Part shown: piece after piece, positions 1-64,000 of the stretch | How the letters are laid out: every line of letters starts with the position of its first letter | Numbering within the stretch: position 1 is the stretch's first letter | Source: Pascua guehoae | Taxonomy: Eukaryota; Basidiomycota; Tremellomycetes; Trichosporonales; Trichosporonaceae | DNA length: 64,000 bases | Direction of reading: 5' to 3' | NCBI GenBank assembly: GCA_001600415.1 | Contig: BCJX01000004.1 | Span: 1,197,689-1,261,688 of the forward strand | The notes under the pieces: generated by a model | Database searches by the model: none | Seen by the model: the letters and a program-made list of their open reading frames with translations, nothing else | What the model was told of the DNA's origin: nothing | Made by a program: the position numbers and the translations under genes

Positions 1-1020
1 CCACAGCCACTAGCCACTAGCCACTAGCCACTGGCCAATGGCCACTGCACATCCCGCATCCCACGTCCCACATCCCAATACCATGCCCACATGTCCGCCT
101 GTCCCGCCTGTCCAGTCGGCGCCCGGGGTGCCAATCCCTCGGGCCAACTGTCGGCCCGACGCCACCTTTCCGCCACTGCACGGTGACCACCAACCACCAN
201 CCACACGCCACACGCCACACGCCACACGCCACATGCCCCAGGCCACAGGCTACAGTAGGCTACGGTACAGGGGACGAGGGACACGTGCGAGTGCGAAAAC
301 AATAATATAACAATAACACGCGCACACATACCCTACACGGCTACACGATGGAGAGGAGAAAAAGGCAACACTCTCTGTCACAGTGCTCTCCTTGGTGCCA
401 TGGCGTTGGGTGTGCACGGGTCTCGCGCGCCAAGAATACGTATGCTCGCCGGCGGCGGCCTCGGCATCCGGCATGGGGAGGTGCAGGTGCAGGTGCAGGT
501 GCAGGTGCAGGTGCGGGTGCGGGTGCACAGGTGGCAAGCCTGGGAGAGAATCAGAGACAAAAAAAAAAACATGCAAGTGTAAGCCTCGTGCACGGCTGTG
601 CCTGGTGCCTAGACTGCTTTCGATTGGCGTCCGGGCCCATGCTTGTATCAGTGTAGCTCGGCTCGGCAGTGTGGTGTGCTTCTCAACCACCTACCTACCC
701 ACCTCCCCACCACCGACCCGCTGCCTCTCTCTGTCCATTTCCAACACATCATCACTCACGTCCACGTCCACGTCACGTTCACTTTCGTTTTACTCTCTTG
801 CTCATCCAGCCCGTTCCCGATCCCTCGACCCCGCTCTCTCCACTGGCCCTTGTCCTTGTCCCGTTTGTCAACCTCGTCTTCGTCCCCGTTGTCGCCTTCG
901 CCTTCGCCTTCGACTTGGACTTGGACTTTGACTTTGCAACTTGAACGACCACCACATCGCTACTCTGAACACCGCACTCACCCACGCCCAAAGCCCGCCG
1001 TCGACCCCGCATATGGCCCC
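1..1020. other. Intergenic, low-complexity upstream region
   Basis: I see no convincing gene here. It holds short degenerate tandem repeats: a CCACTAG/CCACACG-type repeat near 1-240, a GGTGCA hexamer array at about 478-530, and a CTTCGC/CTTGGA hexamer array at about 885-940 that ends shortly before the first gene. A single N lies at 200. The pyrimidine-rich stretch at about 680-900 looks like a fungal promoter or leader for the HIT-domain gene. Confidence 0.6.
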
Positions 1021-2750
1021 ATGACGCTCCTCGACGCGCTCCGCTCCTGCCTCCCCTGCATCCCCGCCAAGGCCGACGACGGCGAGTGTATCTTCTGCGA
1101 CGTCTCGGTCGAGAGCGGCTTTGATATCGTGTACGAGGTGGGTAGCGCGGTAGCGCAGCGAGGGGTGTGGTGTTGGTTGTTGTTGGTAGTGGCGAGCAGC
1201 GCCGAGCGAGCACGAGCGAGCACGAGCGAGCACGAATGAGCACGAGGGAGCGGGCGCCGACAGCGAACGTTGCCCAGCCGTGATGGCCAACCGCGGACTC
1301 CGCGGACATGACTATCGTCCACCAACGCGCTGTTCACGCCGAGCCCACATGGACCCGAAGACTGCACGGGCCGCATCTCGCCAAGACGACGTCATTCCAC
1401 GCCAGGATCGGATAGGGCCCGCGCCGAGCCCGTGCACTGTCGAGGTGTTTTGTCACGGGCGTGCCGGCACCCCGGTGTGGGTATCGGCCGGCCACGGTGC
1501 GAGGCCACAATGTCGGCCCACTGAGTGACGGGTGGAGGGTGGGATATGAGATACGGGCGCGAGGTGTCGACGTGCGCGCCGAGTAGTCGCTGGTACCGAC
1601 GGCGACTCGCGACCAGTCTCGCACTCGCACCCAAACGCTCTGTTATCTGCACATGCCAGCCCCCGCCACGGGGTCTTGGCGGCGGCCCTCCCGGTGGCGT
1701 CCGTCTTGGCCCGCTTGGGCTGCCCGCTCACTGCCCGTCGGCCGCCGGAGCCCGTTCGCCGCGGCACGTAGTGTGGTCTGGTCTGCCGGGCGTAGGCGGT
1801 CGATATTGGCTGGAGCGTGTGCTGCGGATCCGTGCTGTCGCCCACCAACACGTTGCTTGGCAGGCCGCTTCCTGGGTCGGACGGGGAGTTGGGTTTGGCA
1901 CTGGCACTGGGTGCTTCTCGTCTGGTTCTGGATCTGGTCGCCTTGGATCTGGTTCTGATCTGGTTCTTGTACGCGGCCCGGGCTTGCTTCTCCTCCCGTC
2001 TGCTGTAGCTCTGCCCTCCTGCTCTCTGCCTCTGCTCTCTGGCCCTTGTGTCGCTGCAGTTTGGCAATCGAGACTCTTGGCGCGGATACTTGTGGCTCTT
2101 GGTGCTCTTGGGTCGCCGTGCTTCCAATTCCATGGCGTGACGGGCGACCCAAGCACTGAATTACTGAACTTGCCGCAGCTCGCGCATGCGTTGCATTCTC
2201 TCCCGCCCGGCGCCCGCTGACACCCAGGACGAAGACCTGATCGCGTTCAAGGACCGCTGGCCACGCGCGAGCGAGCATCTCCTCCTCATCCCGCGCGAGC
2301 ATGTGGGATCCGTGCTAGACCTGACCGCCAAGGATGTGCCTCTGCGTGAGTGTCAACGCGGATGCATTACCGCCAGTACAGGTCGATCTATGCCAACGAT
2401 ACAACGTAACCATAGGGCTGGCTACCCCAATGTAAAGGCCGACACGCTGACGCACAGTTGAACGCATGGAGGCGAAAGCAAAGGCGCTGCGGCCACGAGA
2501 CGATATCAAGCTCGGATTCCACGTTCCCCCGCTCAACAGCATTGGGCACCTGCACCTCCACGTGCTCGTGCCGCCGTTTACCGCGCTGGGTAAAATACAG
2601 TATCCCGTCAACCGACGCGTGGATGGCGGCAAGGGCTGGTCGTGGTTTGTCACGCCCCGGCAGGCCATCAACATTCTTGAGTCCGGAGGCCAGGTCCGCG
2701 TCGGTACGAGTCCGGCCAACAAGGCGCCGCAGCCTCACGAGACGCCGTAG
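1021..2750 (+). CDS. HIT-domain nucleotide hydrolase/transferase-like protein
   Basis: The model has three exons (1021-1137, 2228-2345, 2458-2750) and encodes 175 aa. The N-terminus has a CIFC motif followed by the HIT-family stretch ending in VYE. The first junction restores VYE-DEDLIAFKD, the usual start of the HIT fold. Exon 3 carries the histidine triad GHLHLHVLV, whose central His is the nucleophile in this superfamily. HIT proteins cleave nucleoside phosphoramidates or dinucleoside polyphosphates, and which substrate this one uses is unknown. Length and layout fit Hint-type proteins. The odd feature is intron 1, about 1,090 nt in a neighbourhood where most introns are under 120 nt. The exon junctions are supported by frame and by fold continuity. 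The gene converges on the J-protein gene on the other strand. Confidence 0.85.
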
Positions 2751-2924
2751 ATTCTTTGCAGACCACCCACAAGGCATGTCGCAACCCCCACCCCCCTACA
2801 CCATAGACCTGCTTTTACCTAGAGTACTGCACACTGTACACCTGTACCATTACATACATGCACATGCCATCAGAAAGGGGTATTCTAACGGAACGATCAC
2901 GGATCAGAGCTGTACTTGCCACAT

Positions 2925-4054
2925 CTAGCCCAGGACGTGAAGGTTCTTCTTTGCCTTTTTCAGCTTCTTTGCCTTGGTCGTGTGGTTGAAGTCGCGCCAG
3001 TTGCCAACACGTTCGTCGCGACGTTCTGTGTGGGATAATAGTAAGTGCAGCAGGACGGGGGTAGAAAATGTGTGTCAGCATCTGATTCTCTCACAGCAGG
3101 GAGACGAGGTAGGGAGAGGGCGGTGAAGGGAAGGCCGATGGGGAGACTCCCCAGACGCGGACGGGCGACAATGGCTGGGTCCACCTGCAAGGTCTGGTAA
3201 GAAACAGGTCACACCCCCCTCGGGGAACCTCTCAAGGGGTAGCAGAATGAAACACTCACCTTCCCACACCTGCTGTGCTTCGCGTTTGCGTTTGCGCTCG
3301 GCGACCTGGGCCTCCTGTCGTGCACGCTCCTCGGCTTCGTTGACGCTGACCATGTTTTGCCGTCTGGTTGTCAGCTGTGTCAACGAGAGGGCCAGCTCAC
3401 TTCTGCTTGGACAGCTCGTCCTCGAGAAACAGCTCCTTTGCTTTAGCGCGGATCTGGTGCTGGAATGGAGGTTTGACATTGGCCAGCCGTGGGTCGTCGT
3501 CGGCGACACCAGTCGAGTATGCCGCGCCGAGCACACTACAAGTTAGCGTCCGATTCGTTCTGAAGCGGGGAATACTCACTCTTTGAGTGCCAGCGTACGC
3601 GCGTACTTCATAATGGAGTCAATCTCTTCACGCTTCGCCTTCTCCGACAGTTGACCCTCAGCCTACGCGTCAGTGCAAGTCGTGTATGTTTACAACGACG
3701 CATCGTCTCACCTTTTTGAGCAAGTTGAACGCCTGTGGAGAATGTCAGCTCCTTCCCAGAGACCGCCTAGCTGTCAGACTCACCTCATCACCCCGCTCGT
3801 GCTTGAACTTGTCCGGGTGGATCAGCAACGACTTCTTACGGTACGTCTTCTTGACGTCGCCCTCTGAAGCAAATATAGGGAGGTCTAGAACGTCATACGG
3901 GCTGCAAGTTAGTCACTGCGTTTGGTTAGGTCCCGAGGATCGACCTACTTTTGTGGGAACGCCGCGAGGACACGGAGGACCTGATATGTCAGCTAGTGTT
4001 CGTGTAACAAGGCGAGTAGCTCACCTCTGCCTCCTTGCGGTCTGTAGTCGACAT
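2925..4054 (-). CDS. J-domain protein, DNAJC8/Spf31-like
   Basis: Eight exons (4025-4054, 3949-3980, 3784-3901, 3712-3732, 3580-3662, 3401-3535, 3260-3363, 2925-3025) give 207 aa. The J domain starts at PYDVLDLP and contains the HPD tripeptide ([12 protein letters not shown]) that stimulates Hsp70 ATPase. The rest is charged and helical, with a basic C-terminal end ([11 protein letters not shown]). A short J-protein with a near N-terminal J domain and a lysine-rich tail fits human DNAJC8 and fission-yeast Spf31, which are spliceosome-associated; that role here is inference. Exon 4 is only 21 nt (AFNLLKK). The gene starts 374 bp from the TFIIF alpha start on the opposite strand, so they share a divergent promoter. 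Confidence 0.85.
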
Positions 4055-4428
4055 TGCGTGCGGAAACGGAACGGTCGAAGGGGAATAGTGGGTTCTCGCG
4101 GAGTGCAAGAAGTCGAAAGGGCGATGATGTCGAGGGTGAATGAGAAGAGACAAGGTCGAAGATGATGCTTGGAGGAAGGTGAGTCGCGAGGAGGAGAACA
4201 ATACGAGGACGTGCTACCAATATTGAATTCGTACCTTGTTGGGTGGCAACAATAATGGCCCACACAGGGCCCAGCCCTGCACCACACGCCGGACGGCATT
4301 TCGGCATTAGTCCCATGTGGCATACAGACGCCGCTCACTGCTTGTCACCTTATTGCCACCCAACTCGGAACACAATACAGCAACCACCTCACCACTCTTC
4401 ACTACCCCCCACAAGTCGCTCACTCACC
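4055..4428. promoter_or_regulatory. Divergent promoter between J-protein and TFIIF alpha genes
   Basis: These 374 bp separate two divergently transcribed start codons. The stretch just before 4429 is C/T- and CAC-rich and ends in the context CACTCACCATGG, a good eukaryotic start context. I could not pick out a TATA box or a named activator site. Confidence 0.5.
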
Positions 4429-6729
4429 ATGGCCGACGACGCCTTCTTCCTCAAGAAGAAGACCCGCCCCCGAGCACTCGCCGGCAAGCCCGGAGAGGCC
4501 AGAGCTGCGCGTCCACGCCCCGCACGACCTGCCCGGCCTCCTCCGCCGCCGCTCAAGGGCAAGGGCAAGGCGGTCCCCTCGCCCGCCGCATTGAGTGCGG
4601 CGCCATCACCCGCGCCCGAGCCCGAGGTCAATCCGGAGCACCTGCTCGAGTTTGAGATCATCTCGGCGCCGCCCGACTCGGGATTGCGGTACAATGTGAT
4701 GAGGTTCAACGCGCAGAACAAGGACTTCTCGCCCGACCAGATTCCGGCGCCAATCCTGATGAACCGCAAGCAGCCGGGGCCCAGGCAGCCGCCGCAGTTT
4801 GCGGTCAACGAGGAGGGAAAGATTGTGGGGCGGTATGTGTACGACGAAGAAGGCAAACCCGTGCTCGATGACGAGGGCAAGCCGGTGGTGGAGAAGCGGA
4901 ATGAGATGGACATGTCGCTCGTGGGGACGGCTCCAGGACAGGCCAACAAGCGCCGGGGCAAGCGCAAGACGAAAGAGGTGTTCCACCAGGACATCGAGGT
5001 CATCAAGCTCCGTCGTGAAGAGGCCAATCCTTGGATCCTCGAAGCGCAGAACCCAACAGAGTCCGCTGCTGTTCCAGGCGGCGGTCGTGTCCCGCAGTAC
5101 TGGGTCGGGCGGATGCAGGAGCAGTCGGCGTTACCAACTGTGCTCCTCGTCAACGAGGGTGACAGTGCGAGCTTTACCATGGTCCCCTTGGGCCGGACGT
5201 ACCGCTTTGAGCCCCAACGCCCGTTCAAGGTCATGGACGCCGAGACGGCGAACAAATACGTTGGTGTTGCATAGGCACTGTCTCAAAAGCTGACTGGGAT
5301 TAGTTTGAGCTGCAGGCCAAGAGCAAGATTCACGATCGCTGGGGTCAGCGCCAGGAGGACAATGGCGCGGGACCCTCGGACGTCAAACCCGAGGTCAAGC
5401 TCGAGCTCTCGGGGATGAGCCGTCTCGAGGAGCGTGCGCGGCGTATGGAGATGGGTATCATTCTGAACAAGAATGACGGCGAGATTCCACAGGCGCGTCC
5501 GCGCCCCCGCGTCAAGCGCGAAGACTGGCGTGACGCCGAAATGGACCTCGACTATGACATCAACGAAGAGTTCCAGGACGACGATGACACCAATACGTTC
5601 TATGCGAATGAGGGCCAGGGCGAAGAAGATGCACAGATCCGTGATGTGAGTAGCAGGAAGGTGTTGCGCGGGTGCTGATATCTAGCAACGCCAACGGCAA
5701 GAATTGCGGTGGGCCAACGCCAATGTCGGCGACCGGCCACATGTGGACGAGAGCGACGACGAGGAGGACGACCTGTTTGGCGACAAGCTTGACAGCGAGG
5801 GCAAGCGGCTGCGCAAGTTGATGCGCAAGCACGGGCGCGAGGACGAGCAGGACCTGTATGCATCGACAGACGACTCGGACGACGATTCCGACAGTGATAG
5901 TGACGACGAAGAGGCGGCAAGGGAAAAGCAGAAGGAAAAGGAAAAGGAAAAAGAGAAGGAGAAGGAGAAGGCGAGCCGCAACGACTCGCGTGCAGGCTCG
6001 CGCGAGCGGTCCGTTGGATCCCCGGGACGTCGCTTGCCTCCCACGCCGGAGCGTGCGGGGACCGCGCCACCGGGTGCGGGAGCTGCGCTGCTGGCCAAGC
6101 GCGCAGCATCACGCGGCGGCTCGCCGCGCCGCAGCCGTGCGGGGTCGCCTCTTGCGCGCGGCAACTCACCCGATGTCGGACGGTCAGCAAGCCCCGCCAA
6201 TGGCCGGGCGGGGTCGCCGACCATGGGACGGGGCAGCTCGCCTGCCGCACCCCCCGTGCGCGAGGGGACGCCGTCGGCACCAAAGCCAAAGTCGAAGAGC
6301 GCCAAGCGCAAGGCCACGTCGGAATCGCCGCTGCGCGAGGTCGTCGGACCGTCGAGCGGATCAGGCAACAAGCGCAAGTCGCCCGACGACACACCGACGC
6401 CATCGAGCGGCGTGAGCAGTCCAGCGGCAGACGGCGACGGCGGACAGAAGAAGAAGAAGAAAAAGTCGCGCGGAAGCTCGTCGACACCTGTGCCCATGGA
6501 CGAATCGTTCCCGTCCATGATTACGCGCGACCAGGTCCTCCAGTGGCTCCGCTCCCAGCGCACCGCCGAGATTCCCATGCGCAAGGCCATTGGTGAGTTT
6601 GCCCCGCAGATTACAGATGCGGGCGAAAACAAGCAGCGCAACCAGCAGCTCTTCCTTCACTGGATCCGCACGTTTACGGACAAGGGCGACAATCAGCAGC
6701 TCCGGCTCAAGCCCGAGTACTTGGCATAG
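4429..6729 (+). CDS. TFG1: Transcription initiation factor IIF subunit alpha (TFIIF alpha, RAP74/Tfg1)
   Basis: Three exons (4429-5259, 5304-5645, 5686-6729) encode 738 aa. The N-terminal half has the dimerisation-domain signature of TFIIF alpha (FEIISAPPDSGLRYNVMRFN, later NPWILEAQN and ARSYRF-like GRTYRFEPQRPFKVM). The middle is a long acidic and then K/E- and S/P-rich linker. The last about 80 residues form the winged-helix domain (ITRDQVLQWLRSQRTAEIPMRKAIGEF) that contacts polymerase II and the Fcp1 phosphatase. With TFIIF beta it recruits RNA polymerase II to promoters. Both introns are short (44 and 40 nt) and phase 0, so exon borders are secure. The disordered central linker contains a run of KEKEKE repeats coded by AAG/GAG triplets near 5930-5970. 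Confidence 0.92.
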
Positions 6730-7342
6730 GGGGAGGGGGAGAGGCAGAGACACCATCGTCTTGGTTGAACGCGAGTGGGCTGCTGGTGGACAGTCTCATT
6801 ATGCAGGCAGATGCACTGTGTGTCATGTACATGGTGGGAGTGGGAACCAGGCAAGCGGCGACTGAACAAGTGATGGAAGCGGGCACCTGGGCAGGAGCCG
6901 TAAACAGTGATCCTGACAATCCTGACAAGCACTTGACACTGAGAATGCAGCAATGCAGAGCGGAACATGGTGCAAGACCGGGCCGGAGCAAGCGCAGATG
7001 TAGATAGTGCACTGCAAGGAACAGCCCGTCTCAACCGCTTCGAACACTGCAGAACCAGGCCGAATGCCATACATGGCCCACAGACAATAGAACAGAACAG
7101 ACCAGAACAGCGTCGAAAGACAAGACGAGACACGGAGAGAACCATGAAAACCTTGCACCCAGTCCGCCTTTAGGGCAGAGAGCCGAAACGTCATAGGAGC
7201 CCCATCCCCGTTACACCGCTGGCGCATACGCGCGCAACCGCACCGTACGCTGATGAAAAATACATCTGCAAGTCCCAATGCTCCCCGCGTGGTTTGTGGT
7301 GACGGATCAAAAGAGTCGTACGTGTGGTAGTCTTGACGACGC
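6730..7342. other. Intergenic region between convergent TFIIF alpha and eL37 genes
   Basis: This 613-bp stretch lies between two 3' ends. Reading frames in it are short and look like chance. It presumably holds the two 3' UTRs and poly(A) signals, but no canonical AATAAA is evident. I see no RNA gene or repeat. Confidence 0.5.
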
Positions 7343-8251
7343 TTAAGCCGAGGCCTCGGGCTTGGAGCGCTTGGTGGCCGACGAGCCCTCGCGGAAGCCG
7401 TTCTTGAAGCGGCGGGCGACCGACTTGAGGTGCGCGGCGCGGCCGGTGCCGGTCGTCTTCCTGCGCTTGGCCTTGAGGCCCCAGTTGAACGAGCGGAGCT
7501 TGGCCGCGGGGTAACCACACTGAGCACAGGCTGGGGGTGGTGGTTAGGCGGGCGGGAAAAATTTGTCGCGGAAGACGAGGAACAGAGGGAGGGCGGAGTC
7601 GGTGGTGGCGGTGATGGCGACGGAGGACCCCGCCACTCTGCTCTGCTGTACACCTCGTCTCCCGACGGGAACTCACTGTGCTTCTGCTTGTGGAACGAGC
7701 GGTTGCCGCAACGACGGCAGAGGGTGTGCGACTTGGAGTGGCGCTTACCGCTGTACTCTGTCAGCTACCGAACACAAACTCTGGCGCCCATCTCCGGCTA
7801 GTACTCACAAAGAGGGAGTACCTGTATATTACAAGAGCGACCAGGTCAAAAGGACCTTCCGTCAGCTACTGATCCATGTGGATCGGCACCGGCACCCCCC
7901 AGGGGCACCGGCCCAAGTAGAAAGAATACAGACCCTTGCCCTGGGGATGTCAGCTGGCGTCTTTCAACAAGTATCATTGCGAGCGCGAACGCCGACACGA
8001 GCAACAGAACACGAGAACGGGCACGGGCAATGACCACCTCAGAGGCGGTGCGTCCCAGTGGCGTGCAGACGTTGGGCCAACGAGTCCAACCACCACGCCT
8101 GGGCAGTCACACCACCCCTCCGCTGCACGCCACGCTGGGCAGCACACATCGCCTCATCGCTGCCCGTCGTGCGTGTCCGTGCTCGTGCTCGTGTTCGTGG
8201 TCGTGCTCGTCGTGCGCGATCGCGACGCCTCGCAGGCGGGAAACGTACCAT
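7343..8251 (-). CDS. RPL37: 60S ribosomal protein eL37 (L37)
   Basis: The protein is 94 aa, starts [19 protein letters not shown] and carries the eL37 zinc ribbon (CRRCGNRSF ... CAQCGYP) and the basic [17 protein letters not shown] tail. These match the family almost residue for residue from my knowledge of yeast L37. The gene model needs five coding exons: 8249-8251 (the ATG alone), 7934-7940 (7 nt), 7809-7821 (13 nt), 7677-7750 and 7343-7530. Lengths sum to 285 nt, exactly 95 codons. The 5' splice site after the 7-nt exon is a weak GTCTGT, the others are GTACGT and GTGAGT types. Early introns are common in fungal ribosomal protein genes, but two successive microexons are unusual. The protein is part of the 60S subunit. 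Confidence 0.9.
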
Positions 8252-8932
8252 TTTTGCTGTGGTTTTCTTGGTGGTTGAAAGAGAAGGACACTTGGACGCT
8301 CGCCAACTAAACTGAAAGCCTCCATGCCTCGCAGGCCGGCCACGCACCGCAGAGGCCTGCCAGCGCTGGTCCCGCCCTGAATTGGTGGCCACTGGCTGCT
8401 GGCTGCTGGGCTGGCGGGGCAACTGGACCCAGTTTCGTCCAGAGGTGTAATCCCGACAGGTTGCATAACTCCGATGGCAGTGTGGCACTTTGGTTCTGGG
8501 ATTTGCGGAACCAAACCCACGTGGTTCGCATTCACACGGTGGCGATCAGAACCTCGATCAAGTTGCCGATCCAGGGTTGTTTGTGTCTGTTCCAATTATA
8601 GCCTTGTCTTGTCCATAACTGGACATGCTTGCACATGCGCTCGTCACTGCCATTGCCAGCATCCCAGGTGCTGCGGCACACCGGCTGCCAGCAAAGCATG
8701 TCCCGCAGGCTTTCACGAAGACGAAGACTCGTCGTGCACAACGTTTCCACTCGCCTGTGACCCAGCGTCCAGTCTACGATATACGACGCAGTCTTTCGAC
8801 AAGGAGTCCCAAGGCTAATCGAGATCAGTACTAGTATACCATCTCCAAGTCTGGTCTCAAGTCCGCTGCAGCACATAGTCCGGCAATGCTTCATTCATCA
8901 CTCCTCATCTCATGCCGTGTATCTCAATGTCT
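8252..8932. other. Intergenic region upstream of eL37
   Basis: This 681-bp stretch holds the eL37 promoter at its left end (the coding start is at 8251 on the minus strand) and the 3' flank of the CipC-like gene at its right end. I see no gene, repeat or RNA in it. Confidence 0.5.
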
Positions 8933-9453
8933 CTACTGGAACTGGCCCGACTGGTTGAGCGCCTGCTCTGCCTGCTTCTGCGCGTCGTGCTTTGCCTTCT
9001 GCGCGTCGACCCAGTTGAGCCCCTTGCTCTCGATGAGCTTGTCGACCTCGGCCGCAGCGAGCGACGCAATGAGCGCCTTGGCGTTGCCGTGCTTGGGCGT
9101 CAGAGGATGCATACAAAAACGCAAGAGAGACTTGTGCGCGAGGTAGTACTCAGACTCACGCTGCTGACCTGGCCCTGCGAGGCCTGGTGGCGCTCGTACG
9201 CCTTGGCGGCGGCAAAGGCTGCGGCGCTCGAGATGAGCTCGTGCGAGAGGTGCGACTCGTGCTGTGGGTTGGACGGGTCGGCGTTGAGTGTCTTCTCGGC
9301 CTGCTGCTTGTTGAAGAAGTCGGTGATGCCTGCGGTGTGAGTGGGCGTGTCGGGGAGCGGGGAGCGAGTGGTGTGTTGGTCATTCCTACAACGACCGCGA
9401 CATCCGGGTAGTGTAACACCATACACTGTGGCCACTGTTTGAAACTCACCCAT
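8933..9453 (-). CDS. CipC-like small stress-response protein (DUF3759 type)
   Basis: Three exons (9450-9453, 9160-9329, 8933-9091) encode 110 aa. The protein reads MGITDFFNKQ, then HESHLSHELISSAAAFAAAKAYERHQ and HGNAKALIASLAAAEVDKLIESKG. The SHELI-x-A-A-x-F-A-x-x-K-A-x-E-x-H-Q and AEVDKL blocks are the hallmarks of the fungal CipC family, named for a concanamycin-induced protein in Aspergillus. It is usually a small cytosolic protein raised under stress or in infection; its biochemical role is unknown. Exon 1 holds only ATGG. The second acceptor is an unusual CCCAAG, but it joins the two conserved blocks in frame exactly as in the family. Confidence 0.8.
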
Positions 9454-10913
9454 GATGTTTTGTTTGCGGTGCGGTTGTGTTGTGAAAAGAGGAGGGGATG
9501 AAGGTCAGTACCAGAACCCGCATTTCGTCTCTATTTATGTTGCTTGGGCTGGGCCGTCTCCAGCACGACAGCAGCACTCTGGCTCGTCCGCTGACACGTT
9601 TGGGGGTCGGTAGCACAGCTCATATTCCCCTCTCGCAGCATGCAGGCTGACAGATTGTCTGCTCCTGGACTGCACAATCCATCACAACGTGCGCAAGAGC
9701 GGTGCAGAATAGGCTCCCGCATGTAGCCCATTAAGGCTCCTTTTGTGTGGTTGGATTGGAATTGCGCAGCAACCGGCAGCAGCCGAGTAGTAGAAACGCG
9801 ACGGGACGCGTCAGAGGCGTAGCCCCATTGTCACCTACAGTACAGTACTGTACTATTCCGTCCTTGCATTGCGTGCATGCGGCATCTTGCCTGACGCAAT
9901 CTGGCCAAGCGTGACGGCCAGATTCATTATCAAAGTCCAAATATAGAACCGTCGCAAGAATGATCGACACGATGTCACTAAAGCGATCGCAAGTAACCGC
10001 TTGTCACGAGCAACAGCTTGGGCCCGACTGGTCTAACTGGTATTCATGCGCGGGCATAGACTGCGAGATGGGAGATCGTGATGCACGAGATATGCGCTCG
10101 GCAGGCTTCCGCAGCTTGCAAGGAACACTTGCAAAGAACACGGCTGGCCGTTGCCTAGCTTCCGTCTTGAGTGTGGCGGATGAGAGCCAGGCAGACGCCT
10201 GGTGTCATGAAACATGCAGGACCGATACCAAGCTAGCGACTCGCTCTTACTTACAAGCCACTGCCTTACAGGTTGTTCATTTTGTCGCCGAGCTTTGTTG
10301 GGACATGCATAACGAATGACACCTGTGTGAGTTGTCGCTGATGCCGTCACGTGATTTCACATGGCATTGTGGCAGCACGGGAACCACAAGCCGCCCAACT
10401 GCTTTCGCGTTCTTCTCTTTCGCATCTCCTTACGTACTCCATTGGTGAACCATACCACTGGCCATGGAAGTCAACCCTATATGAACGCCCCAGCAGTGTC
10501 CGTGGACAACACCAACGCACACAAGTTGCTAACCATATGATATACCTATACCAGGGTGGAGATGTGGCATGATGATGACCGCTGTAGATGAGAAAGGTCA
10601 CCAGCAAGGACAAGAGAAGGAGCAATGAACAGTAGTACAAGGTGATGTGATAATAATTGGCACGGGTGGTGTGGCGCCCCATGAACACGCCACCATCACC
10701 ATCCCCCTTCAACAACAAGCTGACCTTCGTCCGTTTTTGCTCTGGCTCACCTTGCTCCTACCGCCTTCCTCTGTTTCCTCTTTGTCGTCTTCCTTCCCTC
10801 TCTCCACCCAAACTTCACACCCCTTCCTCACTCATTATTCTTTCATCCGCACGCTCCCTCCCATCCGTCAATCCATTCATTCACTCATCCGGCTCTTGTG
10901 ACGCTCCGTCGTC
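9454..10913. other. Intergenic region, no supported gene
   Basis: About 1.46 kb separates the divergent CipC-like and USP-like genes. An open frame of 119 codons at 9960-10319 (plus) has no recognisable domain and no coding support. The last 200 bp (about 10700-10910) are strongly pyrimidine-rich with CTCCCT/TTCCTC runs, typical of a fungal promoter and leader for the gene starting at 10914. Confidence 0.5.
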
Positions 10914-12189
10914 ATGGCCAGACTCAAAACCATCCCGGGCAAGGTGAGTCTTTCAGGAAGGCAAGTAATCCAACTTGGCAGCGGAAGAGTCCAGCGTTCA
11001 GTTGCCGCAAAGCCAAAGCTCCCCCGAAAAAGCGTGCCACACAAACCGGTAACGACAGCAACACCACTGCGCACACATCGGCCGCCCCAATCGCCCGACA
11101 GAGTCAGCGCACCATCATGGGCAAGGTGAGCACCACCACTCTCCACACCAGGGCTAACACCAATCAGGGGCCGAAATCGAAGAAAACGACCCAGTCCTCC
11201 GACGCGACCGGAGCTCTCGGACATCGTCCTGTGGGTGCCTTGAACTCACGATACCAGAATCTCTGCTGGTTGAACGTCATTCTCCAATTCCTGGTCCGTC
11301 TGCCAGGCGTGGGGGAGCTCGTGGACGAGCATCTGGTCGGGGTCGACGACGCGGTGGTCCAAGGGGTACGGGAGTCTAGCAAGAGCATTGCGAGCAGCGT
11401 TACACCGTGTAATGTCAAACTCGCCGCGGCCATGACTGGTGAGTCCAACTCAGTGGTGGCGTGGGCTTACAGATAGCAGTGGGTATCATACCGTCTGCGA
11501 CTACGCCCATGGACCCTTCCCTCGTATGGCCAAAACCCGTGCAGTACCTCCACAAGTTCGTCCCCAAGCCACACAGTTTCAGTGGTCTCCTCGAAACGGG
11601 CGTCGAAGGCGACGTCGTTTGCTCGTGCTGTCACGGGTCTCTATACGCCAGTCCGGTAACGACGAAGAGCATGCTCCTGTTCGCTTTCATTGACGCCCCG
11701 GATGTCCCCTTGGAGACCGAAAACAACACCATTACCACGGGTGAACTCTATCGGTCGGCCATTCAAGGATATCAGCATGGACAACAGTGGTGTGAGGTCT
11801 GTCAGAGCCTGACCAGCTTCTACCGCCCTCCTCGGACACTCTCACATGGGCCCAATCTGGGGCTGCGAGTGAAGAATGCGGGGGCCGATGCTGCCGACGT
11901 TCGCGTTGCGGTCGTCGACACCATTGGCGACTCGACCGACCCGTCCCGCCAGTGGCGAATTGTGGGCTACATGCTCAAGCATCCCGAGCCCAAGAAGACG
12001 AAGCGGAAACGCCCGGCCCACTCTAGCGTCGTCGTCCGTGAGGGCGATGACTGGTGGCACATTGGTGACAACCAAGTGGACGCCTTTGTGCCGGATTCCG
12101 ACTGGAGTTTGGCGGACGTCAAGATCCAGCATCTTCGACCACCCCAGGTCTACATGGCTTTCTACGCCAGCTGTCCTGTTAAGAAGTGA
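10914..12189 (+). CDS. Divergent ubiquitin-specific protease (USP/UCH domain) protein
   Basis: Four exons (10914-10943, 10982-11125, 11168-11438, 11477-12189) encode 385 aa. A basic, low-complexity N-terminus leads to NSRYQNLCWLNVILQFL, which fits the USP Cys box (consensus N-x-G-N-T-C-Y-x-N-S-x-L-Q) with the putative nucleophile near Cys91. Two CxxC pairs (CSCC and CEVC) lie where USP fingers bind zinc. Near the C-terminus, AHSSVVVREGDDWWHIGDNQV resembles the His box (GHYxAxVR-GD-W-x-x-x-D/N-D). USPs remove ubiquitin from proteins. The Cys box is divergent (QNLCW replaces GNTCY), so activity is uncertain. The 3' splice site of the last 38-nt intron was chosen because only it keeps the frame open. 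Function beyond the fold is inferred. Confidence 0.7.
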
Positions 12190-13081
12190 CGTGTGAGTGA
12201 TGAGAACCTTCGGCGTGGGTTGGGGCTGACAGCCAGGCATTTTGTGCTCTGCAGCTGCCTAACCGACAATTGCTTTTGTGATGAACTTGTCGCGGGGGTG
12301 GCAGTTTCATGCTTGGATGTCATTGTACCGAGTATGCGAGGATGAACCCCTGTTGTGAATAGCAGTTTGCTGCAAGATCCGAGAGAGAACGGCCAGACTC
12401 TTCATAAACACTTGGGCGGGCCAGCAGGAGCTCAAATGGAATCGCGTCCGCATTAGCATTGGAGTTAGCTACCTGGCCTCCTAAAGAAGCTCTGACTGCC
12501 ATTGTCAAGCAGCTCGCAGATTGCCGACCGATCAGTGAAGGTGCGATATAACAGACAGCTAGTTCAAGGAAGTTGGCTGGATGTCAACATGACTCACAGT
12601 GAACGAGAGTTGAGATCAAAGTGCTAGTGGGACCACGTGTTGCCACGTGTCACGTTTATGAGGTGTGAATTCAACAGCCCATTATCAACGCTTTCAGACA
12701 GGCAGGCATTATTCTTTGTGCATTTTTTTTCGAAAAAGTCCCAATCTGAATATTTTGTCGAATAAATCCCAATTTCGACACATGGCAGGGCTGGGGCTCT
12801 GTGGCCCTGCCTGCGAGCGCCTGCAGTCCGAAGTCTTGAGACGAGCCGTTGCAAACTGTTCATCCAGCAACAAAAAAGGTGAGCTATCCCCGCCCAGCAG
12901 AGTACCGGCAGCAGCGACGACGACCAGGACGACGCTTTACGCAGCGAACACGCAGTGGCGCGTCTCTTGAATCGTTGGCAGACAGCTGTGCAGGCCGTCG
13001 AGATGGAGATGGAAAGAATCGACAAACTGGGCGCAACTTGCGACGAAGAAGGAGCTTGAGCACTAACGCCAGACCACCACA
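12190..13081. other. Intergenic region upstream of uL18
   Basis: This 892-bp stretch contains an AT-rich island at about 12640-12790. That island has a direct repeat of the form CCCAAT..GA..TTTTGTCGA / CCCAATTTCGACA and the reverse-complement-rich TTTCGAAAAAG. The final part before 13082 should be the ribosomal protein promoter and leader. No gene is seen. Confidence 0.5.
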
Positions 13082-14226
13082 ATGCCGTTCGTCAAGGTCG
13101 TCAAGAACAGCGCGTACATGAGCCGCTTCCAGGTGAAGCCTAAGCGCAGGAGGGCCGGTAAGGTGAGTTACAGCCGCAGTCGGCGATCGAAAGAGGCCTG
13201 GCAACTTTCGGAAGCCGCCCAAACGTGTGGTGAAGCAGCATGTACTAACTTGCCAGACCGACTACGCCGCGCGCCGCCGCCTCGTCAGCCAGGCCAAGAA
13301 CAAGTACGCGTCGCCCAAGTACCGCCTTGTGAGTATCGAAGGAGATGGAAGTGGTGATTGAAGAGGCGGAAGTTGCGAGCGGTGCAGGATTTTGGGAGGG
13401 CAGAGCCCAAGCGAGCATTGACGAGGGTGGTGTCGGGCGAGAGTGTAGTGGCTGCAAAACTTGGAATGTAGTACTGACTATCCAGGTCGTCCGCATCACC
13501 AACCGCCAGGTGATCTGCCAGATTGTCTACGCCAAGATCCAGGGTGACGTTGTTCTCTGCCACGCCTCGTCCAAGGAGCTCGGCAAGTACGGCATTGAGC
13601 ACGGTCTTACCAACTGGACCGCCGCCTACGCCACTGGTCTTCTTGTTGCCCGCCGTGCTCTTACCAAGCTCGGCCTCGCCGACAAGTACGAGGGCTTCAC
13701 CGAGCCCACTGGCGAGCTTGAGATTGTCGAGCCCCTTGGCGACGACGAGCCCCGCCCCTTCAAGGTCTTCCTTGACGTCGGTCTCCGCCGCACCTCGACC
13801 GGTAACCGTGTCTTTGGTGCCATGAAGGGTGCCTCGGACGGTGGCCTTTACGTCCCCCACAACGAGAAGCGCTTCCCCGGCTTCGACCCCGAGTCCAAGT
13901 CGCTCGACGCCGAGGTTCTCCAGAAGTACATTGTCGGTGGCCACGTTGCCGAGTACATGGAGTCGCTCGAGGAGGAGGACGACGAGCGCTTCAAGAAGCA
14001 GTTCGCCACCTACCTCGCCTCGGACATTGGCTCGGAGGACATTGAGGAGATCTTCACCAACGCCTACGAGAAGATCCGCGAGGACCCCTCGTTTGTCCCC
14101 ACCAAGAAGGACACTGCCAAGTGGAAGGCCGAGTCTGCCAAGTACAAGAACGTCCGCCTCACCCGCGAGCAGCGCCGCGCCCGCGTCGAGGAGAAGATCG
14201 CCGCGTACAAGGCCGCCCGCGAGTAA
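13082..14226 (+). CDS. RPL5: 60S ribosomal protein uL18 (L5)
   Basis: Three exons (13082-13162, 13257-13328, 13486-14226) encode 297 aa, the family length. The protein reads MPFVKVVKNSAYMSRFQVK, TDYAARRRLVSQAKNKY and VVRITNRQVICQIVYAKIQGD, then LGLADKYEG and FKVFLDVGLRRTSTGNRVFGAMKGASDGG in two pieces, all standard eukaryotic L5 blocks. It binds 5S rRNA and, with L11, docks the 5S particle on the 60S subunit. Codon use is strongly biased to C-ending codons (GCC, CTC, AAG), as expected for a highly expressed gene. A TACTAAC branch-point sequence is visible in intron 1 at about 13243. The L5 and eL37 genes lie 5 kb apart, but they are not an operon. Confidence 0.95.
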
Positions 14227-14680
14227 GCGTTGGCTCTCTGTCCTTGTCAGATCGTCCACGATCTTGGGGATTCTGTTCTGTCGGTGTAGTTGCCGGGCTC
14301 GAGACATGCATCATTGTGTCCGGGGTTGTGAATAATGTCAACTGGTGCGGTAGAGAGAGGTTGTCATGCGGCTGCAGTTGCACAACTCGTCAATTGACTG
14401 AATGGCTAGTGTGGTGGAGGGTAGGATGACCATGGTCGACCTCGGAAGACAAATCCAACGCCATCAAGAAGCCAAGGGCGCGTGTCATGGACCAGCACAG
14501 GACCTGCGCAAGTGACAGTTTCTGTGGCGTCTTGGTTGCGTTCTGTCCTTTGGTGTTGCAAGGCTGTCTCATTCAAGCCGCTCCCTGCCTCGCACCACCC
14601 AGCAACCCACCCTCGTCTAGACAGTACAGGTGGAGACAAGCCACGTAGACGACAGGCCGAGGGTACACGGCAGGGACGAT

Positions 14681-14870
14681 ACAGGTACATCCAGAAAGTC
14701 TTGAGACTGCCGCTTTACGCTCGGTACAGGCGAACACGCGCGTAGACAGTCTACCGACGAATCCATGGCGAGCGACCACACTGACGTTCCCTGCTTGTCA
14801 ACGTGCGCGGTGGGCGCACCCACGCTGAATGTGGCAGTCTCACGACTTTCCGGACACACTTGTCTTGTGT
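14681..14870. repeat. Dispersed hairpin repeat, inverted pair
   Basis: The left arm (about 14683-14720) reads GAAAGTCTTGAGACTGCC in its core. The right arm (about 14826-14860) reads GTGGCAGTCTCACGACTTTC, its reverse complement with few changes. Both are flanked outward by ACAGGT / ACACTTGT-type ends. The pair encloses about 100 bp and could form a hairpin. Related copies occur at 15.6, 35.8-36.6 and 46.5 kb, so this is a dispersed family, probably a small non-autonomous element. Confidence 0.65.
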
Positions 14871-15559
14871 GTCTGTGGGGGTGTGTGTAGCTGGGGGCCG
14901 AGGGAGGGGTGTGTGTGGGCAGAGGGGGGTATACAGCACACACTGCAGGCTCACAGGGCATCACCTGTCAATACGTTCACGCGGGGAAGACGTGAGGTAG
15001 CCAGCACAGTTTTACAGCGACCGTTGTCGCAAGGACACGGCAGCCTTGGTGACAAGAGAGCTAAGAGTTGAGCGCCCACATCGGACGCAATTAAGAGGGA
15101 GATTGGAGCGGTATATTCGAACCGCTGCGATTCTGTTGTGGCCCAAGCTGATCTCCAAAGACAGAAGCTCGAGCTGTGCTAGAAGTCGAAATGGCACGAA
15201 TCCACAAGTGGCACAAGGGTCCAGCTTGTCAAAAATCGTGATCGGTGTGGGTTTCAGTGCCACATGTTATCCCCACACCGTTCGGCGGAATCGGCCCTCG
15301 CCTTCAACCTCGAGCGGGGCGCAGCACTTGTGCATTCGGCGATAGTACAACCTCCAACGAGCGCTGTTGCGTATGGATACCCTTAGCGACTAGTAACTAA
15401 ATCTTCACTACACGTGCGTCCCCAAAATCTAGACTCTGCCTACTTACGCCTCCCCCCAGAGTTGGTATAGACACTACCGACAGATCCACGGTACACCAAG
15501 TGAGCACTGACGCTTCCCGCTTGTCATATCGCATTTGCATGTGACCATCTACGCAGGGC

Positions 15560-15700
15560 GCACCAAAGCTGAACGTGGCAGTCTCAACTTTCGGGACACG
15601 CCTGTATTGTACGCCGCCTTGGTCTCACCCCATCGGCTTCAGTGTCATACGTTACAGGTGTCGAAAGTCTTGAGAGTGCCACTTTCGGCTTGGTCCAGTC
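15560..15700. repeat. Dispersed hairpin repeat, second inverted pair
   Basis: The forward copy near 15565-15612 has GTGGCAGTCTCAACTTTCGG. The reverse copy near 15653-15690 has CGAAAGTCTTGAGAGTGCCA. Similarity to the 14.7-kb copy extends upstream (CTGACG-TTCCCGCTTGTC and GGGCGCACC blocks), so the repeating unit is longer than the core. A more diverged forward copy follows at about 15745-15850. Confidence 0.6.
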
Positions 15701-18700
15701 CAAGTCGCCATGGTCTTTAGGTTCAGTGGCAGGGGAAGGGGGTACACTGATGTTTCTGCTTGATTATATCCCACAGGTCCTGCGCCGTCGCATACGAGCC
15801 GTGCGGGTCCTAGCTTGACGTGGTAGTAGCTAGGCTTTTCTGACATACCTGTACATCGGGCAATTTGTCCCCATTGCGTCAGCCGTGGGAAGGCATCAGA
15901 GCAATAGAGTGCAGGTTGATTCACCATGACTGGGTTTCCGCCAGGTTCCGTCCCTGGCAGCCTGCAAGCGGTTCGGCCATGAGCGGTTTCTGAGCCTCCT
16001 TCCAAGCTCTAAATAGGACCTTTTGGGTCAGTGGTTGGACAAGGCCGGCTTTTGTGCCCCGTTCTCACACTTTCCGAGTACGGAACGCTCGTGCTGTTGG
16101 ACGAGCTGTTAGTGGAGAAAAAAACGTAACGGATCAAAGTACTTGTTGGGCGACTTGAGGACAAGAAGACATTGAGGAGAAGAGGGAACAGGTTAAGATC
16201 ATGAAAGAACTTGTAGGGAAACATCGGGACACAAAGGCTTTGAGGAACACAGGGTACATGTCTAGAGGATGGGGGTTACAGCCTTGTATGGGAGGGTGCC
16301 AGTTCGGGGGAACCGTATCTGGGTTGATGCTATTGTGCTCTGACACCATTCACGATCGGGTACGTTGTGGGTGTTGATGACTGGTGTTTGATTCATTTTT
16401 ACCAACACTGCTATTCATGTCTTACTGGGCCTTAGACTCGCACCATGATGCCACGACCCCATTGCCACGTCGCCGTTCTTCACATTCTTACCACTTCTCT
16501 TTCACTACTTGTCCTTTTTTTTCTTTTTCCAACGACCCTCATTTCCAACCCATTTAGCCGTACATGCAACCCCAAGCCTTAATTCTCGGCAGACCACAAT
16601 AAACCCATGACAGCAGCCGGACCTCTGCCTCTGCGCCAGATCCATCAGACCCCTGCGCGCTTCACGGGCATGAGAGAATGACAAAAGGCTCATGGGGCTC
16701 GAACGATACCAAGACATGTCGCTCTTCATCTCTGCAGAGACCACGCGTGGTGCCTCGGCACACAACGCCCCGCTCCCGAGCCGCCTCGTCGCAATCAGCA
16801 CAGTCGGTATGATTGCGCCGTCCCGCGGCAGGCGCACAGACCCACGCATATGCTTGTCTTTCCATGTCACACGGACGCCACGGCGTGACTGGTTCTTTTG
16901 TCGTTCATGCGACAGGCACAGGCACGCGCCGAGCGCCTCTGTCCGTACCCCCGTTACTCGGTCCTTCGGGGTTGCATTGGCTCGGAGTCATGGCTGGTGT
17001 TTCTCCGTGATTGTGAGGCTGCAAGTACAGAGACGGAGGGCTAGGGCGACGTCGCGATGCTCCCCGAGGCTCCCGATCCAATCGCTTGGGTCACGGAGGA
17101 GGCGGCGCGTTCCTGCGCCTACATTAGCCCGGCCGAGGGGCCGAGGGAGAGGCGGCGCCGAGGGGTCGCGCACAGACCCACCGTGCCGCGGCGTCGGGTA
17201 CCTTTACCAGTCGGCCGGCACGCCGGCGGCCGAGGGGCCACGACATGCCGCGCGGTATGGCATCGAGTTGTGTTCGTGTGTGTTGATCGAAGCGTTTGGT
17301 GGTGCTTTTGCCTTGCTTTTGCCTTGTGACAATTGTCCGCTTAACTGGACGTGGGATGGGACATTTCCAGGTGGCGAGATAGAGTTTGGAGAACGCGAGC
17401 GGTGTGGCGGCGCCACAGTAATGCGCTCGAGCCGCGTGTTTCACCATCCAGGGGGAGGGGCCAGATGTGGCCAGCGAGCACCGTCTCACATCTCAAATCA
17501 CCCACGGACGCGCTCATGCCCCCTCCCCCTCCGCCACCTCGAACGCTTGCACAGCACAGCACAGTCGGCCGTGTGGCACGGTCCCTGCCGAGGCTGACTT
17601 TAGGTTTGGTGGGGTGGCTTGAACCTTTTTTGGATCCTGGTTGATTCATGTTCCATCGCGCTTACGTTCGACTCGTGCGGCTCAATTATCGCTCGGTGCC
17701 TGCGCAAAGACGCGAGACAGATTCTGATGGCACAGCGCATTCATGACTAGTACAATTCCCAGGCACAGGCACAGACGCGCCGCGGCCTCGGTCTCATCAA
17801 AGCGTCGGGAACGTTAGCGACCTTGCGACAGGGGCACGACAATAGAATGGACAATGGACACGAGCCGTGCCCCCCGGTGTCGGTATTCCCATCAACAGTG
17901 CGGTCCCGATCCGCAACGGCTGTGGCGGCTGTGCCTGCGGCGATACGAGCTCCCCTCCAGGATTCCCATGGACGGTGATAGCCCGTGCCGCTTTCGCCGA
18001 GTGGACGGTAAATAGGCCGGTGTACCGAGACAAAGGAAACGCCACATAAGAAAACAAATGCGCTGGGGAACACGAAGAAAAGATAGCTCACTGGGGCAGC
18101 GTGCCTCTGACACAATTGACGTGGTCTCCTTCACAACAAGCAGCCTGGGCGCAGAGACACGCATGCAACTCAGGGGGCCCGACGCAGCAGCGCTTGACGT
18201 CGCCCATCACGGCCACCCCACCGCGCACTGCCAACATCGCCGAACAAGGCCCACCAACAACTCAATTGCAACGTTGCCCTCCCTGCGCGCGTACCTGGGT
18301 CGCATTGATACAATGCGAGACTAGGCGAGCTCCGCTCTCCGCGTCGTTCCTGTGGCTGATTATCTGGTGCTATTATTGCTATCGGCATCTGCCGACATTG
18401 TGACGGCGCGCCGACGCGGAAGGTGACGTTAGAGATGGGTCCTAAATCTGTCGGATGTAGAATGAATTAGGTCGCGGAAGTGGCTGCTAGTCTCGTCTTA
18501 GTCTGTATTAGCGCCTGTGGCAGAACAGGGCATGCGTGCAGTAGTGGTGCAGAGGCGGGGCGAGGGTGAAGTGCATCGGGAATTTAGTGCATGTTGCCTG
18601 CAGCACACATGACATGATAGACAGACTGGTATGTGGGGTTGTTGTTTTGTGAGGGGGCGCGATTGGTCTCCGAGTGGTTGTTGGCCATGCCACACGGGTC

Positions 18701-20168
18701 CACAGGGATCCCCAGCACCGACGAGTCTCGAAGCTGAGTAAAGTTCTGGTGCACACGCATGGACGTGTTGGGTCGGCCGCGAGCCGCGAGTCGATCTGGG
18801 TGTAAAACCAGTCGAAACGACCGATCAAGGGGGGGGGGAATGCAGGATCCTGCAGGATCCCTCAAGGTGCAAAAGGAAAAAGGTGAGGATTGACGTGCCT
18901 GACGTGACAAGGTGATCGCCGAGCGGACGACATCGCGTCTCTGTCTCTCAGTTCAAGGCATCAACCAAGATGCCCAGCTCTTGGCCGGAATTCACGGGTT
19001 ATTGCGGAGCATACCGAGCATGTAGAGACGCTGTTTGAACAAGCCAAACCGCCGTCATGGCATACCCCGGTCTTTGGGGTCCTGTCACGCCGCCACATGG
19101 GCATCCGCCGCCGCAGCTGCCGGTTAGGGCCCCCATCGTACGGAAGCAAATCCAGGTCGGAACACTGAAAATGGGCGTCGTGCTAGTCTCGATCTGTAGG
19201 CACAAACAAATCACCAGGAGACGACGCCTTTGCGTTGCGTCTGGCATGTATTCCATAGGAAGCAAAAGCTGCGGGGGCGCAAGAGAACCAGTGCATTGGA
19301 AACGCGCTATTCGTCACCAAGGGAAAGGACGGCTGCGGCGGTGGCGTGGGGCCAAGCGGGGGGAACGGCGCAGACTAGAGGATCAAGGCAAAGCGCGTGA
19401 CTCTCTAGAGGCAAGAAAACAACGCCAGCACAAGCAAGCCGCGGTCCGCCACGCCGATATTCCGAGCAGCCGGACGGCTATTGCTGGCATTGCTGGCTCA
19501 AACGGACCACGCGACCACGCATGACACCGGTATCCGGCCCGGGAGGCAAGGCAGTGGCGCCGGGCTGACCGACAGGTCAAGGTCAAGGTCAAGGGGGGGG
19601 GTGATGATGAATGATCGCATGGGTTGCATTGGCGCACGTCAGCCACTTTGCCGCCACTGGCGTCGTGCGGCGCCCCCTCTGCCCTGTCACTCGCTTCGAG
19701 ACGCGCTGCTCGTCTTGTATCTATCGATGTTTATCCGGCCCCCTTACCGTGCATGCAATGCAGCGGGCGCTCCAAACGGCCCATTTGTATTGCCGGTCAA
19801 GGTCAAGGAACGATGAATCGATGAGGTCAAAGGAACGATGAATCGACGAGGCCAAGCGCCAAGAGGCAAGCGCCGAGGCGCCGAGGCATGCCGCTGCATC
19901 ACGCACCACGGTGCAATGGGGCGCGAGTCGACTCGACAGCACATGATGCGCGGGCAATTCAGTATACTGTAGTGGTGTCAAGGCGACGACGTGTACCATC
20001 CGCAGCCGCGGGCGACGGGCGCACTGGCGTGCTGGTGTGATGCTGTAATGCGTCAGATGAGACGTATCCAAAAGTTAAAGGTACGCATGTACGCATGCGG
20101 TGGCGCGCGATGGGCGAGCGTGACATGTAAAGCATAAGGGGCGTTTGGGGTGGCGCCGGCGTTGCCGT

Positions 20169-20223
20169 GGGGGGGGGGGGGGGGGGGGGGGACTAGGGCC
20201 CCCAGCCCCCCCCCCCCCCCCCC
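20169..20223. repeat. G-run/C-run palindrome
   Basis: Twenty-three G (20169-20191) are followed by ACTAGGGCCCCCAG and then eighteen C (20206-20223). The two runs are complementary and could form a foldback, and either could form a quadruplex or i-motif. Such a stretch is also a classic place for sequencing or assembly error. Confidence 0.7.
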
Positions 20224-20929
20224 GGTCATGTGGTCGATTTAGAACCCAGCTGTCCGGGTGTGGAGAACGGGCGCACGGTCCTCATGACACACGGGTGCCA
20301 CTCATTCCGTCGTCATAGCGATAGTGATTCCTGCACACTCGAGGTGGCACCAGCTTGCTACTGTAACTGCGTTGCTAAACTCGTCGTCCCGCTGATGTTG
20401 TCATGCCCGCCCTGCCCCACTCGTCCTGCATATCGTGCATTCCTTTGGGCTGCAATAATGGATCTGCTCGACAGCCATTGTCTGCATGACGAGCACGGTC
20501 TTCCTTTGATTCAATGACACTGACACTGCTGTTCTGCAGTCGGCATTCCATGGGTTGTCCACGAGCCTCGACTATCGTCAGCCACATGTCACAGACTGCT
20601 GATAGGCTGAGCTGCAGTCCCCAGCACATGTGCTTGCTCTCGAGTACGTATAGCATCTGTGTGCGTTACACTCGGTTGCGGCGGACCGACCTTCCCTCGG
20701 GCCTCGGCAACGGCTAAAGGAAGGAAAGAAAGCAACGAAGCAAGGAAAGAACCGCACAGAGGTGCTGTGCCAAGTTGTACTTGAGAGTCTTGTGTGTTGT
20801 CAACCTCGGTTGTCAACGCGAAGAGTGCGCAAATCGCACCAAGAAAACACGTTATGCACGTTACTGCGTAAAATTAGAATTGCTTTCCGACAATCAAGCT
20901 TTATGCTTTGTGCCCAGACATTACACTAG

Positions 20930-22187
20930 TCCCAACCTTGCTTTGACCCGCCAACCTTGGTTAACCCAATCCTCTCTCTTGGCAGTCGTCGAAACCTCTG
21001 CTTTCACTGCTTTCACTACTACTCTCTCCTTGCTTCTCTCTCTCTCTCTCTTTCTCCCGGTGCTCTCTCTCCCCTCTCGCCTTGGCAAACTATACCGCCC
21101 CTTGCGTCTCAAGCGACTTTGGACCTTGCTTTGCCCTCTCCCTCTCTCTCGTCTTCTGTCTTCCTTTGCCCGCCCACCACGATCGTCCCACCTCAAGTCT
21201 CCTAGGCCTCGACTCTTCGGACCCACATCCACCCCCTCCGGCCGCCGGACCTTTGTTTTGGCACACTTCTCCCACACTCCCGTAGGCCCCGTCCCCGGAG
21301 TGGAGCCAAAGGACTGTCGACCTCGTCAGCATCGCAACATCCCGAGGCGGTTGGCCTGATCTCGGCGACCACCGCTCCTCCAGGCACGCGGCGCAGGTTG
21401 CATATCCCATCGTTTGGACGTGTGCACGTCTGCACGTCTGACACTTTGTGTGTGGCGCAAAAGATACACAACAGGTACACCGACAGGGCAGATATCTCTT
21501 CGCGCCGCGCCTCTGCGCCTCCGCCTCTTTTTCCCTGGCGCACACCCACCCACTCAAACCCCCCACCTATTATTCCATTGCCACTTTTTTAAGCTCTCCG
21601 CTCTCAAAACTTTCCCTTTCTCACTCTTCAACTCTCCATCCCTAGCTTTCTTTTCCAGGCACCGACCGCGCCAGGACGCGTAACACTGCACAGTGACACA
21701 TGCCTCTTTGTCCGTCTTTTCCTTGTCGTCGCCACTTTCGCACAAACCTCTCCCTGTCCCTCTCTCGCTTTTCGCTTTGCTCGCAAGCCCTCCCCACCCC
21801 ACACCCCGCACGCCGCCACTGGACCGCCACCGACCGCGCGCGACCTGGACCACCTGGACACTTTTGACCCTTCCCTTACCTCGTTTCTTGCGCTCCCAGC
21901 CATCGCTTGGCTTTTCATCCCCCTCCCTTTCGGCCCCGGTACCCGCAAACCGGCGACACCCCGCCCATGGCAATCGCGCTCCTTCTGACCCCCGTCGCCT
22001 CGTACTCTCTCCCACCGCGCCCCCAGCCCATTCATTCCTTTCAACGTGCCCCACGCGTATAAGATCAGCGATCAATCGCGCCCAGACCATCCATTCTTCC
22101 CCACGATCCTCTCTCCGAGACAACCAACCAATCGCACTACCGCCACACTCTACCACCGTACCACACTTGAACACACTCCATCTCATC
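20930..22187 (+). promoter_or_regulatory. Pyrimidine-rich leader/promoter of the secreted precursor gene
   Basis: About 1.2 kb of plus-strand C/T-rich sequence (long TCTCTCTC, CCCTCTC and CACCCC runs) leads to the ATG at 22188. Pyrimidine-rich tracts commonly precede highly expressed fungal genes. An open frame runs in phase upstream from 21693, but it has no signal peptide and looks noncoding, so I start the protein at 22188. A long or spliced 5' UTR is possible. Confidence 0.5.
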
Positions 22188-22640
22188 ATGAAGTTCCTCG
22201 GCCTCCTCCTCGTCGCCGCTACCTCCGTGGTCGCCGCCCCCGTCGCCCAATGGGGTGGTGGTGGTGGTCCATGCTCGGGTATCGCGTGCTGGAAGAAGGA
22301 CACGGTCGCTGAGCGTGCCGCCGAGGCCGAGGCCGAGGCCGAGGCTCAGTGGGGCGGCGGTGGTGGGCCATGCTCCGGTATCGCGTGCTGGAAGAAGGAC
22401 ACGGTCGCTGAGCGTGCCCCAGAGGCCGAGGCCTTAGCCGAGCGCTCCCCCGAGGCTGAGGCCGACGCCGAAGCCGAGGCTCAGTGGGGTGGTGGTGGTG
22501 GTCCATGCTCTGGCATCGCATGCTGGAAGAAGGACACTGTCGCCGAGCGTGCCCCCGAGGCCGAGGCCGAAGCCGAGGCTCAGTGGGGTGGTGGTGGTGG
22601 GCCATGCTCGGGCATCGCGTGCTGGAAGCGCGACGACTAA
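22188..22640 (+). CDS. Secreted alpha-factor-like repeat peptide precursor (4 units)
   Basis: One exon encodes 150 aa. Residues 1-17 (MKFLGLLLVAATSVVAA) form a clean signal peptide. Then follow four copies of QWGGGGGPCSGIACW, each ending in KK (the last in KR). The first three are followed by DTVAER and then an acidic spacer rich in EAEAEA. Dibasic KK/KR are Kex2-type sites, and EA dipeptides are what the Ste13 aminopeptidase trims. The design predicts release of several copies of a 15-residue peptide with two cysteines that could form a CX4C disulfide loop. This is the plan of ascomycete alpha-factor precursors and of Kex2-processed repeat proteins in general. A second gene of the same plan lies at 39096-39968. 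The coding DNA of the units is nearly identical, suggesting recent duplication or conversion. Receptor and role are unknown. Confidence 0.88.
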   Translation: MKFLGLLLVAATSVVAAPVAQWGGGGGPCSGIACWKKDTVAERAAEAEAEAEAQWGGGGGPCSGIACWKKDTVAERAPEAEALAERSPEAEADAEAEAQWGGGGGPCSGIACWKKDTVAERAPEAEAEAEAQWGGGGGPCSGIACWKRDD

Positions 22641-25600
22641 GATGGTCCAAACAACCATCGGTGGTGCATGTTCATGACTGCTTGTCCGACTTTGGACGGT
22701 GGCGTCGCATCGTGAGTGACCATTTGGTGTGGATTACGTGATGCGCCCGAAACTCATTCCTTCCTTAGCTCCTTTCCAGGGCCGACCGACACACCTCGGA
22801 CCTTTTTTCCAATGATCGCCTCCATCGCCCTCGTCTGCCCTTCATGACGCCCCNCCCCCCCCCCCACTTTGGCTCTCGTGCCTGTCTCCGTCACCCGACC
22901 ACCCTTGTTCGATCTTGTTCCTGTTCAATTGAAATCTTTCGTCACCACCATCGCTGCGCATCCACCCCAACCCACCCGTCCAGTCGACGTCGACCCTCCC
23001 CCCCCGACGCGTCACGCAGCGGACCATTTTTAATATTCTCCGTCTTGTCATTTGTGCCGTCTTTTTTGGCTCTTCTTTTTTGCAGTACAGTATCCTGTTT
23101 TCGTAGTATGAACGACCCATCTGAAGCACACCTTGGTACCACTGTACCTTGGATTGCAGCCGGGTTGGTCTGCAACCCCTCAAGTCAGGGCTGGGGCACT
23201 GTACCAATTTAAGGTTTGCCAGACAAAGTAGACCATTGTTGCCGATTTCGTAGCAGTGGCACGCGCCGCCATTCTATTTATGCCTCCACATCTGACCTCT
23301 ATCAGGCATTCGGCCTGCAGGGAACCACGGCGTGCACGGCGATAAATCGATTACCCAGCCATGGTCCATATCAGATTGCCCGTGTGCGTCACCGATTGGC
23401 GGCCCACACCAGGCACCGGCGCCGCCGCGCCGCCACCCACTCCGTTGGGCACAACCAGGAAATCGGGCGCGTCGGGCAACGCGCCAGCGCCGGCACCAGC
23501 GCCAGATGATGACTACCGTTTGCCGTCGGCGTGTCCTCCTTTGTCTCAATAACTAGCCCAACCTGAGACATGGGCCCCGATCCTTTTGTCCCCAGCGAAC
23601 ACGCGGTACGCACACTGAACAACTGCACAGGAAATTTGGTGGCTAGGCGGCCAGTGGCGGCAGACTGGGATCTGGGCTGAAAGTAAAAGTGACAAGACAA
23701 GTGACATGCATCCTGACCCCAGGGCGTCTGTGCACCACGGTCAGCACCGCGCACCGCGACTCATCGGTGACTTGCCACAGCGCACAGACTGCGCGGGGCG
23801 ACTCACCTGCTGCCCACAAACGGCAGCCACTGCGTCCGGCCAACCTCGCGGAGATGTCAATGCGGCCGGTAAAAACGGACGCACGTGGACACACTGCGTG
23901 GTGCACAACGCCAAGCATTGCAGGGAGGCCGTCGACGGCCCCGCGCCGAGGACGGCAAGTCACTCCCGAGGACATGGTCACTGACGTCAACTCTGAGCCG
24001 TACAATGTAGGTGTACAATCACGGACGCCGAGGCAGAGCGACAACTCTGCGGGGGACGCAAGGATGCTAAGGCATGCGCGACGGCGGCTGCTGGAGATGG
24101 GAGCGGCTCATGCCGCCACCCCACTTGGACCGGCGGGGTTCGGCAGGCCGTTGCTACAGCCGCCAGCTCGGACACGCACGTGCTCATGTACGTGTTCAGA
24201 GGGCAGGAGGCTGGACAGCCGTGCTGGGCACTGGACGCTGGTCCGGCTGCCGGGTCCACGCCGACAAGTTGTGCTTGGGACGTGAGACTGCCACAGTGAC
24301 TCGAGAACAGCACGACATTCCGGACCGACCTGTATCCGCGACGAGGTGGTGTCGCGTGCCCAACCGCCCATGTCCCCCCCCCCCGCCCCCACCGGCAGTA
24401 CTATGGCTGTTGGCCCAGCCCCGACATGGCCAATACAATACCACGGGCGAAAGAGCGCGTGGGGGCGGCACGGCTAACGGCTAAGAAACCAGACGCAGAC
24501 GGGCACACGCCGCCGCTCCGTCCTACGCAATCGCACGACTGTACAACGCCGGAAATGGCTGGTGGCCGCGCTGACCGACGGCCCCACTGCACGGCGTCGG
24601 TGTACAAGATAGCCGAAAGTGTCCAACGTAGCGGTCGGTACACGCGGGGTATCGTAGAATGCAGCAACATGTAGGCGCCGTCTCCCCGTCTCGAGAGTGT
24701 GGTCGTTGACGTACTGAGCACAGTATGGCACAAGTTGTTGATGCATGCCACTCCATCGGGCTGTGGAGTGTGCGTGCTATCGTGCACACCCAGCTGCCCA
24801 GCCGAGCTACCCCAGCCCAGCCACCCGCTCAATGTATCAGTCTCGCCATCTCGGCGCAGCACAGTACACGACCTCAAAAGACGCGAGTAGGCCCGGGTGG
24901 TCGCGCTCAACGCCCATCGCGCTCGCAGGGCGTGATATCCCGTTCAGTCGCGTTCCCTTGTACCATTGTACTGCACTAGTTTGGAGGGGACGACGGCGGG
25001 GTTGGTGGTGGTCCCGGGCTGGGGGTTGGGGGTGAAGTAGGTTGGGAGGGGGAAAAGGGGGGNNNNNNNNNNNNNNNNNNNNNNNNNNNNNNNNNNNNNN
25101 NNNNNNNNNNNNNNNNNNNNNNNNNNNNNNNNNNNNNNNNNNNNNNNNNNNNNNNNNNNNNNNNNNNNNNNNNNNNNNNNNNNNNNNNNNNNNNNNNNNN
25201 NNNNNNNNNNNNNNNNNNNNNNNNNNNNNNNNNGAGGGGTAACTGTGGGGAGTTGCTGACGAGCGGGGCTGACGAACGGGGCTGACGAGCGGTGCTGGGG
25301 CGGGCCTGGGGGGATCAGTGTATGCGGTGGGCGCTAGAATCAGCCATGACGACCGATTACCGGCCGTGACTGTGCGTTTAACGTGCATACACCACACTGG
25401 CAGGGTGAGCAAGTCTGGGCCGGGTCGTGCGGTCTGTGTCTGGTGTATCGTGCTGGGCGGTGATAGGCAGCATATGAGGCTTGCTCGATGGTTGGGGGCG
25501 TGTGGTGTGCTGTGCTGTGGTGTGGGGTGGTGTGGTGTGGTGGGGCATGTGCGGTATTTGGTTTGGTGTTTGTGCGTGCAGTGTCCACCGAGCTCCGTAG

Positions 25601-26274
25601 TTGCATACGTTGGCCAGTGCTCGTTCGCTGGCACAATGTGTGCAGCTCTGTGATGTATGCCCGTGGTCGCTGCCGAGCCCGTGTTGAATGTCCTCTGGAG
25701 AGTAACCCAGATGCGGCGCACGCACACGCACATGCGCCACTCGGCACGAGCAGACTGGGGCACAAAAAAGGACCAATAAAACCCAAGCAATTAATCTGAT
25801 TCACAACGATGCCAGTCACCGGCACACCAACGCACCGACCTCGGACCCTGCAGAATGCTACACAGTACACAGTACACGGACATGCATGCTCTGTACACGC
25901 GGAGACGAAATTCAGGGGCCCTCGACTGCTCAACATGAGGGATATCTGATACAACGATAAGCGAGGGGGCGTGAGGACGAAGCCGCGAGGGTCCGGCGGG
26001 GCGCGTAGGGTCTGGCGCAGGACGTGAACGTGGACGTGCAGCCGCGCGCGCGGGCGTGGAGATTACTGCGCCTCGCCTCGGACCATGGGCGGCGAGTAAA
26101 AGTATGGAGAAAAAAAAAATCGGTACGACGAGCTCGGCGCGTCGAGCTCGGAGGACGGCTCCTCAGGTCTCTAGCGCTACGCTGGGTCCGCTCGGTGGCA
26201 CCCGTCCTGGGTTGGATTCCCGGTCGAAGACGCCGCACGGCCGGGCATCCGAGCTGTGCACAGTGGCCAACTTG
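22641..26274. other. Gene-poor region with assembly gap
   Basis: About 3.6 kb contains no gene that I can support. It includes an N at 22854 inside a poly-C tract and a 171-bp block of N at 25063-25233. The N block is flanked by G-rich repeats (GGGGGTTGGGGG-like to the left, GACGAGCGGGGCT repeats to the right), which probably explain the gap. A TG/GTGTGG-rich stretch lies at about 25495-25570. Open frames here are short and overlap each other on both strands. Confidence 0.5.
25063..25233. other. Assembly gap (Ns)
   Basis: A run of 171 undetermined bases. The left flank is G-rich with GGTTGGGGGT-like repeats and the right flank has short GCTGACGAGCGG repeats. Confidence 0.95.
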
Positions 26275-28743
26275 TCACCACCTGTAAAACGTGCTACCGA
26301 GGAAATCCACGGGTTCAAGACCCAGCAGCTCCTCCCAGTGCACATGCTGGAGGTCTTCGGGGAGCATAATCTGCGTGCCGCTGGCGTCGGTGAGTGCGTC
26401 GACGTCGACCACGTTGCCAAAGGATGGGCCGTAGTCTGCGCCAGTTGTTGGGGGGACGGTCGGGGTGCCCGAAGCGGCAACCCATGCATGCACGGCAGAG
26501 TCTGGCGAGTGGAGCGGCTGTTGGTGGGCCGGGGCGGGCTCCGTGGTGGGCGTGAGCTGCGGGCGGGGGAGGGCCGAGGGCGAGTGGAGCAGGTTGCTGG
26601 CCTGGGGCTCGGACGGCGAGTGGACCAGATTGATGCGATGGGATTGAGAGGGGCTGCGGAGTGTCCCACGGACATTGCTGTGCTTGGTCGACAGCGTGCC
26701 GGATGCAGAACCCCTACCCGAACCCGAACCCGAACCTCCTCCCGCGTTGAGGGTCGACATGGACCATGCCGATTTGGGCAGTCCGTTGTGGTACACCTGC
26801 AGGCGGCGCGCACGGTCCTCGGCCTCTGTCTCCATGTACCGGTCGATGCGGAGGACGTGCGCGCGAAGCTTTTCGGCAATGCCGGGCACAAAGCTCAGGG
26901 TCGACTCGAGGCTCGAGAGCAGGTCGGCCATGGCGAGGAGCACGGTGCGGACTTGGAAATACGACGAAAGCGAGAGTGGCGACTGAATGACGCGCCCCAG
27001 CAGGTGGCCCACGGCTGCCAGGTGGTGGAGCTGGGAGGTTAGCATCGGTCATGTGTGTCACTGGGAACCACCCACCATGGGTGAACTAATGGCCTGGAGA
27101 TACGAGGTGGGCACGGTCGATAGCGCGTCCAGAAGCTCGCCGGCAATGGCGCAGCGTTTCTCGACGCTCGTCTCCTCGGTGCCCGTGACGACCATCTTGA
27201 TCGTCTGCATCAACACGATTATGTCCGCGGCTGCCGTCAGCTCAACATCACGACTCTCAAGAGCTCACCCTGGAAGCCGAACCGATCCTCTTCGACGTTG
27301 CCGCTCATTGCTTTTGCGACCTTGAACTCGACGGGCAGGTCGGCATACATCTGCGCGACAACTTCCAATATCTCGTCTGGCGTCGGGCCCTTGCGACTGT
27401 GGTAGAGCACATTCACGCCCGACTTGTCCCCTGGCTCGACGCGGCTCAGATGCAGTTGGTCGAGCGCGTGCTCGAGGATGCGATACAGGTTTGTCGTAAA
27501 ACTCCACCCCACGAGCCAGGACACGCGGCTCGCACTGGGCGATCCCGGTGGACGCGGGACGATACCCGCCTCGGTGATCTCGTCGTCGTCATAGACATTT
27601 GCAGGGTACTGGATGTTGACCTGCGACTCGCGGTGGCGCGGGATACCGCCCCAAGTGGTCGATGAGTAGACGTCGATTGTGTACACTCCCCAAAACTACG
27701 AGGTCAGCAGGCGTGGTAACCATCAACGTGGTGGAAAACGTACAGTTCGGCGTCGCTCTTGCTTCTCAATCTCTGTCAGATCTGGCGGCCACCGTGTCTC
27801 GTCGTGGAACCCGTCGTTGCCGCACATTGTTGCAAAGTCGCCAAGATGCGTAAACGTCTGCTTGACCTGCCCATACTGGACGCACAGGATGGCCAGGATA
27901 CCCTTTGCACGTTTGTAGTCAAACTCGTGGGCTTGTGACAGGTCGGATGGGAATGCACGCATCGTGGCATCGTAGAACGCCTCGGACGGTGGCGTGTTCC
28001 GCGGCAACGTCACGGACAAGACCCCGGCTCCGTCCCGCAGGCGCGCAGCGGCGGCAGCACATGCAGCCATGGTGACGGCGAAGAAGGCACGGTCGTGGAT
28101 GTACCGCCGTGCACGGATGTCGGCTGTAAATGTCGGCCAGTGGAAGTAGGGTAGCCTGGAACGTCAGCCGAAGTCTGGTCCAATGGCAAGATGGCCCAGG
28201 CCGTGCGTAGTGACTCACGGCCATGCAGGACACGATCAGAGGTGACTCACATTGGATACACAATGCGGTGGTACGCGTCGACGAGGACATCGATTGCTTC
28301 TGCACTCCCGATAGGTTCATACGCCCACGACTCGCGGCTCGATGGTGTGCTCTTGCTGGCCCACTGCGTTCTTGGTACCGGCTGGACATCAAGTCAGTCA
28401 CGGACATTACTCCAACACCACGGCACACGTACACCACGTTTCTTGACAGGGCGATCATAGGTGCATTCTGAACCGAACGCCAAGCACGGCCCACAGACGG
28501 ACGGGTCGTTGGTCGACGAGCACTACGGCAGGGTGAGCATGCGGCAACAGGTGGCCAACACAGGCCATAACCACCACTACATACCTTTACGCCACTTCGA
28601 TGGCACCTGTCACATGCGCGCTGAATGTCAACAACTGGACCGAAACAGGATGATGCGGGGTATCAGCAGTTCTGCAGATGACTAACCGTGATACGCCGGC
28701 GCTTGATGGGTTCCTGGGACGCCGACGACGACACAGACGACAT
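26275..28743 (-). CDS. Zn(II)2Cys6 fungal transcription factor with fungal_trans (MHR) domain
   Basis: Eight exons (28687-28743, 28585-28620, 28433-28522, 28251-28381, 27744-28155, 27269-27695, 27076-27230, 26275-27030) encode 687 aa. The zinc cluster is split over exons 2 and 3: RACDRCHRSGVK, then CSSTNDPSVCGPCLAFGSEC, followed by the basic linker TYDRPVKKRG. All six cysteines are present. The middle-homology region follows, with YPMLPYFHWPTF, ERRRTFWGVYTID and DDDEI, the usual fungal_trans signatures. The last about 250 residues are S/G/P-rich and end in FYRW. Such proteins bind CGG-type DNA and regulate carbon, lipid or secondary metabolism; the target here is not known. It is divergent to the crotonase-fold gene, with a striking repeated motif in the shared 830-bp promoter. 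The first intron lies within the DNA-binding domain. Confidence 0.88.
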
Positions 28744-29574
28744 TGTATACCGATCTTCAAGCTGCGTGACCATAGAGTGGGCAAGTCAATACGGGCACTC
28801 GGCGGTGTAGTGCACAGCTGTAGAGAGTAGCTGTGAGAAAAGGAGGGATGGATGCTGCGGGGGTGGGATGGTTCTTGTATGTGTCGGTGTCTCGACGAGT
28901 CTACAGTAGATGCCCGAGTGGGCGGGCGTTGATTGTCTTGCTCCCCGATACGATACCCCACACACCAGGCTCGCTCCCTTCCAGGGCGGGGCAGGTCCAG
29001 TGGTGACTGCCATCAAAGCATACAATGCGGCCGTGCGGGCCGGTGCCGCCGGTACGGGGTCAAATTCCGACCATGCCGACCAGTCTGTATCTCGTAAAAT
29101 CAAGGCTCCATCTCGCATTTTGGCCCCTCATCTCGCATTCTTGCTGATTTTACGAGATGGACTCTGATTCCATCTCGTATTTCAGCGGCCCGACCATGCC
29201 GCATCTCGCATTTTTCAATCCCCATCTCGAATTTTGAAAACACGTGGGATGACATGTGGATTCCACGTGAAGACCATGCAAATCACTGTGGGCCCCCGCA
29301 AAACGTGGCCCTTTTTGTCATCGGCGGCCACCTCCACCTTTTGCTGGCTGCCTTGGCTGTCGCCGGCTACTGAACCGACACGAGTGCCGGCCATGACAAG
29401 GTCAGCGATGGCCACGACACGGACGCCGGTCACCGCGTCGCCGAAGTCAACACCGTCCTCAACTCACCCCTCCTCACTACTACTTGAACCCCAAGCCCGC
29501 ACCACCCGTTCTCAAAGTCCCCAGGCCAACACTCTCATTCCCACGTCTGCCCACATCTGCCCCCTGCCGCAACA
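28744..29574. promoter_or_regulatory. Divergent promoter with repeated CATCTCG[C/T]ATTTT motifs
   Basis: This 831-bp region lies between the start codons of the Zn2Cys6 factor and the crotonase-fold gene. Seven copies of a motif close to CATCTCGYATTTT occur between 29088 and 29237, six in direct orientation and one inverted. Two of them form a perfect 13-bp inverted repeat (ATCTCGTAAAATC at 29089-29101 and its complement at 29146-29158). This looks like a clustered regulator-binding site or a small repeat array. Confidence 0.6.
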
Positions 29575-29980
29575 ATGTCCCAGCCCCTCACATCGCTGTC
29601 CCGCCCCCAGCCCACGGTCTGGCAGATCACCCTCCAGTCGCCCCCCGACAACCGTCTGTCGCCAGCCCTCCTCGCCGAGTTGACCAAGCACCTCGACACG
29701 GTCGAGGTCGAGTGGCGCAGCCAGGGCGGCGGCCAGCGCGACCTCGCCAAGCGCGGCCAGTACGGCGGTGCTGGCGCGCTCGTCATCACCTCGGCGTTGC
29801 CAAAGTTCTTCAGCAATGGCCTCGACCCCAAGTCGCTTGTCGACCCATCCTTCTTTGAGTGTGAGTAGTGTATCTGATCCAAATGCAGGTTGTGGACAGT
29901 CTCAAGCCCGCTGTGCTCGACTGGACACTCGGACACGTCTAATCACCCCGTCCAGGTGTTGTCGTCCAGGTGCTTGGACC

Positions 29981-30018
<38 letters not shown>

Positions 30019-30668
30019 CGGACAGTATAGCCGTCTACGTCCCGTTCCTCTACCGCCTCATGACGTTCCCGCTCGTCACGATCGCCGCGGTCAACGGCCA
30101 CGCGTTTGCGGGCGGCATGGTCCTCGCCCTCGCATGCGACTACCGTGTCATGAACGCCAAGAAGGGCATGATGTCGATGAACGAGGTACGCTACACATCC
30201 CTCGCCGCTACTGTATAGGCTCGACAAAACTGACACAAAATGCAGCTTCTCATCGGTCTCCCGCTCCCAAACTCGTTCTCGGCCTTCCTCCGCCAGCGTC
30301 TCTCGTTCCCCGTGCTCCGCGACACGGCGTTTGCAAGGCGCTGGACGCAGCCCGAGATGCTCAAGGCGGGTATCATTGACGAGGTCGCCGACGAGGACAA
30401 GGTCCTCTCGCGCGCCATCGAGATGGGTCTCGAGAAGGGCAAGTTTGTCGGCTCGGGCACATGGGGTCTTATCAAGGTACGTTGGTGGTCGCCTTGGCAG
30501 TCTTGTTGCACAAGCAAGGGAAAGGGGGAGAAATGCACTGACGCACACCAGGACGGCATGTTCCACGACGTCCAGGACGCGTCGCGCAGCCGCCGCCAGG
30601 TGATCATGGCGGACATGGACGCCAAGATGTTCGCGACGCGCATCGAGCGCCAGAACGGCAAGCTCTAA
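29575..30668 (+). CDS. Enoyl-CoA hydratase/isomerase (crotonase-fold) protein
   Basis: Four exons (29575-29858, 30026-30185, 30246-30476, 30552-30668) encode 263 aa. The crotonase core is clear: ALVITSALPKFFSNGLDP, then VTIAAVNGHAFAGGMVLALACDYRVM (the oxyanion-hole glycines of the superfamily) and LPLPNSFSAFLRQRL. The layout resembles delta3,delta2-enoyl-CoA isomerases of fatty-acid beta-oxidation. The C-terminus is NGKL, which is near but not a standard peroxisomal SKL signal, so location is uncertain. Intron 1 contains a run of 37 T immediately before its acceptor. For the first junction I used GA|GTGTGAG, because it alone keeps the frame. Its promoter is shared with the Zn2Cys6 gene. Confidence 0.82.
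29982..30018 (+). repeat. 37-nt poly-T in an intron
   Basis: Uninterrupted T run ending 7 nt before the 3' splice site CGGACAG of intron 1 of the crotonase-fold gene. It acts in the position of a polypyrimidine tract but is far longer than needed. Confidence 0.85.
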
Positions 30669-30856
30669 GCCGGAGTCGCGTGGTGGCGTCGTGGGGCGCG
30701 TCTGAGCCATTCCTCTTTGCTGTCCGGTTGGACGGTGGAGCGTACCGAACCATGCAGAAGAAGCACAAGTTAAAAGAGCAGCTGTGTTTGTAAAGATGAA
30801 GTCTAGTTGTGCTGCCCAACTGGCGTGCTGTGCATTCAACGTGTGTCTGAACCAGC

Positions 30857-31656
30857 CTAGAGACCGAGATAGTACGAGCGCTGCGTGAGCATCCACACCA
30901 CACCGCTCGCTGCCAGTCAGCACACATTTCAAACCCAGAGGATACAACTTACAGCCAATGATGAGCGGCGCAATGCTCGCGCGGTTGGGCGTGACAGTGC
31001 CGAACACGAGCCACTCGGTGGTAAAGTGGAATGTCGCAAAGCCAAACGCAAACGTTGCGAGCGAGTACAGGCTGGGTGTGAGGACGAGTAGCGGGGGCAA
31101 GTGGAAATAGCTGGCAGGCAAGTGAAACGCGTCTCGGCGTTATCTCTCCGAGGTTGGATCGTTCGACGGAACGCCTCTCGACTCACCTTGGGTTCGAAAT
31201 GTCGTACGCAGCCATGGCCCGCACCACAGCTGCGAACGCTGTCCACGCACCGAACAGCCTTCCAGAGAGTGGGTTCACTGCGGTCAGCCGTTACTCCCCA
31301 TCGGACATTCCTGTGTTCATAAGAGATCGTGTCTAGCCAACAACTAGGTTTGAACCTATGAGCAACTAGAACCATGCTCCACTAGCACAACAACAATGCC
31401 CCGCCAACACAGCACGGGATACTACACTCACCAAGCTCGGGCTTGCCACCGTACACCTCCTTGGTCTGCTTGAGCGTCACATAGTTCTGCGCCACGTTGT
31501 AGACCGACGCGGCCGCCGTGATCACCAGCCAGTATGGGAGGACACCGCCCCCCGCGGCCGTCTGGGGCAGGTCTGCGCATCAGCGGGTGGTTCAGTGAGG
31601 ATGGGAGGAGGTGAGTCTGTGGTAATGAATGACGGCTTACACTGTGCGAGAGACAT
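30857..31656 (-). CDS. ERG28: Ergosterol biosynthesis scaffold protein Erg28
   Basis: Five exons (31641-31656, 31432-31572, 31187-31277, 30953-31110, 30857-30909) encode 152 aa, close to the family's usual length. Membrane segments and family blocks are visible: LPYWLVITAASVYNVAQNY, NPLSGRLFGAWTAFAAVVR, AAYDISNP, ATFHFTTEWLVFGT and SIAPLIIGSSGVVWMLTQ. Erg28 is a four-pass ER membrane protein that tethers the C-4 demethylation enzymes Erg25, Erg26 and Erg27. The first coding exon is 16 nt. The acceptor of exon 3 lies upstream of the obvious RLFGAW block because it preserves the frame and adds VNPLSG, which fits the family. It diverges from CTU2 over 219 bp. Confidence 0.9.
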
Positions 31657-31875
31657 GGTGCGACTGTTTATGAAGAGTGGACAATGGTCAAACGACGACG
31701 CGGAAAGATACGGCTAAAGGCCACCAGCCCTCCCGCCCGTCGTGCCTGCCAACGCGTTGATCATGGTTGGCCCGAAGTGCCCCCAGAGTGGAGGCATGTT
31801 GACGCAATCTATATTTTCAAAGTCAGCATTTGTTCACCACACCACACTCAACACCACAACCTTTACATTACAGCC

Positions 31876-33915
31876 ATGTCGTGCGCCAACGCACCTTCCC
31901 AGGGCGATGGAACGGAGCTCATGCCGCGTACGTCGACTTGCCAGCACTTGCGGCCTTTGCTTACGCCCCAGGCCGTCGACAGGTCAAGGACAAGACCAAG
32001 TGTGCGCGCTGCAAAGAGAGCCGCAGTCTGTACATCCTGCGCAACGTGACGTTCTGCCAGTAGGTTAACTCGCCCGAGGGTCTCTGCTGACTGCTAGACC
32101 ATGCTTCGAGTTGGCAATGTACCACCGCTTCGCGCGCTCGCTGCACCCGCCCATGGCTAAGCGGGGCCACCGTGGGGGGTTCGCGACGCGCCCACCGCGT
32201 CAGCCCGGTGGCGTCCTGCTCGCCCTCTCTGGCGGTGCCGGGAGCACGACCATGCTCGACCTCGTCGGCCAGAACACATATGTGGGGCGCGATGGCGAAG
32301 TGCGCGATATCAAAAAGGGCCAAAGGTCAATCGTGTGGCCGCACGGCTGGGCCGTCCACGTCGACTACTCGTCGGTCACGGGGATGCAGCCCTTGACCGA
32401 CAGCCTGAGGGAGATGGCCGAGGCGAGGCACTTGCGCTTTGTCGCCCTCCGCGCCGAGGACGCGTTTGATCCCACGCTCCGGGACCGCTTGCGTGCGCTT
32501 TGCCCCGGTCGTACCGAGGACACCGAGGACACCAAGGACACTGCCCCTGCGACCGCCGTACCAACTTCGGGTCTCGCGGTCAACCTCGCCGAGCCAGGTG
32601 CGTCGACGTCCTCCAGCTGCCATGCTCGACTAACCAAACCCCAGACCTCGCTCTCTTGCCTGGATCGTCCTCGTCCCCGCTCGATTCACTCACTGCTCTC
32701 CTCACCGCACTCCCACCACCCTCCCGCCCTGCGCTCCTTGCGCGTATCCTCGAGGCGCTCATCACGTTCACGGCACGGACCCTGCCCAACATCTCCCATG
32801 TCCTCGTCGGCGAGACGTCGACGCGTGAGGCCCAGCGCATGATTGCCGCTACTGCTTCCGGCCGTGGCTGGGCGCTGCCTCTGGAACTGGCCCTCGTGCG
32901 GCCGATCCCCGGTGCCCCATCACCCGACCATGAGCGCGTAGACTCGCAGCAGTGCGACCAAGCTGGCCCCAGCGCTGCTCCCCCCTCTGGCGAAGACAGT
33001 GGCCAACCCAACAGAGCTGCAACCGCTGAGGGCAAGGATCCGATCATCCGCATAAAGGCCATGAAGGACTTGACCGTCAAGGAGGCGGCATTATTCTGCC
33101 ACGGACGCGGGCTGTCCACGGTCAACGAGCGCCGCTGGGACGGTACGGTCGGCGGTGCGAGGCGCGATGCGCGCGGTAAGGGCGCGACGGCAAGCCTCGA
33201 GGCATTGACGGAGCGTGAGTGGGACTTGGACATCGTCAGGCTGCACCGAGTGCTGACGAGCAGGCTTCATTGCCGGGCTCAACGTGACGCACCCGTCTAC
33301 AGTGTCAACCATCAACAAGACGGGGGGCAAGCTCAAGTTTGCCGGTGAGGAGGGCTTGCCGCTTTGTCCAGTGTGCCAGTAGTGAGTCCATAAACGTGAC
33401 GCGCGTCTGCTCTGTGGCCAAGCTCTGCTGCTTCAAAAAGCGGCATTATGCTCTTGGCCCTGGACATAGACGCTGCCATACTGCCCTACCTCTGCAAACC
33501 GTGGTGAATCTAACACCTCAGCCCCGTTGATCCCTCGGCCATCGACTGGAAGGCCCGCACGTCACTCACATCCCTCCCTGGTCGCGGCATCCGCGCCGAG
33601 CCAAACCCGGACTCGCAGCACCGACCTCCCTCGGCCTCCACTAGCATCGATACGACCGCTGCTGCCGAACCGAGCACATCACCAAGTACAAAGCCGCCCC
33701 TCGCTCCTCTTCTCTGCTACGCGTGTCTGACGGACTTTACGCCATTGACGGCAGCCCAGCGCGACCGTCCCGCCAGCGCGGCGACACCATTGCCACTCTG
33801 GGTGGGCGAACGTGTGGCTGAGTGCGCGCCTCAGCGGCCTAGCGAGCACACCCCGCGAGAGGTGACGCGGGACGAGATGCGGGCGCAGATTGATGCGTTC
33901 CTCATTTCCGAGTGA
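31876..33915 (+). CDS. NCS2: Cytoplasmic tRNA 2-thiolation protein 2 (Ctu2/Ncs2)
   Basis: Six exons (31876-31927, 31972-32059, 32098-32597, 32645-33214, 33264-33381, 33522-33915) encode 573 aa. The N-terminus has paired cysteines (KCARCKES ... FCQPCFELAMYHRF), then a PP-loop-like core starting LLALSGGAGSTTMLDLV and HVLVGETSTREAQRM. The C-terminal part has IRIKAMKDLTVKEAALFC, LCPVC and LCYACLTDF. Ctu2 pairs with Ctu1/Ncs6 and adds sulfur, relayed by Urm1, to the wobble uridine of Lys, Glu and Gln tRNAs. Ctu2 is usually the non-catalytic partner with a degenerate PP-loop, and the SGGAGS here is also imperfect. The chain is longer than many fungal Ctu2 proteins because of low-complexity inserts (EDTEDTKDTAP and a Ser/Thr-rich stretch before the last CxxC). 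Confidence 0.88.
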
Positions 33916-34165
33916 GGTGTCGATGGCGTTTCCATTGTAGTTAATAGCATCTGGTGCATCCCACTCGGCAACACGTCCGGAATACTTCAACGTCTGAGTT
34001 GCATTCTGTCACTCAAAAGTCCTGCCAGTCATGTGGTCAAGCTCTCCACGGCGCATGTGACGTGATCGGGATCCGACACAAACACGGAAGGTCTAACGTA
34101 ACACCTTCTCACACTGTTCTAACTTCATCTTCTCTTCCCAACCCACCACCACATCCCTGCATACG

Positions 34166-35563
34166 ATGGCGCCTTCCGAAGCCAAACGGAGTTTTGACGA
34201 GCGCATCATGCACGACCTCCGCTTCAAGCCCATGTGTATTGATGGGACTGAAAGCAAGGATCTTCTCAAGGTACACGCTGCCAAGCCACTCTTCGAGTAT
34301 GTCCTCCTTTGTCGCGCAACCCCACCCAACCACTCTTTCTCGCAGTTCTGGGCCCCATTGACCTCGTCCACTCACTCATGATAGGTCTCATCCGGACGAT
34401 CGGTGTACCCTCTGTGCCGAAAAGGGCCGTGCATGCCTCGGGCCCGCACTTGTCGACAACCAAGGCCTCCGCGGTGAATACACACGACGCTGCTGTTATC
34501 CATGCGCCGTCGCCCGTGTCAAGTGTTCTGTCACTGGAAAGTGCACTATACGAGACAATCGGCTATTCCATACTCCCCGCAAGACGTTTCGAAGGAAGTC
34601 CAAGGCGGGGAGGGTAGATGATGCAACGGCAACCAGGGCCAGAAGGAGCGAGAAGAAGCGCAGGGTATATGTGGACGATGAAAGTTCAGACGACAGCTTT
34701 CACGACTCGCAGGACGATTGGGACGTAAGTACCACGTCGGTATTTTACTGGACCAGCGGCAGGTTCTGACTAACTAGGACTTTGAACCGTCGACCGCATC
34801 CACTTCTCGGCGTGCCGCCCCAGACCAGGACAAAGGCAAGAACAGGTCTGGAATGGCGACGCGCAACCAAGGAAAGGGGAAGGAAAAGCAAAGCCGGTAC
34901 GCTTTGAGCTCCGACTCGAGCTCCGACGACACCGAGGAGAAGGACGACGTATGTATCACAGTGGATTTGCACTCTGGATACCCGCTGACTGGATAGGATG
35001 TCTCCATATTGACCACATCGACCCTATCCAGCCCCCGCAGACACCAGCACGGGGCACCACAATACGAGGCCCGAGTCATGACCCTGCAGCAGGCACCCAG
35101 CTGGGCCACGACTCAACCGGATTCTCGGCCCACCAGCTCGATCACAACCCAGCTGCTGTCGGCCGACTCGCATACGGCGCATCCACAGCCCACCCGCTCC
35201 CCGAGAATCCAACCACAGCTGCTACCCTCCACCTCGAGAAAACGCAAGGAGCGTGAGCGCACAGTGTATATCGAAAACCAGCCCTCGGGACATGTGGGCG
35301 GTTTCCTCGACGTCATCACCCCCTTCTGCGCCGACCTGAACAGGCAAGAACGTCTCGAATGCCTCCGCGGCCTCAACAATATGTGGTGGGGAGACGGCGC
35401 TCGCGACACCACCACCGCCACACAGCCCGACCACGCTCCTCGAGGACGGGTCGGCAGCCTCCTCCAGGCCCTCGCACCGTTCTGCACCGAGGTGTATGGC
35501 CAAGAACGCCTCAATCTCGTCAATGGCCTCACGGATATGCTCTGGGATGATGTCTCGCGATAA
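34166..35563 (+). CDS. Cysteine-rich, probably nuclear protein with duplicated C-terminal module
   Basis: Four exons (34166-34296, 34385-34724, 34778-34948, 34997-35563) encode 402 aa. I do not recognise a named family. Exon 2 encodes a zinc-binding-like block: RCTLCAEKGRACLGP, then RRCCYPCAVARVKC and SVTGKC. The spacing C-x2-C-x6-C ... CC-x2-C-x6-C resembles the zinc-cluster-like domains common in basidiomycete proteins. A basic region follows (KTFRRKSKAGR, RRSEKKRR), then acidic/serine tracts (SSDDSFHDSQDD, SSDSSSDDTEEKDD). The C-terminus has two copies of a ~36-residue module (GHVGGFLDVITPFCADLNRQ... and GRVGSLLQALAPFCTEVYGQ...), each ending in a W-rich helix (NNMWWGD / TDMLWDD). DNA or chromatin binding is a guess. 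All junctions keep the frame with strong splice sites. Confidence 0.7.
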
Positions 35564-35811
35564 GCGATTGGTATTCGCGCATGAAACGCTCGCTTGATGA
35601 CGTGCTCTGCGGTATGTGTGTGATATGAAGCCGAGCCCTTGGGCACGGATTCGGCTCGATCTCTGCTCGATCCGTCTTGCTGTGAAACGTCTTCTCCTCC
35701 CCCTGTCTTCTGCAGACCCTCCGCGCAGGAAATGTGGGATACAGCAAGCAGGAAACATCAGTGTGTGCACTTGCCGTGCATTGTATTGGTCTAGAGAGTG
35801 TCCATGCGCAA

Positions 35812-36620
35812 TTAGACCGAGCTCAAAGTGGCCGTCTCAACACTTTCCGGACGCACCTGTAGATATGGATGGATGATACCAGCATGGAAAGATAGTGATG
35901 TTGCAGGTCACCGGCCGGTCTCCTCTCGTTACTCAGTGACCACGGCGCAGTCACGATGACGTGGGCCTCTCGTCTCTCCCTACTCGGCCCTTGTGGGGCT
36001 GACAATGTCTGATACAGGTGCCGTCCAAACGTACCGCGACTGCCACATGGAGCTCGGTTGCGCGCACAACTTGTTTCCAGAGCCTCGTGTCGTGCGGCAC
36101 ATGCAGGACAGTACAAGCAGGACAGCCCATTGCTAGGGTACCTGTGCGCGTGATCACATTCGTGCTGTGCTGCACTGTACCGTCGGGTTGAACCAGAGGC
36201 CGTCTTCTGTTCCAACGCAGCAAGGACGCAGCAGGGATGTAGCAAGCTTCCAGTGGTCACCCTCCTCACACGCCAGATGCCTGGCTGTCGGTGGATATTG
36301 CTGCTGGCTGAACCTGCGTGGACGCATCGAATGGGCGTGTGCAAAGGACCAGAGGATATGTGCCATCGTCGTCGTCCACCACTGTCGTCGTCCGTTCCGT
36401 CCGGCCGCGTGGACCCGAGCTCACATTGGCTGTCTATACTTTCCGACTGCACCTGTATACAGGTGCAGAGATCAATGTAGGGTACAGGCTGAGACTGGGG
36501 AAGGGGCAGCGCGACGATCGGTCCCCTTCTGAGGACAACTTAGCCTCTCCGAATACGTGCCGTGCGTGTACCCAAGCTTAATGTGGCAGTCTCATGACTT
36601 TTCGGACACCTGTATTTCCA
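35812..36620. repeat. Cluster of dispersed hairpin-repeat copies
   Basis: Copies of the GTGGCAGTCTCA..ACTTTCCGGAC..ACCTGTA core occur at about 35822-35862 (AGTGGCCGTCTCAACACTTT), 36418-36465 (diverged, TGGCTGTCTATACTTTCC) and 36578-36618 (GTGGCAGTCTCATGACTTTT). A partial reverse copy (GACTGCCACATGGAGCTCGG) is at about 36039-36058. A GAGCTCA/AAGCTTAA box precedes each forward core. Confidence 0.55.
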
Positions 36621-37106
36621 GCTCACCCAGTTCGTTTCGATTCCTCGCCCTTGGTCGCGAGTGGCAGTTCGTGCACACCAGTCGCGGTGAACGCGTTGAA
36701 CTGTGTCGGGGTCGCCGACGCCGACAAACCACAGGCACAGAAGCCCGTGCTCGTATGAAACCGCCGACGCAAGGGCGAGGGCGAGGTCGGTGCAAGACAC
36801 GACAAGATGGTCTGTGCTGTGCTTGCGCCTGCCTGCCGCCCGCTAGTGCTGACCTAACGATGGAGACTGCTTTGGTTAACCCGAAAGGCCTATCATCCAC
36901 CGCTTACTTCCCCCCCAGGTCATACCGCTTGAGTATTGCTGTGGGCGGCTAAATCACATTCCGTGACTTTCCGGTCTGGTCTTGTGTGCGTGGGTCTGTC
37001 TGTCTCTGTGGGGGTCTGTGCTGTCTTTGTGCCTGCAGGGCACGATTCGTCATCGAGGTGGCACCCGCTAAGCCGACGATTCTTAGGTATGCAGACACGG
37101 ACGCAG

Positions 37107-37250
37107 TGCTGGGTACAAAGGGTGTCGAGAGGGACCGTGACGGGGGGGCAGGGATGCATGTAGCTCTGAGCTGGTACAGAGGGTGTGAAAAGGGACGGCG
37201 AGGGGCGCAGGGATGCCTTGGCATGTGCAGTAGCTCGGAGCTGGTAGTGG
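37107..37250 (+). repeat. Two-unit tandem duplication
   Basis: A unit of about 65-70 bp (GGTACAAAGGGTGTCGAGAG... CAGGGATGCATGTAGCTCTGAGCTG) is followed directly by a diverged second unit (GGTACAGAGGGTGTGAAAAG... CAGGGATGCC...AGTAGCTCGGAGCTG). Part of it recurs inverted at about 37290-37325 (CGCCCCTCACAGTCCTTTTT), so a larger foldback is possible. Confidence 0.55.
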
Positions 37251-37322
37251 GATGAGTGTTCGGCAGCAGGAGACAAAATCTCACCCTTGCGCCCCTCACA
37301 GTCCTTTTTGACACCCTCTGCG

Positions 37323-37430
37323 CAGTGACCCGTCAGAAAGGTTATGACTGCCTGCAGCGTGGTCTCTGGTATGCTTGACCCAAAGCCTGGCGCAAGGCAG
37401 TGGTGGTCGCAACCTTTCTGACGGCCACTG
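37323..37430. mobile_element. Small inverted-repeat (MITE-like) element
   Basis: The left end CAGTGACCCGTCAGAAAGG (37323-) and the right end CCTTTCTGACGGCCACTG (-37430) are near-perfect inverted repeats about 20 bp long, around an 65-bp centre. No coding capacity. This looks like a short non-autonomous DNA element or a recent foldback. Confidence 0.55.
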
Positions 37431-37883
37431 TACTGTCCGCCTGGTGCCAACTTGGTTGCTATTCTCGGCGAGGGTGACTGCGGCGCTTGGCGGGCTTACC
37501 TTCGGTTATTCCGGCGCTTGGGGCGCTTCCTTTGCCAAGGTAAAGAGTAGACCGCTCGTGTGTGAGCAGGTCGCGTCTGGCGGCTGGTCAGCCACAACTT
37601 GAGCATGCGTCTGTTAAGCCATACGTGCTGGACACCTCGAACATATACAGCACTCGGGATTGACAGGAAGCGTGTTACGGACGAACCAGGATGATCAGTG
37701 AATCAGGACAGGTTGGCGTTGGCGCTTCCCTTGGGGTTTGCCAAATTGGACGCTGTCGTATCATATTCCCATCGTCGTGAATCGAACTCCACCATTTGGC
37801 ATCTCACATGCCTAACTCTCCTACTCAACACGATTCTTCATTCGCTGATGTCGGCCCCTGTAGCGAACATACCACTTTCTGAG

Positions 37884-38113
37884 GTTTAACCATACCAAAG
37901 CCATATTTATAATCGAATCATTTCTTGAAGTCCAGTAGCAGATAAAAATATATCCCCCCCAACCACCGAATCACCTAAACCCTTAGAGTCCCTTACCCTT
38001 TAGCCCCTAACCTCTCTAATCCATAAGGGAACTTGGTGTGCGCGACTTGTAGAGTTGTAATAGCTAGTCTTGCATGATAAATATGGCTTCACAGTAGTTT
38101 GGTATGGTTAAAC
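37884..38113. mobile_element. AT-rich inverted-repeat element
   Basis: A perfect 16-bp inverted repeat, GTTTAACCATACCAAA at 37884-37899 and its complement at 38098-38113, bounds a 230-bp AT-rich segment. A second inner inverted repeat pairs GCCATATTTAT (37900-37910) with ATAAATATGGC (38077-38087). Composition is sharply different from the GC-rich surroundings and stays AT-rich to about 38290. No coding sequence is seen. MITE-like, or a remnant of imported DNA. Confidence 0.6.
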
Positions 38114-38448
38114 GTGCAGAAAAAAAAAATATAAAAATAAAAAGTGGTATGGTCGTGACAAGCGCCTGCGTTAAAATAATTTTGTCATGATCACAATAAT
38201 TTTTGTTGTCTCCAGCAAACATGATTCCACTTTATTTTTCTTTTCTTTTTATCGTCTTCTTTCTGCTGTGATCATACAACTGGAAAGTGGAAACAACGTT
38301 AGCCTGCATACGTCCTCGTATTGTCCTTGTACGAGTGTAACACCTCACCGCAAAAGCCTTCAAGGCCGTTCCGCTAGCCGCGCATTGGCGCAGTGGCTTA
38401 GTGGCGCAATCGTGCCGTGGCGTATTGGCGCAGTAGTGTAGTGGCTTT

Positions 38449-39007
38449 GTGGCGCATTCCCATAAACTCAATGGACACACGCGGACGCACAGGCGAAGGG
38501 CACATGTCGGGTACCTACGCCAAGGGCCAGGAAGAGTGGCGTTCTTAGGACAAAGAAGTCAGTCACGACGCGATCGACAAAAGTGCGACAGCCGCTCAGA
38601 GTTCTTTTTCATCGTTTTCGTCGGCTGTCCGGAATCTGGAGAAAAGTACCCGATTGGCCCCGTGGCAAAGTATGTCTGTGGAATCAAACAAATAAAGCAG
38701 CCACGTCAGCCAAATAAACCAAATCAACACACTGTCCCAAGACAGCGGCAACTCTTGGCATATCGAAACTTCATTCCAAGATTTCATACATTCTTCAACA
38801 GTATGGCAACTTTTACTATCTTTGCAAGATACCGATATGCACAGGGGTGACCGGACGTCTCTGGAGATCGACTATGAGTCAGTTTTTGCAACCAGATTCC
38901 GCTGGGGGACTGGACTCACTCTCCTCCAGCGAGTTCCCATCCGTGACGTGGTTGAGGAGCTTCTAAGTACCGTAGACTCTCTGTGGAGTCAGGAACGCCC
39001 GTTGTAA
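38449..39007 (+). CDS. Possible small spliced gene or relic, unrecognised
   Basis: Low-confidence candidate. An upstream frame reads FVGCPESGEKYPIGPVAK and meets a GTATGT donor at about 38669. Downstream a frame of protein-like composition (TSLEIDYESVFATRFRWGTG and VVEELLSTVDSLW) ends in a stop at 39007. CAG acceptors lie at about 38801 and 38845. I could not fix a start or a single consistent splice path. It sits between mobile debris and the second precursor gene and may be a decayed fragment. Confidence 0.2.
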
Positions 39008-39095
39008 AGGTCATGTTGTTGTGATTCTGCTCACCAATTCATGAGATCACGGTACACCACCTCACCCCTCGTGGGGTCGCATCGGCGACGTCCAC

Positions 39096-39968
39096 CTAGG
39101 CCTCACGCTTCATGGCGGCCTCGACGTGCGCTGCGGCCTCGGCCTCGCGCTTCTTCCAGCAGCCGGTGCCGCACGTCGCGCCGCTCTGGTCCCACTGGGC
39201 CTCGCGCTTCATGAGAGCCGCAGCCTCGGCCTCACGCTTCTTCCAGCAGCCGGTGCCGCACGTCGCGCCGCTTTGGTCCCACTGGGCCTCACGCTTCATG
39301 GCGGCGTCGGCCTGCGCCGCTGCCTCGGCGGCGCGCTTCTTCCAGCAACCGGTACCGCATGTAGCGCCGCTCTGGTCCCACTGGGGGGCAGCCTCGGCCT
39401 CACGCTTCATGGCAGCGTCGGCCGCCGCGGCCGCCGCGGCCTCACGCTTCTTCCAGCAGCCAGTGCCGCAGGTCGCGCCACTTTGGTCCCACTGGGGGGA
39501 GGCCTCACGCTTCATGGCGATCTTGACCTCGGCCGCGGCCTCGGCCTCGCGCTTCTTCCAGCAGCCGGTGCCGCATGTAGCGCCACTTTGGTCCCACTGC
39601 CGGGGAGAGACTTCATCTGAGGTTAGCGGACGTCGCATTGGGGGAGATATAGTGAATAGATGGTCAGGAGAAGACTGAGGACGACGGAGAGGGAGGGAAC
39701 AGGGAGGCCGAGAACACGTAGTAGAACTATTCTACGATATAGAGGGTGACAGTGACTGGCCCCCTGGCTACATGTCCCAGGAATGTGGAACATGATGCAA
39801 GGGACAGGAGTCAGAGACAAGTTGGTCACTTTCGTAGGACCCGGTCGATCGGTAAGGGACAAGACCAGACCGGCAAGGGACAAGACCGGCAAGCTACCCA
39901 CCATCGGTGACAGGGACCGCAATAGCAGTGGCGAACAGGGCGAACAGGGCGAGGAACGAGGTCTTCAT
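39096..39968 (-). CDS. Secreted alpha-factor-like repeat peptide precursor (5 units)
   Basis: Two exons (39902-39968 and 39096-39616) encode 195 aa. Exon 1 encodes the signal peptide MKTSFLALFALFATAIA plus VPVTD. The 285-nt intron joins GAT-G|AT and keeps the frame. Exon 2 encodes five copies of QWDQSGATCGTGCW, each followed by KKR and an alanine/EA-rich spacer (for example EAEAAA), most ending MKREA directly before the next QW. KKR and MKR are Kex2-type sites, and the EA pairs fit Ste13 trimming. The predicted product is a 14-residue peptide with a CX3C loop, Gln at the N-terminus and Trp at the C-terminus. The architecture matches the 22188-22640 gene (QW start, CW-KK end), although the core sequence differs. 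The final spacer ends KREA at the stop. Function unknown, with secreted signalling the leading idea. Confidence 0.88.
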
Positions 39969-40938
39969 TGTTGCAAGTGACAAGATATACGATTCTTGAA
40001 GTGAGATGGAGTGATGGGGGAGGTGGGGCTCTGAGACAGCGCGCATGGCCCCCTCTTATATGCCAAACTCGACGCATGACCCCCAGACGCATCTCGCTGT
40101 GGCTGACGGCTGGGGCTTATCCTCTTCCCACGCACTTTCTGTCGGACACACCAAACGAGTGCCACACTCAGGCCCCGTTTGGCACAAAAGGTACATGAGG
40201 CGCAAAGGGGTGTGTCTGTTTTGGTCGCCGCAGGGGAGGCTCAATCGGCGTGGCGCCGCGGGACCACGAAGGCCAGTAACGCCAATGGACTGCCGTTGGG
40301 CGCCCGCAGCAGCGTGCACTGTTGCAGAGAACACGGCACAGACTCTGGACTCTCATGGAAGACTCGTGCGGGGACACCGCGCGCGTACAGCACAGTCGTA
40401 CCGCGCGGTGTCGCAAAGCACAGTGTTCGTGCCAACGTCATACGATCTTCAGCCGGGCCCATAGAGACGGACCGACCTAAACGGGCCCTTTAACTCTAAC
40501 CTTGGGCCACTTTGATTGCGCAAGAAAACGGTTCCTTCCCCTTGCCGGGCCGGCACGTCCCGATGGAAACGATACCAGAGCATCGAGCGTAGATGTCCGT
40601 GTCTTGGGCAAAGAGAATGCCCATCAAGAGCTGGGGTCAACCGCTGGAGGCGAATGGCGCCCCAGATGAGCTCGTTGGGGAGTGGACCGCCGCCCCCAGA
40701 CCGTGCCCCGCAATGACCAGCCCGTCGCCTGCTCATTCCGAACAAGAAGCCTGCGCTGTGCGTCGTAGCCTCTAGCCCCCCTCCGTTCCGTACTGGACTG
40801 TGCGCGCGCATGCACATGACGCACGACGACTGGCACCTGATCCCCCCTTGCTCGGCAACAATGCATCACGCGGTGTCCAAAACTAGCTCGGTGGTCGTCC
40901 ACGAGATCCAAAGGCAGCGTATACTTTTTTCTTCAGGG

Positions 40939-41400
40939 TCAGGGCACTTTTAGACTGTGTGGGACAAACCTGAAGTCCCAAACCCAAGGTGGCTTTGGCT
41001 TGTAGAGCTTAAACTGTAAATTGTATGCCGTGACATGGTCGTCTGTCCAAAGGTCCCGTTGTGTCGGGCCGACATTACTTTTACAACCCGCAGAGTCCCA
41101 CTCCATCGTCAGACCGAATAACGTCAGCTGCGCATACCCGAGCGACGTCGCCCATCTGCATTTGTACGTACAATATGCTAGCCACATTCAGCTCCAACCA
41201 AGGCACCAACCTTGAACGGGTAGTCTACATCGTATTTGTAGAGGAACGGCTCGTTTTGGATGAATGATCCGCAAGAGCCACCCAAACAGCGCCACTTTAC
41301 GAGAACAGATTGTCCACTCTTTCGTTTAAGTGAGGTAGATCGCGGTTCCTTTGAACAAACAAGCGCCACGTTTTACGAGAATGCGCTCCAATTTAAGGTT
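40939..41400 (-). pseudogene. Frameshifted coding relic, unrecognised
   Basis: The minus strand reads VLVKWRCLGGSCGSFIQNEP and then YKYDVDYPFKVGALVGAEC, meets a stop, and resumes one base out of frame as AYCTYKCRWATSLGYAQL and FGLTMEWDSAGC before a stop near 40939. The two parts look like one protein broken by a single-base shift. About 600 bp away, at 41850-41950, the same strand reads AGCGVVSFLQNEATVPIV, similar to SCGSFIQNEPFLYKY. A related nucleotide repeat (TCTCGTAAAACGTGGCGCT and TCTCGTAAAGTGGCGCT) lies near 41375 and 41300. This suggests a decayed, internally duplicated cysteine-containing gene. No family recognised. Confidence 0.3.
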
Positions 41401-42853
41401 TGCCGCCGTAGTTTACCGTCTAGGTTTGCCCATATGCCATGTTGACATGTTGGGTGTGGCTGGATCCCGTCCCCGAGACACACGGAGTGCGTATGGCCAG
41501 ACCCCAAACGCGTTTTGCCGCGTAACATGGGTAGCACGAGTGAGTTTCGGGTTATGTCGGGTGTGACTACCTACCCATTCAACGCTGGACCGAGGAGTTC
41601 CCCCGCTGCATTGTTTTCTGATCAGGCTCCACCGCAATCACAACACACCGTAGTTGGTGCGGAATGTGCTCTCTGTCCATTTCCACATGGTGCACACGAT
41701 CCATGAAAGAACGTTTAGACGTTGGTCGTCCCGTCTACTTCTGGCCCATGGGAACCTGACGGACCTGGAACAACCACAACGCGCCAAGATGTCGTCGTTT
41801 CACAATCGAGGGGGGCATAATCTTGTGAAAATAATGTTTACGATTTGAACCCCTTGTCGTAACTCGGGTCTCGTACTATAGGTACCGTTGCCTCGTTTTG
41901 TAGGAACGAGACTACTCCACAACCGGCAACGCCGAATTGCTTGGAAACGTGTAGAGTTCTCGGGTGCTCCAAGCTTCCCCCATCCTTGAATGACCTCAAA
42001 CCTTGCGGATATTCCGATAGACAAGTACCAGCCATTCGTTGTGGGAACTGGTCTAGGCTAGACTAGACTCGGAACACACTTTGGACCGAGACATTCTATG
42101 ACGCCAGACGGGGTAGTCGCCGCTCGCGTCGTTGAGGCTAAGATAGGGTTTCCCGGGCAGCCCCCACACTTGGCTCCTCCCCACGTCGATTGTGCGAGCT
42201 ACGTTCAACGAGGCACGGCCGTCTGCTCCGCCGACTTGCAAAAAGTTCGTCTTACTCGAGACCTCTCGCTTCTGTCGTTTAGTGTAACTGCGCGTACGTA
42301 GCATCGCTACGAGGCCTCGCCGTCGCATAGTGTGTTGAACTCGTCGTGCCGAGCCACCACGAGCTATAATCACGGCACCTTTGACTGTCCAGCTGTCTCT
42401 CCAGCAAAGCCTCGCTAGCTGTGTCCCTGGATATTGGGGTATACGCACTTTGCAAGACTCGCCGAGGTTGAGAATTTTCATCCTTGGCCCCCTCGTCTCT
42501 CAAACCCGCAAGTCTAGTATCGTCCCCGAGGGGATAGAGGGCTGACTGAGTCTGAGGCTTACCAGTTCTCCTTTGTATGTTGACAGAGCTGTTGGCGTCG
42601 GGGAGCACCTTCTTAGCCATGGAGGCTCCTCCATGCATTCATCATCAGAAGTCCTAAATGGCTTCGTGGATTGGGTGCCACAGTATAGCTCGAGCGACTG
42701 GCACCGACTGTCTGCAGTGGTCTAAGAAGGGCTACCAGAGTTGGCAGCAATGTCCCTCTCGCGGTAGTATACTGACATGTGGAGAACTTAGTGTGTGCGT
42801 TGTACACACCAGACATTGACGTCGCAGTTCTAATAGTTTCTCTCTCCTAACGG

Positions 42854-42984
42854 TTCCACGCCCGTTGTGATGTTGGAGCTGTGGGAACCGTCTCTGATGG
42901 GTATGGAATAGGAATAGGACTTCATCGAGACACCAACATCCTCAGCGTGTTCGGGAATTCATCCCTAGACGGCAACTCAGTCCC
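42854..42984 (+). pseudogene. Orphan exon-like fragment
   Basis: An open frame reads CDVGAVGTVSDGYGIGIGLH and then NILSVFGNSSLDGNSVP up to a good donor (GTAAGT at 42985). Composition is protein-like and unlike the GC-rich shadow frames nearby, but I found no start codon, acceptor or downstream exon. Probably the relic of a gene. Confidence 0.25.
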
Positions 42985-43402
42985 GTAAGTACAGACGCCC
43001 AGCGCAACGCGACGTGTTCCGAAAGTCCCCTGAGCGGACATCACGCCCCAGTCGTGAGCATTCAGACTCGCAGGCCGTCAGCCGATGCGCGAAAGTCACG
43101 CTCTCGCTCGTCGCAATATGCGTATGTTGCACTCTCTCGTGACGGAGGGTGCAATCCCAACTGGCGGTAACCGAGCAGTTCAGAATACAGTAGAGTGCCA
43201 GAGGTGTCGCGTCAGTCCATGTCGCCCGTGCCACCACTATCCCCAGGCCGCGGAGAAGAAGCCATGCGATTTGGACACACAGTCCATTCGCGACTGCGTG
43301 AGCAAGACAGCTCAAAAGTGACGTCCCGTGCTCCCAACAGGGCAAAAGAGAGAGACTTGGCAAACATAGCCGCTAACGTGAAACTGGGCAGAAAAGAAAT
43401 TT

Positions 43403-43493
43403 ATCGCCAGCAGGTTTCGATCCTGCGATCTCCAGGTATCATGCGAACAAATGTCGATATGAGCCTGGCGCTTTCCCACTAAGCCATAGCGAT
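43403..43493 (-). tRNA. tRNA-iMet: Initiator tRNA-Met (CAT) with 20-nt intron
   Basis: The minus strand folds into a full cloverleaf. Acceptor ATCGCTA pairs with TGGCGAT (first pair A-T, as in eukaryotic initiators). The D arm is GCTT-AGTGGGA-AAGC, the anticodon stem CCAGG/CCTGG with loop CTCATAA, and the T arm GCAGG-ATCGAAA-CCTGC. The ATCGAAA T-loop (A54/A60 in place of TTC) is the initiator-specific signature. A 20-nt intron lies after the base 3' of the anticodon, the canonical site. Mature length is about 71 nt. A TTTT stretch follows within 12 nt of the 3' end, a polymerase III terminator. The SEN2 subunit of the intron-removing endonuclease is encoded 6 kb away, which is probably coincidence. 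Confidence 0.88.
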
Positions 43494-44026
43494 TTCTGAT
43501 GATCAAACCTGTCTTATCCCTCAGGTGCGGTCAGGTGCACGTGACATGGTTTGTCTCACGCGAGATATCTCCGCCGGCCGGTGGACTCGGCCGGCTCGGC
43601 CGTATCGACTTCCGCACTTCGGTATCTTGTCGACTGTACTGTAGTCTCGGTGTTTACCCCGCATCGCTCCACACCAGCATTGGCATGCCCAAGGTCGCCT
43701 GCCCACATCTCTGCTGTCATAGCTAGCATCGCCGTGAATAGCAACAGAATGGTATTCTGGATGCCGTCGTGCTATGTCCCCCGAGAATACCGTCCTCCGC
43801 CCAGTCGGCCAGCTCAACTGCTATGTTGTATCGCCTCGGGCATGTCCGATCTCGCCATCGTCTGCAACTTATGGCAATCGTTGAAGAGCATCTCATACCG
43901 CATGGCATTCAACACTACTCCCATTCACGTTCGTCGCCACTTGACATTGGCACCAATTGACCGTCCACGCGCGCGTTAGCACCCCACCGAGGACTGTGAC
44001 GCCCGTGAGCGGCTCTCGCCATCGCC

Positions 44027-45290
44027 ATGAGCCAGGACGTCGACATCGAAAAGGCCGCGGGGCTGGGCCACGAGACCGAAAAGCAGTACGATGAACACGA
44101 CGACGAGGACGAGCACGTACACATGCCCGTCGCCGTCCCCAAAGTAGACCCCGCCGTCACCTCCGCCATCTCCCTCCCGCTCAAACCCACCGCCTCTGAA
44201 CGCCGCACCTCAACCCCCGCCCCAGCAGAGACAGCAACGGTAACCGAGACGTCCACGACGTCGTCGGCTACCGCCGCCCGCATCCTGGACACATTCGACA
44301 CGTCCCCCGCCCACCCGTACAACTGGCCCAATGCCGCACGCTGGCGGACCGTCCTCACCGTCGCCCTCGGAGGGTTCATCGGGACGTGCGGGAGCAGCAT
44401 CATCATCCCGGGCTTGCCTGCTGCCATGGCCGAGTTTGGATCGACCGACCATAGGGTGGGGATATTGGTGGCGTCGTTCTATGTCTTGGGCATGGGGTGA
44501 GTGCTGGGTGGGGGAGGGGTGGTGTGTATGGACCGGGGCGGCGTGGGTACGGACGACGCGTGGGGTGTTGGAGTGCTACGTTTCTGGAGTGGAGACTAGC
44601 GGTAACACAGGCGGGCCCCGACCCACCCCTTGAAATGTACTGGGCACCCAGCCTCCCGACCACGATTCACGCCTACTGCGAGTCCCAGGTGCTGACCCCA
44701 GGGCCGGGCCGTTCATCTTCGCCCCGCTCTCAGAGCTCTACGGCCGCCAGCCAGTCTACCACGTCTCGCTCGTGTGTTACATTCTCTTCTGCATCGGCGC
44801 GGGCTTTGCGCCAAAGTGGGTATCAGGTGTCCCTGTCTGGTCTCGGTCCCCACCTCAGTCTCGACATCATCAGCACCCCTCCCCGCCGCCCTCGGACGCT
44901 ACATTGGAGACGGGCCGAAAGGGCAACAGGGTATAGTCCACCAGCTGACGAGCAGTATGCCGGGCCTCATCATCCTGCGGTTCTGGTGCGGGCTGTTTGG
45001 GAGCGTCGGCCCCACTCTCGGTGTCGCGTCTTGTGCTGATGTAAGTGACGAGTGACAAGTGACGAGGGCTCCAGAGTCTAACCGGGGCCAAGGAAGCAGG
45101 GAACAGGTTAGAGAGGAGGCAAGGCGAAGAGAGCTGGGGAGGGGCGTGCGCGATGTCCCGCACGTTCGTCCCAAGCTCTCAGCAGTTCCGCATTCCGCCA
45201 TCTCTTCCCAGTATCGTCGTCCCCATCTTCGTTCCTCTTAAACCACCATTCTCCCTTGCTGCCGCTCCTTTGCACACTGATGCCCTGAGT

Positions 45291-45351
<61 letters not shown>

Positions 45352-45355
45352 TCCC

Positions 45356-45405
<50 letters not shown>

Positions 45406-47872
45406 GTCCTCACCTTCAGTCCCCAGCTCGACACCAACATTCTTACACCACACTAACCCCAGCTCTTCGCGCCTCCCGAACGCGGCCGCCCCGTGTCCAT
45501 CTACGCGATCGGACCCATGATGGGCCCCGTCATCGGGAGCATGTCTGGCTACTGGGTCCTGTACGGCGGCTGGCGGTGGCAGCAGTGGTGTATCGCACTC
45601 ATGGCCGCGGCCAACTGGGCGTTCCAACTGGTATTCACAAAGGAGACGTTTGTCCCGTGAGTCTGGCTGCATGTCGGGACTACACCCTTGTTTGGGGCTG
45701 GCACGCCACGACTGCGTCTCTCTCCCCCGGGGTCTCTTCCTACCCCCCCCTCCCTCCTTGCCCCACCCGTCACCACGCCTCACGATCGACACCCTCTAAC
45801 GCCCTCCAGTGCAATCCAGAAGAAGCTAGAGTTTCAGATCCAATACCCATACCCATCCACACCCCGCCGCTTCTCCCCATCCCGCTGGATCCACGACAAT
45901 GTCCGCTGGATGACCACCATGGTCACGGCCGACCAGGCGCGGCAGACATTTGGACGCGCATTCTCCCGCCCTCCCCGCCTCTTGTTTGGGAACCCCGTTG
46001 CGTTCATCGCCAGCGCATATTACTCGTATATTTTTGGTACGTCATTTACATTGGTCACTGTGTAGCCACAGTCGTGGGGGTTGGTCTTACCGCAGCACCG
46101 TTCATGCCCCACCCACTGCTCATCCACCCACCCATTGCTCATCCACCCACCCACACACACACACACCACACTCACCCCCCAGCCATCCTGTACCTCTTTG
46201 TCGTCTCGCTCAACCTCCTCTTCGGCGAGCCCCCATGGTCCCTCCCGGGCCTGTTCAGCTACGACTGGCCCCAGCCGCTCATCGGCGTCGCGTACCTCGG
46301 CATGGCGATCGGGTTCTCGCTCGCGGTCGGCACCGCCGCGCTCTTCCAGGACAGGATATACCGGGCGCTCTCAAAGCGGAACGGGGATCGTGGGCGGCCA
46401 GAGTATCGGGTGCGTTCTTGCAGTCTCTTTGGTCCGGTGCTCGGTGGTTGGCCATGTACAGGTTGCGTTTCGGAAAGTCGTGTGACTGCTACGCGCCCGA
46501 GCCTCCGCTGTGGCAGTCTCACAACTTTCCGAACATGTCTGTGCCCTGCTTTGGCATCCGGTTTAGAATGTGGTGGGGCCAAGGCGAGGCGCAGACTGAT
46601 GGCCCAGCTTCTTCTCACGCAGGTTGGGATAACTGTCATGCCCATTGGGCTCCTCATTTTTGTGAGTTCCTCGTCGTGCCAAGTGTCGGTTGGCGGTGAT
46701 TCCTTTGAGGAGATGCGTTGCTTCCCCACTCGACCTGCCCCTCGAGAAACCACTCGAGTTATCCACTCGAGCTACGCCATCCCAGCCAACCACCACATAT
46801 ACCACCCCAGATACCCACTCTAGCCGCTTTTGCGCGTTCCACCCCATTGCAAGTTAATTAGGATATGGGGTTGAGCAGTTTGCAAATGTCCCACTCAAGT
46901 CTCATCGAAAACCACCTGGAGGCGGCCCAACCTATGTTCTTTTCAATCGGGTGGTCCTCCTACAATATGGGTTAGGTGCCATTCTCTAGACAACTCTGAC
47001 TGCTCGCTGCGTGTTGATTTCGTCCACGCGCTCTCCAGTGGGCAGCTGGCTGGCTGGGTACCTTTCCGCAGGATCTGTCCAGACTGTGTCGTAGGGTGTT
47101 AGTGCCAACTCTTCATCTGAAGAGACTCTCTATTTGTCCCCTCTACCACTACCCACGCCCTTGACCGCCTCTGATACCCAAATACACCCACCTAACATCC
47201 CCAGGCATGGACGGCCAAGGCACAGACGCACTGGATCGGGCCGCAGATCGGGCACGCCGTCACGTCGTACGGCCTCATGCTCACATTCAACACGCTCCAA
47301 TCGTTCATTGTGGATACGTTTCAACCCTATTCTGCGGCTGCTATCGCTGGCGCCACTGCTGTGAGTTTTAGCGACATCGTGTCTGTGCGTGTGCGTGGGG
47401 GCCGGTGGGGTGCTTTTATGTGCGTCACGTTGTTTCTTTCGTCCAAGGCGGCATAGCTGGGAGGGAGCTCATAGGGAATATCAAATCTTCCCCACCTGGT
47501 CGACATTGGTCCGAGCTACTGGGGTCTCCCACCAACTGCTGTGCAGGGCTCGATGCAGAACTCGATGCCACACCCAACCTGCTTGCCAAGAGCTCACCCA
47601 ATCCGAACCCTCCTCTGCTCCCAATCCCCATGCGAGCAAACCATGAATCACTGTCTACTCCACTTTCCCATTCGACAACGTTGCGCTCACCCCAGTTCCG
47701 CTCCATATTCGCCGCCGTCCTCGCCGTCTTCTCCCCGCAAGTCTTCAAGTCGCTCGGGTGGGGGTGGGGCGGGACACTCCTCGCCGCCATTGCCGCGACG
47801 GGGATACCCGCACCGGCCATCATGTTCATCTATGGCAAGCGGTTGAGAGAGCGGTTTAAGTTTACGGGGTAG
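44027..47872 (+). CDS. DHA1-type MFS transporter (polyamine/drug:H+ antiporter-like)
   Basis: Nine exons (44027-44496, 44702-44815, 44956-45040, 45463-45656, 45810-46036, 46183-46409, 46623-46661, 47205-47360, 47696-47872) encode 562 aa. A long hydrophilic acidic N-terminus precedes HPYNWPNAARWRTV, the usual lead-in to TM1 in the Tpo1/Flr1 group. TM segments and motifs follow: GGFIGTCGSSIIIPGLPAAM, PLSELYGRQPVYHVSL (motif A-like), FAPNMPGLIILRFWCGLFGS and GPMMGPVIGSMSGYW (motif C-like). The end (AWTAKAQTHWIGPQIG ... KRLRERFKFTG) also fits. Substrate unknown. Introns are unusually large and repeat-laden: intron 3 holds about 105 C, intron 6 a hairpin repeat, introns 7 and 8 are 543 and 335 nt. 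Confidence 0.87.
45292..45403 (+). repeat. Poly-C tract (58 C, TCTCCCT, 47 C) in an intron
   Basis: Two C runs of 58 and 47 nt separated by TCTCCCT lie within intron 3 of the MFS gene, 60 nt before the acceptor. Length may be unreliable in the assembly. Confidence 0.8.
46450..46555. repeat. Dispersed hairpin repeat inside an MFS intron
   Basis: The left arm CGGAAAGTCGTGTGACTGC (about 46469-46487) and the right arm GGCAGTCTCACAACTTTCCG (about 46512-46531) are inverted with few mismatches and are separated by about 24 nt. Same core as the copies at 14.7, 15.6 and 36 kb. It sits wholly within intron 6 (46410-46622). Confidence 0.65.
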
Positions 47873-49002
47873 GAGAGGGAAGCGTGGAGGCGTGGAGGCG
47901 TGGAGGNNNNNNNNNNNNNNNNNNNNNNNNNNNNNNNNNNNNNNNNNNNNNGTGGAGGCGTGGAGGCGTGGAGGCGTGGAGGCGTGGAGGCGTGGAGGCG
48001 TGGAGGCGTGGCCTGCGGTTGTGGTTGTGGTTGTGGTTGTGGTTGTGGTTGTGGTTGTGGTTGTGGTGGTGGTTGTGGTGGTGGTTGTGGTTGTGGTTGC
48101 GGTGGTGGTGGTGTTGGAGGGGTGAGGGGTTGGCTGGTTGGTCTTGGTCTTTGGGTTTGCGTTGTATACGCATGGTACCACAGCATGTTACGTTGCATTG
48201 CATTACTCCTGGTGGCTGAAAGCGAGATTGCGTAGACTTTTCCAATGTGGGCTACACGAGAAATACTCAAAACTCCAGTGGTCTCCTCAATCCTGCTCGC
48301 TCTCCGCTGCCGCGTCGTGCACCACGAGTCTGCGTACAGATGGCCGAGGCGAGAATGGGTCGCAGATGCATACATACTTGTTTCCTTGCGGCGAACCCTT
48401 GAGATGACGAAGGGGCACTACTGTTCAATGGCAACGATGCATGATACCGTTTCACCAACGATGTTTCAATGTGGAGGAGTCCATCCTACGGTGAAATCCT
48501 GGATATCGGCAGCTTCAAGTGATCCAGTTATGCTGGGGATGGAGACTCTCCTATCGACCTGAGAGGCGTCCTTCGCGACGATGTGGCAACGAGCGGGACT
48601 GCAGGGGTAGCTAGTGGCGAGGGACGGACCAAGGTTTCCGTTGGAGGTCGCAGTGCTACACGACGCGCGTCTGGATTCCATATGGCTGCCTCATGCTGTG
48701 CAGAGCTCATGGCAGTGGTTACCTGTCCGCCACCAAGCATCTGGCCCCCGGCCGTTCGGCATCGTGTGGACGACATGGCACGAGCATCAAGCACAGGTGC
48801 GGCGTTCAAGTCGAAAGACGACTCGGTCCAAGTGCCACACCCACGTGGGTGGTCCCTGTGGGGCACCAACATTTCGTCCCTTTGCCACCAACATTTTCCC
48901 CCACCCACACCCACACCCACTTGAACCCCTCCTCTGTACTGTACGCACCCGACACAACCCCTCATCCATCCCCCATCACGCCAGACAACAAACACACCCG
49001 CC
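47873..49002. other. Intergenic region with tandem repeats and a gap
   Basis: A GGCGTGGA octamer-type array at 47884-48009 is interrupted by 45 N (47907-47951). A GTGGTT hexamer array follows at about 48014-48110. The remainder to 49002 has no gene; the last 150 bp contain CACCCACACCCAC repeats before the SEN2 start. Confidence 0.6.
47884..48110 (+). repeat. GGCGTGGA array, gap, and GTGGTT array
   Basis: At least thirteen GGCGTGGA-like units surround 45 N, so true copy number is unknown. The adjoining array is GTGGTT with occasional GTGGTG units. Both are simple satellites and not the TTAGGG telomere repeat. Confidence 0.8.
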
Positions 49003-51831
49003 ATGGCGTCGTCCCCATCTCCGACCGAGATTGACCCGCGCGAGCTGCGCGGCAAATTCGGCGGAAACGTAAAGTACAGCGCGCGCCTGCCCGTCCTCTT
49101 CCCCGAGTGGCCACTGCACCCCGCCCATCCAAAGTACCTCCCCCGGGGCAGTCGCGCGGACGCGGCGGCGTCGTCGTCGGGCACGCTGCTGGGATCACTC
49201 TCGCGGCTTGCTGTAGGCGCCGGCCTCGCGTCGCCCGCGAGCGTGTGGCCCGTCGTCCACGGCGTCTACGACGCGACGACCCAGAGCGTCTGGGTGTGCG
49301 ACCACGCCGAGATGATGCTCCTCTTTGAGCGGGGGTACTTTGGGTGCGGGAGCTTGTCGCGCTCCGAGCCGACGTGGCGTAAGGGGCGCGTTAATATTCT
49401 GCGTGGCAAGGCGGGTGAGTCTACCGGGGTGCGCCGGGTGGGAAGGGGGGGGGGGCATGAAGGCTCGGGGTCTAAGTTTGGGTTTGTCGAGTGGGGCAAG
49501 GACTTCATGGTGGTGGACAGAGCTGGACAGGGATAGACCACCGTGAAAAGAAGGAGTCTCGGTGGTCTCGAGGTCGGTGTGACGCACTACAAACTGTGGC
49601 AATGGGCCGTTGCATCCCCAACCATGACGGTGGTCGTCGGCATCCCTGTCGACGACCCACGTCCTGACTTGGCACCAACCTGCCTACGACTCTGCAGTGA
49701 CAGGACTCTATGACACATCTCAGCCGCGACCACTGCCGTCTGGCATCCCTAGGCGATGCCTACTTCTTCACTCCATCCTTCATCCACGCGTTCCTCCCCT
49801 CCTACCCTACGGCACTGCTAACACTACAGAATACACGCCCGAGCAATGGCGCCAGAAACGCCGCGAGGAGCGCAAGGCATTCAAGATTGCGCGTGCCGAG
49901 GCCTTCCGCGACGCGGGCATCAAGGCCGAGACGCTGCTCACCACCGGGCAGCTCCCTGAGGGTGCGGTTGAGGGTGAGGGTGCAGAGGGCGACGGTGAGG
50001 GTGAGGGTGAAGGCGATGGTGAGGGTGAGGGCGACGGAGAGGGCGACCGCGAGGTTGAGGGCGAGGGTAAAGACTCGGAAGACACTCCCCCACCTGCAAG
50101 CGCCGACGGCACCCCCGCGCCAACAACCGATACGGACCCCGGCTTCACCCTCTCCCCAACCCCGACTCCCACACCGGCGACGCCTATCGACACGTCGCAG
50201 CTCACGTCGCAAACCTTCCTCGTCCGCCCCGAGCGCCCAGACACGAACCGGAACCGGGGCAAGAAGAAGCGCGGGCGCGGCGGACCCCCCGGAGGACGTG
50301 GTGGGGGCAATGCGGGGTCGTTCCCCCGCCGGCCACCGCCAGAGGAAGACGTCGAGGATGAGATTTCGGCCCTTGTGGCGGAACACGAGCACCTGCAGCT
50401 GTGTCTCCAGGAGGCGTGGTTCCTCGCTGCGGCCCTCGGTGTGCTCAAGGTGTTTGAGCCGGAGAGTGTGAGTGTGGTCTGAATCTTCAGAGCGTATTTT
50501 GGTTGTGGTGGTAGTTGTCGTGGGCCGTGTTAAAGACACCGTGTCTCTCCCCCTCCGCTCCTCCTCGACTCCCTCCAAAAGAGCGAAATGGACACCACCC
50601 ACTGACCCACAGCAAACCTACATGCCCCCCTCGGCCCTCCTCCCGCTCTTCCTCACCCCCACCATCCCCACCGCACCCACGACCCCGACCGTGCTCTACC
50701 CCGACGACCCCATGCTCGTCCTCTACGCCGCATACCACCACTACCGCACGCTCGGGTGGACGATCCGCGAGGGCATCAAGTTTTCCGCAGACTGGATCTT
50801 GTACCCCATGGGCCTGGCGGATTCGCATAGGTGAGTACGAGTACATGTTGGGCGCGACCGTGTGGGCGGTGCGAGTGTGGCTGGGGCCGTTGGGTGTACC
50901 TGTGGTGTGCTTGGACAAGGTAGTGAACTGCGTGCACGTCGCGATATCGGCTGCAAGTCGAGTGTCTGTGGCGATGGGAGCGGATCAACTGTCTTCTCGT
51001 GGTCCAGACCAAGTAACGGACCGCCTGCGGGCACCACAGCAAGTGGAACACCGCAAGTCGAAGCCTCACCCGTGTTCTTCTCCGCACCTGATCAGGAGAG
51101 CCGCCTCGTGCCCCTTCGCGCGCTGAACCTACACTCGCCGATCCTTCAGCGCCTCCCCCCCCTCTTTACACCCCGCTAACCGCAGCGAACCCGTCCTCGT
51201 CGTCCCGGTATACATGGACGAGGACGACAAGGACCGCTCGCCATACGCCACGACCGACTGGTACACGCAGCGCCAGAGCTGGCGGTGGATGAACACGGTC
51301 ATGCGCGTGCAGAGCACGGCCATGAAGGTGAGTTGAGTTTCCCCGCAAGAGACTGGCCCGGCCTTGCATCTCCGCCTTGTTGCCCGTTGCCTCTTTGCCG
51401 GATTCATCTCGCGGCCATAATCCTTGTGACATTCTGGCGCCGTCCCGGTTCTCCTGTCCCTTTATCTTTGGGCCTGCTTCCATCCCTCTAGGTGGCATTC
51501 GCGCCGTGTAGCTCTCCTTGGTCACCACCACACACACCACCCCACCACACACGCCCAATGCACAAACCACCTCCCAACTCCCCCCTCCTACCTCCCTAAC
51601 ACACAGTACAACACATACCTCGCCTACGTCACGATCCCGTCGCTCGCTTCGTTCCCGGCTTCGGCACACAAGGACGGCGGGATCGACCCGCGCAAACTCG
51701 ACATGCACGGCCTCATGGCGCGATACTCTGTCCGCGAGGTTGTGATGGTATGTCCTGAACTCGGCGGCGCTGACGGCAGTCTCGATGGGGTGCGGCGAGG
51801 AGGCGTGACTGAGCGGGTGGGCGTGGGGTGA
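49003..51831 (+). CDS. SEN2: tRNA-splicing endonuclease subunit Sen2
   Basis: Five exons (49003-49414, 49830-50467, 50613-50830, 51186-51327, 51607-51831) encode about 544 aa. The N-terminal part has FERGYFGCGSLSRSEPTW, the Sen2 signature. The catalytic domain has YHHYRTLGWTIREGIKF, then DWILYPMGLADSHSEPVLVV (with the family's catalytic Tyr and His) and MRVQSTAMK-YNTYLAYV (probable catalytic Lys). Sen2 cuts the 5' splice site of intron-containing pre-tRNAs, in a complex with Sen34, Sen15 and Sen54. Between the halves lies a long insert with an acidic GEGEGDGE tract, then a basic GRGGPPGGRGGGN stretch. The 3' end is uncertain: the frame runs to a stop at 51829 with an unfamily-like tail. A GTATGT donor at 51748 after VREVVM suggests a further exon that I could not place. 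Confidence 0.83.
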
Positions 51832-52073
51832 GGTGTGAGCGTGGGTGTGATGACGGGCTGTATGGGGGTTAGGCATGGGGACGTGCGCAGTTCGGTCTTG
51901 AGCTGGTGGTGGAAGGTGGGAGGCGAGGTAAGCGTGAGAGAATAGCACAGCCATCTGCGTAACAGCAATCCAAAACAAGCGTCTATGCATTAGAGCAGTA
52001 TACGACCTCAAACATCCCAGACAGCGATACAGAAACGACACCACACCGCCGCTCACAACAACAGTGTCACAGC
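51832..52073. other. Short convergent intergenic region
   Basis: About 240 bp between the 3' ends of SEN2 and the PX-domain gene. It might hold an unrecognised final SEN2 exon. Nothing else seen. Confidence 0.4.
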
Positions 52074-55000
52074 CTAGGGCTGGATGGGCTTGACGACGAG
52101 GAGGGGTTTGACCTGTGCGTCAGCAAAACAGCCTACCCTTGCGGCGTAAAACCTGTGAAACTTACCACCTCGACAAAGAGCGGGCGCAGGTCGGCAATGA
52201 GCTTTGTGTCGGGCGGCGTGAGCTGCTGCTGCTGCTTGCGCTTGCGGTGCCGGTGGTGCGGGTGTGGATGTGGCGGCTTTTGGTGCTCGCGCGAGTGCGG
52301 GTCGCGTGGATCGCGCGCGTCCTTTGGCGGGGGCGGTGGGGCGTTGTCGTCGGCTCCCGCCTCCTTTGCTTCCTTTCTGTCCTCCCTTCGCTCCTTGTGC
52401 GAGCGGGGGTGGCGCACGACCTCGAGCGACGTGCGGAGGCGCGACTGGCTGTGCTTCTTGACGAGTCCTGGGTCTTCGGGCTTGAGCGAGTTCGAGTCGG
52501 ATGGGGGTACCCATTCCGACGACCGTCGGGGGGACGCCGTGACCGACACGTCGTCGGCCGGCTTGAGCAGGGGGCTCGCGAGGGCAGGCGACGGGCTGAT
52601 GGGCTTGAGGGCCGGGCTGGCCGACGCAGACGTCTGTGGTTTGAGGGCTGGGCTCGCCGGCGTCTGGTCCTTTATCAGCGGTGACGGGCCTAAGCCGCCC
52701 TGCGGTCCCGAGGACCGACGCTGTACATTCTGCGACTGCACAGAGAGCCCCGAAACACCCGAGGCAATCGACGACGACTCGCTCGTCTCATCATACTCGC
52801 CGTACTCGTCAATCTCATCCCAGTAGTCGTCGTCGTCGCTCTCCTCGTCGGCAATTTCGCCCGCACCCGCGACGGCAGTCTCGCCAATGCTCAGGCTCTG
52901 CATGACCGAATCGATGAGCGCGGCCTCTTCGAGCGTCTGCTGGTCGGCGCCGCCGCCAGACGCAAAGCGGCGACGAATCTTTTCCTCGTGAGCCACCTTG
53001 AGCTTGTAGTGGTACTGCGCAACCTCGTCAACTTCTTTGAGGATCGCAGCGCGCTCCGGCCCAGTGTGGGGTAGCAGAATCTCCAGGTCGAGATCGTGCG
53101 GGAGGCCGTCACGCGCATAGTTGAGGAACAGCTCAATCCACCCCATGAGTTGGTCGAATAGGCCCTGGCCCTTCGAGTGCACATTGTGCACAAACGTGTA
53201 GAATGATTGCTCGTGGCGCTGGACGAGGTCGATAAACGTTTGGACTGTGCGCTGTGGGTCTTCCTGCGATACTGTGCGTCAGTTGAGAATCCGTGCTGTC
53301 CACAGCTCACATTCTTCGACCTGCTCGACGGTGCGGATCATGTCGTTGATAAACGCCTGCAGGTCTCCGAGCGAATCGGCAATGCTCGCAGCCTTGTAAA
53401 CAGTTGCAAGGGGCGCATAGAAGATTGTAATGATGTCCTTGAGAAGTTCGGCAGTCACACCCTGAATAAGTCAGCTAAGAAACACTGAAGCCTAGCTCAC
53501 CTCAAAGATGAGTGCCAACATGGCCTCCTTTTCCTTCTTGCGAACCAGGAGCTTCATGAGAATGTTCAGGTCCTCAAACAGCCACGCGTCCTCGTTGTCT
53601 GGACCCTCGTCGTCGTCCGAGTCGTCGTACTCTGCCTGCTGCGCCTTGTACTCTTTGTAGGCCCGCGCCGCTCGGTACAGCCGTTGGAACTGCGGGCGCG
53701 ATAGCAAGGGCATTTCGGGCGAGCGGAGGATGACCACGAGCAGGTCGAGGTTTTCCTCCTTTGCGTCCTTGCGGAACATTTCCTGGATCTCCCACGGCGC
53801 ATTAACGTATTGGTCAATCTTCTGGCACAAGACCGGGTCGTCAATCTTGTCCTGCACCGCCTGGATATCCTCGATGAGGTATCGCACGTCGTCGGCCAGT
53901 GACGTGGAGAACATTCTGCGTGTAAGTTTTGCTCCTCGTCAAACTCGACTCGACTCACTTCTGGATAAGACTTTGGCCGCCAAAGGGACGCGCGAGGAAG
54001 AGGTCGAGGACACCACGAATCATGGCCATGGGGTTCGAAATCTTGAGAATGCCCTTTAGGACAAAGTACGGCATGATCCCGTGCAGACGCTTGAGACCGG
54101 CGAGCGACTCGGAGGCAGTGTCTGACGCAACGTACGTCTGGAAGATGGTTGCGGCCAGTCTGGGCAGGTGAGTTGAGGTCGTGAAGTTGTAACCTACGAG
54201 ATGCGGCCCCATTCCAGGACAGAGTGCTCAGCAGGCGGCAGGTCCTCTACCCTTTCAACCTTGCGTACCACCTCGAATACGCTCTTGAGTCCACCCTCGT
54301 GGCTGAGGACGTCACCTTTAAACTGGGCCAGTCCCTCGCGTAGCGCTTCGACACGCCGTTCGGCCTCGACGCGGAAACGTCGGCGGCCCTCCTCGCGGAC
54401 GGCGTCGGCGTCTAAGCGGCGGGAAATGTCTGCTGCCTCTGGCGGCGTGAGGGTCGTCGGTCCCGAAAGAAGGAAGGAGCGAATGATGGGAGAGTTGGCG
54501 ACCTGGGGGATGGCCAGGATGGACTGGAGATAGGCGCGGAGCGTGAGGCGGTTCTTCTCACGCGAGAGGGGGATCGGAGGGAGAACCGCGTCCGGCCGTT
54601 CCATCTCACCCGAGTTGCGCGGAGTGCCAGCGTCCGATGGTGTATCGACGGGTGTCACACCTGACCCGTAGACTAGTCTCAATGGATTGTAGTAGCCGTA
54701 TCCATAGCCGCCTGGCGTAGACGAAGAAGATGGTGCGCTCTGGGTCACAGTCTTGTCCTTTGGAGGAGGGTTTGGAAGGTCATAGTCGGGGAAGGCAATA
54801 CGCAACTCTTCTGCGAGACGGCGGAAGTCGCCATAACGGCGCGATACAAACACGTCGTGGACCCCGGTCCTCTGGGTCCGGATAATAAACTCCTGGCACG
54901 AGTCAGCTGACAAAATACGAAAGAGGGGAGTCGTTTCAACAAACCTCGTGCGTCTTGCTCCTGACTCGGCCCTTTTCGACAATTGCGCGGACACCGACGA

Positions 55001-56099
55001 CGTTGACGTCAAAGGAGACGACCTCTAGATGGGCATTCGGGTGCTTGGCCGCCCATCTGCGTTTCCGCGCCTCGTGTGCCGCCTCGATGCGGCGCAGCTC
55101 GCTCTGGCCGATACGCACGACCTCCTCGCCGCCGACGAGTTTGACACCGACGCCCATCATGAGACCGAGGTGCTTTTCGACCTTTGTCCAGAGCTTTGCG
55201 CGCTCCTCTTCCTCCTTCTTCTCCTCCTTTGTCATGAGCGACTCTGCAATTTCCCTTTCCCCTTCGGTCGTCGTATTGTGCGCGCTCGAGCCCGTCGTCG
55301 CGAGGAAACTCGAAAGGAACGGCTGGACCTTTGCAGACCAAAACGACGGCGGTGCAGCCGCAAGGAAGGGGAACGGCAGCAAGAATTGGTGGAACATGAA
55401 CCGCAAAAAGGGAAGGTCGCCTTGCTCGCCATTGCCGGGGATCGCATCGGGGCCAACGCGCTTGACAACATGCTGCTTGGCAGCCTCGGGGAGCGTAAAC
55501 GGCGAGCCGAGGAGCCCGAGCGCGTTCGCACCCAGCACAGGGTCGGTGAGGAGGTTGAGTTCATACGTGACCTGCTGGTTGACGAGCGTCTTCTTGAGGT
55601 AGTGTGCGCGCAGTGGTGTGAGGATGGTCGGTGGCTGGAGCTCGCTGCTCGGCAGTGTGCTGTGGTATGGGTTGAGATGCGCCGCGCTCGTCTTGGGAAC
55701 TGGCGGCCGCACGCGCTTCGGTACGGCGCTCGCTGTTGCAGGTGCCGGTTCGGCGACCGTACCAGATGGAGCGGTCGTGGACCCAGTCTCGGAATGGCCG
55801 CCTGCCGATGGTGGAGTGGCGGTTCCCGGTGCAGGTGCGGATGGGTCTTCGAGCGAGAGATTGTTGACGCCCAATCCATCCGGTGGCGGCGGCGGAGGTG
55901 CGCTCAGAGCAATGGCCGGCGCGCGCGGTGGGGAAGGCGGCGACGCGTACGCTTGCGAGTACTCGAACGCGTTGTTCAGCGCCACCTCGGCGTCATCGTC
56001 GGCCTTGGCCTCGTTTTCTGGCGGCGGCGGAGGGAGCGGGCGGGTGGGACGTGACCGCCGTCGCGGCTGGTAGGGTAAGCTCGACGGGTCGATGGACAT
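52074..56099 (-). CDS. Large PX-domain protein, YPR097W/Lec1-like
   Basis: Seven exons (54945-56099, 54198-54892, 53959-54159, 53501-53915, 53311-53461, 52166-53271, 52074-52112) encode 1,253 aa. The order is a proline-rich N-terminus, then a PX-associated region (LRAHYLKKTLVNQQVTYELN ... FLRFMFHQFLLPFPFL), then a PX domain near residues 360-420 (VVSFDVNVVGVRAIVEKG, then EFIIRTQRTGVHDVFVSRRYGDFRRLAEEL). A long alpha-helical region follows, and a disordered C-terminus with serine/proline and KRKQQQQ tracts. PX domains bind phosphoinositides. The PX-associated plus PX plus helical plan is that of yeast YPR097W (Lec1), a lipid/ergosterol-organisation protein; transfer of that role is inference. 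All junctions keep the frame. Confidence 0.85.
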
Positions 56100-57225
56100 G
56101 GCAGCCAGCGCGAGTGGGTGGCTGTCGAGGAAAGGATGCGTTTACACCGTGGATGTCGAGCTGCGGATTTACGTCTGGTGATCCGCAACAGGTGTGCACT
56201 GTGCACCCCACGGGTCTCCGCGAGCTTGGGAACGGATGTCGAGGGTGGTGAACTTGGTTGCCTTTGCAAACGATGTGGGCGTTGGTGGCGTGTCGGCCGT
56301 GTCGGAGGATGGGTGCAGGAGGAGTATGAGTTACGTGGTCACTTTGTTGGGAGGAGCGATGAAATGAATGTGGCCGAGTGGGTGAGTGGGTGGCATCGGT
56401 GGGTGGGTGAAACGTCAATGGCGGGGAGACTACTGCAGCGGCGCGAAAGACGTCATCACAGCCCACGCAGCAGGTACGGGTACGGGTACAGGCTGCGGTA
56501 CAGACTTGGCCTTGAATCATCCCACCCCACCCCACCCCACCCCTGTGTCTGGACCAGGCCACGACCCAATTCGTAGTCTCACCTGCTGTGCAGTGGCCAA
56601 ACCGTTCACAGCCCCACCGGATTACAGTAGTATGCGCCGCACTCCGCAGCTGGCCGACACCGCACTGGTACAGTACAGTACAGCACGCTGACACTACTAA
56701 ACCCTTCCGCTGGCAGATCCACGGGTCGTTAAGCTCCAGCCTCACCGCCTCGAGTTCCTCCTCACTCCAAAACCTGCCCCCACGCCCACACCGCTTGCAT
56801 CGTGCAATGTGCATGGATGGCGACGCCTCCCCTGCCTCACATGAAACGAGCAACCATGCACAGCAAAGAAGGGCGCTCGCTCGCGTGACTGGAGGACGTC
56901 TGCAGCGCCCATGGTTGGATCAATGCTATCCGACCTCGGGAAGCCAAGTGGCGCCACAGTGAACCAGAGCTGCGCATCGTCTTGGCCACAGTCAGTTACC
57001 TAGTCAATTCAGTAAACCGCAGGCAGACGTAGGCTTGGAATATGAACAGGAAACATTCATTCTACGGAGGTTCTACAGTAGGGGTTGCAGTAGATGGTAC
57101 AACGAGACTACACATGAAGTTGTTGGGGGTACTTGACGAAGAGCGTGGTATCGAGTAGTCCATGAAAGAGGGACCCTCTATGCTTCTCCTTCAATGGACC
57201 AGCGGCGGTATGCGCGGTGCGGGTA
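56100..57225. other. Intergenic region upstream of the PX gene
   Basis: About 1.1 kb. The left end is the PX gene promoter, the right end the 3' flank of the AN1 gene. It holds GGGTACGGGTACGGGTAC at about 56474 and a CCCCACC repeat at about 56520-56545. No gene is seen. Confidence 0.5.
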
Positions 57226-58158
57226 CTATGCCTGGGCGATTTTGCTGGCAACGGTACGTTCGCGCTCCAGACGCTCCTTGTTGGCCTGGAAAGCGGCGTC
57301 GCGGCAAGCCTGCATGCCCGTGCTGTGTAGTGTCAGCAAATGGAGATACGTGGATGCGGACGCGGATAGGTTTGTGTGCATGGCGCGTGCAGGTGTGTGG
57401 GTGTGGATGGAGCAGCCATGAATGGGTGGGCGGGATGTCTCGGCTCGGCGCCATCATGATGGTGCCCGACCGCGCGTCCGGGCTGCGTGGCCCTGATCGG
57501 CGGTAACCCGCTCCGGGGGTGTGATGTGATCAGGAGCGGCCGAGTAACGGGGACGCACAGCCCATCACGGATTGAATCGCAATTCTTGTGACAACTCACC
57601 AGTTATGTGTCTCGGGGGTGCGGTGGACGCTGCAGAACACCTTGCTGCAGTGGGGGCAGTCGCCGGCAATCTTGAGCGCGGCGGATGGGCATTGAGTGGG
57701 GTTCGAGGTCATGGCGGGCTTGGCCGCCTCGGGTGCTGCTCCCTCCTTGCTCGTCGACTCGGTAGGCGACGCAACGGGGATGTTGTAGATGACGCGGAAC
57801 TGGCAGCGCTTCTTGGCAGGCCTGTGGGTGGTAGGAAAGAATCGAGCAATGAAGTAGGATGCGTGTGACGAGTAACGGGGGGGTATGCAGTAACGTTGGT
57901 TGGGCGGGAGGAAGTGTATCAGCTGATTGTCCCATGGGTAGCGAGATGGAAGGGAATGGATGCAAACAATCAACAGCGGAGCCGCGCCATTCGATGGGCA
58001 AGCACCACTGGGCCCACTGTGGTCGCCATCCACGCTCGCCGAGGTGTCTGTTGCACCGATGGCGAGTATGGGGCGATGACAGGAATCGGGGCAAGGCGCG
58101 GGCGGTTGCCACCGACCCGTTGGTGACGAGCGGTGCACAGAGGTCGGGCGACTTACAT
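57226..58158 (-). CDS. AN1-type zinc-finger protein
   Basis: Three coding exons (58157-58158, 57600-57821, 57226-57322) encode 106 aa. The AN1 finger is QCPSAALKIAGDCPHCSKVF followed by CSVHRTPETHNC, with the Cys/His order of the family (C-x9-12-C-x2-C-x4-C-x2-H-x5-H-x-C) and the HR-x-PE-x-HNC end. An extra N-terminal Cys (KKRCQF) would complete the first zinc site across a longer-than-usual spacer. A basic helical tail (FQANKERLERERTVASK) follows. AN1 proteins link to ubiquitin, Cdc48 and proteasome stress responses; the partner here is unknown. The start codon is split by an intron: AT at 58157-58158 and G at 57821. No other ATG gives a family-like start, and the spliced frame totals 107 codons exactly. 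Confidence 0.8.
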
Positions 58159-60179
58159 GATGGGTGGTTGTGCGTGGTGTGCAACGGTGCGGGGTGTAGT
58201 GAAGGGTGTATCGCGCGGTGTTGGGGTGGCAAATTGAAAGTGGTTTGGGTTGATTGATGGGGAAGAGAGATGAAGAGGTTGATGGATTGATATATGGCCT
58301 GGTGGTTTGTGATATGGATGGATGGATAAGCCAAGCGGATGGATGGATGGATGGCGCTGTGATGGGTGGGGTGAGAGGGGGTGGGTGGGGTTGGATTGGA
58401 TGGATGCGGATGGATTGCACTGGCGCTGACGAGTCGAACTGAACTCCCTTTGAACCGATTCCAGGGGGTGAAGTGGGAGGGGGGGGGCGGCAAAGGGGGC
58501 AACGAGGGGGAGGGGGGCCAGGGGCTGGCTGGGCTGGGATGGGAGGACGGCCGAGGGACGCAACGGCGCAAAAAGGGGCAGAAGGAGGTGGGCGTACTAT
58601 AGGCAAAGGGCGGTGAAGCAGAGGTAAAGGATGGCCAGGGACACTCGACTGCTGGCCGCTGGGTACCTAGCTAGCTACGTCCCCTATGGTGCTGCAAGCG
58701 CGCGACCAACCAGGCCAAGCGATTGATTGATTGATTGATTGATTGTCATGTCATGTCATTGTGATGGGGGATTTGATTTCGATTTGATTTGATCGCAATC
58801 CTTGACGCTTGACTGACTCTGTCGTCTAAGCGGTGCCCGCCCCCCGCCCCCTGCCCCCCCCCCCCAAAGTCAGGTTTTTCCATTACGCCCAAGCGAACCA
58901 AGCGTACAAGCGTACCGCGTGCAAGCGACAGACCGACGCAATACAGGGAAAATAGCCGCAGGCCGCTGGCTCCAGGGGGGGCCGGTACAGGGCACAGAGA
59001 AGGGGGGGGGGGGAAATCTTTTTTTCGGGCGGCAAACGACGGGCGGTGTCTGGGGTGTGGGTGGCGTATAGGGCACAGAGGGAAGGGTGGGGGGGGGGGC
59101 GATAGGAGGGCGATTAATTGGCCGTTCTGGAACCAGGAGGTCATCGGCAAGACAAGACCCAGGCACCTCTTTGGAACCGACATGATCGCACATGCGGTCG
59201 CCGCCCAGAGGCCAGAGGCCGCAGTGCACACGTAGCGTAGCTCGCACGAAGCCAGCCTTCGCTCGCTCACCTTGGCACAAAACCTGCACAGGGCGGTGCA
59301 ATCCTCGATCCTCGAATGACTCGTGTGCTGCATGCATGCATGCATGCATGCCTCTCTGTCTCCTGACCACACCGAGGTCAGCTGGCAGCTGGCAGCTGGG
59401 CGTCGCTCGTGATGATCATGCGGTCCCTTTTTCATGCCTGGCAGACAGACCATCACATGAGGTCAATAGACTGATGGCTAGACATGCGTGTCCTACTGTA
59501 GGTCGATGACGTCCCAGGTTGCAAGACAAGACGAGGTACCAGGTGCTACCTGCTGCTTGCAGCAAGAGTGCTGTCGGAACCAGCCAAAACTAACACATCA
59601 TCCATCACCTTTGCACAGACAGTGGCAGGTGGGCGTAGACGGAGGCGTCACTCTAAACTGAAGCGAACGTCCTCGGCACGGCTCACTCGGGACATCTTCG
59701 GAGGTTCGGATCAGTCGTGGGTGGCGACGATGCCTTTCAATAACAATACAGTGGCGGACGCCCGGAAGGGGGGGATGCGGATGCGGGCAAGGAGTTTTTT
59801 TGCCACTCGTCGTCTGTGATGGTCATATGGTTATGACCATCACAATCACCCGAAAAGGGCGGAAAAGGAAAGCTAGGGCATCCGATCGCCCAACGCTGGC
59901 GTGTGCGTCTTTTCAGTGGCAACTTACGTCACAGATTTTGGCTCCATGGCCACATGAGACCAAGGTCGCGATAGCATTTGGTTCCGTCTCTGCGGAATTC
60001 CACGTCAACCTCCACCGCGACATTGCTGTCAACCGAGTGGGAGTGAATGCATCAATAACAAACGCCGTTCCATTTGCTCGTTTGTTTCATCGTCTTCTCA
60101 CTGGGCACCAGTGGTTTCGTCCCCCACGCATTCGCTCTGCAATCGAGGAATTGGGCAATCGGGTATACATCGAGCCAAC
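58159..60179. other. Gene-free region with simple repeats
   Basis: Two kb with no supported gene. It holds GGAT-type repeats at about 58310-58425, a GATT array at about 58722-58745, poly-G tracts near 58480, 59004 and 59088, and (ATGC)n at 59333-59355. The last 300 bp are the PDI promoter. Confidence 0.5.
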
Positions 60180-61766
60180 ATGCACCTCTCATGGTCTCTC
60201 CTCTCACTCGCGGCCGTACCCCTCGCGGCGGCCGGCATGTACCGCGAGCCGGTAGTCAACCTCGACGCTCGGTCGTTTAGCAAGGTCATGGCCAACGAGC
60301 ACGCCGCGGTAGGTAGTCGCAACGATCGCGCCATAGGACTGCGATCGCGAAATTACTCCGAGCCGTGATTGGGAATCCGTCCTCGCGATCATCATTTTAT
60401 CATGCTTAGAGCTTAGATCTTGGGTCTGGGGCTGACGACGCAGATGGTCGCGTTTGTAGCGCCATGGTACGCACTCACATGACTCGTTTTTCCTTTCCTT
60501 TTCTTTTTGCACAAAGCAAGCGAGGAACGCGTCGCAAACTTGTTAATTACTGACATTTCCCCGCAGGTGCGGACACTGCAAAAACCTCGGACCGGAGTAT
60601 ACGGCGGCGGCGCAATCTCTCTCGCCGCTCATTCCGTTTTATGCGGTCGACTGCGACGCTTCCGACAACAAGGCTCTTTGTGCACAGTACGGCATCCAGG
60701 GCTTTCCGACGATCAAGGCGTTCCCGAAAGCCGGAAAAGGTGCAGCACGCGACTACAATGGCGAGCGCAAGCGCGGGGCACTTGTGGAGGCTGCAAAGAA
60801 TCTCGTCCCCGAGCGAGTTCGCAAGCTGCGTATCGACGACGGCGGTGTCGGAGGCGCCCTCGACCGCTTCCTCAATGAGGTTGGTTGGACACTAGGACCC
60901 AAACATGACGCTGGCCGGGTGTGCTGATACGTCAGAAATCGACCCTCCCGCACGCCCTGCTCGTCCACCCAACGGCGCCTTCTATTCCCTTCTTGTGGAA
61001 GGTCCTCGGACACCGGCTGACTGGCAAGGTGGGACGAGGCGCAGGCGCAATACTGACGTCAGGCTCAACTTGGATACATTCGTGATACCCCAGCACACGA
61101 GGTGCTGTCTGCCGTCGGTGTTGACTCGGGCAGTGAGCCGCGTCTGCTCTTCTGGCAGGCCGGAGCGGACACCAGTTCGGTTGTTGAGTACGATGGTAAG
61201 TGCGGCTTGTATTCTGAAGACTTGGCTACTGCGCATGTTCATGATGCTAACTAGCAGGCGAGCTCAAGTTTAACTCGCTGCTGGAATGGCTCGAGGCGGC
61301 GCTGGGCGGCGACGTCCCAGCATCCGAGGACAAGCCCAAGCGCGCTACTCCGTCCAAGGACGACACTGCGACTGAGGCCACAACTAAGGCTGCGGAGCAG
61401 AGCGAACAGCCCAAGGAGGACTTGGCCGCACGTCGCGCCCGCCTGCAAGCCAAGATGGACGAGGCGGAGCGTCGTGACCGTATCCGCCGCGAGAAGCTCG
61501 AGGCTAAGCGTAAGGCTGAGGCCGAGGCCGAAGCCGCCACGCCCGTCGACGCGCCAGAGGCACAGCCCGAGGAGGATGGCGAGGAAGAGGACGCCCCGCT
61601 TGACATCAAGGTCGAGCCAGAGCATGAGCCTGAAGAGGCGGCACCCGTTGAGTCGGAGCCTGGAACGCCCGTCGACGCACCTGCGGCCGAAGCCGAGGAC
61701 TTTGAGGAGGACGATGATGACAAGAACGCTTCTGCGGAAAAGCAGCACGAACGTGACGAGCTGTAA
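60180..61766 (+). CDS. Protein disulfide isomerase-like ER protein (CGHC, RDEL)
   Basis: Six exons (60180-60308, 60444-60466, 60567-60879, 60936-61028, 61063-61195, 61258-61766) encode 399 aa. Residues 1-18 form a signal peptide (MHLSWSLLSLAAVPLAAA). A single thioredoxin domain has the active site MVAFVAPWCGHCKNLGPEYT, assembled over exons 2 and 3, and the cis-proline stretch GIQGFPTIKAFP. A second thioredoxin-fold-like region without cysteines follows (LLFWQAGADTSSVVEY). A long helical, then acidic, tail ends in ERDEL, an HDEL/KDEL-like ER retrieval signal. It forms and isomerises disulfides in secretory proteins. One active domain with an acidic tail resembles yeast Mpd1 or fungal Erp38-like enzymes. 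Exon 2 is 23 nt. Such an oxidoreductase could in principle help fold the two cysteine-bearing precursors, but nothing in the sequence links them. Confidence 0.88.
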
Positions 61767-62133
61767 ATCATCCCCGCAATAGGAGTGACAGCCTGGATAA
61801 TTTATGCATAGCGATCATTCAGTACAACAAAGATGAGGGTTGGATGGACTACGGAGGTGGAGGTGAACTGACGGAAGCATCTGCCACAGGGCGAAACTCC
61901 GCCACGTGGCTGGGCTAGAGGGGAGCCACGTGGCCCTGACTCGAAGTTGGAAGTCTGATGTCCGAGGTGTGGTCGTGGTCGAAGTTGGGCAGGTCATGGC
62001 AAAGTCGGTGGACAGCCAACGATAGCCGCCGCACCCTCACATTTCCACGACAATAACACTGTCGGTAGCGGTGCTGCAACCTTTGACTCTCCTTATTCTC
62101 TCGATACCCCAACACCGTATCTGAGACCCCAAA
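61767..62133. promoter_or_regulatory. Intergenic promoter of PheRS beta
   Basis: This 367-bp stretch is between the PDI stop and the PheRS beta ATG. It is ordinary composition with no clear motif. Confidence 0.4.
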
Positions 62134-64000
62134 ATGGTGCGCCAGCTCTGCTCCCTCGGCCTCGGCACCCTCCAACCCCGAAACAAACTAACCCCCAGCC
62201 GACCATCTCTGTGGACAAGGCGGACCTGTACCGCCGCCTCGAGCGCGAATACAGTACGTGACCGGGGCGCACGCGCAAGCTGACAGGCAGCGACGGAGGA
62301 GTTTGACGAGCTGTGCTTTGACTTTGGCATCGAGCTGGACGAGGACGTGGGTGTCTAGTTTTGTTCCGTTTGCGATCGGCGCCTATGGCCGATGCTGGTT
62401 GCGAGTGCACGCGCACAGTCGAGGGCTGGGGCTGGTCGCGCACGCGTCTAGCCGCGCGATGCCGAGCCAAGCTATCAATTATCACAAGTCGGCCTGCAGC
62501 AGGCTTCGTCTTGGGGCATACGGCTTGCGCGCGCGTGGGATATTGCACGGCACGAGGCTTGTGCTCTGTGGCATTTGGCTGACCGCAGACGACCGAGGAA
62601 GTCGAGGCTGCGCGCAAGGCGGGACTGCCGACGTCGCCGCCCCAGCTCAAGATTGAGATTCCTGCCAACCGGTGCGTACCGTGACGAGCGGGGGCGAAAT
62701 GGCAAGCGTTTTGTTATTGACGGCGCCGCAGGTATGACCTTCTCTGCGTCGAGGGTCTTGCGCGCGCGCTGCGCGTCTTCCTCGAGCGCGAGCTGCCACC
62801 AACGTACACTCTGTCGCAGCCTGCCAAGCTCCAGGAGGTCTATGTCGAGCCGTCGACGTCGCCACTGCGTCCGATGTTTGCGAGCGTCGTCCTCCGCCTC
62901 GCGCGCCCCCTCAACGAGCTCGAGTATGCGTCCTTTATCGACTTCCAGGACAAGCTCCACCAGAACCTCTGCCGCATGCGCCGCTTTGTCGCTATCGGTA
63001 CCCACGACCTGGACACGATTGAGGGCCCGTTCCGGTGAGCTTTGCTGGTGACCAAACCATCGATGGCGTCGCTCACACACTTGCAGGTACATGTGCAGGG
63101 ACCCCAAGGAGATCAAGTTTGCGCCACTCAACCGGGATACAGAGAACACGGCCGAGGAGCTCATGACCATCTATGAGGTGAGCTTCCAGGCACTGTTGGA
63201 CAAGCTGACATGTGCAGTCCGACAGGCATCTGAACAAGTACCTGCACATTATCCGCGACGCACCCGCGTACCCCATCATCTACGACAAGCACGACCATGT
63301 CCTGTCGATGCCTCCGATCATCAACTCTGATCGTGAGTCGGTGTCACATGAAACCGCCGCTGACCTCTCAGACTCGAAGATTGTCGCTGGCAAGACCAAG
63401 AACATTTTTGTCGATTGCACTGCGACCGACCAGACCAAGCTCGACATTGTGATCATGCTCGTTGCGACCATGTTTGCCGAGTACTGCAGCGTGCCGTTTG
63501 AGGTTGAGCCTGTGCGCGTCCACATGCCGGACGGCAGCTCGCACATTACGCCCAGCATTTCGCCACGCAGCACGACGGCGTCGCGCGAGTACCTGAACGC
63601 TGCGACGGGTCTCAACCTGTCGCGTGAGGAGCAGTGCCGTCTCCTGACGCGCATGTCACTCGTGGCGCGCCCATCGCTCACTGACCCCGAGCTGATCGAT
63701 GTGGATGTGCCATGCACGCGTTCGGACATTCTGCACGAGTGCGATATCATGGAGGACTTGGCGATTGCGTACGGCTACAACAACCTGCCGACGTCGCTGC
63801 CTGCGACCGCGACGGTCGCCAAGGCGACGCCCATCAACAAGCTCGCCGACACGTTGCGCAAAGAGTGCGCGATGGCGGGCTGGATCGAGGCGCTGCCGTA
63901 CATTCTCTGCAGCCACGACGAAAACTTTGCCTGGCTCAACCGCGAGGACCGGGGCGGCGAGGCGATTGCGCTCGCCAACCCCAAGTCCCTCGAGTTCCAG
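62134..64000 (+). CDS. FRS1: Cytosolic phenylalanyl-tRNA synthetase beta subunit (partial)
   Basis: The gene runs off the right edge. The first exons are 62134-62136 (ATG alone), 62199-62253, 62291-62346, 62589-62671 and then one starting near 62732. They encode MPTISVDKADLYRRLEREYT, EEFDELCFDFGIELDED and IPANRYDLLCVEGLARAL. The later part has FASVVLRLARP, RRFVAIGTHDLDTIEGPFRY, LNKYLHIIRDAPAYPIIYD, GKTKNIFVDCTATDQTKLDI and DLAIAYGYNN, the B3/B4 editing and core blocks of eukaryotic PheRS beta. With the alpha subunit it attaches phenylalanine to its tRNA. The exon that is only ATG follows the family N-terminus exactly after splicing. Confidence 0.9.

Follow-up and report, generated by a model that had tools for sequence, protein, structure and literature searches.

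Two putative sister precursors of alpha-pheromone-like peptides lie apart from the mating-type genes in a basidiomycete genome

What does a gene built on the plan of an ascomycete alpha-pheromone precursor do in a basidiomycete, a group whose sexual pheromones are held to be of the a-type only (PMC6339444)? The question was raised by a first-pass annotation of the window, by which we mean the whole 64,000-nucleotide stretch analysed here; it had described a precursor resembling that of alpha-factor, with several copies of a two-cysteine Q-W...C-W peptide, a description that the analysis supports. Precursor gene 1 (22188..22640, plus strand) reads in translation as an uninterrupted ORF from its first ATG to a TAA, with no need of an intron, and encodes 150 aa with a signal-like start and four copies of QWGGGGGPCSGIACW. 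The signal-like hydrophobic segment, MKFLGLLLVAATSVVAAPVA (22188..22247), was recognised by eye in the translation, and units 1 to 4 occupy positions 22248..22292, 22347..22391, 22482..22526 and 22581..22625 of the same strand. The dibasic pairs that had been reported after every unit are indeed there (KK after each of the first three, KR after the fourth), and the EA-rich spacers are likewise evident in the translation. After the fourth unit, KR is followed by DD and the stop codon, and the C-terminus is KRDD. On the N-terminal side, units 2-4 have the R of an ER pair as their basic residue; unit 1 has no basic site upstream, and signal cleavage is presumed to precede its dipeptide spacer. 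The four units, previously called near-identical, are all present and prove, when the translation and the DNA copies are compared, to be identical in protein. The array accounts for two Tandem Repeats Finder rows, scoring 324 and 418.

The ORF at 22188-22640 is real, but the account of a single precursor left something out: the minus strand carries another precursor built in the same way, at 39968..39096. Tandem Repeats Finder first showed it as an array at 39136-39607, the minus strand of which encodes QWDQSGATCGTGCW five times. Precursor gene 2 encodes 195 aa and has one predicted intron of 285 nt. Exon 1 (39902..39968) provides a signal-like start, MKTSFLALFALFATAIAVPVTD, judged by eye; the predicted intron (39617..39901) has a GTGGGT donor at 39901 and the acceptor CTAACCTCAG ending at 39617; and exon 2 (39096..39616) carries the five units, with KKR after each and KR-(X-A/X-P)n before units 2-5. 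When GTRNGY donors in the first 110 nt were combined with YAG acceptors in the first 420 nt, this donor and acceptor were the sole pair keeping the repeats in frame. The five units are identical in protein, all five are followed by KKR, unit 1 stands directly after PR, and the C-terminus is KREA. The two genes are convergent, with their stop codons 16.5 kb apart. A pyrimidine-rich stretch (20700-22187) lies ahead of gene 1, with a GC skew of -0.20 over 20001-22000, and a TATAAG is found about 130 nt upstream of its ATG; gene 2 has a TATAAG (40060) about 92 nt upstream of its ATG. Within 600 nt, the two promoters have seven 9-mers in common; in 200 shuffles the number averaged 2.1 and rose as high as 8, and a sharing of motifs between them is not clear enough to claim.

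A KEX2-processed repeat protein (KEP) is recognised by three or more repeats with Kex2-type basic sites on their flanks; gene 1 has four units with KK or KR, and gene 2 five with KKR. Both precursors have N-termini that appear hydrophobic by eye, and both units contain two Cys and a C-terminal CW, the Cys spacing in the two peptides being C-x4-C and C-x3-C. Each gene has seven variable sites among the DNA copies of its core, every one of them a third position and silent. The values of this all-silent outcome under random single-base changes, 4e-5 for gene 1 and 9e-6 for gene 2, are guides only, because the unit copies are related and may have been homogenised. The spacers vary in length and sequence, yet all eight of those scored can be read as a run of X-A/X-P dipeptides up to the Gln. 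A spacer was scored from the last Arg to the Gln or, for gene 1 unit 1, from the presumed site of signal cleavage; the scoring left out gene 2 unit 1 and, of the long gene 1 spacer, the part upstream of its internal ER. Shuffling the order of residues in the spacers (20,000 shuffles each) gave 2e-9 as the joint value, which is likewise only a guide, because the copies are related and the cut points were chosen by the analyst. In gene 1, the STE13 signature is found in three spacers after ER, which is not dibasic, and in one after the presumed signal cleavage.

This spacer design bears on whether the repeats are released at all. The Kex2-type sites of gene 1 (KK, ER) are weaker than those of gene 2, as would suit a cell-surface protein that stays unprocessed or partly processed, in the manner of Rep1. 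Rep1, however, has no STE13 signature (PMC6339444), whereas every scored spacer here (8/8) has one, and we rejected this reading on that ground as very improbable. Neither protein, moreover, has in its sequence a hydrophobic C-terminus for a GPI anchor. Cyclised RiPP precursors of the ustiloxin/dikaritin type have the KEP scaffold in common with our genes, but Tyr, which has a role in ustiloxins, occurs in neither core. UstYa (DUF3328) had no match in the genome, as in every control genome, and none of the 40 window ORFs covered by a Pfam scan had one; the lack of Tyr and of a UstYa match led us to reject this reading too, as scarcely credible.

The Pfam scan of those 40 ORFs, both precursors included, in which short exons may be missed, found no UstYa, GPCR or transporter domain. 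The genes that it recognised are mostly ordinary: ribosomal L5, Erg28, enoyl-CoA hydratase, PX/PXB proteins, the Phe-tRNA synthetase beta chain, a protein with a thioredoxin domain and one with DUF3759, the last at 8936-9504 (minus strand) in two overlapping ORFs. Between 14.3 and 26.2 kb, the coding score gives only two weak segments besides gene 1. The window also holds a tRNA at 43402-43493 (minus strand; Rfam 55.1 bits, 92 nt, perhaps intron-bearing), missed by ARAGORN under bacterial settings, as well as a 112-nt poly-C tract (45292-45403) and GGTTGT repeated 16 times (48017-48113), both from Tandem Repeats Finder, and 218 N.

Are there further members of the pair? Homology and pattern searches of the genome (33.6 Mb) found these two loci only. 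Gene 1 as query had two matches, itself (E 4.4e-93) and gene 2 (E 7.0e-10), and gene 2 as query also had two, itself (E 1.1e-106) and gene 1 (E 1.1e-7). The pattern Q(x)W...CWK, which is blind to precursors having other cores, matched the genome 93 times, 9 of them inside genes 1 and 2; reading the list of the remaining 84 revealed no further place with two non-overlapping matches at most 1 kb apart. An earlier pattern, CWK plus an acidic residue, matched 66 times in the genome and 41 times in the control, with a cluster at gene 1 only. A fixed-length pattern with the geometry of gene 2 matched 13 viral contigs, once each, and these matches were taken as chance. Identical 32-nt strings at C4:577821, C4:630445 and C6:111096, and near-identical 50-nt strings at C6:26075 and C25:8374, are probably dispersed repeats. 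Neither precursor matched Pfam MF_alpha or MF_alpha_N at E values up to 0.1, and a yeast alpha-factor family reading was rejected for want of both matches; matches to DFRP_C and CCAP were weaker than the curated threshold allows and were dismissed as effects of composition. A reading as CAAX pheromones was likewise rejected, KRDD and KREA being C-termini without a CAAX box. The CAAX (a-type) pheromones of basidiomycetes differ in that their precursor is small and ends in a CAAX box, and they have no feature of the plan in common with our genes.

To which known peptides, then, are these units closest? Trichosporon oleaginosus and Cutaneotrichosporon oleaginosum are synonyms. Under the second name, this basidiomycete yeast has been placed in the Trichosporonales (PMC6730849); under the first, Le Marquer et al. 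(2019) reported a KEP with QSWGGCGGRGTPCW repeats and STE13 signatures, noted the likeness of QSWGGCGGRGTPCW to Sordariomycete pheromones and suggested a non-sexual function (PMC6339444). The first-pass annotation had called the family unrecognised, a view that this publication does not support. The T. oleaginosus KEP resembles ours in its repeated two-Cys peptide, its Q(S)W start, its CW end and its STE13 signatures, and differs in having C-x6-C against C-x4-C and C-x3-C here, the comparison being of its 14-residue peptide only; the text of that article (PMC6339444) speaks of one protein, whereas the present genome encodes two precursors, each with its own peptide. When the units of genes 1 and 2 were aligned, their score was reached by none of 2000 shuffles, and alignment to QSWGGCGGRGTPCW gave P 0.002 for gene 1 and P 0.017 for gene 2. 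Judged from these sequences, genes 1 and 2 are paralogous KEPs of the alpha-pheromone-like type, which is a known kind.

The relation to ascomycete pheromones is of another order. The Fusarium alpha-pheromone, WCTWRGQPCW, is likewise secreted, with two Cys and a C-terminal CW (PMC7289986), and filamentous ascomycete alpha-pheromones have KEX2 and STE13 sites in their precursors (PMC6339444), but a Ste2 receptor and a mating role are theirs. The T. oleaginosus peptide aligns with the Fusarium pheromone (P 0.001), whereas our two units, at P 0.09 and 0.16, do not go beyond shuffles. Because of these values, the resemblance of our peptides to ascomycete pheromones, in plan and in ends (W, two Cys, CW), appears as resemblance and not as shown homology. 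Among basidiomycetes, the KEPs of agaricomycetes (Coprinopsis and others) include some that are probably STE13-processed, although no Q-W...C-W peptide is among the named ones compared here (PMC9769878). Umemura (2020) gave a figure of 1.00 KEP per strain in Tremellomycetes (PMC7329392). In the open-licence literature we did not find two such precursors in one Trichosporonales genome; a second may sit unremarked in supplementary KEP tables.

How might the peptides be matured? The genome has a P_proprotein locus, the mark of a Kex2-type protease, on contig C16, and a DPPIV_N locus on C14 (E 3.2e-94) that resembles, in this N-terminal domain, dipeptidyl peptidase 4 chains in the PDB. Both precursors very likely give rise to secreted peptides. 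The pathway that we infer extends from secretion through every cleavage step, Kex1-type trimming included, to signalling and the class of receptor. Both precursors would enter the secretory pathway and be cut at their basic sites by Kex2 in the Golgi; a Kex1-type carboxypeptidase would trim the KK/KR remnants, and a Ste13-type dipeptidyl peptidase would strip the X-A/X-P leader, two residues per step. Up to four copies of QWGGGGGPCSGIACW per gene 1 precursor, and up to five of QWDQSGATCGTGCW per gene 2 precursor, would thereby be released. As KK and ER are poorer Kex2 sites than KR, and because KK follows three of the four units and ER precedes units 2-4, the maturation of gene 1 would be less canonical than that of gene 2. 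The N-terminal Gln of the released peptides may turn into pyro-Glu; Glu_cyclase_2 had no match in this genome and matched 3 of 14 control genomes. The predicted monoisotopic masses of QWGGGGGPCSGIACW are 1434.581 unmodified, 1417.554 as pyro-Glu and 1415.539 with both pyro-Glu and a disulfide; those of QWDQSGATCGTGCW are, in the same order, 1498.561, 1481.534 and 1479.518. Vogt et al. (2022) detected mushroom KEP peptides, including agaricomycete ones that are probably processed by a STE13-type enzyme and pyro-Glu forms (PMC9769878). A disulfide product of the units should not be assumed, because the oxidised Fusarium alpha-pheromone was without activity (PMC7289986).

Could the peptides nevertheless act in mating, an option that the first-pass annotation had left standing? 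They might serve as a second pheromone or, like Qsp1, as a modulator imported via an oligopeptide transporter. Their Q-W...C-W ends are like those of ascomycete alpha-pheromones, and the Cryptococcus peptide Qsp1, also a secreted tremellomycete signal, regulates mating and requires the transporter Opt1 (PMC7537855). The plan of Qsp1 is different, however: its pro-peptide is matured extracellularly by Pqp1, and it acts inside the cell after Opt1-requiring import (PMC7537855).

The genes expected of a mating-type locus lie elsewhere, the peptide genes being on contig C4 and the MAT set on C5. Two adjoining matches to STE3 (PF02076), which we read as one gene, are at C5:891564-892495, and a CAAX mini-ORF of 43 aa ending in CTIA is at C5:887235-887366, 4.2 kb away. 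This ORF was not recognised by Pfam PF08015, and it is one of seven fits to a looser pattern in 60 kb, the reversed sequence giving three such fits. A likeness of its start to those of Cryptococcus MF precursors and its proximity to STE3 were two of the grounds on which it was picked. The third was its fit to the Trichosporonales pheromone consensus of Sun et al. (PMC6730849). Homeobox_KN has a single match in the genome, at C5:949465, 57 kb from STE3. A strict homeodomain expression found nothing in 120 kb, the Homeobox_KN site within that stretch having escaped it, and a looser one gave four matches, which were rejected by eye, and again missed the site. The apparent fused MAT locus, with the CAAX mini-ORF, STE3 and the KN homeobox, spans C5:887235-949584. 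Sun et al. analysed 24 Trichosporonales species and reported the MAT loci as fused, with about 55 kb between them, in every one (PMC6730849). The C5 set fits this layout, and the earlier suggestion of the Trichosporonales agrees with it.

STE2 (PF02116) had no match in this genome, nor in any of 14 control genomes, by the method that found STE3; a 2026 review gives class I (Ste2) receptors in Ascomycota only (PMC13308352). Because the MAT set is on another contig, because the genome that carries both precursors has a single STE3 locus, and because STE2 is unmatched, in a search with no positive control, a mating role is unlikely.

What, then, might the peptides do? They probably act, although we hold this with considerable reserve, as self-signals outside mating: two paralogous KEPs, matured by Kex2 and Ste13, whose products would be extracellular autocrine or paracrine signals, distinct from the MAT-encoded mating pheromone and perceived by a receptor other than a recognisable Ste2. 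Quorum or hormone-like signalling is possible. The Fusarium alpha-pheromone is both a chemoattractant and a quorum-sensing signal (PMC7289986), and it exerts autocrine, density-dependent control of germination (PMC13097639). In Coprinopsis cinerea, on the other hand, knockouts of six KEPs showed no evident phenotype in the conditions that were tried (PMC9769878), which counts against the self-signal reading. These knockouts are also among the points in favour of peptides directed at other organisms, competitors or a host, since the authors of the agaricomycete study favour biotic interaction (PMC9769878), and two diverged paralogues could be two agents. But QWGGGGGPCSGIACW has no charged side chain and QWDQSGATCGTGCW only one Asp, unlike cationic membrane-active peptides; a leader made of X-A/X-P pairs is characteristic of alpha-pheromones (PMC6339444); and the identity of all copies fits a tightly constrained ligand. 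We regard an action on other organisms as unlikely and retain self-signalling outside mating as the preferred reading. For the Trichosporonales as a whole, we offer as a tentative and rather doubtful proposal that the pair represents a second, two-ligand system of the alpha-pheromone type, apart from MAT and with a non-Ste2 receptor, the ligand pair having been kept or acquired in a phylum without the class I receptor.

The kind of precursor is already known; what is added here is the pair, the second peptide and their location away from a MAT locus of ordinary type. With class I receptors reported from Ascomycota alone (PMC13308352), alpha-type ligands whose Kex2/Ste13 design is intact raise, in this fungus, the question of what senses them. 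With two sister precursors, different mature peptides of exact sequence and mass, and MAT genes elsewhere, this genome offers a ready test system. The presence of such sister precursors apart from MAT suggests that the alpha-type precursor design serves signalling outside mating.
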